From a virus, in IMG/VR virus record IMGVR_UViG_3300048017_000030, positions 1 through 38,375 of that record: a DNA stretch of 38,375 nucleotides; one strand, given 5' to 3'. The position numbers were made by a program, and so were the translations under genes. The stretch's first letter is position 1; each line of letters begins with the position of its first letter. Below, piece by piece: positions 1 through 38,375 of the stretch. Below the pieces are notes generated by a model. It had not been told where the DNA came from and searched no databases. It saw only the letters and a list, made by a program, of their open reading frames with translations.

Positions 1-176
1 TGTCCAGCATCACGGACAACGGCACAGGTGACTATACGGTCAACTTTGCAACAGCAATGTCAGATGCAAATTATGCGATTTGTGGAACATCGTCGCGCAG
101 CGGCTACAGCGCCGCAAACAATCCTGGAGGTTTTGGATTGCGCACACAACCAACCACGTCATCGTTCCGTGTTGCA
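1..176. repeat. terminal direct repeat, left copy
   Basis: These 176 bases are the same as 38200-38375 except for one base (A at 128, G at 38327). They lie inside the tail-fibre gene, and joining the copies restores one uninterrupted reading frame. The simplest reading is a circular or circularly permuted genome whose ends overlap in the assembly. A true short terminal repeat, as in T7-like phages, is possible but would be odd in the middle of a gene. Confidence 0.95.
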
Positions 177-239
177 ACATCAAACGGCTCGGGAACAATT
201 GAAGATTCCATTGAGGTCGATATTTCGATCTTCCGCTGA
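1..239 (+). CDS. tail fibre protein, C-terminal part (continues from 37317)
   Basis: This is the 3' end of the gene that starts at 37317. The frame enters with the last two bases of a Val codon and ends at TGA 237-239. Joined across the 176-bp overlap, the complete protein has 373 residues, of which the last 20 are encoded only here (177-236). This end is a compact domain rich in Ser, Thr, Gly and Asn, of the kind seen at the distal tips of phage fibres, so it may contact the host receptor (inference). The 58-residue gene at 249 follows after 9 bases. Confidence 0.85.
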   Translation, partial: SSITDNGTGDYTVNFATAMSDANYAICGTSSRSGYSAANNPGGFGLRTQPTTSSFRVATSNGSGTIEDSIEVDISIFR

Positions 240-248
240 AAGACATCC

Positions 249-425
249 ATGAACCAACGAATCATTTACCCAACTGACGATGGTGGCGTGGCTGTCATCA
301 TCCCCACCGAATCCGTGGAAGCAGCGATCAAGGATGTGCCCGAGGGCAAGCCTTACAAGGTTGTGGATGTCGCCGACATTCCCACAGACCGCACATTCCG
401 CAACGCCTGGGAGTACGCAGCATGA
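249..425 (+). CDS. small tail-associated protein, 58 aa, function unknown
   Basis: A 58-residue ORF (MNQRIIYPTDDGGVAVIIP...) starts 9 bases after the tail-fibre stop. Its stop overlaps the next start as ATGA (422-425), so the two genes are probably translationally coupled. The protein is acidic with short beta-prone segments and has no membrane segment or signal peptide. Its place right after the fibre gene suggests a fibre-associated or fibre-assembly role, but I recognise no domain. The full open frame, the tight spacing and the overlap are the grounds for calling it real. Confidence 0.7.
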   Translation: MNQRIIYPTDDGGVAVIIPTESVEAAIKDVPEGKPYKVVDVADIPTDRTFRNAWEYAA

Positions 426-649
426 TTACCGTCAACATTGACAAAGCCAAAGCCATCGCGCACGACAAGCGCCGCGCAGCCCGTGCTGCTGAGTTTGCCC
501 CGCTGGATATCAAGGCCACCATTCCAAGTGAAGCAGTGGCCGCTGAAGCTGCGCGTCAGGCTGTTCGCGACAAGTATGCCGTGATCCAGTCCGACATCGA
601 CACAGCGACTGGTGTTCCAGAACTTACCATGGTTGTCCAGAGTCTGTGA
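422..649 (+). CDS. small tail-associated protein, possible fibre assembly factor
   Basis: This 75-residue protein begins MITVNIDKAKAIAHDKRRAAR and is a mostly helical, charged, Ala-rich polypeptide. The segment around residues 8-30 (KAKAIAHDKRRAARAAEFAPLD) resembles the C-terminal segments of small proteins encoded behind tail fibres in many podo- and siphophages; that comparison is from memory. It overlaps the preceding gene by four bases (ATGA). A chaperone or assembly role for the fibre is plausible and unproven. Confidence 0.7.
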   Translation: MITVNIDKAKAIAHDKRRAARAAEFAPLDIKATIPSEAVAAEAARQAVRDKYAVIQSDIDTATGVPELTMVVQSL

Positions 650-658
650 TGCTTTTGA

Positions 659-1024
659 ATGAAGTTACCTGACGATGTATGGCAAGTGATCGCCGACTAT
701 CTTTTGGAGCGAAGAAAGATTACGGCAACGCCCGAGTTGAGAGACTGGGCGGAGAACAACCTAGACATCGTCCTGTTTGACGGTGGTGCAATCTTGGCAA
801 AAGACAACGAGTTTGATTTATTCGTGGTCCCTGAAAAGCGCGGTAAGTGGCGCATCAGAAGTGTGATAGGTGATTTTCTCGACACAATGCTGAGAAAGCA
901 TGAGAAAATTGTAGTGAAGATTTACGAAGACAACACCCCATCATTGCGACTTGCAAGAGGGTTTGGATTCAAAGATGTTGGCCGTGAAAACGGAATGATT
1001 CGATTGGAGAAGCGACATGGGTGA
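659..1024 (+). CDS. GNAT-like acyltransferase-fold protein
   Basis: A 121-residue protein with features of a short GNAT fold. Residues 53-66 form a beta strand followed by RGKWRI, at the place of the acetyl-CoA loop, and residues 90-104 (EDNTPSLRLARGFGF) match the common GNAT segment N..S..L....GF. It is shorter than the usual 140-180 residues. It overlaps the next gene by 8 bases and heads the ejection cluster. T7-like phages have a small acetyltransferase-like protein (gp13) in the same genomic position, so a virion-associated role is possible. Base composition is more AT-rich than in its neighbours, hinting at separate acquisition. Activity is unproven. Confidence 0.6.
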   Translation: MKLPDDVWQVIADYLLERRKITATPELRDWAENNLDIVLFDGGAILAKDNEFDLFVVPEKRGKWRIRSVIGDFLDTMLRKHEKIVVKIYEDNTPSLRLARGFGFKDVGRENGMIRLEKRHG

Positions 1025-1736
1025 CATTATCAACGCAGGTGCCGATCTACTCGGTTTCGGGCCAGCAAGTAAACAAGCTGACGCGACTGAATCGGCGGCG
1101 CGCATGGGTGCGGAATCGCAACGCTACGCTGCCGACATTCAAAAGCAGATGTACGAGCGTGGCGTCGAGCTGCAAGAGCCATGGCGTCAGGCGGGCATGA
1201 CTGCGCTCAATAAGCTCATTCCTGCGGCTACCGACTATCAGAAATTCACGGCGTCTCAGTTTCAGGCTGACCCAGGGTATGCGTTTCGATTGGCAGAAGG
1301 CCAGAAAGCACTGGAGCGAAGCGCTGCCGCCCGTGGTGGTTTGATCTCGGGGTCTGCTCTTAAAGCAGCAACTCGATATGGTCAAGACATGGGGTCGCAA
1401 GAGTACCAAAATGCGTTCAACCGTTACCAGACGGAGCGCAACGCGCTGCTTAACCCATTGCAATCGTTGGCCGGTCTTGGTCAAACCTCGGCAAATACGC
1501 AGGGGGCTGCGGCCAGCAACTACGGCACCAACGCTGCCAACCTTGCAATGGTTGGTGGGGCAAACCAAGCCAATGCGCTGATGGCTGGCGGCAACATCCG
1601 AGCCAGTCAGTACGGCACGTTGGGCAGGGGCATTGACCAGCTGTACGATTACGGCAACAAAAACAACTGGTGGAGTTCCTCAACGCCAGATCCGATTACC
1701 AGTTGGTACTCCGGTACTGGCACAGGGGGCGATTAA
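1017..1736 (+). CDS. DNA transfer/ejection protein (P22 gp7-like)
   Basis: A 239-residue protein, helical in the first two thirds and Gly/Asn/Ser-rich at the end. The central segment (about residues 83-145), with QADPGYAFRLAEGQKALERS followed by AARGGLISGSALKAATRYGQ, is a pattern I associate with phage DNA transfer proteins of the P22 gp7 type. These are carried inside the capsid and ejected with the DNA to help it cross the envelope. The start at 1017 overlaps the GNAT-like gene by 8 bases and the next gene starts 3 bases after the stop. It is the first of three consecutive probable ejection proteins. Confidence 0.75.
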   Translation: MGDIINAGADLLGFGPASKQADATESAARMGAESQRYAADIQKQMYERGVELQEPWRQAGMTALNKLIPAATDYQKFTASQFQADPGYAFRLAEGQKALERSAAARGGLISGSALKAATRYGQDMGSQEYQNAFNRYQTERNALLNPLQSLAGLGQTSANTQGAAASNYGTNAANLAMVGGANQANALMAGGNIRASQYGTLGRGIDQLYDYGNKNNWWSSSTPDPITSWYSGTGTGGD

Positions 1737-1738
1737 TC

Positions 1739-3130
1739 ATGAACGGACTTATTGATTTCGGCATCATTAAACCCGAACTCGCTGGTTCTCTTGGAGCTGG
1801 CTTTCGTGCTTCGCGGGATGAACGCAGCCAGAGGGAAATGTCGCAGCTTAAACTGGACCAACTGAAGCAAGATCGTGCAATGCTGACCGATCTGCAAACC
1901 AAACTTCAAGCGGCTGGCAAAAGCACTGATCCGAACGACTTTTTCAAGGCGCTGATTCAATCGGGCAACCCTGAATACATGGCCAAAGGTTATGAGGGTG
2001 TGCAGCGTTACCAAGAGCTTCAGCGTGCTGATGCTTTACTGCGCAAAGAAGCGCCTGAATTGTTTAGTCCCGCACCTAATGCTGCTGCGCCAGTCAATGC
2101 ACTTGCATCTACTGCTGCACCTACCGCTGCACCAACTAATGCGTTTGCGTCCACTGCCGCACCAACAACTGCGCAACCCACATCAGTCAATGCTTTGGCA
2201 AATCCTGATCGTGTGCAGGAGCTGCGAAACAAAGTTTTAACATACAGTTCCTCGGGTGACCCCCGACTCAAAGCACTGGCTGACGTTTATAAATCGCAGT
2301 TGCAAGAGCTGACTAAAACCAACGTAGTTGGCGGACGCCTTGTTAGTGGCGCGGGTAATGTAATGTACGAAGCACCGCCTGAAACTAGCGACATTAAAGA
2401 GTACGAGTACGCTAAAAAGAACCAAGGTTACAAAGGTTCGTTTACTGATTTTATGCAGATCAAGCCAACGGCAAGCGCTGCGCGAAACACAGTCAACGTC
2501 AGCACCGAAAAGAAATATGGTGAGCGATTTGGTGGTCTGATCGCCGATCAAGATGCTGCCAAGCTGTCTGCTGCTGAAAATGCACCGCAGGCTGCGGCAA
2601 CTGCTGATCGTGTGATGGATTTGATTTCCACAGGTAAGGTCATTACCGGCACAGGTGCTAACGCACGATTGCAAATCGCTAAAGCATTGAACTTGGCTGG
2701 TGGCACCGATTCGGAAAAGATCAAGAACACTGAAGTGCTTGTGTCGTCACTGGCTGAGACAACATTGGGTGCGATTAAATCGTCTAACCTGGGTGCAGGC
2801 CAAGGTTTTACCAACGCAGATCGAGATTTCTTGGAAAAAGCCAAGGCTGGTCAACTTAGCTACGATGCTAAGTCGCTGACCGAACTGGCACGGTTGTCCA
2901 GACTTGCTGCTGAAAAGAGTGCAGATTCTTGGAACAACCGTGTAAAACAGATTCCCGCCACTGCTCTCGAAGGTACTGGTATTTCCACCAACCCCATTGT
3001 GGTACCTAAGCGCGGCATCATGAAGAACAGTGGCAATCAACCTGCCGCTGCCCAGCAGGCTCCTGCCGGTGTGGATTCCACCATTTGGCAATTCATGACT
3101 CCAGAGGAGCGCAAGCTATGGCAGAAATGA
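1739..3130 (+). CDS. probable internal virion/ejection protein, 463 aa
   Basis: The preferred start is ATG 1739, three bases after the previous stop; an in-frame ATG at 1670 lies inside the upstream gene and is unlikely. The N-terminal 100 residues are helical with coiled-coil character (RDERSQREMSQLKLDQLKQD). A low-complexity Ala/Pro/Thr linker follows at about residues 110-155, with near-repeats of VNALASTAAPTAAPTNAFAS. The C-terminal 250 residues are helical (AAENAPQAAATADRVMDLIS...). Large alanine-rich helical proteins in the second and third positions of the ejection cluster are typical of P22-like phages (gp20/gp16). I recognise no enzymatic motif. Confidence 0.65.
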   Translation: MNGLIDFGIIKPELAGSLGAGFRASRDERSQREMSQLKLDQLKQDRAMLTDLQTKLQAAGKSTDPNDFFKALIQSGNPEYMAKGYEGVQRYQELQRADALLRKEAPELFSPAPNAAAPVNALASTAAPTAAPTNAFASTAAPTTAQPTSVNALANPDRVQELRNKVLTYSSSGDPRLKALADVYKSQLQELTKTNVVGGRLVSGAGNVMYEAPPETSDIKEYEYAKKNQGYKGSFTDFMQIKPTASAARNTVNVSTEKKYGERFGGLIADQDAAKLSAAENAPQAAATADRVMDLISTGKVITGTGANARLQIAKALNLAGGTDSEKIKNTEVLVSSLAETTLGAIKSSNLGAGQGFTNADRDFLEKAKAGQLSYDAKSLTELARLSRLAAEKSADSWNNRVKQIPATALEGTGISTNPIVVPKRGIMKNSGNQPAAAQQAPAGVDSTIWQFMTPEERKLWQK

Positions 3131-5061
3131 CACTTGAGCAGCAACGCGCAATGGCGATGGCTGCGGCACGGGCGCGGGCGGCAGAAGCTGAATCATCCGC
3201 AGCACCTTCTGGTGGCATTCCCAGCCCACGCCGTGAATACTCGCTGGCCGAAGTACCATTGGAAGCAGGTAAAAACCTGCCCGAAAGTGCAGGCAAGTTT
3301 GTTGGCGGTGTCGTGCAGGCAGTAACAAGTCCGCTTCAGACCCTTACTGGTATTCTTGACTTGGGTGCGGGTGCACTTCGCAACTCGTTGCCTGGCGGCG
3401 TGGTTAAATTCATCGACCAGTTCGATGCTGACCCTGCTGCTGCGGAACGTGCAAGTACGGTGGCGTCAACTGTCGGCGGCATGTACAAAGATCGCTACGG
3501 AAATTACGAATCCATCAAGCGCACATTTGCCGAAGACCCGGTGGGCGCTGCTGCTGACCTGTCTACCCTGTTGACTGGGGGTGGTGCTGCCGCGACCAAG
3601 TTGGGTGCCACGCAGACCGGCGCTGCGTTGTCACGAGCCGGTACCACAATCAACCCAATGCGACCAATTGCGCCCATCATAGAGGTGCCTTTTAAAGCAG
3701 CCGCTAAGGGTGTGGGTGCGGTCTACAATGCACTCGACCCCAAGTCGGCTGCATACTTGACGGCAATCGAAGGACGTGGACCTGAGATTGTCAACGCTTT
3801 GCGCAACCAGACAGAAATTGTCCCCGGCAGCAAACCTACTGCGGCACAAGCTGCCGCACCTGTAGGGTCAACTCGATTTTCAGCGATGGGTGAGTCTGCT
3901 GCCCGCACTACACCTACGCCATTTTTTGAAATGGAGCAGGCTCAGAAAGCGGCACAGTTGTCAGCTGTTCAAAAAGTTGGCCAAACCCCATCTGCGGTTA
4001 AGGCTGCTGAAAAACTCCGCACTGATACCGCTAAGGAACTGTACGGTATTTCCGATCAAGCATTGGTGCCGGTCGATAAAACATTCAATGGGTTGCTTGG
4101 TCGTCCGTCGATGGACAAAGTGATTGCCCGTGCCAGCGAACTAGCTGCGGAAAAAGACATCCCGTTCCAAATTGGTCAGAATCGACCTGCTCAAACAGTC
4201 CCCTCGTCCATCCTGAACGTCGAAGGACAACCGATTGGGGTAACCACGATTCCTGGCGAAGTTGCCAAATACCCAGGCAGCAGTTTGCACTTGATGAAAA
4301 TGGCGTTTGACGATCTGACGAAAAACCCTGAGCGTTTTGGAATTGGGGCAAACGAGGTGGGTGCGATTAACTCAACTCGGGCAAAGTTTCTTAACTGGGT
4401 TGAGGACAAAGCCCCATCGTATCGGACAGCGCGTGAAACTTTTGCTACACAAAGCAAGCCGATCAACCAAATGCAAGTTGGCCAATTCCTTGAGGGTAAA
4501 CTGACCCCAGCACTTGGTGAGGAGAGTGCCCGTTTACGTGCAGCGGGATATGCAACAGCACTGGAACAAGCACCTAGCACTATCAAAAAAGCAACGGGTC
4601 AGTCACGCTACGAGCAGTTGAGTGAAATCATGACGCCTGAGCAAATCGCAATTCTTGATTCAGTTCGTGCGGATCTTGCAAGGTCCAAACTGAACGAGGC
4701 GCAAGCGGCTGCTGCTCGGGGTGCTGGTCCCAACGTAAATCTTATGGGAACTGAGACACTGGGTAATGTTCGTGCCCCCAACTTCATCAACAATGTAACT
4801 ACAATTGCCAATGACATTCTGCGTCGATTGCAGGGCAAGTTAGACCAGAAACTGGCAATTGAGTTGGCCGCTGAAATGCTTGATCCAAGCGCAGCAGCTG
4901 GTGCAATTGAGAAAGCATTGGCGCGGCAAGCAAAAGGTCAAAAAATGGCAGAACCTTTGAAACAGGTTGGTAAAGCTGCTTCGTCTGGTTTGAGGACTCC
5001 TGCCGCTATTAACATGCTGCGCCCAGATGGTGAAGAAATCCAAAACGCATTGGTGAAGTAA
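3118..5061 (+). CDS. large internal virion/ejection protein, 647 aa
   Basis: ATG 3118 is chosen because GAGGAG lies 8 bases upstream (3104-3109); the longer frame from 3085 has no such site. The protein starts inside the previous gene (13-base overlap). It is very Ala-rich and mainly helical. A stretch at about residues 50-100 of small hydrophobic residues (GKFVGGVVQAVTSPLQTLTG) could approach membranes, and a recognisable segment with RYGNYESIKRTFAEDPVGAA lies near residues 125-145. I recall similar segments in large phage structural proteins of unknown function. By position and composition it is the third ejection protein (P22 gp16 analogue). No lytic transglycosylase motif is visible. Confidence 0.6.
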   Translation: MAEMTLEQQRAMAMAAARARAAEAESSAAPSGGIPSPRREYSLAEVPLEAGKNLPESAGKFVGGVVQAVTSPLQTLTGILDLGAGALRNSLPGGVVKFIDQFDADPAAAERASTVASTVGGMYKDRYGNYESIKRTFAEDPVGAAADLSTLLTGGGAAATKLGATQTGAALSRAGTTINPMRPIAPIIEVPFKAAAKGVGAVYNALDPKSAAYLTAIEGRGPEIVNALRNQTEIVPGSKPTAAQAAAPVGSTRFSAMGESAARTTPTPFFEMEQAQKAAQLSAVQKVGQTPSAVKAAEKLRTDTAKELYGISDQALVPVDKTFNGLLGRPSMDKVIARASELAAEKDIPFQIGQNRPAQTVPSSILNVEGQPIGVTTIPGEVAKYPGSSLHLMKMAFDDLTKNPERFGIGANEVGAINSTRAKFLNWVEDKAPSYRTARETFATQSKPINQMQVGQFLEGKLTPALGEESARLRAAGYATALEQAPSTIKKATGQSRYEQLSEIMTPEQIAILDSVRADLARSKLNEAQAAAARGAGPNVNLMGTETLGNVRAPNFINNVTTIANDILRRLQGKLDQKLAIELAAEMLDPSAAAGAIEKALARQAKGQKMAEPLKQVGKAASSGLRTPAAINMLRPDGEEIQNALVK

Positions 5062-5294
5062 TGGAACCTCAAACATTGATCAACTACGTACTCGGGGTTG
5101 CGTCTGCGGCCATGGGTTGGTTTGCCCGTGAGCTTTGGTCGGCTGTCAAAGACCTGAAATCCGACCTTGCCAAGCTGCGCGAGGAGCTACCCAAGACCTA
5201 CGTCACCCGCGACGATTTTCGTGAGGATTTTCGTGAGGTCAAGGACATGCTGGGCAAGATTTTTGACAAGCTGGACGGCAAGGCTGACAAATGA
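5061..5294 (+). CDS. small membrane-anchored coiled-coil protein in the lysis region
   Basis: A 77-residue protein with one N-terminal membrane segment (about residues 6-24, LINYVLGVASAAMGWFARE) followed by a charged coiled coil (KDLKSDLAKLREELPKTYVT, then DDFREDFREVKDMLGKIFDKL). The start overlaps the previous stop (TAATG) and the end overlaps the next start. Proteins of this shape are common just before holin and endolysin genes. It could be an inner-membrane spanin-like or lysis accessory protein, but no outer-membrane partner with a lipobox is visible beside it. Confidence 0.7.
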   Translation: MEPQTLINYVLGVASAAMGWFARELWSAVKDLKSDLAKLREELPKTYVTRDDFREDFREVKDMLGKIFDKLDGKADK

Positions 5295-5704
5295 CAGAAC
5301 TCAAACAACACATTGCCGTCATCAAGGCCGAGGCCGAGGTGGAGCTCAATCGGATGTACGCCAACACCACGGCCAAAGAGGTTGCGGGCAAGGCCATCGG
5401 TGAGAACGGCCTGTTCTACATCACCCTCATCATCACCCTGGGCGTGGGCGCATCGGTAGTTCTGGACAACGAAAAGATCGCCGCTGTGATGGGCCTGCTC
5501 GGTGCCGCGCTGACTGCGCTAATCTCAATGATGAACGGCATTGCTGGGGCCAACCCCAAGCAAGAGAAGCCTGAGTTTGAGGTGATCAAGTCTCTCATCG
5601 AACGCCTTGACAAGCTGGACCAGCCCATGCGCGTCGATGTTCAGGGCGACAAGGTTTCCGTGACCAAGGGTGACGACATCATCACCACAGCGAAAGGCGC
5701 ATGA
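5291..5704 (+). CDS. two-TM membrane protein, possible holin or holin partner
   Basis: A 137-residue protein with two hydrophobic segments, about residues 40-59 (GLFYITLIITLGVGASVVL) and 64-86 (IAAVMGLLGAALTALISMMNG). The N-terminal helix is charged, and the soluble tail (residues 90-137) is likely to face the cytoplasm. It overlaps both neighbours by four bases. Sitting directly before the 3TM holin and the endolysin, it may be a second holin, an antiholin or another lysis regulator. I cannot assign it to a family. Confidence 0.65.
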   Translation: MTELKQHIAVIKAEAEVELNRMYANTTAKEVAGKAIGENGLFYITLIITLGVGASVVLDNEKIAAVMGLLGAALTALISMMNGIAGANPKQEKPEFEVIKSLIERLDKLDQPMRVDVQGDKVSVTKGDDIITTAKGA

Positions 5705-6120
5705 TGAATCTGAGCGACTTGAATCCATTGGCCGCAATTGGCGGCAAGCTGATTGATCGTTTTTTGCCAGACCCTGTGGCCGCAAGCAAGGCAAAGGCAG
5801 AGCTTGAGCAAATGCAGCAAAACGGCGAACTTGCGCAAATGGCCAACGACACCAAGCTGTTCGAGGTCGAGCAGAACAACGTGTCTGACCGTTGGAAAGC
5901 CGACATGGGGTCTGACTCCTGGCTGTCCAAGAACATCCGCCCCATGGCCCTGATTGCCATCTTCGTGGCGTATTTCGTGTTCACCATGATGTCAGCCTAC
6001 GGCTACAACGCCCAAGAATCCTACGTCCAGCTGCTGGGCCAGTGGGGGCAGATCATCTTCTTGGCATACTTCGGTGGCCGCACAGTTGAAAAGCTCGCTG
6101 ACATGAAAAGTAAAAAATGA
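5701..6120 (+). CDS. holin, GTA-type 3TM family
   Basis: A 139-residue membrane protein. The segment DRWKADMGSDSWLSKNIRP followed by MALIAIFVAYFVFTMMSAYG and later YVQLLGQWGQIIFLAYFGGR matches, from memory, the family 'Holin of 3TMs, for gene-transfer release' (GTA_holin_3TM). Holins in this family are thought to permeabilise the inner membrane so that endolysin reaches the cell wall. The N-terminal half is amphipathic and acidic. The start is ATG 5701 (ATGA overlap with the previous stop) or the adjacent ATG 5704. The endolysin gene overlaps its end by four bases. Confidence 0.8.
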   Translation: MMNLSDLNPLAAIGGKLIDRFLPDPVAASKAKAELEQMQQNGELAQMANDTKLFEVEQNNVSDRWKADMGSDSWLSKNIRPMALIAIFVAYFVFTMMSAYGYNAQESYVQLLGQWGQIIFLAYFGGRTVEKLADMKSKK

Positions 6121-6545
6121 ACATCACACCCCACTTCACCCTTGATGAGTTGACCCACACGGATCACCGCGAGTTCGACAACACACCCAACGCTACCGAG
6201 ATGGAAAACCTCAAGCGCTTGGCTGATCTGTTGGAGCAGGTGAAAGTGGTGCTGGGTGGCAAGCCCATCATGATCAACAGTGCTTTTCGGTCCAAGCAGG
6301 TCAATGACGCCGTGGGCAGCAAGGACACCAGCCAGCACCGCCTTGGCTGCGCTGCTGACATTCGCGTGCCCGGCATGACGCCAGACCAAGTTGTCAAGGC
6401 TGTGATGATCAGCGGCATCAATTTCGATCAGATCATCCGTGAGTTTGATCGGTGGACCCATATCAGCGTGCCCAACACAGATTCAACACCTGCCCGCAGG
6501 CAGGCACTGATCATCGACAAGTCAGGCACACGCCGCTACGGCTAA
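6117..6545 (+). CDS. endolysin, M15-type D-Ala-D-Ala carboxypeptidase/endopeptidase
   Basis: A 142-residue single-domain peptidase of the M15 family that cleaves peptidoglycan stem peptides. The zinc site is visible: FRSKQVNDAVGSKDTSQHRLG with His74, AADI with Asp81, and DRWTHIS with His115; Glu109 in IREFDRW is the likely catalytic acid/base. The length is normal for phage M15_3 endolysins. There is no signal peptide, so release depends on the holin encoded just before it (ATGA overlap at 6117). It is the last gene of the late unit, and its end overlaps the convergent minus-strand gene by 24 bases. Confidence 0.88.
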   Translation: MNITPHFTLDELTHTDHREFDNTPNATEMENLKRLADLLEQVKVVLGGKPIMINSAFRSKQVNDAVGSKDTSQHRLGCAADIRVPGMTPDQVVKAVMISGINFDQIIREFDRWTHISVPNTDSTPARRQALIIDKSGTRRYG

Positions 6546-6734
6546 CAAGAAGCCCAGCCACAGCAACCCCAGGATGCCAAGCAGCATCCATTTGGCCAAG
6601 TGGTACACGTACACACGCCACACGGATGGCGGCAGTGCATCGGCGGCACGCATCAGCGGGCGGGCTTTTGCCACACGGACCGGACAGTCCCGTCCTTGAT
6701 TGCAGTTTCCGTAATCGTCACAGCAGTTGGGCAT
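6522..6734 (-). CDS. Cys-rich small membrane protein, 70 aa
   Basis: The start at 6734 is set by GGAGAG about 7 bases upstream; the longer open frame from 6833 has no support. The N-terminus is Cys-rich (MPNCCDDYGNCNQGRDCPVR) and could bind metal. A single hydrophobic segment ends the protein (about residues 49-70, MLLGILGLLWLGFLLAVAAC). Similar small proteins occur in many phages, with no function that I know of. It is the last gene of the minus replication operon. It overlaps the preceding gene in another frame by about 82 bases and converges with the endolysin gene. Confidence 0.6.
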   Translation of the reverse strand: MPNCCDDYGNCNQGRDCPVRVAKARPLMRAADALPPSVWRVYVYHLAKWMLLGILGLLWLGFLLAVAACA

Positions 6735-6877
6735 TTCATACTCTCCGTTAATAGTTGTTGAAGCCAGCGGCTGCCACCGAGGCGGCGAAGCTGGATCTGT
6801 TGTTCTCGGGTCAGGCTGACCGAAGTCTTGCACCTGATCTCACCTTTGACAAGTGCAGGGCGTCCACCTGGATTCAT
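6653..6877 (-). CDS. small protein with possible ribbon-helix-helix-like segment
   Basis: A 74-residue basic protein. The segment KTSVSLTREQQIQLRRLGGS followed by RWLQQLL resembles a ribbon-helix-helix DNA-binding fold (strand, then two helices). The start at 6877 overlaps the stop of the HNH-like gene by four bases, which supports translation. The final 25 codons are also covered, in another frame, by the 70-residue gene starting at 6734. A small transcriptional regulator is one reading; the assignment is tentative. Confidence 0.5.
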   Translation of the reverse strand: MNPGGRPALVKGEIRCKTSVSLTREQQIQLRRLGGSRWLQQLLTESMKCPTAVTITETAIKDGTVRSVWQKPAR

Positions 6878-7374
6878 CGCGCCCCCAGTCCGGCAAACGG
6901 GCTACTGTAATTGCGCCACGTCTTGCCTATTTTGATTGCGCTCACCGTTGCCTGACTGACACCGTACTGCGCAGCGATCTGCCGCTGGTTGCCCTCGGCC
7001 ATGCGGATCTCAGTGGCCAGCTCAAGTGTCAGCTTTCCCTTGGCGCGGGCTTTGTCCGACAACTTCTTGCAGCGCATCACATCGATATGGTACTGTTGCT
7101 CGTCAGTCGTGCGGCGTTGGATTGGTCCGCGAAAAGTCCACCCCATGTGTTCAGGGTGCACGCACATGGGGTTGCCACACCTGTATGATGCCAGCCAGTT
7201 TTTCCGAATTCGGGACTGTGTTTTGTCAAGCATAATCAGCCTGCGCACCGAGGCGGTTTTGCCTTGCCACCGCATGACCGGTGAAGCACCACAGGCTTGC
7301 AACGCACCTGTCCAGTTCCAGCACTCGCCGTCTTCTTCGACATGCTTGTAGATGCGCTCGATCAGAGGGTTCAT
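6874..7374 (-). CDS. HNH-like protein with C-terminal helix-turn-helix
   Basis: A 166-residue protein. Residues 16-24 (GECWNWTGA) and 64-78 (YRCGNPMCVHPEHMG) match the architecture of HNH proteins, with Cys66, Cys71, His73 and His76. The first His of the motif, usually just before the C.NP.C segment, is Tyr64 here, so cleavage activity is uncertain. Residues 115-153 (LTLELATEIRMAEGNQRQIA, then a QATVSAIKIG recognition helix) look like a helix-turn-helix as found in homing endonucleases. It overlaps the glutaredoxin gene by ATGA. It may be a DNA-binding or homing-derived protein of the replication operon. Confidence 0.65.
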   Translation of the reverse strand: MNPLIERIYKHVEEDGECWNWTGALQACGASPVMRWQGKTASVRRLIMLDKTQSRIRKNWLASYRCGNPMCVHPEHMGWTFRGPIQRRTTDEQQYHIDVMRCKKLSDKARAKGKLTLELATEIRMAEGNQRQIAAQYGVSQATVSAIKIGKTWRNYSSPFAGLGAR

Positions 7375-7604
7375 ATTCCCACCTGCTTGAGTGCTTCCTG
7401 CAAGCCAGCAAAGCCGCCGACACGGGAGTTGTTGATGAATATCTGAGGCATCTGCTTGATCTCGGGAAACATGGCCATGAATGCCGCACGCTCGGCTTCA
7501 CTGTCCAAACAAATCTCTTTGTACTCAAGGTTTTTTGACTTGAGTAGCTGCTTGGCGCTGACACAGTTGGGGCAGTTGCTCTTGGTGTACATGACAATCT
7601 TCAC
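7371..7604 (-). CDS. glutaredoxin
   Basis: A 77-residue thioredoxin-fold protein with the redox motif CPNC (Cys11, Cys14) after the first strand (KIVMYTKSN), and the cis-Pro loop QMPQIFIN later. This is the normal length of a phage glutaredoxin. It probably supplies electrons to ribonucleotide reductase for DNA synthesis, presumably the host enzyme because no phage reductase gene is visible. The start codon is GTG at 7604, overlapping the previous stop as GTGA; the first ATG in frame would remove the first strand. It lies within the replication operon. Confidence 0.88.
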   Translation of the reverse strand: MKIVMYTKSNCPNCVSAKQLLKSKNLEYKEICLDSEAERAAFMAMFPEIKQMPQIFINNSRVGGFAGLQEALKQVGI

Positions 7605-7756
7605 GCCGTCACCTCACGCATTTCCCAACCCAATTGAAAATACGACCAGCGCATTTGCAGGGCTGGTACGTTGTACTTGCCGGTGTCGCTCATGCTGAAG
7701 TCGGTGTGACCTTTAACGCGCATCGTGGCTTCAAAGATTCGTTGGCAATGTGTCAT
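7601..7756 (-). CDS. small conserved phage protein, 51 aa, unknown
   Basis: A 51-residue ORF reading MTHCQRIFEATMRVKGHTDF then SMSDTGKYNVPALQMRWSYF and a short end. It is bracketed by four-base overlaps on both sides: ATGA with the upstream gene and GTGA with glutaredoxin. This is strong evidence that it is translated. It has no membrane segment or known motif, and GGAGC lies about 4 bases upstream of the start. The aromatic-rich end (MRWSYFQLGWEM) suggests a folded mini-domain. Function unknown. Confidence 0.65.
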   Translation of the reverse strand: MTHCQRIFEATMRVKGHTDFSMSDTGKYNVPALQMRWSYFQLGWEMREVTA

Positions 7757-7953
7757 GTGTGCTCCTCGTCCATGGTTTCTTTCAAAAACACTGTCAACCG
7801 TTTGATCTTGCCCTTGTGAAACTCGACCATCTTGGCGGCGTATTCTTGGCTGGTCTGAGCGTTCAGCAATTCACGGCGCGACTGCTCAAGTTCTCGCAGT
7901 GCAATTGTTTCTGGACTCGGTGGTGCGTATAGGGATTTCAAATATTCAATCAT
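7753..7953 (-). CDS. small helical protein, unknown
   Basis: The start ATG 7953 has AAGGAG 8 bases upstream; a GTG at 7956 would add one residue. The 66-residue protein begins MIEYLKSLYAPPSPETIALR and continues as a long charged helix (ELEQSRRELLNAQTSQEYAA). I recall proteins with this N-terminus from many phages of Proteobacteria, without a function. It is the first gene after the helicase and follows a putative internal promoter at 7982-7992. Confidence 0.7.
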   Translation of the reverse strand: MIEYLKSLYAPPSPETIALRELEQSRRELLNAQTSQEYAAKMVEFHKGKIKRLTVFLKETMDEEHT

Positions 7954-7981
7954 CACAGTTACTCCTTAGTTGGTGTTACAC

Positions 7982-7992
7982 AGTGTATCACA
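7982..7992 (-). promoter_or_regulatory. putative extended -10 promoter inside the helicase stop region
   Basis: Read on the minus strand the site is TGTGATACACT: an extended TG, then TACACT as -10 (plus positions 7982-7987). The helicase stop TGA lies within it. It would start a transcript for the genes from 7953 down to 6522. The sequence and its flanks closely resemble the minus promoter at 14893-14903 (TGTGCTACACT), and both sit in an imperfect TGT/ACA dyad. No clear -35 is visible. Confidence 0.5.
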
Positions 7993-9394
7993 CATTTTTG
8001 GACATGCGATACTCTTTGATCGCATTTCTTAATCCAGCCTGCGTGGTGGCCTTTTCGTCCAGCGCCAAGGCTTGCGCCTGATCCAGTGTGGTCTGGCACA
8101 TGATGCGATGACAGATCACAGGCACCCCTTGACCTTGGCGGCGCACACGGGCGTTGAACTGCTCGTACAAGTCCAGTGACCAGTTGAGGCCATACCACAC
8201 GAGGATGTGGCCGTTCTTCTGCAAGCCGTCAATGCCGTGACCCATCGATGCGGGGTGGCCAATCATCAGTTGACAGTCGCCTGTCTTCCATCGGTGCATG
8301 GCGTTGGTCAGCGACACCTCGCTCTTGCACTCGGTCAGGTTGATCGGGTCAAGGTGCTTGAACTTCTCCATGATCCTGGCGGCGTCTGACCGGTAGGCAT
8401 AGGCGCACAGGATCGGTGAACCGTTGGCCTCGTCGATGATGTCCTCAAGGGCTTGCAGCTTCAGGTCATGCACTGGCTCCCACAGCGGCATCCCAGGGAT
8501 AGGGTACATGGCACCGTTGGAGAACTGGAGACACTTATTGGTCAGCGATGCCTGGTTGAACGCCTCGACTGTGGTGCCACTGTCGAGCTGGATGAAGAAC
8601 TCTTTTTCCATCTTCTCGTACTTGGCCCGCAGGTCATCGGGCATCTCGATCTCGATGTTGTTGACCATGAGGTCGGGCAGCGGGTTGTAGTCCTCTGCGC
8701 TCATCTCAAGCGTGATGTCACCGATCAGCTTTTTGATGGTGTCCTCGGTGTCGTCATAGGGCAGCTCTTTGTACGGTCCCACCTTGCGATAAAACCGTGT
8801 CTTGAACTGGGTTTTGCTGGTGCCCAGGCGCTGACCTTTGTCGACCACGAGGAACTGACCATGCAGGTCTTTGTAGCCGTTGGACGCAGGGGTGCCGGTG
8901 AGGCCAGTGGTCCAGTCGAACTGGTCCAATATCTTCTTGACTGCCTTGACCCTGTCGGTCGCTGAGTTCTTGCACTTGCTGATCTCGTCCCAGACCACAC
9001 CGTTGAACGGCATGGGCTTGTCCTTCTTGACAAAGTAGGTCTGGAGGGTCTCCGCGAGCCAGCCCAGGTTCTCGTAGTTGATCATGTACACGTCAGCGGG
9101 GCGCAGCAGGGCGCGTGTGCGCTGGTCCTTGGTGCCTGTGACCATGCTGAACCGCAGGTGCTTGGTGTGCTCCCACTTAGCAGCCTCTTGACGCCAGACC
9201 AAACGGATGACTCGAATGGGGGCCACGATGATCACGCCGCGCAGGAACTGGGTGCGGATCAGGTGGGCCAGGCTGGTCAACGTGATCACTGTCTTGCCCA
9301 GACCCATATCGAGCCACAGCATCGAGTTGGGGTGGGTGCATTGAAAGTTGACGGCCTTCTGTTGGTAGCCGTGGAGCAGGTCAGGTGTCAGCAT
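7988..9394 (-). CDS. SNF2/DEAD-type superfamily 2 helicase
   Basis: A 468-residue SF2 helicase-like ATPase. Motif I/Walker A is at residues 28-35 (LDMGLGKT, Lys34), motif II is WDEISK (Asp136, Glu137) in place of DEAH, motif III is TGLTGTPAS (163-171), and the C-terminal motif VI is QFNARVRRQGQ (412-422). The order and spacing fit the SNF2-like helicases found in phage replication operons. It overlaps the VRR-NUC gene by 7 bases; this nuclease-helicase pair is a common phage arrangement. Likely roles are replication restart, recombination or DNA remodelling. Confidence 0.88.
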   Translation of the reverse strand: MLTPDLLHGYQQKAVNFQCTHPNSMLWLDMGLGKTVITLTSLAHLIRTQFLRGVIIVAPIRVIRLVWRQEAAKWEHTKHLRFSMVTGTKDQRTRALLRPADVYMINYENLGWLAETLQTYFVKKDKPMPFNGVVWDEISKCKNSATDRVKAVKKILDQFDWTTGLTGTPASNGYKDLHGQFLVVDKGQRLGTSKTQFKTRFYRKVGPYKELPYDDTEDTIKKLIGDITLEMSAEDYNPLPDLMVNNIEIEMPDDLRAKYEKMEKEFFIQLDSGTTVEAFNQASLTNKCLQFSNGAMYPIPGMPLWEPVHDLKLQALEDIIDEANGSPILCAYAYRSDAARIMEKFKHLDPINLTECKSEVSLTNAMHRWKTGDCQLMIGHPASMGHGIDGLQKNGHILVWYGLNWSLDLYEQFNARVRRQGQGVPVICHRIMCQTTLDQAQALALDEKATTQAGLRNAIKEYRMSKNV

Positions 9395-9672
9395 CCCATC
9401 ACCATTACGTCAATCATCAATTTACCCTCGGTTACGTTGTCGATTACAAAGACGTTGACCATCTGCTGCCTGAGCCTGTCATGCTCTCGGTACTGCGCAG
9501 GCGTGGGCACTTGACCCTCGCGCTTGAACTCGCAGAACCACATGCGCCCATCGGGTCCGATGAACAGACGATCAGGCACAGCGGCACGGGATGGACTGGT
9601 GAACTTGTACGCCAGCACACCCTTGGACTTGGCGTAGTCGCAGACCTTGGCCTCAATCTGTTTTTCCAGCAT
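9388..9672 (-). CDS. VRR-NUC domain nuclease
   Basis: A 94-residue PD-(D/E)XK nuclease of the VRR-NUC family. The fold signature is visible: an N-terminal helix with Glu3/Glu7, PDRLFIGPDGRMWFCEFKRE with Asp34, Glu48 and Lys50 as the probable catalytic triad, and PTPAQ (56-60). The length is normal for stand-alone phage VRR-NUC proteins, which are thought to act on branched DNA such as Holliday junctions. It overlaps the helicase gene and the DUF3310 gene, so coordinated translation is likely. Confidence 0.85.
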   Translation of the reverse strand: MLEKQIEAKVCDYAKSKGVLAYKFTSPSRAAVPDRLFIGPDGRMWFCEFKREGQVPTPAQYREHDRLRQQMVNVFVIDNVTEGKLMIDVMVMGC

Positions 9673-9982
9673 TGCGTGTCTCCAGTTCGATCAACAACTC
9701 AATGTAGTGTTTGGCCTTTTCAAGATCAGCGATGCCGTTCTTCTTGCGCCAGCGGGAAACGTACTTGATCACGTTACCCTCGAAGTAGCCAATCGCGTTG
9801 GCGTAGATGTACTCGACTGGCTGGATCGGTTGATCCTTGTAGTGATCGCCAGCGACCTGTTTGTCCAATGCAGTTGTAAGAGTGCTTGGTGTGCGGTCTG
9901 GAGCAATGCTTTGCATTTTCATTTGGTTAATTCTGTCCAATTGATCTTTTTGCGTTTCAGTCATCATGCCAATCCCAAACAT
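9653..9982 (-). CDS. DUF3310 family protein
   Basis: The C-terminal two thirds carry the DUF3310 signature: GDHYKDQPIQPVEYIYANAI, EGNVIKYVSRWRKKNGIADL and EKAKHYIELLIEL. This family is widespread in phages and often found near nucleotide-metabolism or replication genes; its biochemical role is unknown to me. ATG 9982 has GGAG 5 bases upstream and gives 109 residues. ATG 9967, overlapping the polymerase stop as ATGA, would give 104 and cannot be excluded. The end overlaps the VRR-NUC gene by 20 bases. Confidence 0.85.
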   Translation of the reverse strand: MFGIGMMTETQKDQLDRINQMKMQSIAPDRTPSTLTTALDKQVAGDHYKDQPIQPVEYIYANAIGYFEGNVIKYVSRWRKKNGIADLEKAKHYIELLIELETRNAGKTD

Positions 9983-11817
9983 AGCTTCTCCACTTCTCTG
10001 ATGTAATAGTTAAAGTCCACCGGCGACTTGCCAGCATCCTTGATGTCGTTGCAGGGCTGCACGCCCCAGCCAGACTCCACGCCAATCTTGCGCCACACGC
10101 CAGGTTTGGCCTTCAAGGGCGGCATCCACTTGAACAGGTGCCCGCCATCTTTGGCGATGTAGTAGCGCGTGACGTTCTGAAGCTGTGATGCCACGCCATC
10201 GTGCTCAATGGACAGGTAGCTGGACCGTGGCACCTTGGTGCGCAGCATGAAGTCCATGATGTGCGGCCACTGCTCCACAGTCTCGCGGATCGGTGCGCCA
10301 TCAATCAGCACCTTCTCGGCCACCTTGGGTACCACCAGACCACCAGCGTTCTGGTGCCACTGCATCTTGTGCTCGTAGGCGCCCTTGCGTTTGACCCTGC
10401 CGTCCTCATACCGTGCGATGTAGTTGTTCACGTCACGGATGAACATGTGCGAATAGATCGCCTCCTCCAGTTGCAGGCCGGTGCGCGACTCCCACGCAGC
10501 ACGGGCCGTGTCCACCAGCCACTTGTTGGTACGGGGCACCCGCACGGTCATGCCGTCCGTGTTCACTTGGATGATCTTCAACCCGTCGATGTGCATCATC
10601 CCTTCGGCCAGCACGCACAGCAGCAGTTGCCCGTTGAGCGTGATGCTCATGGTGAACAGCGGGTCGTAGAACACGCTGAACGGGTTGTTGCTGTCACCGT
10701 AGACACCGTTGAGCGCCAGCTTCAGCATGGCGTTCTCGGCACTGTTTTTGGCGTAGGTTTTGCGCTGTTCGTACAAATTTTTGTAGATGTCGCAGAATGA
10801 CTCACCTAAATGGGCAGGATAGAACCGGTTGCTGATCGCCAGATTTGGGTAGTAAGAGCTGACGTCCAGATCAACAATGACGTGATCAGCATCACTCTCG
10901 ACAACCTCGGACTCCACCGATCCGTGAATACCGCCAAGTCCAAACACAAAATCGAAACCATTAACCCGAGCAACAACGTCATCAAAAACTCCTTTGGTTT
11001 CAGTGATCACTTGATCCTTGAGCCAGCCCAGAACCCGTGTGAACTCGGGCTGCTCGAATGTGATCCAAGGCAGGACGGCATCCTTGAGCGCCAACTGGGG
11101 GCGTGGGGTCTGCCGAGGTGTGCGTCCCTTGGGGCCGAAGTCGTACAGCGTGACACCGGCTTCTTCGAGCTTCATGGCAAAGAACTCTTTGCCGATCTTG
11201 GTGTCGTTGTAGTTGATCCAGTCCTTGCCTGGGTACAGGCGGCACAGCTCCTCGCGGAACTTGATCATGTCAGCCGTGTGCCCGAGGAACAACTTGGTCT
11301 GCGCCACATCGTGCGCGTTGTACTGCTTGAGCTTGACGGCCTGCTCCTGGGTCAACTCGGTGCCCACCTTGAACGGCAGGTCTTCGATGTTGTCAGAGCA
11401 CATGTTGAACTCGAGCACCTTGAGGCTGGTGGCTCGGGCCTTGTTGTCGAAGTGGTGAATCTTGAACAGGTCCACCTGCTCAACGAATCGGTCACTCGGG
11501 TTGACCATGTGCATCCATCGGTCGCTGTCATCTTGCGAGTTGATGATGGCCATGGCCTTCTGGTACAGCGTGAAGGCATCGCTGTGACCCATGCGGATCA
11601 GCGTATGCAGGACGGGGTAGTCGAACCCCAGGTTATTGAACCCGACCATACGGGCGTTCGTATCCTTGAGATACTGGAGAAACGCAATGATTTCTTTGGA
11701 GTCGTTGCGCCAGGGTGTGATTTCAAAAGCCCATCGTAGCGGTGCTTCTGCGTGCTCCACCGCCAGCGTGAAGACGTTGGGGTAGGTTTCGATGTCGAAC
11801 ACATATTCATTACTCAT
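9964..11817 (-). CDS. DNA polymerase, family B-like, with 3'-5' exonuclease
   Basis: A 617-residue replicative polymerase. Exonuclease motifs: FDIET (Asp8, Glu10), NNLGFDYP (Asp66) and YNAHD (Asp170). Polymerase motifs: A is DLDVSSYYPN (Asp318), B is KLALNGVYG (Lys366, Asn370, Tyr373), and C is VNTDGM with Asp421. The canonical C motif DTD reads NTD here. The order fits family B, and the length is short, as in phage enzymes. It presumably copies the phage genome with the ssDNA-binding protein and prim-pol encoded nearby. No terminal-protein gene is evident. A stem-loop precedes the start. Confidence 0.88.
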   Translation of the reverse strand: MSNEYVFDIETYPNVFTLAVEHAEAPLRWAFEITPWRNDSKEIIAFLQYLKDTNARMVGFNNLGFDYPVLHTLIRMGHSDAFTLYQKAMAIINSQDDSDRWMHMVNPSDRFVEQVDLFKIHHFDNKARATSLKVLEFNMCSDNIEDLPFKVGTELTQEQAVKLKQYNAHDVAQTKLFLGHTADMIKFREELCRLYPGKDWINYNDTKIGKEFFAMKLEEAGVTLYDFGPKGRTPRQTPRPQLALKDAVLPWITFEQPEFTRVLGWLKDQVITETKGVFDDVVARVNGFDFVFGLGGIHGSVESEVVESDADHVIVDLDVSSYYPNLAISNRFYPAHLGESFCDIYKNLYEQRKTYAKNSAENAMLKLALNGVYGDSNNPFSVFYDPLFTMSITLNGQLLLCVLAEGMMHIDGLKIIQVNTDGMTVRVPRTNKWLVDTARAAWESRTGLQLEEAIYSHMFIRDVNNYIARYEDGRVKRKGAYEHKMQWHQNAGGLVVPKVAEKVLIDGAPIRETVEQWPHIMDFMLRTKVPRSSYLSIEHDGVASQLQNVTRYYIAKDGGHLFKWMPPLKAKPGVWRKIGVESGWGVQPCNDIKDAGKSPVDFNYYIREVEKLCLGLA

Positions 11818-11835
11818 TACGGTTACTCAAAAGGT

Positions 11836-11881
11836 GGGGCCACTGGCCGGTCCCCCGGGAACCCCCAGAGGCAGTGGCCCC
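11836..11881 (-). promoter_or_regulatory. stem-loop between ssDNA-binding protein and polymerase genes
   Basis: A perfect 10-bp inverted repeat, GGGGCCACTG at 11836-11845 and CAGTGGCCCC at 11872-11881, encloses 26 GC-rich bases. On the minus-strand transcript it lies after the ssDNA-binding gene and 18 bases before the polymerase start, and is followed by a short T run (ACCTTTT). It could attenuate transcription so that ssDNA-binding protein exceeds polymerase, or stabilise the upstream mRNA. As a terminator it is weak because the T run is short and displaced. Confidence 0.55.
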
Positions 11882-11888
11882 GATTCAA

Positions 11889-12560
11889 TTACGCCAAGAA
11901 GGACGGTAAGCCAGCAAACGGTGCAGCAGGCATAGCATTGTTTCCAGCCATAGTGTTAAAGCCGGGAACAGGAGCACCGGCCACAGCGCCAAACAGGTTC
12001 GACGCATCCACGGCACCTTCACCGAAGGCTGTGTCGTCACCGGCAAACTGGACAGCGATCAGGTCGCAGCGGATGCCACGGCCATGCTTGTTGTCTTGTG
12101 GCCAAGGCTTCACAGCAGCATTGACACGGCAACCACCGTACATCTTACGGGCCAGTTGCTGGTAGGCCATCGTGTTTGATGGGTCGATGGGTGTGCCATC
12201 GGCCTGGATCATCTGCGGCGCGGTGTCGCGGCCTGCGGTGATGAACACGTTGCCAGCGTAGCCATCGTAGGGCTGGAAGGTCTTCTTGTTGATCTTCTCA
12301 TTGCCCATGCCAAAGCAGCGGGTCTTGCGATCCTGTTGGATCATGCCCATGACGGTCTGGGCGTGCTCTTTCCACTTCTCCAGTGCCAAGGCACCGTAGC
12401 GGGCCATGAACTGCTGAAAGCCAGCATGGTCCTGCGGCATGATGAACTCGCAGTTGTAACTGATGCGCTCTTTACCGGTCTGCTCATTCACCTGGCGCTG
12501 GGGTTCAGCAAGGTGGGGAAAAGACAGACGGACGTTGGACAGAAAAACGATTTCGGACAT
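11889..12560 (-). CDS. ssDNA-binding protein, Enc34/DUF2815 type
   Basis: A 223-residue protein matching the DUF2815 family (Enc34 single-stranded DNA-binding): VFLSNVRLSFPHLAEPQRQ near the start, ISYNCEFIMPQDHAGFQQF, then GNVFITAGRDTAPQMI and the basic MYGGCRVNAAVKPWPQDNKH. The C-terminus is a flexible Ala/Gly/Pro tail ending in GLPSFLA, similar in place to the protein-interaction tails of SSBs. It probably coats single-stranded DNA during replication. GGAG lies 8 bases before the start. It sits between the DUF2800 nuclease and polymerase genes, as in many phages. Confidence 0.82.
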   Translation of the reverse strand: MSEIVFLSNVRLSFPHLAEPQRQVNEQTGKERISYNCEFIMPQDHAGFQQFMARYGALALEKWKEHAQTVMGMIQQDRKTRCFGMGNEKINKKTFQPYDGYAGNVFITAGRDTAPQMIQADGTPIDPSNTMAYQQLARKMYGGCRVNAAVKPWPQDNKHGRGIRCDLIAVQFAGDDTAFGEGAVDASNLFGAVAGAPVPGFNTMAGNNAMPAAPFAGLPSFLA

Positions 12561-12575
12561 TACATTTACTCCAGT

Positions 12576-13883
12576 TTAAGAAAGCCACGAGGGCAGGGAT
12601 TCGGCAGCGGGTGCTGCCTCTACTGCGCTGAACAGCGGCGCAGCGTTGGTGATGACAGCGGGGCGGCTGTCAGATTCAGGGGCCACGGTGAGCTTGCCAG
12701 CCATCTTGGCCACGTACTCTTGGTCCATGCGTTTGAGTTGGCGCTCGGTCAGTTGGACCTTAGTGCCATCGCGCTTTTCCCACGTCAACTTCTCAGCCTT
12801 GGCAGGGGACACGAGTTTGGTTTCGTAGACAGCGCCTTTGGGGATGCCCATCTTCACGAGCTTCTCGGCCATCTCGGCTTCAGGCAGTGCCCATGCACGG
12901 GAGCCACGACCATTGACCAGCTTGAGGCCAGGGATGGTTTGGCCAGCTTGCATGCGGCGCAGTGCTTCGGCTTCGACACCTTCGAGGAGTTGACGCATCA
13001 GGGGAGCAGCTTCCATGATCTGAGCGATCTGGGCATCGTCCATCGTGGATGGATCTTTGTCAGCACTTTGCTGTGCGACATCGAGTGTTTGCGTTACGAC
13101 AGGCTGGAACATGATCCCGACCTCCTTCATTACGTTGTTTGCCAGTGCAGAGCAGGAACCCTTGGCACGGCAGAATTTACATTGACTGTCACCCGGTACA
13201 AGCGGTGCATCTGGTTTGTCAGTTGCAGCAGCTTGAGCCACGATTGTACCCATGTCGGCCAACAGTTTGCTTACAGGCACATCATGCGATGTGATGGCAG
13301 GCATGCCGCGCAGGGCCAGCTTGGGTTGGATGATCGTCATGCGAACCGTCTTGAAAGGATAGGCACCGTTAACGGGCAACTTGAAGCCAGCCAAGACACC
13401 ATATGCGTACTGCTCAAGCTGCAAATTACCTTCTGCGCTAACGACACCCATGCCATCTTTGTAGTCGATCAGCTCGAGCGTGTCATAGCCATGGATCTGG
13501 ATGTCCACGGTGCCCGACAAGTCAGAGCGACCAAGCAGGTGTGCAGGGTCCACACGGGTTTCGCTGATGACCTTGGGGATCAAGAACGGTGTGGACTCCT
13601 CGACCACTCGTTTGTCGAGGTAGTCAAGAGCAATCTGGACCCGCTCTGCACGGGCCTTGTCCACGATGAATGTGCCTTCGTGGTCAGTCAGCGATGCACC
13701 GATGTAGGCTGCGGCTGGCTCAAATGAACCAATACAGCGCTCAAGCAGCGTGTGGCTGTGTGTCCCGTCAACGGCGGCAGGACCACCACCAGTCTCAGGG
13801 TACTTGGCTTCCTCTCGAATGCTGCCGGGGCACAAGGCCCAGCGGCTGCGCTTCGATGGAGACAGTTGGGCGTGGCCTGTCAT
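12576..13883 (-). CDS. DUF2800 family nuclease (Cas4/RecB-like)
   Basis: A 435-residue protein with a PD-(D/E)XK core: SRWALCPGS (Cys18), the His-containing VDGTHSHTLLE (residues 38-48), GTVDIQIHGYDTLELIDYKD (Asp127, Asp140, Lys142) and LQLEQYAYG (155-162). The later cluster CKFCRAKGSC (Cys235, Cys238, Cys244), with Cys18, could hold an iron-sulphur cluster as in Cas4 and AddB nucleases. DUF2800 genes normally sit beside DUF2815 ssDNA-binding genes in phages, as here, suggesting recombination or end processing. The C-terminal 180 residues are a helical extension. It overlaps the lipoprotein gene by ATGA. Confidence 0.82.
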   Translation of the reverse strand: MTGHAQLSPSKRSRWALCPGSIREEAKYPETGGGPAAVDGTHSHTLLERCIGSFEPAAAYIGASLTDHEGTFIVDKARAERVQIALDYLDKRVVEESTPFLIPKVISETRVDPAHLLGRSDLSGTVDIQIHGYDTLELIDYKDGMGVVSAEGNLQLEQYAYGVLAGFKLPVNGAYPFKTVRMTIIQPKLALRGMPAITSHDVPVSKLLADMGTIVAQAAATDKPDAPLVPGDSQCKFCRAKGSCSALANNVMKEVGIMFQPVVTQTLDVAQQSADKDPSTMDDAQIAQIMEAAPLMRQLLEGVEAEALRRMQAGQTIPGLKLVNGRGSRAWALPEAEMAEKLVKMGIPKGAVYETKLVSPAKAEKLTWEKRDGTKVQLTERQLKRMDQEYVAKMAGKLTVAPESDSRPAVITNAAPLFSAVEAAPAAESLPSWLS

Positions 13884-14257
13884 TTCAGCACCACATCGGG
13901 GATGATCACTGAAGGTTTAAACACAACACGATAGAAACTCGTACTGACGTTCTTGGCTTCCAACTGTTCGACAAAGAAGGTCACGTTGTCGGACAGGCCG
14001 AGGAAGTGCTTCTTGTAGACACCAGGTCCGGTCTTGCAAGTCACGGACAGTCGCTGTGAGTTGTCGTTGTTGCCAAGAGAGCAATATCCCTCAATGGTCA
14101 GCATGTATTCGCCGTTGATACCGTTGTAGAACACCACGCGACGTGCGATGTCAAAATTGTCTGCCGCCTGAGACAAATTGCGCGAAGCAACATCTGCATC
14201 AGATGAGCAGCCAACCAGTGCAGCAAGAATGGCTGAAACAAAGATCAGTTTTTTCAT
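13880..14257 (-). CDS. phage lipoprotein, predicted beta-sandwich
   Basis: A 125-residue protein with a lipoprotein signal peptide: MKKLIFVSAILAALVGCSSD, lipobox LVGC, with Cys17 as the lipidated residue. The mature part is beta-rich (RRVVFYNGINGEYMLTIEGY, then RLSVTCKTGPGVYKKHFLGL). Similar lipoproteins recur in phages of Proteobacteria inside replication operons. An envelope role such as superinfection exclusion is plausible, but this is inference. The start lies just after the previous stop (TGATCATG) and the end overlaps the DUF2800 start. Confidence 0.75.
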   Translation of the reverse strand: MKKLIFVSAILAALVGCSSDADVASRNLSQAADNFDIARRVVFYNGINGEYMLTIEGYCSLGNNDNSQRLSVTCKTGPGVYKKHFLGLSDNVTFFVEQLEAKNVSTSFYRVVFKPSVIIPDVVLK

Positions 14258-14259
14258 GA

Positions 14260-14685
14260 TCAGGCTTTCAATGCTTCCACACCAGCGAACAGAGCGCCGT
14301 AGTGCTCGGGCTTCACATCGTTGATGTTCTGGTAACCCAGACCCACCAGTACGTTCTGGATCTGTGCGCCCTTGGCAGCACCCAGAGCCTTGTATGCACC
14401 CATGACGTAGTCGATCAGACCCTTGCCGTCAGAGAACGGTGCGCCAGTGGTCACAGGGGCGGCAACAGGGGCAGGAGCCACGAATGCGGGAGGCGCTGGC
14501 ATCGCAGGAGCAGCGGCCACGGGTGCGGGGGTGTCCACGACAGACACAACCACGGGAGCAGCTTGTACCACGGGTGCGGGTGTTGGCGCAACAGTGGCAG
14601 GGGCTGTTACATTGATGCCTTCGATTTTGGCAGTCAGGGCGATCACGGCTTGAGCCAGTGCTTTGATTTCAGCTTCGAGTGACAT
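14260..14685 (-). CDS. Ala/Pro-rich linker protein, unknown
   Basis: A 141-residue protein in three parts: an N-terminal helix (MSLEAEIKALAQAVIALTAK), a long Ala/Pro/Val linker (about residues 27-80), and a C-terminal domain (GKGLIDYVMGAYKALGAAKG onward). The shape suggests a tether between an oligomerising helix and a small helical domain. AAGGA lies 8 bases before the start at 14685, which overlaps the ribbon-helix-helix gene by 17 bases. It is co-transcribed with the recombination and replication genes. I recognise no family. Confidence 0.65.
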   Translation of the reverse strand: MSLEAEIKALAQAVIALTAKIEGINVTAPATVAPTPAPVVQAAPVVVSVVDTPAPVAAAPAMPAPPAFVAPAPVAAPVTTGAPFSDGKGLIDYVMGAYKALGAAKGAQIQNVLVGLGYQNINDVKPEHYGALFAGVEALKA

Positions 14686-14866
14686 AGAGAGATTCCTTTA
14701 CGGTAACGGGAGGTTGAATGGTCAGGCGGTCGTCAATGAACGCCTGCACTATTTCACGCAGGACATCAGACGGTTGCCCGAACTTCTTGACCTTGGTGTG
14801 AAATTTCTTGTGATCATCCGGTGTCACCCGAATGGTCAAAAACTTTGACTTGGATTTGGTTGCCAT
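14669..14866 (-). CDS. ribbon-helix-helix-like regulator, first gene of the replication operon
   Basis: A 65-residue basic protein. KSKFLTIRVTPDDHKKFHTK followed by a helix (FGQPSDVLREIVQAFIDDRL) has the strand-helix-helix pattern of Arc/MetJ-type repressors, with TIRV as the DNA-contacting strand. AGGAAA precedes the start by about 8 bases. As the first gene after the divergent promoter region 14893-14916, it may control that region itself (inference). Confidence 0.65.
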   Translation of the reverse strand: MATKSKSKFLTIRVTPDDHKKFHTKVKKFGQPSDVLREIVQAFIDDRLTIQPPVTVKESLYVTRS

Positions 14867-14892
14867 GATTTATTTCCTGATCGGTTGCACAA

Positions 14893-14903
14893 AGTGTAGC
14901 ACA
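14893..14903 (-). promoter_or_regulatory. putative extended -10 promoter for the replication operon
   Basis: Minus-strand TGTGCTACACT has an extended TG and TACACT as the -10 (plus positions 14893-14898). It lies about 30 bases before the ribbon-helix-helix start at 14866. A good -35 is not visible, which an extended -10 can tolerate. The element matches the site at 7982-7992 in 10 of 11 positions. Confidence 0.55.
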
Positions 14904-14905
14904 CC

Positions 14906-14916
14906 TGTGATACGAT
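14906..14916 (+). promoter_or_regulatory. putative divergent promoter for the primase unit
   Basis: Plus-strand TGTGATACGAT has an extended TG and TACGAT as the -10 (14911-14916). It lies 40 bases before the start of the gene at 14956, and only two bases separate it from the minus promoter element. The back-to-back layout with short TGT/ACA dyads suggests joint regulation of both replication units. Confidence 0.45.
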
Positions 14917-14955
14917 TGTGCCACAGATTTGAAATTATTTTTAAAAGGACATGAA

Positions 14956-15186
14956 ATGAACAACACAAACACAGGTGGACCGGCGTTTCCAGTATTTCCA
15001 GATACTGGCTCAGGTCATGCAACAGCATTTAAAGGCATGACCCTGCGCGACTACTTTGCCGCCAAGGCGATAACAGGACGCACACCTGGAAACTTGCCTG
15101 GAACTACGATGGCGATCGCACCAGAAGAATACGCAAGATGGGCATACAGAATGGCCGACGCCATGTTGAAAGTCCGTAATGAATAA
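14956..15186 (+). CDS. small conserved phage protein, 76 aa, unknown
   Basis: The start at ATG 14956 is favoured by AAAGGAC just upstream; the in-frame ATG at 14929 lacks a ribosome site. The protein has the pattern GGPAFPVFPDTGSGH, GMTLRDYFAAKAITG and YARWAYRMADAMLKVR, which I recall from many small phage proteins of unknown role. It is soluble and helical at the end. It is the first gene of the plus-strand unit leading to the primase-helicase, followed by a hairpin and a leader ORF. Confidence 0.7.
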   Translation: MNNTNTGGPAFPVFPDTGSGHATAFKGMTLRDYFAAKAITGRTPGNLPGTTMAIAPEEYARWAYRMADAMLKVRNE

Positions 15187-15187
15187 A

Positions 15188-15215
15188 AAAGCCCCGGTGG
15201 TTAGACCGAGGCTTT
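15188..15215 (+). terminator. terminator-like hairpin before the primase leader
   Basis: AAAGCC(C)CGGT and ACCG(A)GGCTTT pair with one C/A mismatch around a GGTTAG loop. The T run is only TTT and merges into the ribosome site AAAGGAG of the next ORF. It is preceded by an A run. More likely an attenuator or mRNA structure than a full terminator. Confidence 0.5.
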
Positions 15216-15229
15216 AAAGGAGAAACACC

Positions 15230-15274
15230 ATGAAGAAACTGGCAACTGCGATCACCAGCGAGTCCATTGTATGA
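15230..15274 (+). CDS. 14-residue leader peptide coupled to the primase gene
   Basis: ATG 15230 has a strong AAAGGAG 7 bases upstream and encodes MKKLATAITSESIV, ending in TGA 15272-15274 that overlaps the primase ATG 15271 as ATGA. The primase itself has no ribosome site of its own just upstream, so its translation probably depends on ribosomes finishing this mini-ORF. The peptide need have no function of its own. Confidence 0.6.
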   Translation: MKKLATAITSESIV

Positions 15275-17748
15275 CAGCAATTCCAACCGTTCAAGCACAT
15301 CCTGCATCCATCGATGCGTACATCCGTCACGGCTGGTCACTTGTGCCCATTCCCGCAGGCACCAAGGGGCCACGCACACCTGGCTGGAACGTCAAGGCCA
15401 ACGCCCTCAAGTCACAGGGTGAACTGCCCGCAGGCTACGGCATCGGCTTGGCCCATGCCTACAGCGGCACGATGGCGCTGGACATTGACGAGTGGGACAA
15501 CACCACCGTGGCGCTCAGGGCACACGGCATCAACCTGCAAGAGTTGTATGATGCCAACGATGCTGTCATCGTCGACTCGGGCAGGGCTGGTCACGGCAAG
15601 TTGCTGTACCAGATGCCCTTCGGTCTGGCCCTGCCGTCCAAGAAGATCCTGATCAACAGCGTCACAGCCTACGAGCTGCGCTGCGCCACGGCCAACGGCC
15701 TGACGGTGCAGGACGTTATGCCCCCCAGTATCCATCCCGCCACGATGCAGCCCTACCGGTGGGCTGGCAAGGGTCACTGGACCCGTCTGCCCATGATCCC
15801 CCAACCCCTGCTCGATCTGTGGCAGGGCATGCTGGCGCAGGACAAGGAGCGCACCATCGGCACAGGTGAAGCTGTCGATGCGTCATGGTCCGACATCCGA
15901 TCGGCCCTTGAGTCCATCCCTGCCAACTGCTCCCGTGAGGAGTGGGTCACCGTGGGCATGGCGCTCAAGTGGGCAGGGGACCAGACGAATCAACTCGATC
16001 AGGGCCTGACGCTCTGGCATGACTGGAGCCAGCAGTCGGTTGACAAATACCCCGGCGAAAAAGAAATCGTCAACCAGTGGGTCAGCTTCAGGAACGACAA
16101 GTCCACAGCGGTCAAGCTGGGCAGTCTGTTCCACATCGCCAAGCAGCACGGATGGGTCAAGCCTTTGCCCGACATCACAGCCATGTTCTCGGCAGTCGAG
16201 GCACCCGCCGACCCAAAGTCGGTCATCGTTGACCTGCGGCCACGGCCACCGATGATGGATGTGTCTTTGTGGCCTGCTGTCATTGCCCGCCGTGCCGAGG
16301 AGATCGGCCAGACCGTGGGCTGTGACCCTCTGGTGCCCTTGTTCGCCGGGCTGGCTGCTGTCTGCGGTGTCGTGGATGCACGCACCCGGCTGGAACTGAT
16401 CAAAGACTTCAAGGTGCCACCAGTGCTGTGGCTCATGACCATCGGTGCCCCAGCGGACAAGAAGACTCCAGGCTCTGCGCCCATGCTGGCCCCGCTCAAG
16501 AACCTCGAGATGGAAGACCGGCCACGGTTCAAAAAGGATCTGCTGGACTGGGAGGGTCAAGAGGCCATGTTCGCATCCAGCAAGAAGGCTTTTCTCGAGT
16601 TCTCGGCCAGTCCTGACGCCATGCTGGGTGGTGATCAAGCGCCACAGGTGCATGAGTTGCCACCGCAGCCGGTGCCCCTGCGCATCACGGTGGATGACGT
16701 GACCAGTCAGAAGCTGGTGCGCCTAGCGGCAGATCGCCCCCGGGGTCTGCTGTGCGCCCTTGATGAGATGAACTCGTGGGTGCGCAAGCTGACCGACAAG
16801 GCCAGCGGCGAGGACCGCTCGGCATGGGTCAAGGCGTACGAGTCGAGCAGCTACGAGATGGACCGTGTGGGCAGTGGGTCCATCTTTGCCGAGAACCTGG
16901 CTGTGTCGATCTACGGCAACATCCAGCCCCGTGTGTTCCGTGAGAACCTGCACAACCTGTCAGCCGATGGTCTGGTGCAGCGCTTCGTCCCCTGCATCTT
17001 GAACGGCGACCTGACCCGCAAGCCCGTCGAGATCCCCGACTACCTGCTGAACAAGCAGCAGTGGGAGCAGACCCTGCGCATCGTGTTCGCCCTGCCTGCG
17101 ATGACTTACCAGTTGTCCCCAGAGGCCAAGGCTGCGTATCAGCAGTTCCAAGACTGGTATGACGCCAAGCGCCACGATGAGCGACTGTTGCAATCAGACG
17201 ACACATTCATGACGGCATTCGGCAAGATCGAGGGTTTGGCCGGGCGCATCATGCTCATGTTCCACCTGATCGAGTCACCCTTTAGCATGACGGTGTCAGC
17301 GGATCTGGCCAAGCGGGTGATCCAACTGGTGCAGTCCTACGTGGTGCCTGCTTACCGGTATGCCTTGAGTGAGTTGTCTGGTGCGTCCAACTTCGACACC
17401 TGGCTGCGGGACTACATTATCCAGCACGCCGACGAGTCCATGATCACCATGGCCGAGATCAAGCGGTCAGCACGCCGCCAGATCGAGAAGACCAACGTGT
17501 GGCAGCAGGACCAGATGATTTATGGGGCCATGTACCCTCTGGAGCAGGGCAGGTGGGTCATGCGCATGGACGATGGCAGCAAGGAGAACCAGCACCATGC
17601 TCAGTGGGCCATCAACCCAGCACTGGCTGTGCAGTTCAAGGATCACCGCAAGGCCGTGATCGACGCCAAACAGCGCCAGCTTGATGACATCTACAGGCTG
17701 TCCAGAAAAGAAAAGCCCCGTGTGTACGGGGCCGAGTTGCTGGATTGA
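15271..17748 (+). CDS. primase-helicase: prim-pol + PriCT + DUF3987
   Basis: An 825-residue multidomain replication protein. Residues 10-180 match the bifunctional primase/polymerase N-terminal domain: LVPIPAGTKGPRTPGW, the metal motif ALDIDEWD (Asp71, Asp73), the Gly/His loop SGRAGHGKLLY and ELR ... VMPPSIHP (His155). Residues 205-295 match PriCT_2 (ALESIPANCSREEWVTVGMA, LWHDWSQQSVDKYPGEKEI). Residues 325-780 match the DUF3987 helicase-like domain, with the P-loop at 392-399 reading GAPADKKT where GxxxxGK(S/T) is expected, and a Walker B-like LLCALDEMNSW. It probably lays primers and unwinds the fork for the family-B polymerase. Translation is coupled to the leader ORF. Confidence 0.85.
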   Translation: MTAIPTVQAHPASIDAYIRHGWSLVPIPAGTKGPRTPGWNVKANALKSQGELPAGYGIGLAHAYSGTMALDIDEWDNTTVALRAHGINLQELYDANDAVIVDSGRAGHGKLLYQMPFGLALPSKKILINSVTAYELRCATANGLTVQDVMPPSIHPATMQPYRWAGKGHWTRLPMIPQPLLDLWQGMLAQDKERTIGTGEAVDASWSDIRSALESIPANCSREEWVTVGMALKWAGDQTNQLDQGLTLWHDWSQQSVDKYPGEKEIVNQWVSFRNDKSTAVKLGSLFHIAKQHGWVKPLPDITAMFSAVEAPADPKSVIVDLRPRPPMMDVSLWPAVIARRAEEIGQTVGCDPLVPLFAGLAAVCGVVDARTRLELIKDFKVPPVLWLMTIGAPADKKTPGSAPMLAPLKNLEMEDRPRFKKDLLDWEGQEAMFASSKKAFLEFSASPDAMLGGDQAPQVHELPPQPVPLRITVDDVTSQKLVRLAADRPRGLLCALDEMNSWVRKLTDKASGEDRSAWVKAYESSSYEMDRVGSGSIFAENLAVSIYGNIQPRVFRENLHNLSADGLVQRFVPCILNGDLTRKPVEIPDYLLNKQQWEQTLRIVFALPAMTYQLSPEAKAAYQQFQDWYDAKRHDERLLQSDDTFMTAFGKIEGLAGRIMLMFHLIESPFSMTVSADLAKRVIQLVQSYVVPAYRYALSELSGASNFDTWLRDYIIQHADESMITMAEIKRSARRQIEKTNVWQQDQMIYGAMYPLEQGRWVMRMDDGSKENQHHAQWAINPALAVQFKDHRKAVIDAKQRQLDDIYRLSRKEKPRVYGAELLD

Positions 17749-17750
17749 TC

Positions 17751-17775
17751 AAGGGGCCAATGGCCCCTTTTTCTT
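17751..17775 (+). terminator. rho-independent terminator after primase-helicase
   Basis: A 6-bp GC stem, GGGGCC (17753-17758) and GGCCCC (17762-17767), has a three-base loop and is followed by TTTTTCTTT. It ends the plus unit three bases after the primase stop and separates it from the convergent minus accessory genes. The A-rich left side is too short to be a clear terminator on the other strand. Confidence 0.85.
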
Positions 17776-17900
17776 TACCTGGTTGGTAAAGGATTCTCCT
17801 TGATCAGTGCGTTGATGATGTTGCCACATCGAGCGCACTGGTAGTGGTAAGCGTGGGTCTTGTTTTCCCAGATGGGAAGCCAATTGTGTTTACATTCCAT
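17775..17900 (-). CDS. small zinc-ribbon-like protein, 41 aa
   Basis: The start at 17900 has AAGGAG 7 bases upstream. The product reads MECKHNWLPIWENKTHAYHY then QCARCGNIINAL and a short basic end. Cys3-x-His5 and Cys22-x-x-Cys25 form a possible zinc-binding set, a pattern common in tiny phage proteins. It overlaps the end of the previous gene by 11 bases and is the last gene of the 19463-17775 cluster. Function unknown. Confidence 0.6.
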   Translation of the reverse strand: MECKHNWLPIWENKTHAYHYQCARCGNIINALIKENPLPTR

Positions 17901-18489
17901 TGTTCTTCTCCTTGATTTTGGCTTCGATGGCATCAGCATAGGAAAACGGGATAGTGGTATCACGCTTCCACAGATTAGCTTTTTCTAACTCCGTCAGACC
18001 AACCCATTGCCGCTGTGCTGCGGGATGTGCGGCAAGAATGGCGTCAAGCATCTCAATCGCAGTGTTTGCATGAACGCAAGGGTCACGGCTAAGCAGCGTC
18101 TTGATGGCAACCAAACCGCCACCAACGCCAAAGGGCAAATCCTGCACAGGTGCTGGCGGTGCTGCGTGGTATTGCTCCCAAAGGGACGGCTTCACAGGCT
18201 GCACAGGCTCCTGCACAGGCTCCTGCACAGGTACTGCAAGGGCTTGCTTGATGGCGGTGATGGCTTCCATGTGCTTGCGTTCATCTTGTCGCAAACCCTT
18301 TACCTTGCCTTGCCGCGTTGGGTAGTTCCCATACATTCGCTCAACACGATCAGCTTCTTCAGCAACGTAGTCATAGCTGTTATCCAACGCCTCCAGCGCC
18401 ATCTTCAAAGCCTCATCCTTGCTCGGTTGCTTAGGCACACACCCATTCTTCAGGCAGTGCGCGACTGTTTCGCATTCGTCACAGATCAT
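17890..18489 (-). CDS. accessory protein with PVQEP repeats, unknown
   Basis: The start at 18489 overlaps the previous stop (ATGA) and has AAGGAG 6-7 bases upstream; the frame remains open to 18567. The 199-residue protein begins with a Cys-rich segment (MICDECETVAHCLKNGCVP) that may bind metal. A helical part follows (DEALKMALEALDNSYDYVAE, HMEAITAIKQALA), then short repeats of PVQEP, encoded by direct DNA repeats around 18200-18230, and a helical end (LTELEKANLWKRDTTIPFSY). Such modular proteins are frequent in the accessory regions of betaproteobacterial phages. No function recognised. Confidence 0.6.
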   Translation of the reverse strand: MICDECETVAHCLKNGCVPKQPSKDEALKMALEALDNSYDYVAEEADRVERMYGNYPTRQGKVKGLRQDERKHMEAITAIKQALAVPVQEPVQEPVQPVKPSLWEQYHAAPPAPVQDLPFGVGGGLVAIKTLLSRDPCVHANTAIEMLDAILAAHPAAQRQWVGLTELEKANLWKRDTTIPFSYADAIEAKIKEKNNGM

Positions 18490-18776
18490 TTTTGGCTCCT
18501 TGGTGCAAATCTTTGCAGTGGGTTTTGTTTCCATGCGGCTTTGCGCTTGGGTTTGTATGGGACACAAGCTGGTGCATAAAGACTGGTTTCAATGGTGTGT
18601 CCCGCAGAGCCAATCGGAAATACAAGACTCTTGGCAAACTCCAGTGGGTCTGATGGAGGCATAACATCCGTAACCCTGACTACACGAAACCAGCCGTTAC
18701 CCATTTCCGTTACTGTTGCGCCTTCTTCAAACTTTGTCGGGTTCTTGATGAAATAGCTCACGGTGTAGGTGGTCAT
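18486..18776 (-). CDS. accessory protein, 96 aa, unknown
   Basis: A 96-residue protein beginning MTTYTVSYFIKNPTKFEEGA, with a beta-rich first half (TVTEMGNGWFRVVRVTDV) and a basic end (YKPKRKAAWKQNPLQRFAPR). It overlaps both neighbours by four bases, which supports translation as part of a coupled cluster. No membrane segment or known domain. Confidence 0.6.
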   Translation of the reverse strand: MTTYTVSYFIKNPTKFEEGATVTEMGNGWFRVVRVTDVMPPSDPLEFAKSLVFPIGSAGHTIETSLYAPACVPYKPKRKAAWKQNPLQRFAPRSQK

Positions 18777-19024
18777 GTGTTTTTCCAGTAGGTTTCGTTT
18801 GGGTCGGATACCCAGAGCCCGTTAGGGTGAGAAAAGAACCCAGCACCGTTCCACGTACCCAAGCCTTTTTTAGATTCGTACGCCTTTGGTATGTGTGCAA
18901 ATTCGCAGGACGTTTCGATCTCTGGCTTGGCCGTGGCCAACAGTTGCCAGTCGTGGCTGGTGATGATGTTCAACGCCCACGTTTCGACGTATCTAGGCCA
19001 TGTTTTTATGCCTGTGATGGTCAT
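18773..19024 (-). CDS. accessory protein, 83 aa, unknown
   Basis: An 83-residue, tryptophan-rich protein beginning MTITGIKTWPRYVETWALNI, with a second half GTWNGAGFFSHPNGLWVSDP. Four-base overlaps on both sides place it in the same coupled cluster. It is probably a soluble small domain; I recognise no family. Confidence 0.6.
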   Translation of the reverse strand: MTITGIKTWPRYVETWALNIITSHDWQLLATAKPEIETSCEFAHIPKAYESKKGLGTWNGAGFFSHPNGLWVSDPNETYWKNT

Positions 19025-19287
19025 GTGTTCCCCTTTGCTCGGATGGCATCAACTACACGATCACCCAGATCAGACGCATCGCCCCATGTAACCAGTCCTC
19101 CTTTGCGCATCAAAGCAGTCCAATCAATTTGCTCAATAAGTTGCTCACGCTCTCCAGCGATAGCGTCAGCACGAACAAGGGCTTCAAAGGCTTTGATGTT
19201 GTCGTTGCCAACGATTGCAAACTCTTTTGGCTTTTCGTGAATATGGATTGCGCCAGCCTCACGGGCCATGTCTATGGTGTTTCTCAT
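19021..19287 (-). CDS. accessory helical protein, 88 aa, unknown
   Basis: An 88-residue protein beginning MRNTIDMAREAGAIHIHEKP. The middle LVRADAIAGEREQLIEQIDW is a charged helix of a kind I often see in phage accessory proteins, where ADAIA..RE segments recur. The end (GLVTWGDASDLGDRVVDAIR) is a second helix-rich unit. It overlaps the 59-residue gene upstream by ATGA and the next gene by four bases. Function unknown. Confidence 0.6.
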   Translation of the reverse strand: MRNTIDMAREAGAIHIHEKPKEFAIVGNDNIKAFEALVRADAIAGEREQLIEQIDWTALMRKGGLVTWGDASDLGDRVVDAIRAKGNT

Positions 19288-19463
19288 GCTCGTGCCTCCT
19301 TGCGTCCTTGTTCGATCAATTCTCGGGCATAGGATTGGTCCTCGATCCTCTCGCTGGCCAGCATCGCACGCAGCTTGTATGCGATGGCTCGGGCAGTTTC
19401 CGAGTTGGCTGCTCGCTCGTAGCGTGCGCCCTCGTTGATGTAGTCGGATTCAGTGTGGTTCAT
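19284..19463 (-). CDS. small helical protein, 59 aa, first gene of accessory cluster
   Basis: A 59-residue ORF beginning MNHTESDYINEGARYERAAN and ending LIEQGRKEARA. It is almost entirely charged helix. Its stop overlaps the next start as ATGA, and GGA lies upstream of ATG 19463. It heads the minus cluster down to 17775. A TATAAG element about 30-35 bases upstream on the same strand is a possible -10. Function unknown. Confidence 0.6.
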   Translation of the reverse strand: MNHTESDYINEGARYERAANSETARAIAYKLRAMLASERIEDQSYARELIEQGRKEARA

Positions 19464-19552
19464 TGTGGTTCCAATTTCAATTTCAAAAAAGTTCCAAACG
19501 CCTTATAAAGGGCTTTTTTGCCCAAAGGGTGTTCGATGGTTGGTTCGATGCC
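19464..19552. other. 89-base gap with possible minus promoter and short hairpin
   Basis: On the minus strand this gap reads from the stop of the HTH gene into GGGC, six A, GCCC, TTT (a 4-bp stem, weak terminator) and then TTTATAAGG, a possible -10 for the cluster beginning at 19463. The direct repeat GGTTCGATGCCTTA occurs twice at the right edge, around 19540-19580, and reaches into the end of the HTH gene. Confidence 0.35.
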
Positions 19553-19855
19553 TTAGTTTGCCGTCTGGTTCGATGCCTTAACAGCCGGTGAGGGACGCCC
19601 GCGCTTGACGGGCACGGGCGCAGGGATCAGGCCAGCGAGCAGCGCCGGGGCCAGTGCGCCCACCATGTCGAGCACCTCCACCAGTCGCACGGCGGCGGCG
19701 CTGGGTGCGCGGGTACCCGTGCGCCACTTGCGAAGGGTGAACACGGGAACACCTAGCAGGCCAGCGGCGCGGGCTTCGGTCAACTGGTGCCGGGTTATCA
19801 GTGCACCCAGCGCGGGCATGAAATCGGGGTTTTGGGCGGGTTTTTTGTCAGTCAT
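19553..19855 (-). CDS. helix-turn-helix regulator, Cro/CI-like
   Basis: A 100-residue protein with a helix-turn-helix at about residues 24-60: LTEARAAGLLGVPVFTLRKW then RTGTRAPSAAAVRLVEVLD, the typical XRE pattern with TLRKW in the recognition helix and RAPS..A..L after it. The C-terminus is an Ala/Pro/Arg-rich tail (PVPVKRGRPSPAVKASNQTA). It stands alone between a terminator (19879-19909) and the accessory cluster. It is a candidate for the factor that reads the palindromes at 22047-23127, but nothing in the sequence proves the pairing. Confidence 0.75.
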   Translation of the reverse strand: MTDKKPAQNPDFMPALGALITRHQLTEARAAGLLGVPVFTLRKWRTGTRAPSAAAVRLVEVLDMVGALAPALLAGLIPAPVPVKRGRPSPAVKASNQTAN

Positions 19856-19878
19856 AGGGGTGAGGTAGGGTAAGGGTC

Positions 19879-19909
19879 AAAAAATGCCCCTGAACGCTAA
19901 TTCAGGGGC
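19879..19909 (-). terminator. rho-independent terminator of the 22589-19933 minus operon
   Basis: A perfect 9-bp inverted repeat (GCCCCTGAA at 19886-19894, TTCAGGGGC at 19901-19909) has a six-base loop. On the minus strand it is followed by A and then six T. It closes the operon that ends with the 19-residue ORF and insulates the HTH gene downstream. Confidence 0.85.
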
Positions 19910-19912
19910 TCG

Positions 19913-19926
19913 GGGTTACGGGTTAC
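19913..19926. repeat. TTACGGG heptamer repeat (two units)
   Basis: GGGTTACGGGTTAC lies between the 19-residue ORF and the terminator. The same heptamer occurs at 21559-21585, 21918-21928 and 22031-22043, always in intergenic parts of this minus operon. Confidence 0.7.
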
Positions 19927-19932
19927 GCTGGG

Positions 19933-19992
19933 TCAACTGTCCCAAGCGGCGAGGATTACGGCGACGATGGCCGATACGACAATTGCGGTCAT
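19933..19992 (-). CDS. 19-residue hydrophobic peptide
   Basis: A tiny ORF encoding MTAIVVSAIVAVILAAWDS, almost entirely a single membrane-spanning stretch. Its start overlaps the stop of the 36-residue ORF as ATGA (19989-19992), so ribosomes could reinitiate here. It is the last ORF before the terminator. Single-TM micropeptides also occur at 22014 and 23710 in this genome. Existence is plausible; function unknown. Confidence 0.4.
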   Translation of the reverse strand: MTAIVVSAIVAVILAAWDS

Positions 19993-20099
19993 AGTGGTGC
20001 CTCGGGCAGCGCTTCGCGGCGTTCGCGGGCGTATCGTTTAACCTGAGCGGGTGTCCATGGGATCGGCCCCCTTGGTGGTGGGAACGGCCAGGTGTTCAT
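19989..20099 (-). CDS. 36-residue Pro-rich basic peptide
   Basis: The ORF reads MNTWPFPPPRGPIPWTPAQV then KRYARERREALPEAPL. Its ATG overlaps the stop of the gene upstream as ATGA (20096-20099), and its own stop overlaps the next start. The double coupling suggests that it is real. Proline-rich start, basic helical end; no known family. Confidence 0.5.
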   Translation of the reverse strand: MNTWPFPPPRGPIPWTPAQVKRYARERREALPEAPL

Positions 20100-20335
20100 T
20101 CGTCGGCCCCCAGGTATGCGCGCTCATATCGTGCGATGGCCAGGTCCTGGCGTAATCCTTCAATATCGGCCAGGGCTTCACCTAGGGCGCGTTGCAGGTC
20201 AGCGATATGGGCAAACAGTCGAGCGGTGCCGGGATATCCCTCGGCATATGCCAGAGCCTCGGCTTCGGTGGCGGTCAGGTTTTCCAGGTTGATCATTTTG
20301 AGACTTTCAATTTTTTGGGTTTTTGTATTGTTCAT
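20096..20335 (-). CDS. small helical protein, 79 aa, unknown
   Basis: The start at 20335 overlaps the stop of the GP88-like gene (ATGA); the open frame extends to 20392 but inside that gene. The protein has NLTATEAEALAYAEGYPGTA followed by a long helix (RLFAHIADLQRALGEALADI, EGLRQDLAIARYERAYLG), probably a coiled coil. Both neighbours are coupled to it. Function unknown. Confidence 0.6.
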   Translation of the reverse strand: MNNTKTQKIESLKMINLENLTATEAEALAYAEGYPGTARLFAHIADLQRALGEALADIEGLRQDLAIARYERAYLGADE

Positions 20336-20985
20336 GCAACCACCTTCAAGCGAATGACACGGGCCATCTTCTGGCCATGGGCCGGATAGCAAATCAATTC
20401 AATGGATTTATCCCAGCACGCGCGACAGCCAGAACATTTGCCCTCATGCTCATAAGCCCGGCACAGTGAAGCGCCTGGGCGGTCCTGATAAGTCTCAGCG
20501 CTGGGTCCAATGACGGACCCATGAAGGCCGGGGATATATTCCCCATTTATTGAGTCAGCACTAAAGCGCACGGCCACATTGTCTAAGCGCTTCATCTGGT
20601 CCAAGACCATGCGGAATTTAGGGAATTTGTGCATACGGGTTGGGAGCCAATGCTTGACCCATGGCGTGCGCTGCATCACTTCGAGCACCTTCTCAGCCAG
20701 CGCCAGCGAGTAAAGATCCCCCGAGTCAAGCCAGCGGAAATAGCGGTCTCGCTCAAGCTCGGCGACCATATCGTCGCACCAGTCGAGCCGTTGCCAGTCA
20801 GTGCGATTGAATTCCCTAGGTGCCTTGACGTTGGGGTAGTTGTAATTCCCGGTGGTGGCGTAGCATCCTTTGCAGGCGTCCACCAGCACGCCGGGCGACT
20901 CGATCGAGCCGGGGCAGGTGTCAAGGGCTTGAAGGGACCATGAGCGAATGCCGTCGAGTTTTGAAGTCACGCTGAGTTTAGGCAT
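20332..20985 (-). CDS. GP88-like Cys-rich protein
   Basis: A 217-residue protein resembling the phage 'gene product 88' family: TCPGS (Cys24), ACKGCYATTGNYNY (Cys38, Cys41), the strongly conserved block RYFRWLDSGDLYSLALAEKV (residues 81-100), and TPWVKHWLPTRMHKF. A second Cys cluster lies near the end (CRAYEHEGKCSGCRACWDKS). The clustered cysteines suggest an iron-sulphur or zinc site. The biochemical role of the family is unknown to me. It is coupled to a small HTH-like gene upstream (8-base overlap) and is the largest gene of this accessory operon. Confidence 0.7.
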   Translation of the reverse strand: MPKLSVTSKLDGIRSWSLQALDTCPGSIESPGVLVDACKGCYATTGNYNYPNVKAPREFNRTDWQRLDWCDDMVAELERDRYFRWLDSGDLYSLALAEKVLEVMQRTPWVKHWLPTRMHKFPKFRMVLDQMKRLDNVAVRFSADSINGEYIPGLHGSVIGPSAETYQDRPGASLCRAYEHEGKCSGCRACWDKSIELICYPAHGQKMARVIRLKVVA

Positions 20986-21238
20986 TGGTTCCCCCTTCGA
21001 TCATTTGGCGAATATGTGCGGGCAAGCGGTCTAACTGGTCGTCGGTCCATGTGGGCAGGCGTGGCGCTGGGGCGCGGGTCAAGTGCTCCACAGTTGACCG
21101 GCTGACACCCATCTGGGCAGCGATGGCGGCGCGGGTTTCCCCGTCATCGAACAGGGCGCGGGCCTCGGTGCCTTTGTCGCTCACGGTGACAAGGGTAAAG
21201 TGGTCCCGGAAAAATTGGGCGGTCATTGGGTTGTACAT
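20978..21238 (-). CDS. small helix-turn-helix protein
   Basis: The start ATG 21238 has AAGGGGG about 7 bases upstream; a TTG at 21244 is possible. The 86-residue product contains EARALFDDGETRAAIAAQMG followed by VSRSTVEHLTRAP, a classical helix-turn-helix with VSRSTVEHL as the recognition helix. The C-terminal part (WTDDQLDRLPAHIRQMIEGG) is helical. It could be a regulator of the accessory operon. It overlaps the GP88-like gene by 8 bases. Confidence 0.65.
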   Translation of the reverse strand: MYNPMTAQFFRDHFTLVTVSDKGTEARALFDDGETRAAIAAQMGVSRSTVEHLTRAPAPRLPTWTDDQLDRLPAHIRQMIEGGTNA

Positions 21239-21240
21239 GA

Positions 21241-21543
21241 TCAAACCCCCTTACGTGCAGACACGCGAACAGTCGAGAACGGGGTCCCGTGTTCAGTGTG
21301 AGCGGTCACCAGTTGACGCGATGGCTTGAAGTGTTCAGCGATTGCACGCCACGCGATAACCTCACGGCCCGGACAATGGCTCACGGCGACACGGTAAAGA
21401 TCCCCTTCGAGGGTCTCCACCCCGGCAAGGATCAGCTCGGCCTTCAGGGCCTTGACTTCGGTGTCAATCTCGGCAGCAGCAGTGGCCAGCACGCCCAAGC
21501 GGTCAACGATGGCGGAAAGGGTTTGCAAGTGTTCGTTTCTCAT
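21241..21543 (-). CDS. small accessory protein, 100 aa, unknown
   Basis: A 100-residue protein with an N-terminal helical region (MRNEHLQTLSAIVDRLGVLA, AAEIDTEVKALKAELILAGV) and a C-terminal GREVIAWRAIAEHFKPSRQL unit followed by beta-prone residues. GGAG lies about 8 bases upstream of ATG 21543. Its leader carries four TTACGGG units (21559-21585). Proteins of this layout recur in phages; no function known to me. Confidence 0.6.
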   Translation of the reverse strand: MRNEHLQTLSAIVDRLGVLATAAAEIDTEVKALKAELILAGVETLEGDLYRVAVSHCPGREVIAWRAIAEHFKPSRQLVTAHTEHGTPFSTVRVSARKGV

Positions 21544-21558
21544 GAGTGAATCTCCAAA

Positions 21559-21585
21559 GGTTACGGGTTACGGGTTACGGGTTAC
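21559..21585. repeat. TTACGGG heptamer tandem (four TTAC units)
   Basis: Four TTAC units at exact 7-base spacing lie immediately upstream of the ribosome site of the gene starting at 21543. On the coding (minus) strand the leader reads as repeated GTAACCC. This is the longest array of the four in this operon. Confidence 0.85.
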
Positions 21586-21589
21586 AAAA

Positions 21590-21907
21590 TCAATACTGTT
21601 TCAAGGGTTGCCAGTGTTTGGCGATGAATTCGGCGGCATCGCGATATTTGACAACTGGTCTATCGGTTCTTGCCCAGTAGGGTGAATGGTTTAGCGCCTC
21701 GCTCATGTCGTGCGCCTTGTATCCTGTCCCGGCGTGTATACATGGCTTATGTACTGTCGCAAATAACGGACCTTTTGTGAGGTTTGCTTCACAATAGCCA
21801 ATGCGCTGGCCGTCCGTGACCCAAAAATAACTAGTCGGCTTTTCGGGGATGATCACGCCGAGCCCGGCCAGCTTTGCGTCTTTAATCATTTTTTCCAACA
21901 GCGTCAT
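21590..21907 (-). CDS. small accessory protein, 105 aa, unknown
   Basis: A 105-residue protein beginning MTLLEKMIKDAKLAGLGVII, with SYFWVTDGQRIGYCEANLTK in the middle and DAAEFIAKHWQPLKQY at the end. It appears to be a mixed alpha/beta soluble domain. Its leader contains TTACGGGTTAC (21918-21928), which also holds the stop codon of the 29-residue ORF upstream. No family recognised. Confidence 0.6.
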   Translation of the reverse strand: MTLLEKMIKDAKLAGLGVIIPEKPTSYFWVTDGQRIGYCEANLTKGPLFATVHKPCIHAGTGYKAHDMSEALNHSPYWARTDRPVVKYRDAAEFIAKHWQPLKQY

Positions 21908-21924
21908 GATTCAGTCCTTACGGG

Positions 21925-22014
21925 TTACAAGGGGAACAGAGCGATCAGCGAGTGCAGCAGCACGGCGAGCAGGGCGAGGGCGATTACAACGGCGAGGGTG
22001 GCGTCTTTGATCAT
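21925..22014 (-). CDS. 29-residue membrane micropeptide
   Basis: ATG 22014 has GGAG about 9 bases upstream. The ORF encodes MIKDATLAVVIALALLAVLL then HSLIALFPL, a single membrane segment with a charged N-terminus. Its TAA stop falls inside the TTACGGG repeat shared with the next leader. It is the first ORF behind the promoter flanked by palindromes at 22055-22098. Short-frame statistics alone would not support it; the ribosome site and position do. Confidence 0.5.
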   Translation of the reverse strand: MIKDATLAVVIALALLAVLLHSLIALFPL

Positions 22015-22030
22015 TGGGAAAGTCTCCAGG

Positions 22031-22043
22031 GGTTACGGGTTAC
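22031..22043. repeat. TTACGGG heptamer repeat (two units)
   Basis: GGTTACGGGTTAC lies between the promoter/operator at 22055-22098 and the ribosome site of the 29-residue ORF, thus in the 5' leader of the minus transcript. Confidence 0.7.
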
Positions 22044-22054
22044 AATGACTGGGT

Positions 22055-22098
22055 GACCCAGTGGGTTAGATTGTAGCATGATCCAAACCCACTGGGTC
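22055..22098 (-). promoter_or_regulatory. promoter flanked by two inverted palindromic operators
   Basis: Minus-strand TGCTACAAT (22070-22078) is an extended -10 with TACAAT at 22070-22075. Two copies of the 13-mer AACCCACTGGGTC flank it, at 22086-22098 (plus orientation, covering the -35 side, where the minus strand reads TTGACC) and 22055-22067 (minus orientation, just downstream of the -10). This is the usual geometry of a repressed phage promoter. It would drive the minus genes from 22014 leftwards. Confidence 0.65.
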
Positions 22099-22103
22099 AA
22101 GGA

Positions 22104-22589
22104 TTATTTACTAGGGACAAACCCTAAGCGATACATCAGCACGGCGGCATCGCGTTCCTCACGGTTTGCAAAGCGCCCCAAGTGTTTTACTTTCCCGTCA
22201 ACACGGATAGCGGCTTGCCATGTTTTGCGCTCACGGGGCACGCGCTTCACCAGTTCACCGGTGCGCAGCCAGTGAAGAACGATTGACGCGCTCACGGCTC
22301 GATCTTGAAAGCGAACAGTGGCACCACATCGCACGCGCACCCGTCGCTCAATGGTGCCTTGTAGCCACGTTTCAACGCGATGCAATGCGCCATCATGTTC
22401 GACGAATTCAAAGCCCGTCATCACGGGTTTGATACTGGGCGTGACCTCGCGCACATCTCGCACGGGCTTCACGGGTTCGGCATTCAACCCGATCATCTCG
22501 CGCAGTTGGGTATCGGTGAACCCCTCGATTACGTCAAAGTCGAGGTCTGTCTTGGCATAGAGCCGTTCAATCATGTCATCACGTTGCAT
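22104..22589 (-). CDS. AP2-like DNA-binding protein
   Basis: A 161-residue protein. Residues 121-158 (RKTWQAAIRVDGKVKHLGRF then ANREERDAAVLMYRLGF) resemble an AP2 DNA-binding domain (W.A.I..NGK..HLG.F...E.A..AY), a fold common in homing endonucleases. There is no HNH motif. Residues 85-115 (RVRCGATVRFQDRAVSASIV) form a basic beta region; the N-terminal 45 residues are acidic and helical. AGGGG precedes the start. A good promoter (22628-22656) lies upstream, and CTGGGT palindromes lie on both sides of the gene, so it may be the regulator that binds them. Confidence 0.6.
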   Translation of the reverse strand: MQRDDMIERLYAKTDLDFDVIEGFTDTQLREMIGLNAEPVKPVRDVREVTPSIKPVMTGFEFVEHDGALHRVETWLQGTIERRVRVRCGATVRFQDRAVSASIVLHWLRTGELVKRVPRERKTWQAAIRVDGKVKHLGRFANREERDAAVLMYRLGFVPSK

Positions 22590-22627
22590 GGTTTCCCCTT
22601 GTTATCAGTTGTTAGCATGTTAGCAAT

Positions 22628-22656
22628 ATTCTGTGACAAGTGGTGCATTGTGTCAA
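22628..22656 (-). promoter_or_regulatory. sigma70-like promoter of the AP2-like gene
   Basis: On the minus strand TTGACA (plus 22651-22656) is followed after exactly 17 bases by CAGAAT (plus 22628-22633). The start codon at 22589 lies 39 bases further. Two GTTAGC units at 22611-22626, between the -10 and the gene, are inverted copies of the GCTAAC units in the 22758-22820 repeats. Confidence 0.65.
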
Positions 22657-22757
22657 GATGGTACAGAAAGATAAAAGAATTCTCGGATTAAAAGACCATT
22701 TTAAAAAAGTCTGTTTCTTCCCCCTCGCCTGCGCGATGTCACCAATGGCTCACGCAT

Positions 22758-22813
22758 CGAGAAACACGGCTAACGCGCTAACGATTCCCGAGAAACACGG
22801 CTAACGCGCTAAC
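22758..22813. repeat. tandem 25-bp direct repeat with GCTAAC units
   Basis: Two identical 25-base copies, 22758-22782 and 22789-22813, are separated by six bases. Each starts CGAGAAACACGG and ends CTAACGCGCTAAC. A further GCTAAC follows at about 22815-22820. The 31-base period is close to three helical turns, so proteins bound to each copy would lie on the same DNA face. Confidence 0.9.
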
Positions 22814-22829
22814 TTGCTAACACTGATCA

Positions 22830-23127
22830 AACCCACTGGGTTGACACTGGAATCACTGGATCAGATGACCCAATGGGTGACTGGTACTGGGTGCAATGGG
22901 TGACCCGCTGGGTCAGGTGCTCGGGCTCACTGGGTCGCTGGGTCGCTGCACCATGATCCACGGGATCGCGCCATGGGCTCATGGGATCACGGGTGCTTGG
23001 GCTCACTGGGTCGCGGGTGCTCGAGCCGCCGAGGCCCCCGGGTAGGGCCGAGCGACAAGGGTCTGCGGCTACGGTGACCCCGGAAACAATTTAAAAATTT
23101 TTCAAATTTCTCAGTAACCCACTGGGT
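22830..23127. repeat. array of palindromic ACCCACTGGGT-type sites
   Basis: CTGGGT cores occur at 22836, 22887, 22908, 22930, 22938, 23006 and 23122. Full or near palindromes are AACCCACTGGGTT (22830-22842), GACCCAATGGGT (22867-22878), TGACCCGCTGGGTCAG (22901-22916) and AACCCACTGGGT (23116-23127). Three more cores lie at 22049-22097. At 22841-22846 the palindrome runs into TTGACA, a possible plus-strand -35. Confidence 0.8.
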
Positions 23128-23163
23128 GCATTGCATCCCATATCCCCACAAACTCACGCACAG

Positions 23164-23172
23164 TGATAGACT
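23164..23172 (+). promoter_or_regulatory. weak putative extended -10 before the small terminase gene
   Basis: TGATAGACT carries an extended TG and TAGACT as -10, similar to the TGnTACACT elements elsewhere in the genome. It is only 11 bases before ATG 23183, so a transcript from it would have almost no leader. The real late promoter may instead lie further upstream, for example at the TTGACA at 22841. Confidence 0.3.
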
Positions 23173-23182
23173 CAGTACCACT

Positions 23183-23713
23183 ATGGACACATTGAACCCC
23201 AATCCCGTAGGCGCAGATGTCGCACATCAAATCGAACTACCAGACTGGCTCGACCCCGCGCCTCCTAAGCCCTCACCAGAAGGCAAAGCACTCGTACTTG
23301 TGCAGTATGAGCAGGTCTTCATGCGTGCCATCGACTCGATTGCCCACGGCAAGTCCTTGTCCCAAGTGCTGCGGGACGACCAGCGGGACATCGACTACAA
23401 CGACTTCTACCGGTGGATCAAGAAAGACCCCACCCGTAAATCCCTGTTCGACGAAGCCCAGGAGATGCGCACCGAGTTCATGGCCGGTGAGATCATCGAG
23501 ATTGCCGACGCCGATGACTCACTGGAGGACGTCCAGCGTTCCAGATTGAAGATCGACACTCGCAAGTGGCTCATGGGCGCACACAATCGGAAAAAGTACG
23601 GCGAGACGAAGACCGTGGAGCTGGGCGGGTCGATCTCGATCACCGATGCACTGGCTGCGGCTCAGGCTCGGATCATTGAAGCTGAAGTGATTGATGTGGA
23701 GGTAAAGGAATGA
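23183..23713 (+). CDS. terminase small subunit
   Basis: A 176-residue protein; ATG 23183 is used because the longer frame begins at a GTG in the non-coding region. The N-terminal 40 residues are flexible and Pro-rich. Next comes a helix-turn-helix-like region (AIDSIAHGKSLSQVLRDDQR, DYNDFYRWIKKDPTRKSLFD), typical of small terminases that recognise packaging DNA. Then come the helical oligomerisation part (EAQEMRTEFMAGEIIEIADA) and RLKIDTRKWLMGAHNRKKYG, a segment I recall from many phage small terminases. It lies directly before the large subunit, with one micropeptide ORF between. Confidence 0.82.
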   Translation: MDTLNPNPVGADVAHQIELPDWLDPAPPKPSPEGKALVLVQYEQVFMRAIDSIAHGKSLSQVLRDDQRDIDYNDFYRWIKKDPTRKSLFDEAQEMRTEFMAGEIIEIADADDSLEDVQRSRLKIDTRKWLMGAHNRKKYGETKTVELGGSISITDALAAAQARIIEAEVIDVEVKE

Positions 23714-23778
23714 AGCTGCTTTTGCTTTGCCTGGTGGTTCTTGCCATCGTATGGTTCATTGAGTGGGTGTTCGACTGA
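23710..23778 (+). CDS. 22-residue membrane micropeptide between terminase genes
   Basis: The ORF encodes MKLLLLCLVVLAIVWFIEWV followed by FD. It is a single membrane segment, and GGTAAAGGA gives a ribosome site. Its ATG overlaps the small-terminase stop (ATGA), and its stop overlaps the large-terminase start (TGATG). It may act mainly as a translational bridge to the large terminase, which otherwise lacks a ribosome site of its own, or as a membrane peptide. Confidence 0.55.
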   Translation: MKLLLLCLVVLAIVWFIEWVFD

Positions 23779-25307
23779 TGCAAAAGCCCATTTACTCGCC
23801 TGAAGACGAACAGGTCCTGATGACCCAGCTGTGGGGTCCGCAGGTCAAGGACAACCCTGAGACATTCGTCCTGTTTGCGTTCCCTTGGGGGCAGAAAAAC
23901 ACACCGCTTGAGAAGTTCAGTGGTCCTCGCAAGTGGCAACGCAAGGTGCTGCGGGAGATCACGGCGCATATCAAGGCCAACCAAGGCCAACTGGACATGG
24001 ACGCCCTGCGCGTGGCTGTCTCCTCGGGCCGGGGTATCGGTAAGTCGGCTCTGGTGAGCTGGCTGATCCTGTGGATGCTGTCCACCCGCATCGGCAGCTC
24101 CGTCATCGTGTCGGCCAACAGCGAGAACCAGTTGCGCACCGTGACCTGGGGTGAGCTGACTAAGTGGGCCACCATGGCCATCAACTCGCACTGGTGGGAG
24201 CCATCGGCCACGAAGCTGGTGCCCGCGCAGTGGCTGACCGAGCTGGTCGAGCGGGATCTGAAGAAGGGCACGCGCTACTGGTCCGCCGAGGGCAAGCTGT
24301 GGAGCGAGGAGAACCCCGACTCGTATGCCGGTGTTCACAACCATGACGGCATGATGGTGATCTTTGACGAGGCCAGCGGCATCCCTGACGGTATCTGGTC
24401 AGTGGCAGCGGGCTTCTTTACAGAGAAGATCCTCGATCGGTATTGGTTCGCGTTCAGTAACCCCCGGCGCAACACGGGGTACTTTTTCGAGACATTCCAC
24501 GGCAAGCGGGACTTCTGGCGCGGCCAGATCATCGACGCCCGCACAGTCGAGGGCACCGACAAGGCTGTCTATGACCAGATCATCGCCGAGTACGGTGAGG
24601 ACTCGATCCAGGCCCGTGTCGAGGTCTACGGTGAGTTCCCCGCTGCCGGTGAAGACCAGTTCATCTCGCCCGTGGTGGTCGAGGACGCCATGAGGCGTGA
24701 TCGCTGGAAAGACCAAACGGCCCCAATCGTGATCGGCGTAGACCCCGCGCGCGGCGGCATGGACAGCACCGTGATCCTTGTGCGCCAAGGGCGGGACATC
24801 ATCTCCATCAAGCGCCTCAAAGGTGAGGACACCATGAGCGTTGTGGGGCACGTCATCGACGCCATCGAGGAGTTCAAGCCCACTTTGACCGTCATCGACG
24901 AGGGTGGACTGGGCTACGGCATCCTGGACAGGCTCACCGAGCAGCGCTACAAGGTGCGCGGGGTGAACTTCGCATGGAAAGCCAAAAACCCTGTCATGTG
25001 GGGCAACAAGCGGGCCGAGATTTGGGGTGCCATGCGCGATTGGCTGCGCACGGCGTCTATCCCCAACGACAGATCGCTCAGAAACGACCTGGTCGGCCCG
25101 ATGAAGAAGCCCAACTCGGCAGGCACCATCTTCTTGGAGGGCAAAAAGGAGATGAAATCTCGTGGACTGGCCTCTCCTGACGCTGCGGATGCACTGGCCG
25201 TGACGTTTGCGTTCCCCGTGGCCAGCCGTGGGGAGTACAATTCTCGAACAACAACGCGCACGGTCAACATCGACCGCAGCGCATCATCATCTTGGATGGG
25301 GTCATGA
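23778..25307 (+). CDS. terminase large subunit
   Basis: A 509-residue DNA-packaging motor. ATPase: Walker A SSGRGIGKS at 82-90 (Lys89) and Walker B MMVIFDEAS at 192-200 (Asp197, Glu198). RNase H-like nuclease: GVDPARGGMDS (Asp322), TVIDEGGLGYG (Asp374) and SPDAADALA (Asp468, Asp471). All key residues are present. It cuts concatemeric DNA and pumps it through the portal. The P22-like gene set around it suggests headful packaging, which fits a circularly permuted genome. The start overlaps the micropeptide stop, and the end overlaps the co-chaperonin start (ATGA). Confidence 0.92.
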   Translation: MQKPIYSPEDEQVLMTQLWGPQVKDNPETFVLFAFPWGQKNTPLEKFSGPRKWQRKVLREITAHIKANQGQLDMDALRVAVSSGRGIGKSALVSWLILWMLSTRIGSSVIVSANSENQLRTVTWGELTKWATMAINSHWWEPSATKLVPAQWLTELVERDLKKGTRYWSAEGKLWSEENPDSYAGVHNHDGMMVIFDEASGIPDGIWSVAAGFFTEKILDRYWFAFSNPRRNTGYFFETFHGKRDFWRGQIIDARTVEGTDKAVYDQIIAEYGEDSIQARVEVYGEFPAAGEDQFISPVVVEDAMRRDRWKDQTAPIVIGVDPARGGMDSTVILVRQGRDIISIKRLKGEDTMSVVGHVIDAIEEFKPTLTVIDEGGLGYGILDRLTEQRYKVRGVNFAWKAKNPVMWGNKRAEIWGAMRDWLRTASIPNDRSLRNDLVGPMKKPNSAGTIFLEGKKEMKSRGLASPDAADALAVTFAFPVASRGEYNSRTTTRTVNIDRSASSSWMGS

Positions 25308-25546
25308 CACTCAAAGCGATGCAAAACTGCCTCATTATCGAGGTGGATGTCGAAAAACACGCCATGTTCGAGCTACTTTCGACAGAAAAGCAGGAAACGG
25401 GTATAGTCGTGTCCGCTGGCCCTGACTGCAAGGAATTGAAGGTCGGGGATCATCTTTACTTTGGCGTGGGGCAGGAATTCAAGCATAACGGCAAAGAATA
25501 TGTCGTCATGCGCGAACCTCACGTATTAGGAGTCCTCAATGGCTGA
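25304..25546 (+). CDS. GroES-like co-chaperonin
   Basis: An 80-residue protein with the beta-barrel pattern of the 10-kDa chaperonin: CLIIEVDVEKHAMFELLSTE, then QETGIVVSAGPDCKELKVGD, HLYFGVGQEFKHNGKEYVVM and REPHVLGVL. The segment TEKQETG corresponds to the mobile loop but is short. T4 gp31 shows that a phage co-chaperonin can partner host GroEL to fold the capsid protein; the same role is inferred here. The gene lies between large terminase (ATGA overlap) and portal (8-base overlap). Confidence 0.78.
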   Translation: MTLKAMQNCLIIEVDVEKHAMFELLSTEKQETGIVVSAGPDCKELKVGDHLYFGVGQEFKHNGKEYVVMREPHVLGVLNG

Positions 25547-27737
25547 TCAGACAGGCATCGCCGCCGCAGGTTATGTTGCCCAAGGCGGCAAGCCCGACAA
25601 AACCAAGTCAGGCATTTTGGCGCAAGCCCGTTCGCGCCTTGATTTGGCCATGTCGGCACTGTCCGAGTCGCGTGAAGATGAGATCGACGACCTGAAGTTC
25701 TACGCTGGAAGCCCGGACAACCACTGGCAGTGGCCAGCCGATGTGCTGGCGACCCGTGGTGCCGTGCAGGGTCAGACCATCAACGCCCGTCCAACGCTGA
25801 CCATCAACAAACTGCCTCAGCACGTACGCCAAGTCACCAACGACCAGCGTCAAAACCGCCCAGGGGCCAAAGTGATCCCCGTGGACGACAGGGCCGATGT
25901 GCAGGTGGCCGAGGTGTTCAACGGCATGATTCGCCACATCGAGTACATCTCGGACGCTGACGTGGCATACGACACCGCCTGCGAGAACCAAGTGGCTTAC
26001 GGCGAAGGCTACATCCGTCTGCTGACCGAGTATTGCGACGACAACACATTCGACCAAGACATCAAGATTGGCCGTGTGCGCAACAGCTTCTCGGTCTACA
26101 TGGACCCCACGATCCAAGACCCCACTGGCGCAGACGCCAAGTGGTGCTTCATTACCGAGGACGTGACCAAAGAAGACTACGAGCGCATGTATCCCGATGC
26201 AGCGCCCATCACCACCCTCCAGTCGCTGGGTGTGGGTGATCAGTCGATCAGCAACTGGCTCAATGAAGACACCATCCGCATCGCGGACTACTACTACATT
26301 GACTACGACCGCGCCACGCTGAACTTGTACCCTGGCAACGCTACGGCGTTCGAGGGCACACCCGAGGACAAAGAGCTGCGGGCCGTGTACGGCAAGCCCA
26401 AGCGCACCCGCGAGTCCGATCGCCCCAAGGTCAAGTATTGCAAGATCAACGGCTACGAGATCCTCGAGGAACGCGAGTGGGCGGGCAAGTGGATTCCCGT
26501 GATCCGCATTGTCGGCAACGAATTCGAGGTCGATGGTCGTCTGTACGTGTCGGGCTTGGTGCGCAACGCCAAGGATGCGCAGCGTATGTACAACTACTGG
26601 GTGTCGCAGGAAGCTGAGATGCTGGCGCTGGCACCCAAGGCTCCATTCATTGGCTACGGTGGTCAGTTTGAGGGCTACGAGGAAAAGTGGAAGACTGCCA
26701 ACACGCAGAACTGGCCCTACCTTGAGGTCAACCCTGACGTCACAGACGGCCAAGGTGCCGTGCTGCCCCTGCCGCAGCGTGCGCAGCCCCCAATGGCGTC
26801 GAGTGGCCTGCTGCAAGCCAAATCGGGTGCTGCCGAGGACATCAAGGCCACGACCGGCCAATACAACGCATCGCTGGGCATGGGCTCCAACGAGCGTAGC
26901 GGCAAGGCCATCTTGGCGCGCCAGCGCGAAGGTGATGTGGGCACGTATCACTACGGCGACAACTTGGCCCGTGGTGTGCGTCACATTGCACGTCAACTGA
27001 TCGACCTGATCCCCAAAATCTACGATACCCAGCGCATTGCACGGATCATCGGTGAGGATGGCGAGACGAAGATGGTCAAGATCAACCCCGATCAGCAGGA
27101 ACCAATCAACAAGATCGTGGACGAGAACGGTGTGGTGATCGAGAAGATCTACAACCCGGGCGTTGGCAAGTACGATGTTGTGGCTGTGACCGGCCCAGGC
27201 TACGCCACCAAGCGCCAAGAGGCACTGGAGGCCATGGCTCAACTGTTGCAGGGCAACCCTGAGTTGTGGAAAGTGGCCGGTGACCTGTTTGTCAAGAACA
27301 TGGATTGGCCAGGTGCTCAGGAGATGTCCAAGCGCTTTGCCAAGACCATCGATCCGAAGATTCTGCAAGACGATGACAAATCGCCAGAGTTGCAGGCCGC
27401 AGAGCAGCAGATCCAAGCCATGGGTGCGGAGATGGAGCAGATGCACGAGATGATTCAGAACGTGGGCAAGTCGATTGAGGTGCAAGAGCAGCGCCGCAAG
27501 GACTACGAGGCCGAGATCAAGGCGTATCAGGCCGAGACTCAGCGCATCACGGCCACACAGGCCGGCATGAACGAGCAGCAGATCCAAGACATCGCCATGG
27601 GCGTGGTGGCTGCTGCCATGGAGTCAAACGGTCAGATTGGCGGCATCCCTGAGATGCCTGGCCAAGAGATGGACGTTGGCATGGAGGGTATGCCTGAGAT
27701 GCCGCAGCCTATGCAACCGATGGAGATGCCACAATGA
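25539..27737 (+). CDS. portal protein, P22 type
   Basis: A 732-residue protein, the size of P22 portal (gp1). The N-terminal half contains SALSESREDEIDDLKFYAGS, DNHWQWPADV, RPTLTINKLPQHVRQVTNDQ and RQNRPGAKVIP, a block typical of P22-type portals. The middle includes QYNASLGMGSNERSGKAILA. The last 150 residues form a long helical barrel-like region (ELQAAEQQIQAMGAEMEQMH), ending in a Met/Pro-rich tail. It forms the dodecameric DNA channel at one capsid vertex and docks the terminase, then the gp4-like adaptor. Confidence 0.9.
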   Translation: MADQTGIAAAGYVAQGGKPDKTKSGILAQARSRLDLAMSALSESREDEIDDLKFYAGSPDNHWQWPADVLATRGAVQGQTINARPTLTINKLPQHVRQVTNDQRQNRPGAKVIPVDDRADVQVAEVFNGMIRHIEYISDADVAYDTACENQVAYGEGYIRLLTEYCDDNTFDQDIKIGRVRNSFSVYMDPTIQDPTGADAKWCFITEDVTKEDYERMYPDAAPITTLQSLGVGDQSISNWLNEDTIRIADYYYIDYDRATLNLYPGNATAFEGTPEDKELRAVYGKPKRTRESDRPKVKYCKINGYEILEEREWAGKWIPVIRIVGNEFEVDGRLYVSGLVRNAKDAQRMYNYWVSQEAEMLALAPKAPFIGYGGQFEGYEEKWKTANTQNWPYLEVNPDVTDGQGAVLPLPQRAQPPMASSGLLQAKSGAAEDIKATTGQYNASLGMGSNERSGKAILARQREGDVGTYHYGDNLARGVRHIARQLIDLIPKIYDTQRIARIIGEDGETKMVKINPDQQEPINKIVDENGVVIEKIYNPGVGKYDVVAVTGPGYATKRQEALEAMAQLLQGNPELWKVAGDLFVKNMDWPGAQEMSKRFAKTIDPKILQDDDKSPELQAAEQQIQAMGAEMEQMHEMIQNVGKSIEVQEQRRKDYEAEIKAYQAETQRITATQAGMNEQQIQDIAMGVVAAAMESNGQIGGIPEMPGQEMDVGMEGMPEMPQPMQPMEMPQ

Positions 27738-28096
27738 CCGCCGCACAATTGATGGGATTGCTGTTTCTGGGTCGTAATGTGGCTCACTCGGTGCATCTGA
27801 ACACCCGCAGCTACAGCAAACATGTGGCCCTGAACACGTTTTACGACAGCGTCATTGACCATGCCGATGCCTTTGCCGAGGCGTATCAGGGCCGTCATGG
27901 ATTGATTGGTCCGATTGCTATGCCTGCGGCCAAGAAGACCACCAACATCATCGAGTTCTTGCAAGACCAACTTGCTGAGATCGAAAAAGGCCGTTACGAT
28001 GTTTGTGACAAGGCCGACTCATCGTTGCAGCAATTGATCGATAATATCGTCGAGCTGTATTTAAGCACTTTGTACAAGCTCCGTTTCCTCGCATAA
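27734..28096 (+). CDS. DUF5856-like helical protein
   Basis: A 120-residue helical protein. LFLGRNVAHSVHLNTRSYSK followed by HVALNTFYDSVIDHADAFAE and AYQGRHGLIG resembles phage proteins named DUF5856, with a pattern reminiscent of Dps/ferritin-like four-helix bundles (H..HL.T.SY..H.AL...Y). Whether metal ligands are present is unclear. It overlaps the portal stop by ATGA. A virion or assembly role is inferred only from position. Confidence 0.6.
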   Translation: MTAAQLMGLLFLGRNVAHSVHLNTRSYSKHVALNTFYDSVIDHADAFAEAYQGRHGLIGPIAMPAAKKTTNIIEFLQDQLAEIEKGRYDVCDKADSSLQQLIDNIVELYLSTLYKLRFLA

Positions 28097-28105
28097 GGAC
28101 CAATC

Positions 28106-28408
28106 ATGGAATTCCTCAATCCTTTGGCAGACGCCAACTTCCCTGCCCGCACTGTGGCTTTTACCGGCACCGCTGGCTCCACGGGCACATGGCCTGCTGG
28201 TCCACAGGGTGTGGTGGTCTGGGCTGACCAGGCTTGCTACGTGATCGTTGGTGAGGGTGTCACGGCCACCACTTCGGCGACCCCAATCCCTCCATTTACC
28301 CCGATTCCGTTCAAGGTGCCTCAAGGCGGTGGTGGCACATGGCGCGTGAGCGCGATTCAGATCTCCGCTGGCGGCAATTTGTACGCCAAGCCGATCAACA
28401 TTCAGTAA
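28106..28408 (+). CDS. small structural protein, 100 aa
   Basis: A 100-residue beta-rich protein: VAFTGTAGSTGTWPAGPQGV, VVWADQACYVIVGEGVTATT, TPIPPFTPIPFKVPQGGGGT and RVSAIQISAGGNLYAKPIN. Small proteins of this type occur near capsid genes in phages. Composition (Gly, Thr, Pro, Val) and position between portal and head genes suggest a capsid decoration or minor head protein. AAGGA lies about 6 bases upstream of the start. Confidence 0.6.
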   Translation: MEFLNPLADANFPARTVAFTGTAGSTGTWPAGPQGVVVWADQACYVIVGEGVTATTSATPIPPFTPIPFKVPQGGGGTWRVSAIQISAGGNLYAKPINIQ

Positions 28409-28426
28409 TCCACCGAAGGGGCAGGC

Positions 28427-30790
28427 ATGAGTTATTTTGGAGTTTCCCTGCGAAACGGGGTTGGCCTTGGTCTGGGCACTGTGCCCTCTTTGACCAACAC
28501 CCCGCTGAGTTATCGCCTCGCCCCATCACTGGATCTGTCGTTTGCTGGCTCTGACGCGCTCAGTCCTGAGATCACCTTCAGCCGCACCACCAACGCCACG
28601 GTGACGGGCAGCAACGGCCTGATCCAGAACGCACCGATGAACCTGCTGACGTTCTCGGAGCAGTTTGATAACAGTGCTTGGGTGAAAACTAATGCAACGG
28701 TAACGGCTAATGGTGTTGTTGCGCCAAACGGAACAACGACTGCTGACACCATTACAGATAACGCCACAAGCGGTTTCCACCGAGTGCAGCAAAGTTCTGC
28801 ATTTGTGGCAGGGACTGTTTACACACTTAGCGTCTACGCAAAGCAAGGGACCACAGGAATTGCCTTTGTCTTAAATGATTCCGCTGTAAATTTTGGTAGA
28901 GCATCCTTCGATCTTGTAGCTGGCACAGCAACACTGACTACGGGAACGTCTGCCAACATAGAGCCTGTTGGCGATGGGTGGTTTAGATGCTCAGTGACAG
29001 CTACAGCAACAGCTTCTGGGAATGGTCAAACATCGGTCCACGTTAAAAGCGTCTTCACTTACGTTGGTACTGGTGAGTATGCGTTCATCTGGGGCGCTCA
29101 ACTCGAACTAGGCTCCACAGCCACCACGTACAACCCCACCACGGTCAAGAACCTGCTGGGCTACACCGAGCACTTTGACAACGCTGCGTGGACTAAGAGC
29201 AATGCCTCTATCAGTGCTACAAAGGTTGATGACATCTACGGTCAACCGTTTGCTCAGAAGTTGGTGGAGGATACGGCTACTTCTTCGCACTACGTCCAGC
29301 AAGTTGGATCGGTTATTTCAGGTACGCCCTACGTTTACAGCATTTATGCCAAAGCTGGGGAGCGTAATCTGCTGTCTTTGTTGATGGCGCAGTCTACATC
29401 GCCCTTTACAAACCACGCTCTTGTTGAATTTAACCTGACCACAGGCACGATTAGCAATACGGTGGCAGGAAGCGGTTCAATCACGGCTGTGGGCAATGGA
29501 TGGTACCGGTGCTCTGTGTTTGGGACTGCATCTTCAGCAAATGAGATTTGCAGGGCTTACTACACAAACACCGGTGACGGCACAAGTGGCATCTACATCT
29601 TCGGTGCTCAACTGTCCGACTCTGCCTCTGTTGATCCCTACGTCTACCAGCCTGTGGCGGCTCCAACGTCTACGGCCTACTACGGCCCACGGTTTGACTA
29701 TGACCCTGTGACGCTGGCTCCCAAGGGATTGCTGATCGAGGAGCAGCGGACGAACTTGTTTTTGCGTTCTGAAGAGTTTGATAACGCAAGCTGGACGAAA
29801 ACGGACATCACCGTTACGGCGAACAACGCAACAGCGCCGACAGGAAACACAACCGCTGATCTCTGGACTGTTGCAGGCGGGTCAGTTGTTACTGCTTCAT
29901 GTTTTCAAGCCGCAACCACAACAGCCGCAGCCACGACTTTTAGCGTCTACATTAAAGCCGGAAATCATAGGTATTTCCAACTTCGGTTTGGCGCTACTTC
30001 TATCGCTGCGGGCCTTGGCTATGCCAACTTTGATGTTGGTGGTAGCGGTGCAGTTGGAAATATTGGCGCTGGTATTTCCTCTGCAAGCATTGTTGCGATT
30101 GGTGATGGTTGGTATCGCTGCATCATTACGGGAACAACTTTAGCTGCGTCTGGAAACCAAGGCATTTATGTGGTTAGCGGTCTGACTGCACCATCCGCAC
30201 AGTTCTGGACACCCAGCGAAACTCTTACTGGCTATGTCTGGGGCGCTCAACTGGAAGCCGGAGCATTTGCCACCAGCTACATCCCCACAGTGGCCTCCCA
30301 AGTCACTCGGGCTGCTGACAGTGCCTCGATGATCGGGAATAACTTTGCTCGGTGGTACAACCAGAGTGCGTATACCGTATTTGCAGAATACATTTACGCT
30401 GGTGACAAGGACGGCGTGGTGTCAACCATTGATGCCGGGCAAGTGCTTGCTTCTGGAAGTGACTTTTCAGCACTTCCGTTCACAGCGGCTGGCGGGGGTT
30501 CAATTCAACCAACCATTCGATCTGGTGGTGTTGTTCAAGCATTCAGCGTGTTCGGGCTTGTTGTTGGGACGTCTGCTAAAACGGCATATGCGGTAACAAC
30601 AAACAGTTTTAACGCCTCAAACAACGGGACGCTTGGAACTGAAGATACAAGCGTCACCATGCCCGCACTGCCAAACACACTTACCTTTGGTCTGTCGTAC
30701 AACTACGGTCAAGGGACGCTTTGGCTTAAGCGATTTGCCTTTTACAACCGCATCTTAAGCCGCACTGAACTGCAAGGGGTCACAGCATGA
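28427..30790 (+). CDS. putative head-fibre/receptor protein with three repeated beta modules
   Basis: A 787-residue beta-rich protein. Three related modules lie at about residues 72-235, 242-407 and 443-620. Each starts NL(L/F)..(S/T)E.FDN(S/A).W.K, passes through VYTLSVYAK-like and GDGW(F/Y)RC motifs (182-188, 355-362, 559-565), and ends WGAQLE.G (FGAQL in the second). The layout is like lectin or carbohydrate-binding jelly rolls. The N-terminus (1-70) is probably the attachment part, and 630-787 is another beta domain ending LKRFAFYNRILSRTELQGVT. Its position between portal and scaffold suggests a head decoration fibre. Base composition inside the modules is more AT-rich than around them, suggesting acquisition. 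Confidence 0.6.
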   Translation: MSYFGVSLRNGVGLGLGTVPSLTNTPLSYRLAPSLDLSFAGSDALSPEITFSRTTNATVTGSNGLIQNAPMNLLTFSEQFDNSAWVKTNATVTANGVVAPNGTTTADTITDNATSGFHRVQQSSAFVAGTVYTLSVYAKQGTTGIAFVLNDSAVNFGRASFDLVAGTATLTTGTSANIEPVGDGWFRCSVTATATASGNGQTSVHVKSVFTYVGTGEYAFIWGAQLELGSTATTYNPTTVKNLLGYTEHFDNAAWTKSNASISATKVDDIYGQPFAQKLVEDTATSSHYVQQVGSVISGTPYVYSIYAKAGERNLLSLLMAQSTSPFTNHALVEFNLTTGTISNTVAGSGSITAVGNGWYRCSVFGTASSANEICRAYYTNTGDGTSGIYIFGAQLSDSASVDPYVYQPVAAPTSTAYYGPRFDYDPVTLAPKGLLIEEQRTNLFLRSEEFDNASWTKTDITVTANNATAPTGNTTADLWTVAGGSVVTASCFQAATTTAAATTFSVYIKAGNHRYFQLRFGATSIAAGLGYANFDVGGSGAVGNIGAGISSASIVAIGDGWYRCIITGTTLAASGNQGIYVVSGLTAPSAQFWTPSETLTGYVWGAQLEAGAFATSYIPTVASQVTRAADSASMIGNNFARWYNQSAYTVFAEYIYAGDKDGVVSTIDAGQVLASGSDFSALPFTAAGGGSIQPTIRSGGVVQAFSVFGLVVGTSAKTAYAVTTNSFNASNNGTLGTEDTSVTMPALPNTLTFGLSYNYGQGTLWLKRFAFYNRILSRTELQGVTA

Positions 30791-31080
30791 CCAACGAAGT
30801 GAACGAAGAAGAAATCATTGAAGACGCTCCGGTGGTGGAAGTCCCGTACGGCGACCTGTACCTCAAGTTTACAGACGAAGCCCAAAGCATCGAGGTGCTG
30901 GACGACTACGAGGGCAGCATTGATGTCATTGGCATCATGTACACCACGGACAACACTGACCCTGAGAATCCAGTGGTGACACCGATGGATGGCTGGCATG
31001 TGAACACTCGTGGCCCGATGCCCGAGGCGTTTACGCCGTTTGAGGTGTTCCCTGTGCAACCGCGAAGAATCTGGGCATAA
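30787..31080 (+). CDS. small acidic protein, probable partner of the module protein
   Basis: A 97-residue, strongly acidic protein (MTNEVNEEEIIEDAPVVEVP), then GDLYLKFTDEAQSIEVLDDY and MDGWHVNTRGPMPEAFTPFE. It overlaps the 787-residue gene by ATGA. Small acidic proteins translated right behind a fibre or decoration gene often act as assembly chaperones or binding partners; that is inference. No family recognised. Confidence 0.6.
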   Translation: MTNEVNEEEIIEDAPVVEVPYGDLYLKFTDEAQSIEVLDDYEGSIDVIGIMYTTDNTDPENPVVTPMDGWHVNTRGPMPEAFTPFEVFPVQPRRIWA

Positions 31081-31132
31081 TGCTCACAAACCTGTATCGG
31101 CCCAGTAGACCGAGGAATCCCAGGATTCATAA

Positions 31133-31924
31133 ATGACTGAAGAAGTCCAAACCTTAGCGGAAGTTGACTCCGCGCCAGCACCAGAAGCAACGGCTGCTCC
31201 TGAGACGCTTGATACCGCGCCGGAAGTCGTCGAGAATCAAAACGAACAGGTCGAGGAGAAGAAATACTCCCAGGCTGAGATCGATGCGATGATCGGCAAA
31301 CGCCTCGCAAGAGAGCAACGTAAGTGGGAACGGGAACAGCAACAACGAGCTGCGGAAACGCAAATCGTCAAAGCTCCATCGGCTACTTCTGCTGAACAGT
31401 TTGAAAGCCCTGAAGCCTATGCGGAAGCACTGGCCTACCAGAAAGCCGAAGAACTGCTCGCCAAGCGTGAAGCAGCCAAGCAGCAGTCGCAAGTTCTCGA
31501 AAGCTATCAGGAACGTGAAGAAGCAGCACGGGACAAATACGACGACTTCGAGCAAGTCGCCTACAACCCCAAGCTACCAATCACCAACGTGATGGCCGAA
31601 ACGATCCAGTCTTCGGACATTGGTCCCGAGTTGGCTTACTACCTCGGCTCCAACCCCAAAGATGCGGAGCGCATCTCACGCATGACGCCACTCAGTCAGG
31701 CAAAAGAGATTGGGAAGATTGAGGCCAAGTTGGCCGCAGAACCTCCCATGAAACGAACCACGTCTGCACCTGCACCGATTAAACCTGTTGCCGCACGATC
31801 CTCTGGATCACCGTCACATGACACTACGGACCCTCGGTCTATCAAGACCATGACGGATTCACAGTGGATTGAAGCCGAACGTGCCCGACAGATTAAGAAA
31901 CTGCAAGCGCAAGCAATCCGCTAA
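31133..31924 (+). CDS. capsid scaffolding protein
   Basis: A 263-residue, highly charged helical protein. The N-terminus is acidic and Pro/Ala-rich, then come KKYSQAEIDAMIGKRLAREQ and RKWEREQQQRAAETQ, a coiled coil (QKAEELLAKREAAKQQSQVL), PELAYYLGSNPKDAERISRM, and a basic C-terminus ending ERARQIKKLQAQAIR. Acidic start, coiled-coil middle and basic helical end, directly before the coat gene, are the marks of phage scaffolds. The basic C-terminal helix would bind coat protein during procapsid assembly. Confidence 0.82.
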   Translation: MTEEVQTLAEVDSAPAPEATAAPETLDTAPEVVENQNEQVEEKKYSQAEIDAMIGKRLAREQRKWEREQQQRAAETQIVKAPSATSAEQFESPEAYAEALAYQKAEELLAKREAAKQQSQVLESYQEREEAARDKYDDFEQVAYNPKLPITNVMAETIQSSDIGPELAYYLGSNPKDAERISRMTPLSQAKEIGKIEAKLAAEPPMKRTTSAPAPIKPVAARSSGSPSHDTTDPRSIKTMTDSQWIEAERARQIKKLQAQAIR

Positions 31925-31943
31925 TTTTTGAAAGGTATTTGAA

Positions 31944-33152
31944 ATGTCTAACAGCATTCTGACGATCGACATGATCACCCGCAAATCGCTGGAGATCCTT
32001 GAAAACAACCTGGTCCTGACCCGCAACGTCAACCGCCAGTACGATGACAGCTTCGCCGTGGAAGGTGCCAAGATCGGCTCCACCCTGCGTATCCGTCTGC
32101 CCGACCGCGCTTTGGTGACTGATGGTGCCGCCCTGCAAACTCAGGATGACAACGAGCAGTTCACCACCCTGAGCGTCTCCAACCAAAAGCACATCGGCGT
32201 GAACTTCACTTCTGCTGAATTGACCATGCAGTTGGACGACTTCGCAGAGCGTGTCTTGAAGCCTCGTATCAGCCAATTGGCCTCCAGCATCGACGCTGAC
32301 GTTGCCAACGCATACAAGAGCATCGGCAACTCGGTCGGCACCCCTGGCACCGTTCCCTCCACTTCTGCTGTGCTGCTTGCCGCCCAGCAAAAGCTGAACG
32401 AGAACGCCGCTGTGATGAACCCCCGTTACGCCACCGTCAACCCAGCCGCCAACGCTGGTTTGGTCGAAGGCATGAAGGGTCTGTTCAACCCCACCGACAC
32501 CATCAGCAAGCAGTTCAAGAACGGCATGATGGGCACTGGCGTGTTGGGTTTTGACGAGATCAACATGTCTCAGTCGATCAAGCAGTTCACCACCGGCTCC
32601 CGCGCTGCCACCGGCGGCACTTTGTCCGCTGCTGTGACCGCTGAAGGCGCAACCTCCATCGTCGTGACCGGCGCTGGCAACAACGGTGTGGTCAAAGCTG
32701 GTGACGTGTTCACCGTGGCTGACTGCTACGCTGTGAACCCACAGACCCGTGAGTCCACAGGCTCGCTGTTCCAGTTCGTGGCTGCTGCTGACGTGACCCT
32801 GAACGGCTCTGGCGCTGGCACCATCACCGTGGCTCCGATGTTCTCGGCCAGCAACGCTTTGGCAACTGTGGACGTTCTGCCACAGAGCGGCAAAGCTGTT
32901 GTGTTCGTGGGCGCGGCTTCCAGCCAGTACGCTCAGAACTTGGTGTACCACAAGGATGCCATCACCTTCGCTACTGCCGACCTGTTGCTGCCCCAGGGCG
33001 TCGACATGGCAGCACGCGCTGTGCACAACGGTATCAGCTTGCGTATCGTGCGTCAGTACGACATCAACAACGACCGTCTGCCTTGCCGTATTGACGTTCT
33101 GTACGGCTACAGCGCGATCCGCCCACAAATGGCTGTTCGCCTGTGGGGCTAA
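31944..33152 (+). CDS. major capsid (coat) protein, P22 type
   Basis: A 402-residue protein resembling the P22 coat (gp5) family. The N-terminus is SILTIDMITRKSLEILENNL then RNVNRQYDDSFAVEGAKIGS and TLRIRLPDRAL, as in P22-like coats; the C-terminus is SLRIVRQYDINNDRLPCRID then VLYGYSAIRPQMAVRLWG. A Gly/Ala/Val-rich segment at about residues 225-300 occupies the place of the inserted domain. Codon use is strongly C-ending, as expected for the most abundant protein. It lies just after the scaffold and is followed by a UUCG terminator. Confidence 0.88.
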   Translation: MSNSILTIDMITRKSLEILENNLVLTRNVNRQYDDSFAVEGAKIGSTLRIRLPDRALVTDGAALQTQDDNEQFTTLSVSNQKHIGVNFTSAELTMQLDDFAERVLKPRISQLASSIDADVANAYKSIGNSVGTPGTVPSTSAVLLAAQQKLNENAAVMNPRYATVNPAANAGLVEGMKGLFNPTDTISKQFKNGMMGTGVLGFDEINMSQSIKQFTTGSRAATGGTLSAAVTAEGATSIVVTGAGNNGVVKAGDVFTVADCYAVNPQTRESTGSLFQFVAAADVTLNGSGAGTITVAPMFSASNALATVDVLPQSGKAVVFVGAASSQYAQNLVYHKDAITFATADLLLPQGVDMAARAVHNGISLRIVRQYDINNDRLPCRIDVLYGYSAIRPQMAVRLWG

Positions 33153-33155
33153 ACT

Positions 33156-33180
33156 GAAACGGGGCTTCGGCCCCTTTCTG
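33156..33180 (+). terminator. UUCG-loop terminator after the coat gene
   Basis: GGGGC (33161-33165), TTCG loop, GCCCC (33170-33174), then TTTCTGT. It lies 8 bases after the coat stop. The T run is interrupted, so partial read-through into the next virion genes is likely. First of three similar hairpins. Confidence 0.8.
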
Positions 33181-33206
33181 TCATTCATCTTTGAAAGGAA
33201 CTTATC

Positions 33207-33614
33207 ATGGCAATCCCTAACGGCGCAGGCGGCTACCAAGTTGGTGCAGGTAACCGCGCAGAAACTACCCTCGGCTACGCAGCCGCCCCTCAAACTGCTA
33301 CTGCCACAGCCACGCTGACGGCAGCTCAGATTGTTGGCGGTATGCTGGTGGCTAACCCCAGCACCTCTGCTGCAACCTACACGCTGCCCACCGCAGCTCT
33401 GATTGACGCTGCTGTCCCCAACGCTACTGTTGGCAGCACGTTTGATCTCTACCTAGTGAACACCGGCACTTCGTCGGGTGCTGTCACTTTGGCAACTGCC
33501 ACTGGCTTGACCGATGGTGGCAACGCTTTTGTGGCCGTGGCTGTCACATCCAGCGCACTGTTCCGTTTCCGCAAAACGGCTGACGGCGCGTACACGGTGT
33601 ACAAAGCTGCCTAA
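33207..33614 (+). CDS. probable capsid decoration protein, 135 aa
   Basis: A 135-residue beta-rich, Ala/Thr-rich protein: MAIPNGAGGYQVGAGNRAET, ATLTAAQIVGGMLVANPSTS, AATYTLPTAALIDAAVPNAT and FDLYLVNTGTSSGAVTLATA, ending FRFRKTADGAYTVYKAA. It has its own ribosome site (GAAAGGAAC) between two terminators, implying production at a level separate from the coat. Proteins of this type occur behind coat genes in P22-like phages and may decorate or stabilise the capsid (inference). Confidence 0.65.
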   Translation: MAIPNGAGGYQVGAGNRAETTLGYAAAPQTATATATLTAAQIVGGMLVANPSTSAATYTLPTAALIDAAVPNATVGSTFDLYLVNTGTSSGAVTLATATGLTDGGNAFVAVAVTSSALFRFRKTADGAYTVYKAA

Positions 33615-33618
33615 ATTG

Positions 33619-33646
33619 AAACAGGGACTTCGGTCCCTGTTTTTTA
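33619..33646 (+). terminator. UUCG-loop terminator, second copy
   Basis: ACAGGGAC (33621-33628), TTCG, GTCCCTGT (33633-33640), then TTTTTT. A perfect 8-bp stem with a full T run, the strongest of the three. It lies between two small virion genes. Confidence 0.85.
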
Positions 33647-33656
33647 AGGAACAATC

Positions 33657-34064
33657 ATGTCAAACACCAAAGCCATCGGCGTTGCCTATCTGGACCCCGA
33701 GTTCAGCACGATGTACGCAACCGAAGAAATCGGTTACGCACCTGCTGCCCAAGGCACTGTTACTCAACTGACAGACAAGTCCACAGCAGTCACGCTGAAC
33801 CGGTCTATGGGTCGCATCACGATGAACAATGCGTCTTTGGCAACTGCCACAAACGCCACGTTCACCTTGAACAACAACACAATCAGCGCCAATGACACCG
33901 TGATCTTGACGATCTCGGGCGGTCAAGCCACGCCTGGTTCATACAACGCATTTGCCAACGCGCTTACTACTGGTTCAGTCAGTATCTCGTTGCGCAACAT
34001 TTCGGGCGGTTCGCTGTCTGAAGCCGTTGTAATCAACTTCTGCGTCATCCACGGCGCAGCTTAA
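33657..34064 (+). CDS. small beta-rich virion protein, 135 aa
   Basis: A 135-residue protein: MSNTKAIGVAYLDPEFSTMY, QGTVTQLTDKSTAVTLNRSM, TNATFTLNNNTISANDTVIL and TISGGQATPGSYNAFANALT, ending VVINFCVIHGAA. It is Thr/Asn/Ser-rich and beta-structured. It resembles small head- or tail-associated proteins in phages. It has its own AAGGA ribosome site and lies between terminators 2 and 3, like its neighbour. Decoration or trimeric fibre are both possible. Confidence 0.65.
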   Translation: MSNTKAIGVAYLDPEFSTMYATEEIGYAPAAQGTVTQLTDKSTAVTLNRSMGRITMNNASLATATNATFTLNNNTISANDTVILTISGGQATPGSYNAFANALTTGSVSISLRNISGGSLSEAVVINFCVIHGAA

Positions 34065-34066
34065 TA

Positions 34067-34092
34067 AAACAGGGGCTTCGGTCCCTGTTTTT
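34067..34092 (+). terminator. UUCG-loop terminator, third copy
   Basis: ACAGGGGC (34069-34076), TTCG, GTCCCTGT (34081-34088) with one G/T wobble, then TTTTT. Nearly the same sequence as the hairpin at 33619-33646, so the two may have arisen by duplication. Confidence 0.82.
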
Positions 34093-34103
34093 AAGGAAAT
34101 TCC

Positions 34104-34319
34104 ATGGCTGTCATTTATCTGGTCCACTCTGTTCACGGCGCAAAGGTTGCCATTTCCGATATGGAGGCCGAGGCTGATGAAAAAAATGGCTGGACGCGAT
34201 ACAATATCGAGACGCCTTCGGCTCCCGAAGATGCGGCTCCAGTGAACGCGCTGGGGACAAAACGCAAATACACTCGCAAGGCCACTGACCCTGCCGAGGT
34301 GACTATCGAAGGAGTCTGA
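34104..34319 (+). CDS. small virion-region protein, 71 aa, unknown
   Basis: A 71-residue protein: MAVIYLVHSVHGAKVAISDM, EAEADEKNGWTRYNI, then a Pro/Ala linker and a basic end (GTKRKYTRKATDPAEVTIEG). AAGGA precedes the start. Short proteins with a compact N-terminal strand-helix unit and a KRKYTRK-like tail recur before head-tail adaptor genes in phages; role unknown. Confidence 0.65.
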   Translation: MAVIYLVHSVHGAKVAISDMEAEADEKNGWTRYNIETPSAPEDAAPVNALGTKRKYTRKATDPAEVTIEGV

Positions 34320-34320
34320 C

Positions 34321-35043
34321 ATGGCGGTTTACAGTGCTGGCGATCAAATCAACCGAGCACTTCGGTTGCTTGGCGTTCTTGCCGAGGGTGAAACCCCGTC
34401 TGCTGCCACATCCCAAGATGCGTTGGTGGCGCTCAACCAGATGATTGAATCGTGGAACACCGAGCGTTTGGCCGTGTTCAACACCCAAGACCAAGTGTTC
34501 TTGTGGCCTGCCGGTGTGGGCAACCAGACCCGCACATTGGGTCCAACAGGTGATTTCACCGGCCTGCGCCCCATCTTGATTGATGACGCCACGTACTACC
34601 GTGACCCAGGCACCAATGTGTCGTTTGGCATCAAACTGATCAACCAGCAGCAGTACGATGGCATTGCGGTCAAGACCGTAACCTCAACGTACCCGCAGGT
34701 CATGTTTGTGAACAACACGTTCCCCGACATGACCATGACGGTCTACCCAGTACCCACACGCGAGCTTGAGTGGCACTTTGTCTCGGTTGAAGAACTGAGC
34801 AACCCTGCCACATTGGCCACCAACTTGCTGTTCCCGCCAGGCTATCTACGTGCTTTTACGTACAACTTGGCCATGGAAATCGCGCCAGAGTTTGGCGTGG
34901 AGCCTTCGCCGCAGGTACAGCGCATCGCCATGACGTCCAAGCGCAATCTGAAGCGCATCAATAACCCAGATGACGTGATGTCAATGCCTTACTCGCTGGT
35001 GTCCAATCGTCAGCGGTTCAACATTTACGCTGGAAATATGTAA
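34321..35043 (+). CDS. head-tail adaptor / tail accessory factor (P22 gp4-like)
   Basis: A 240-residue protein: MAVYSAGDQINRALRLLGVL then SQDALVALNQMIESWNTERL and AVFNTQDQVFLWPAG in the helical N-terminal part, a beta-rich middle, and LRAFTYNLAMEIAPEFGVEP near the end. This is the pattern of P22 gp4-like adaptors, which bind the portal after DNA packaging and form the start of the tail. It starts one base after the previous stop. The next late gene follows after the inserted homing endonuclease. Confidence 0.78.
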   Translation: MAVYSAGDQINRALRLLGVLAEGETPSAATSQDALVALNQMIESWNTERLAVFNTQDQVFLWPAGVGNQTRTLGPTGDFTGLRPILIDDATYYRDPGTNVSFGIKLINQQQYDGIAVKTVTSTYPQVMFVNNTFPDMTMTVYPVPTRELEWHFVSVEELSNPATLATNLLFPPGYLRAFTYNLAMEIAPEFGVEPSPQVQRIAMTSKRNLKRINNPDDVMSMPYSLVSNRQRFNIYAGNM

Positions 35044-35586
35044 CTAGTTGTTATCATATTCACTATGTTTTCCAGCAATAAACCCTTTCACTCCTTTGAC
35101 CGCCCGCAAAAGTCCTTTGGCTTTGTAGGCGTCAATTGCGTGTTGAATATTTTGCTGATGCGTGACAATTTCCAAGTTATCAAGTCGATTGTCGGCACGA
35201 TCAAGGTTCTTGTGGTTTATTTCCAAACGGCCTTGAATGCGTCCGTTAAACGATTCCCACATAACGCGATGGACAGCGCGGCGGGTGTAAACACCGTTTC
35301 GACACAACGAAACCTGAAAATACCCCTTAAGCAATTTTATTTTGCACGGTCTGTAAGTGGCGTCGCCGACCCAAGTTTTACCCAGCTTGATAGAATGGGC
35401 TGTGGTTATGCTGGTGCCCAAAAACTCAGCAACTTGTTTAAGGGTAGCGCCGTGTTCAAACATTTGCTTGGCTTGGGGAATTTTGGCAGCGTCAAGGGTT
35501 TTACTTCTGGCGATGCGGCGCACATTTCCAATGTTGCTCACTTCGTACAAATCTTCAAAATCCAAAACTGGTTTCCACGTTTCCAT
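35044..35586 (-). CDS. NUMOD4/HNH homing endonuclease, free-standing
   Basis: The start at 35586 has GGAG 7 bases upstream and gives 180 residues. Residues 1-25 (METWKPVLDFEDLYEVSNIG) match NUMOD4, and 31-72 (AKQMFEHGATLKQVAEFLGT, TTAHSIKLGK) form a helix-turn-helix. Residues 104-150 (AVHRVMWESFNG, LEINHKNLDRADNRLDNLEI, VTHQQNIQHA) match the HNH_3 nuclease with His125 and Asn residues. Such enzymes cut alleles lacking the gene and spread by repair. It is AT-richer than its neighbours and opposite in direction. It fills exactly the gap between two late genes: its last base abuts the 35043 stop. Confidence 0.88.
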   Translation of the reverse strand: METWKPVLDFEDLYEVSNIGNVRRIARSKTLDAAKIPQAKQMFEHGATLKQVAEFLGTSITTAHSIKLGKTWVGDATYRPCKIKLLKGYFQVSLCRNGVYTRRAVHRVMWESFNGRIQGRLEINHKNLDRADNRLDNLEIVTHQQNIQHAIDAYKAKGLLRAVKGVKGFIAGKHSEYDNN

Positions 35587-35590
35587 ATTC

Positions 35591-35618
35591 ATACTCCATT
35601 TAACATGAATGGGAGTAT
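35591..35618. repeat. inverted repeat holding two divergent ribosome sites
   Basis: ATACTCCATT (35591-35600) is nearly complementary to AATGGGAGTAT (35608-35618), with one extra G. Its left arm supplies GGAG for the minus-strand endonuclease and its right arm GGGAG for the plus-strand gp10-like gene. The copy may derive from the insertion event. Confidence 0.65.
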
Positions 35619-35621
35619 AGC

Positions 35622-37055
35622 ATGAAGTCGCCAATCCTTGGGTCGTCATATGTTGCTCGGTCGGTCAACGCTGCCGACAACAAAATGATCAACCTTTTCC
35701 CCGAGATCGTCCCCGAGGGTGGGAAAGAGCCTGCGTTCTTGCAACGTGCTCCAGGCTTGCGCCTGCTGACCACCGTGGGCACTGGCCCGATCCGTGGCAT
35801 CCGCACCGTGGGCGACTACCTGTACGTGGTGTCGGGCGGCTCGTTGTACCGAGTCGATGACTCGTACACCGTGACTCTGCTGGGCGCTGTCAATGATGTC
35901 ACGACCCCAGTGTCAATGGCTGACAACGGTACCCAGCTTGTCGTTGCATGCAATGGTCCGATGTACGTCTACAACATACTGACGGATGCTTTTGCTCAGG
36001 TCACCGACCCCGATTTTCCCGGTGCGCTGACCGTGTCCTTCTTGGACGGTTACTTCGTGTTCATTGAGCCGAACAGCCAGAGAGTCTGGGTGACTGCGCT
36101 CAACGACCCGCTGTCGGTCGACCCACTGGAGTTCGCCAGCGCCGAGGCAGATCCGGACAATTTGGTGTCGTCCATCGTGGACCACGGCCAAGTCTGGCTG
36201 TTCGGCACCAACTCGGTCGAGGTTTGGTACGACTCGGGCGCAACAGATTTTCCTCTCCAGCGGATCGATGGTGCGTTCAACGAGATTGGCTGTGCCGCCA
36301 CGTTCTCTGTGGCCAAGATGGACAACAGTTTGTTCTGGCTGGGGTCAGATCGCCGAGGCAAGGGCATTGTTTACCGCGCCAACGGCTACTCGGGCACCCG
36401 TGTCAGCACCCACGCTGTCGAGTGGCAGATCCAACAGTACGCTGACATCTCTGACGCCGTGGCCTACACCTACCAGCAGGACGGCCACTCGTTTTACGTG
36501 CTGTCGTTCCCCACGGCCAACGCCACCTGGGTCTACGATGTGGCCACGCAAGCCTGGCACGAGCGTGCAGGGTTCATCAATGGTGCGTTCACGCGCCACC
36601 GCAGCAACTGCCAGACGTACTTCAACAACGTCAACGCCGTGGGTGACTACCAGAACGGGAACATCTACGCCTTTGACATGGAAAAGTATTCCGACCATGA
36701 CCGTATCCAGAAATGGCTGCGGTCGTGGCGTGCGCTGCCCACAGGGCAGAACAACCTCAAGCGCACCACGCAGCACACGCTGCAACTCGACTGTGAGACG
36801 GGTGTTGGCTTGGAGAATGGTCAGGGGTCCGACCCCCAGATCATGATGCGCTGGTCCGACGATGGTGGCCACACATGGTCCAACGAGCACCTGTCGTCCA
36901 TGGGTAAGATCGGTGAGTATTTCAAACGGGTGTTCTGGCGGCGTCTGGGCATGACCCTCAAGCTGCGGGACCGTGTGTACGAGATTTCGGGCACTGATCC
37001 GGTCAAAGTCACCATTGTTGGTGCTGAACTGCTCTTGGATGGCACCAATGCCTGA
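35622..37055 (+). CDS. packaged-DNA stabilisation protein (P22 gp10-like)
   Basis: A 477-residue beta-rich protein, the length of P22 gp10. The start MKSPILGSSYVARSVNAADN then KMINLFPEIVPEGGKEPAFL and QRAPGLRLL is typical of the family. Repeats of the type GDYLYVVSGGSLYRVD, LDGYFVFIEPNSQRVWVTAL and HGQVWLFGTNSVEVWYDSG indicate a beta propeller. It closes the portal-adaptor channel and keeps the DNA inside; in P22 it also receives the tail needle. GGGAG lies 6 bases before the start. Confidence 0.85.
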   Translation: MKSPILGSSYVARSVNAADNKMINLFPEIVPEGGKEPAFLQRAPGLRLLTTVGTGPIRGIRTVGDYLYVVSGGSLYRVDDSYTVTLLGAVNDVTTPVSMADNGTQLVVACNGPMYVYNILTDAFAQVTDPDFPGALTVSFLDGYFVFIEPNSQRVWVTALNDPLSVDPLEFASAEADPDNLVSSIVDHGQVWLFGTNSVEVWYDSGATDFPLQRIDGAFNEIGCAATFSVAKMDNSLFWLGSDRRGKGIVYRANGYSGTRVSTHAVEWQIQQYADISDAVAYTYQQDGHSFYVLSFPTANATWVYDVATQAWHERAGFINGAFTRHRSNCQTYFNNVNAVGDYQNGNIYAFDMEKYSDHDRIQKWLRSWRALPTGQNNLKRTTQHTLQLDCETGVGLENGQGSDPQIMMRWSDDGGHTWSNEHLSSMGKIGEYFKRVFWRRLGMTLKLRDRVYEISGTDPVKVTIVGAELLLDGTNA

Positions 37056-37296
37056 GATCACCCCACTGACCCCTGCGCGAGTGGCGATTGTTGACCCTGT
37101 GACGGGCGGCGTCAATCGCCCGTGGTACATGTTCTTTCAGTCGATGTACCAGAACAGTCAGCCCAGAATTTTGAAAAAGACTCCGACCAGCGCCACAGCA
37201 GCAGGCACCGAGGGTGACATCTGCTGGGACACCAGTTACATTTACGTCTGCGTGGCGACAGACACATGGAAACGTACGGCCATCTCGACGTGGTAA
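37048..37296 (+). CDS. small tail-associated protein, 82 aa, unknown
   Basis: ATG 37048 overlaps the previous stop by 8 bases. The 82-residue product contains PEITPLTPARVAIVDPVTGG, NRPWYMFFQSMYQN and GTEGDICWDTSYIYVCVATD then TWKRTAISTW. The second half, GDICWDTSYIYVCVATDTWK, is a motif I recall from short phage proteins and fibre segments encoded next to tail genes. It lies between the stabilisation protein and the tail fibre. Function unknown, likely structural. Confidence 0.65.
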   Translation: MPEITPLTPARVAIVDPVTGGVNRPWYMFFQSMYQNSQPRILKKTPTSATAAGTEGDICWDTSYIYVCVATDTWKRTAISTW

Positions 37297-37316
37297 TGCG
37301 GACATAAGGACAACTC

Positions 37317-38375
37317 ATGGCATACAACATTTCAGCATTCGCGGGCGCAGGCGCTCAGTTCTTCGACAGCAATGGCGTCCCGTTGGCTGGTGGTTTGCTT
37401 TACGTCTACACAGCAGGCACCACGACTCCCGCGACCACTTGGACTACGAGTTCGGGCGCTGTGGCCAACACCAACCCCATCGTGTTGAATGCTGCGGGTC
37501 GTACGCCTTACGAGATCTGGCTCAACAGCGGCGTGACGTACAAGTTCGCCCTGTACACCTCGACCAGCGTGTTGATTGGTACGTACGACAACATCCCCGC
37601 GATTGACGATCCAACGGTATTCAACAACCTGATCACTGTCACCGGCACCAACGCGTTGATTGGCACCTCGGTACCCCCGTACACGTCCTATGTAGCGGGC
37701 ATGACGCTCAGTTTCATCCCTGTTGCCACGAACACGGGCGCGGTCACTATTGACCTTGACGGTCTGGGTGCCAAGAACCTGTATGTGGGATCGTCCACGC
37801 CAATGGTTGGTGGCGAGTTGGTGGCTGGTCGAATTGCTCAGATTGAGTATGACGGTGTCCGGTTTCAGTTGTACCAAGCATCTATTTCAATTGCAGATGG
37901 TTCAATTGGCACAGCCAAGCTGGCCGATGGGGCGGTCACCACAATCAAGATTGACGATCTGAATGTCACCATGGGCAAGTTGGCTGACAGTGCCGTCACC
38001 ACTGCCAAGATTGCCAACGGTAACGTGACTGAGGCGAAAATTGCCACGGGTGCTGTGACGGTGGACAAGATTGGTGCGGCTGCCGTGACTGCTGCCAAGT
38101 TGGACGGTGCCCAGTCGGGCACAGCCCCCATCTACGCTGCTCGTGCTTGGGTCAACTTCAACGGCACCGGCACAGTGACCATTCGCGCCAGTGGCAACGT
38201 GTCCAGCATCACGGACAACGGCACAGGTGACTATACGGTCAACTTTGCAACAGCAATGTCAGATGCAAATTATGCGATTTGTGGAACATCGTCGCGCAGC
38301 GGCTACAGCGCCGCAAACAATCCTGGGGGTTTTGGATTGCGCACACAACCAACCACGTCATCGTTCCGTGTTGCA
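37317..38375 (+). CDS. tail fibre protein, N-terminal part (continues at 1-239)
   Basis: 353 codons run to the window end; with the left end the protein has 373 residues. The first ~100 residues (AFAGAGAQFFDSNGVPLAGG, ANTNPIVLNAAGRTPYEIWL) form a beta domain of the kind used for virion attachment. Residues 189-263 carry repeats of the type ADGAVTTxKI (KLADGAVTTIKIDDLNVTMG, KLADSAVTTAKIANGNVTEA), common in trimeric fibre shafts. The remainder is a Ser/Gly/Asn-rich tip. AAGGA lies upstream of ATG 37317. No lyase or hydrolase motif of a tailspike is visible. Confidence 0.8.
   Translation, partial: MAYNISAFAGAGAQFFDSNGVPLAGGLLYVYTAGTTTPATTWTTSSGAVANTNPIVLNAAGRTPYEIWLNSGVTYKFALYTSTSVLIGTYDNIPAIDDPTVFNNLITVTGTNALIGTSVPPYTSYVAGMTLSFIPVATNTGAVTIDLDGLGAKNLYVGSSTPMVGGELVAGRIAQIEYDGVRFQLYQASISIADGSIGTAKLADGAVTTIKIDDLNVTMGKLADSAVTTAKIANGNVTEAKIATGAVTVDKIGAAAVTAAKLDGAQSGTAPIYAARAWVNFNGTGTVTIRASGNVSSITDNGTGDYTVNFATAMSDANYAICGTSSRSGYSAANNPGGFGLRTQPTTSSFRVA
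38200..38375. repeat. terminal direct repeat, right copy
   Basis: Matches window bases 1-176 with one substitution (G at 38327, A at 128). See the left copy for interpretation. Confidence 0.95.

Follow-up and report, generated by a model that had tools for sequence, protein, structure and literature searches.

The DNA analysed here (the window) is a virus record of 38,375 bases, which was searched in full for the palindrome ACCCANTGGGT. Five copies were found, all of them in the region that divides the leftward small genes from the rightward virion genes starting with the small terminase gene, terS (Table 1). None occurs elsewhere in the window, while 0.14 copies are expected by chance according to dinucleotide shuffles, with a maximum of one in 100 shuffles. 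Six sites in this switch region match with no more than one mismatch. A preliminary description of the DNA had proposed a palindromic 13-mer enriched only here, and the full palindrome is indeed confined to 22.05-23.13 kb. It had also noted about ten CTGGGT cores in 1.1 kb. Ten were counted in that span, and the core is not specific to the array, with 46 copies over the genome. We therefore rejected it as the functional unit, and regard the full palindrome as the significant one.

Two inverted 13-mers reported at 22055-22067 and 22086-22098 proved exact, and the extended -10 promoter that they were said to flank is present on the minus strand, with TTGACC at 22099-22094, a spacer of 18 bp and TGC-TACAAT at 22078-22070. 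A further palindrome, described as running from 22830-22842 into TTGACA on the plus strand, was recovered, but no -10 lies at a suitable distance from this TTGACA (22841-22846), which makes it unconvincing as a promoter element. The extended -10 TGATAGACT at 23164-23172, immediately ahead of terS, is convincing as a plus-strand promoter. The palindrome placed at 23116-23127 ahead of the small terminase gene is a full operator palindrome. The terS start itself is the ATG at 23183; the GTG at 23126 was rejected as the start, and the CACTATG context of the ATG is conserved. Further to the left, operators are absent from the primase gene (15271-17748) and from the polymerase block. The central intergenic region also contains a perfect direct repeat of a 25-mer, CGAGAAACACGGCTAACGCGCTAAC, at 22758-22813, with two copies 31 bp apart (22758/22789), a possible origin element.

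Table 1. Positions of the features discussed in the text
Feature	Position	Strand	Basis
Putative switch regulator, 100-aa XRE/lambda-repressor-like HTH protein	19553..19855	-	Fold, profiles, co-occurrence
Intrinsic terminator (GCCCCTGAA..TTCAGGGGC + T run), directly 5' of XRE gene	19879..19909	-	Sequence
Putative operator, 3' of leftward promoter -10	22056..22066		ACCCANTGGGT match, shuffles
Leftward (presumed early) promoter, TTGACC-N18-TACAAT, extended -10 TG	22070..22099	-	Sequence; relatives
Putative operator over -35/spacer of leftward promoter	22087..22097		ACCCANTGGGT match, shuffles
AP2-like (HNH-family-related) ORF between operator groups	22104..22589	-	PHROG HNH matches
Putative operator, central array	22831..22841		ACCCANTGGGT match
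Putative operator, central array (ACCCAATGGGT)	22868..22878		ACCCANTGGGT match
One-mismatch putative operator ACCCGCTGGGT	22903..22913		Sequence
Degenerate operator / half-site GCTCACTGGGT	22925..22935		Repeat family D1
Degenerate operator / half-site GCTCACTGGGT	23001..23011		Repeat family D1
Conserved A/T tract (AATTTTTTATTTTTTCAAA in relatives)	23086..23111	+	Relatives
Putative terS-proximal operator	23117..23127		Centre 45 bp before late -10 start
Putative late promoter, extended -10 TGATAGACT, poor -35	23164..23172	+	TAnnnT position conserved
Small terminase gene (terS), first late gene	23183..23713	+	Sf6-type terS, Pfam 6e-20

Conservation of the palindromes and of the leftward promoter

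Relatives were gathered by the large terminase, TerL, and not by the motif or by any regulator. In this set the palindrome is kept: the 151 kb that precede terL contain 101 copies of ACCCANTGGGT, and 730 kb elsewhere contain a single one. The nearest annotated record, the complete phage DSL-LC05 (OR003940), is 71% identical to the window in terS/terL at the nucleotide level and has four perfect copies in the corresponding region. The multi-operator switch geometry inferred in the preliminary description is thus supported by an array that is conserved and enriched only in the divergent region. A search based on the XRE protein enlarged the set to 179 loci, some of which are partly overlapping fetches from one contig; later tests were consequently run on unique sequences. 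Relatives have about eight operators per genome, spread over 0.6-1.7 kb, and these comparisons suggest that the switch is common to considerably more than 100 phages, uncultivated and probably virulent. In the switch regions of two of them (L111 and L116) the central array consists mostly of asymmetric operators, ACCCAGCGGGT, with perfect ones at both ends, which suggests graded affinities.

The leftward promoters of the relatives come close to consensus, and their commonest layout is TTGACA-nnnn(n)-ACCCANTGGGT-TATAAT, with the operator in the spacer and usually centred 6 bp before the -10. Among 117 predicted leftward promoters, 77 overlap an operator, compared with 13% of random windows. When 115 loci were considered, 29 had no promoter meeting the scan rule and 15 had a promoter but no operator; in the 71 unique loci where promoter/operator overlap was scored, 68 operators were centred 5-7 bp before the -10. 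The window represents a second layout, with one operator over the -35 and spacer and one just past the -10. L010 and other relatives share the arrangement of the window's leftward promoter. Several phages of the TSACANTGTSA operator class (see below) likewise have operators overlapping the leftward -35 and -10. Steric repression of the leftward promoter is the natural reading of these positions, and the operon that it serves is probably early.

The XRE gene of this operon lies behind an intrinsic terminator. A terminator-like element precedes the gene in 86 of 134 relatives and was seen at 28 of 402 random positions, and it probably limits or delays expression of the protein. Tandem GTAACCC repeats were observed just before start codons of leftward genes on the minus strand of the window (21565-21585, 21922-21928, 22030-22043 and 19913-19926). 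In the relatives, tandem GTAAC(CC)GTAAC occurs 266 times on the strand of the leftward genes and once on the other, at a median of 17 nt from the next ATG. These repeats are probably an RNA-level leader element.

The XRE-type protein as candidate regulator

The preliminary description had named two candidate regulators, the AP2-like and the XRE-type protein. The XRE gene is present in all 24 array-bearing relatives selected by TerL and in none of 16 loci without the array, all of which are long enough to show it; co-occurrence was scored in loci of this selection with enough upstream DNA. Three further XRE loci of the same selection have variant palindromes instead of ACCCANTGGGT. The AP2-like ORF was found in 23 of 151 complete switches and is missing from the other 128, whose loci carry XRE and operators; none was detected in DSL-LC05. 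Hence it is not required for the array and was rejected as its regulator. An HTH_7 protein (20978-21244) was also discarded, having been found by profile search in the window only, and none of the other HTH genes tested accompanies the array across the relatives. Of the two candidates, the XRE protein (19553-19855) is thus most likely the regulator, to judge from co-occurrence and from the joint changes in specificity described below.

An AlphaFold2 model of this protein has five helices (12-22, 27-34, 38-46, 53-68 and 70-76) in an HTH fold, with a mean pLDDT of 82 and with residues 11-70 in blocks with pLDDT above 90; the predicted recognition helix spans approximately residues 38-46 (VFTLRKWRT). 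Profile matches in the PDB included MqsA (2e-5), HigA-2 (3e-5) and P2 C (0.002). Foldseek returned HigA2 with a probability of 1.0 but an E-value above 0.1. Taken by fold and profile, the nearest structures are HigA2, MqsA, C proteins and P2 C. A Pfam search with the window protein alone gave no match, and HTH_3 was matched by 11 of 20 relatives of the protein, at best with 2e-6. On its predicted structure and these profiles, the protein is a member of the XRE/lambda-repressor-like HTH group.

Three operator classes with a common CA-N-TG centre were distinguished. XRE proteins with Lys43 accompany ACCCANTGGGT operators (146 loci, plus one ambiguous), those with His or Asn43 accompany AGCCANTGGCT (10 loci), and those of the TKSALYA/S type accompany TSACANTGTSA (8 loci, plus one ambiguous). 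In a tree computed after removal of the helix columns, there are two changes of operator class and two of residue class, and they go together. The agreement between predicted recognition helix and operator is complete in these sequences, yet it represents just two independent evolutionary events.

One TerL relative without an XRE gene, L006 (MW202483.1), has another repeat array at 10357-10582, with four copies of TTTACATAAAC, and a different HTH protein annotated as DnaA-like. This protein was rejected as an XRE homologue (hhalign probability 0.1), and the locus is perhaps an independent version of the switch.

Helical phasing at the late promoter

Of 151 relatives, 150 have the TAnnnT of the putative late promoter at -16/-15 relative to the terS ATG, which makes a nearly leaderless terS mRNA probable. 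Its -35 is weak, with 3.6 of 6 positions matched, compared with 2.4 in shuffled sequence, and some basal late activity is therefore likely. The centre of the terS-proximal operator in the relatives precedes the first base of the late -10 by approximately 33, 43 or 53 bp. In about 103 unique sequences this distance is phased at 10.5 bp with R = 0.83. Shared ancestry does not explain the phasing, because the turn class changes about 43 times on the TerS tree (44.5 with shuffled labels), because sister phages that differ in operator distance mostly do so by 9-12 or 20 bp and because R was still 0.78 in a thinned set (n=36), a value that none of 100,000 uniform simulations reached. The TSACANTGTSA class has the same phase (-32/-33, -42/-43) despite its other operator sequence. 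Operator and polymerase thus appear constrained to one face of the helix. Whichever its sign, activation or repression, the phasing is, as read from these spacings, that of a contact on the same face or of looping. The next upstream operator is weakly phased (R = 0.43), and the spacings of adjacent operators have no clear 10.5-bp periodicity (R 0.09-0.24). Three points make activation more likely than repression: the core promoter does not include the operator, its -35 is poor, and something has to trigger the late genes. Bound at the terS-proximal operator, the XRE protein would probably activate the late promoter.

A conserved A/T tract accompanies this operator and usually ends approximately 12-16 bp upstream of it. 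Together with a conserved GC block (GGTAGGGCCG...ACG.AGG.ATCAC.AA) it occupies 23041-23111, just 5' of the operator in the relatives as well, and the two could be a terminator, a packaging site or an upstream element for polymerase. An Rfam search of the switch region, GC block included, gave nothing credible.

A proposed one-protein switch and its alternatives

Sequence comparison shows that the operators are conserved, that they sit within the leftward promoter, that the terS-proximal one is in phase with the late -10 and that XRE and operators occur together and change in concert. These observations are the basis for a model in which one protein shuts the leftward promoter and switches on the virion genes. 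We regard the model as a whole as moderately probable. Three elements of it are inferred: binding of the XRE protein to the palindromes, early expression of the leftward operon and a positive effect on the late promoter. The small XRE protein, a product of the leftward operon, would bind the palindromes as a dimer, and these would be its operators. On entry the leftward promoter would be strong and unrepressed, and XRE, its gene being behind the terminator, would be made late or weakly. As it accumulates, it would fill the operators over the leftward promoter and turn off the operon, its own gene included. From the terS-proximal operator, on a fixed face of the helix, it would most likely recruit RNA polymerase and thereby turn on the virion genes. 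The model assigns no role to the operators of the central array.

Contact from an upstream operator can also repress, as with GalR at gal P1. If XRE blocked the leftward promoter sterically and held polymerase at terS by such a contact, the phasing would be predicted equally well, the eight or so operators per genome would suit titration of XRE by replicated genomes, and the -35, weak as it is, is not absent. We consider this double repression unlikely, since the late operator overlaps neither -35 nor -10 and the leftward promoter is the stronger of the two, both more typical of activation, and since a further mechanism would be required to turn the late genes on. It is decidedly unlikely that XRE oligomers join the terS-proximal operator to the leftward and central ones in a hairpin which silences one promoter and exposes the other: the strong phasing is relative to the late -10, and the absence of clear periodicity between adjacent operators argues against looping, despite the number of operators, the weak phasing of the second one and the precedent of the p4/p6 hairpin over A2c, A2b and A3 in phi29 (PMC3100819).

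Another phage or host protein could bind the array while XRE is merely linked to it, and co-occurrence by itself would be compatible with a linked third gene. The coincidence of operator changes with changes in the XRE recognition helix makes this very improbable, and the distribution of the AP2-like and HTH_7 proteins speaks against the two obvious examples. We give hardly any credence to the reading that the array is primarily an iteron-type replication origin or a packaging element, its overlap with promoters being secondary. The A/T tract and GC block next to the terS-proximal operator, the tandem 25-mer and the position of the array beside terS fit such an element, but an origin needs neither exact operator positions in core promoters nor a helical phase with the late -10.

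With a single XRE gene, no divergent and opposing CI/Cro repressor pair was found. No integrase is annotated in DSL-LC05, the nearest complete relative, which has been classed as lytic (PMC10611076), and no XRE relatives were found in bacterial genome contigs. An early/late switch fits these observations better than lysogeny, and they favour a virulent phage over a lysis-lysogeny decision of the CI/Cro type.

The closest parallel in logic is phi29, where one early protein, p4, is reported to repress A2b and A2c and to activate the late A3 from one region (PMC10899789, PMC3100819). The likeness to this single early-off/late-on protein is an analogy and not one of family. p4 was not among the PDB profile or Foldseek matches listed for XRE. 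Two features of such a switch recur here, namely operators overlapping the promoter of the regulator's own operon and another operator that precedes the late promoter and keeps to one face of the helix. The present protein differs in being of the XRE/HTH type, with a set of about eight palindromes, all short, and with whole helical turns, variable in number, separating its late operator from the promoter; p4 also acts together with the nucleoid protein p6. Beyond phi29, no description of an XRE-type early/late switch was found in the literature searched. The repressors CI of lambda, C2 of P22 and P2 C are also small lambda-repressor-like HTH proteins with repeated palindromic operators over promoters, but here one regulator gene lies within the operon presumed to be its target, DSL-LC05 has no annotated integrase and the choice is between early and late rather than lysis and lysogeny. 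C proteins of restriction-modification systems and the antitoxins HigA and MqsA, which supply the nearest structures, are small autoregulating HTH proteins too, and C proteins activate and repress according to operator position; next to XRE in the window, neither a toxin nor a restriction gene was identified. DSL-LC05 shares gene order, operators and an XRE homologue annotated as 'repressor protein C', a name-only annotation, the word 'repressor' being absent from the main text of the source paper.

The comparisons point to a single-protein phage switch that works like phi29 p4 and is built from an XRE protein. On balance we lean towards the broader view that a single bifunctional XRE-type protein serves as early-off/late-on switch in a large group of aquatic phages, undescribed and for the most part uncultivated. 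The protein would touch RNA polymerase from operators at whole-turn distances and would exist with at least three operator specificities, matched by changes in the helix. The timing of early and late genes in uncultivated, probably virulent phages can seldom be read from sequence. In this case the regulator, its operators, the two promoters and the requirement for contact on the same face are all indicated by comparative geometry alone. With the spacing series (33, 43 and 53 bp) and the three classes of operator, evolution has in effect run its own experiment on activation distance and HTH specificity and, if the reading is true, these phages would hold a ready-made repertoire of dual-function regulators differing in DNA specificity.
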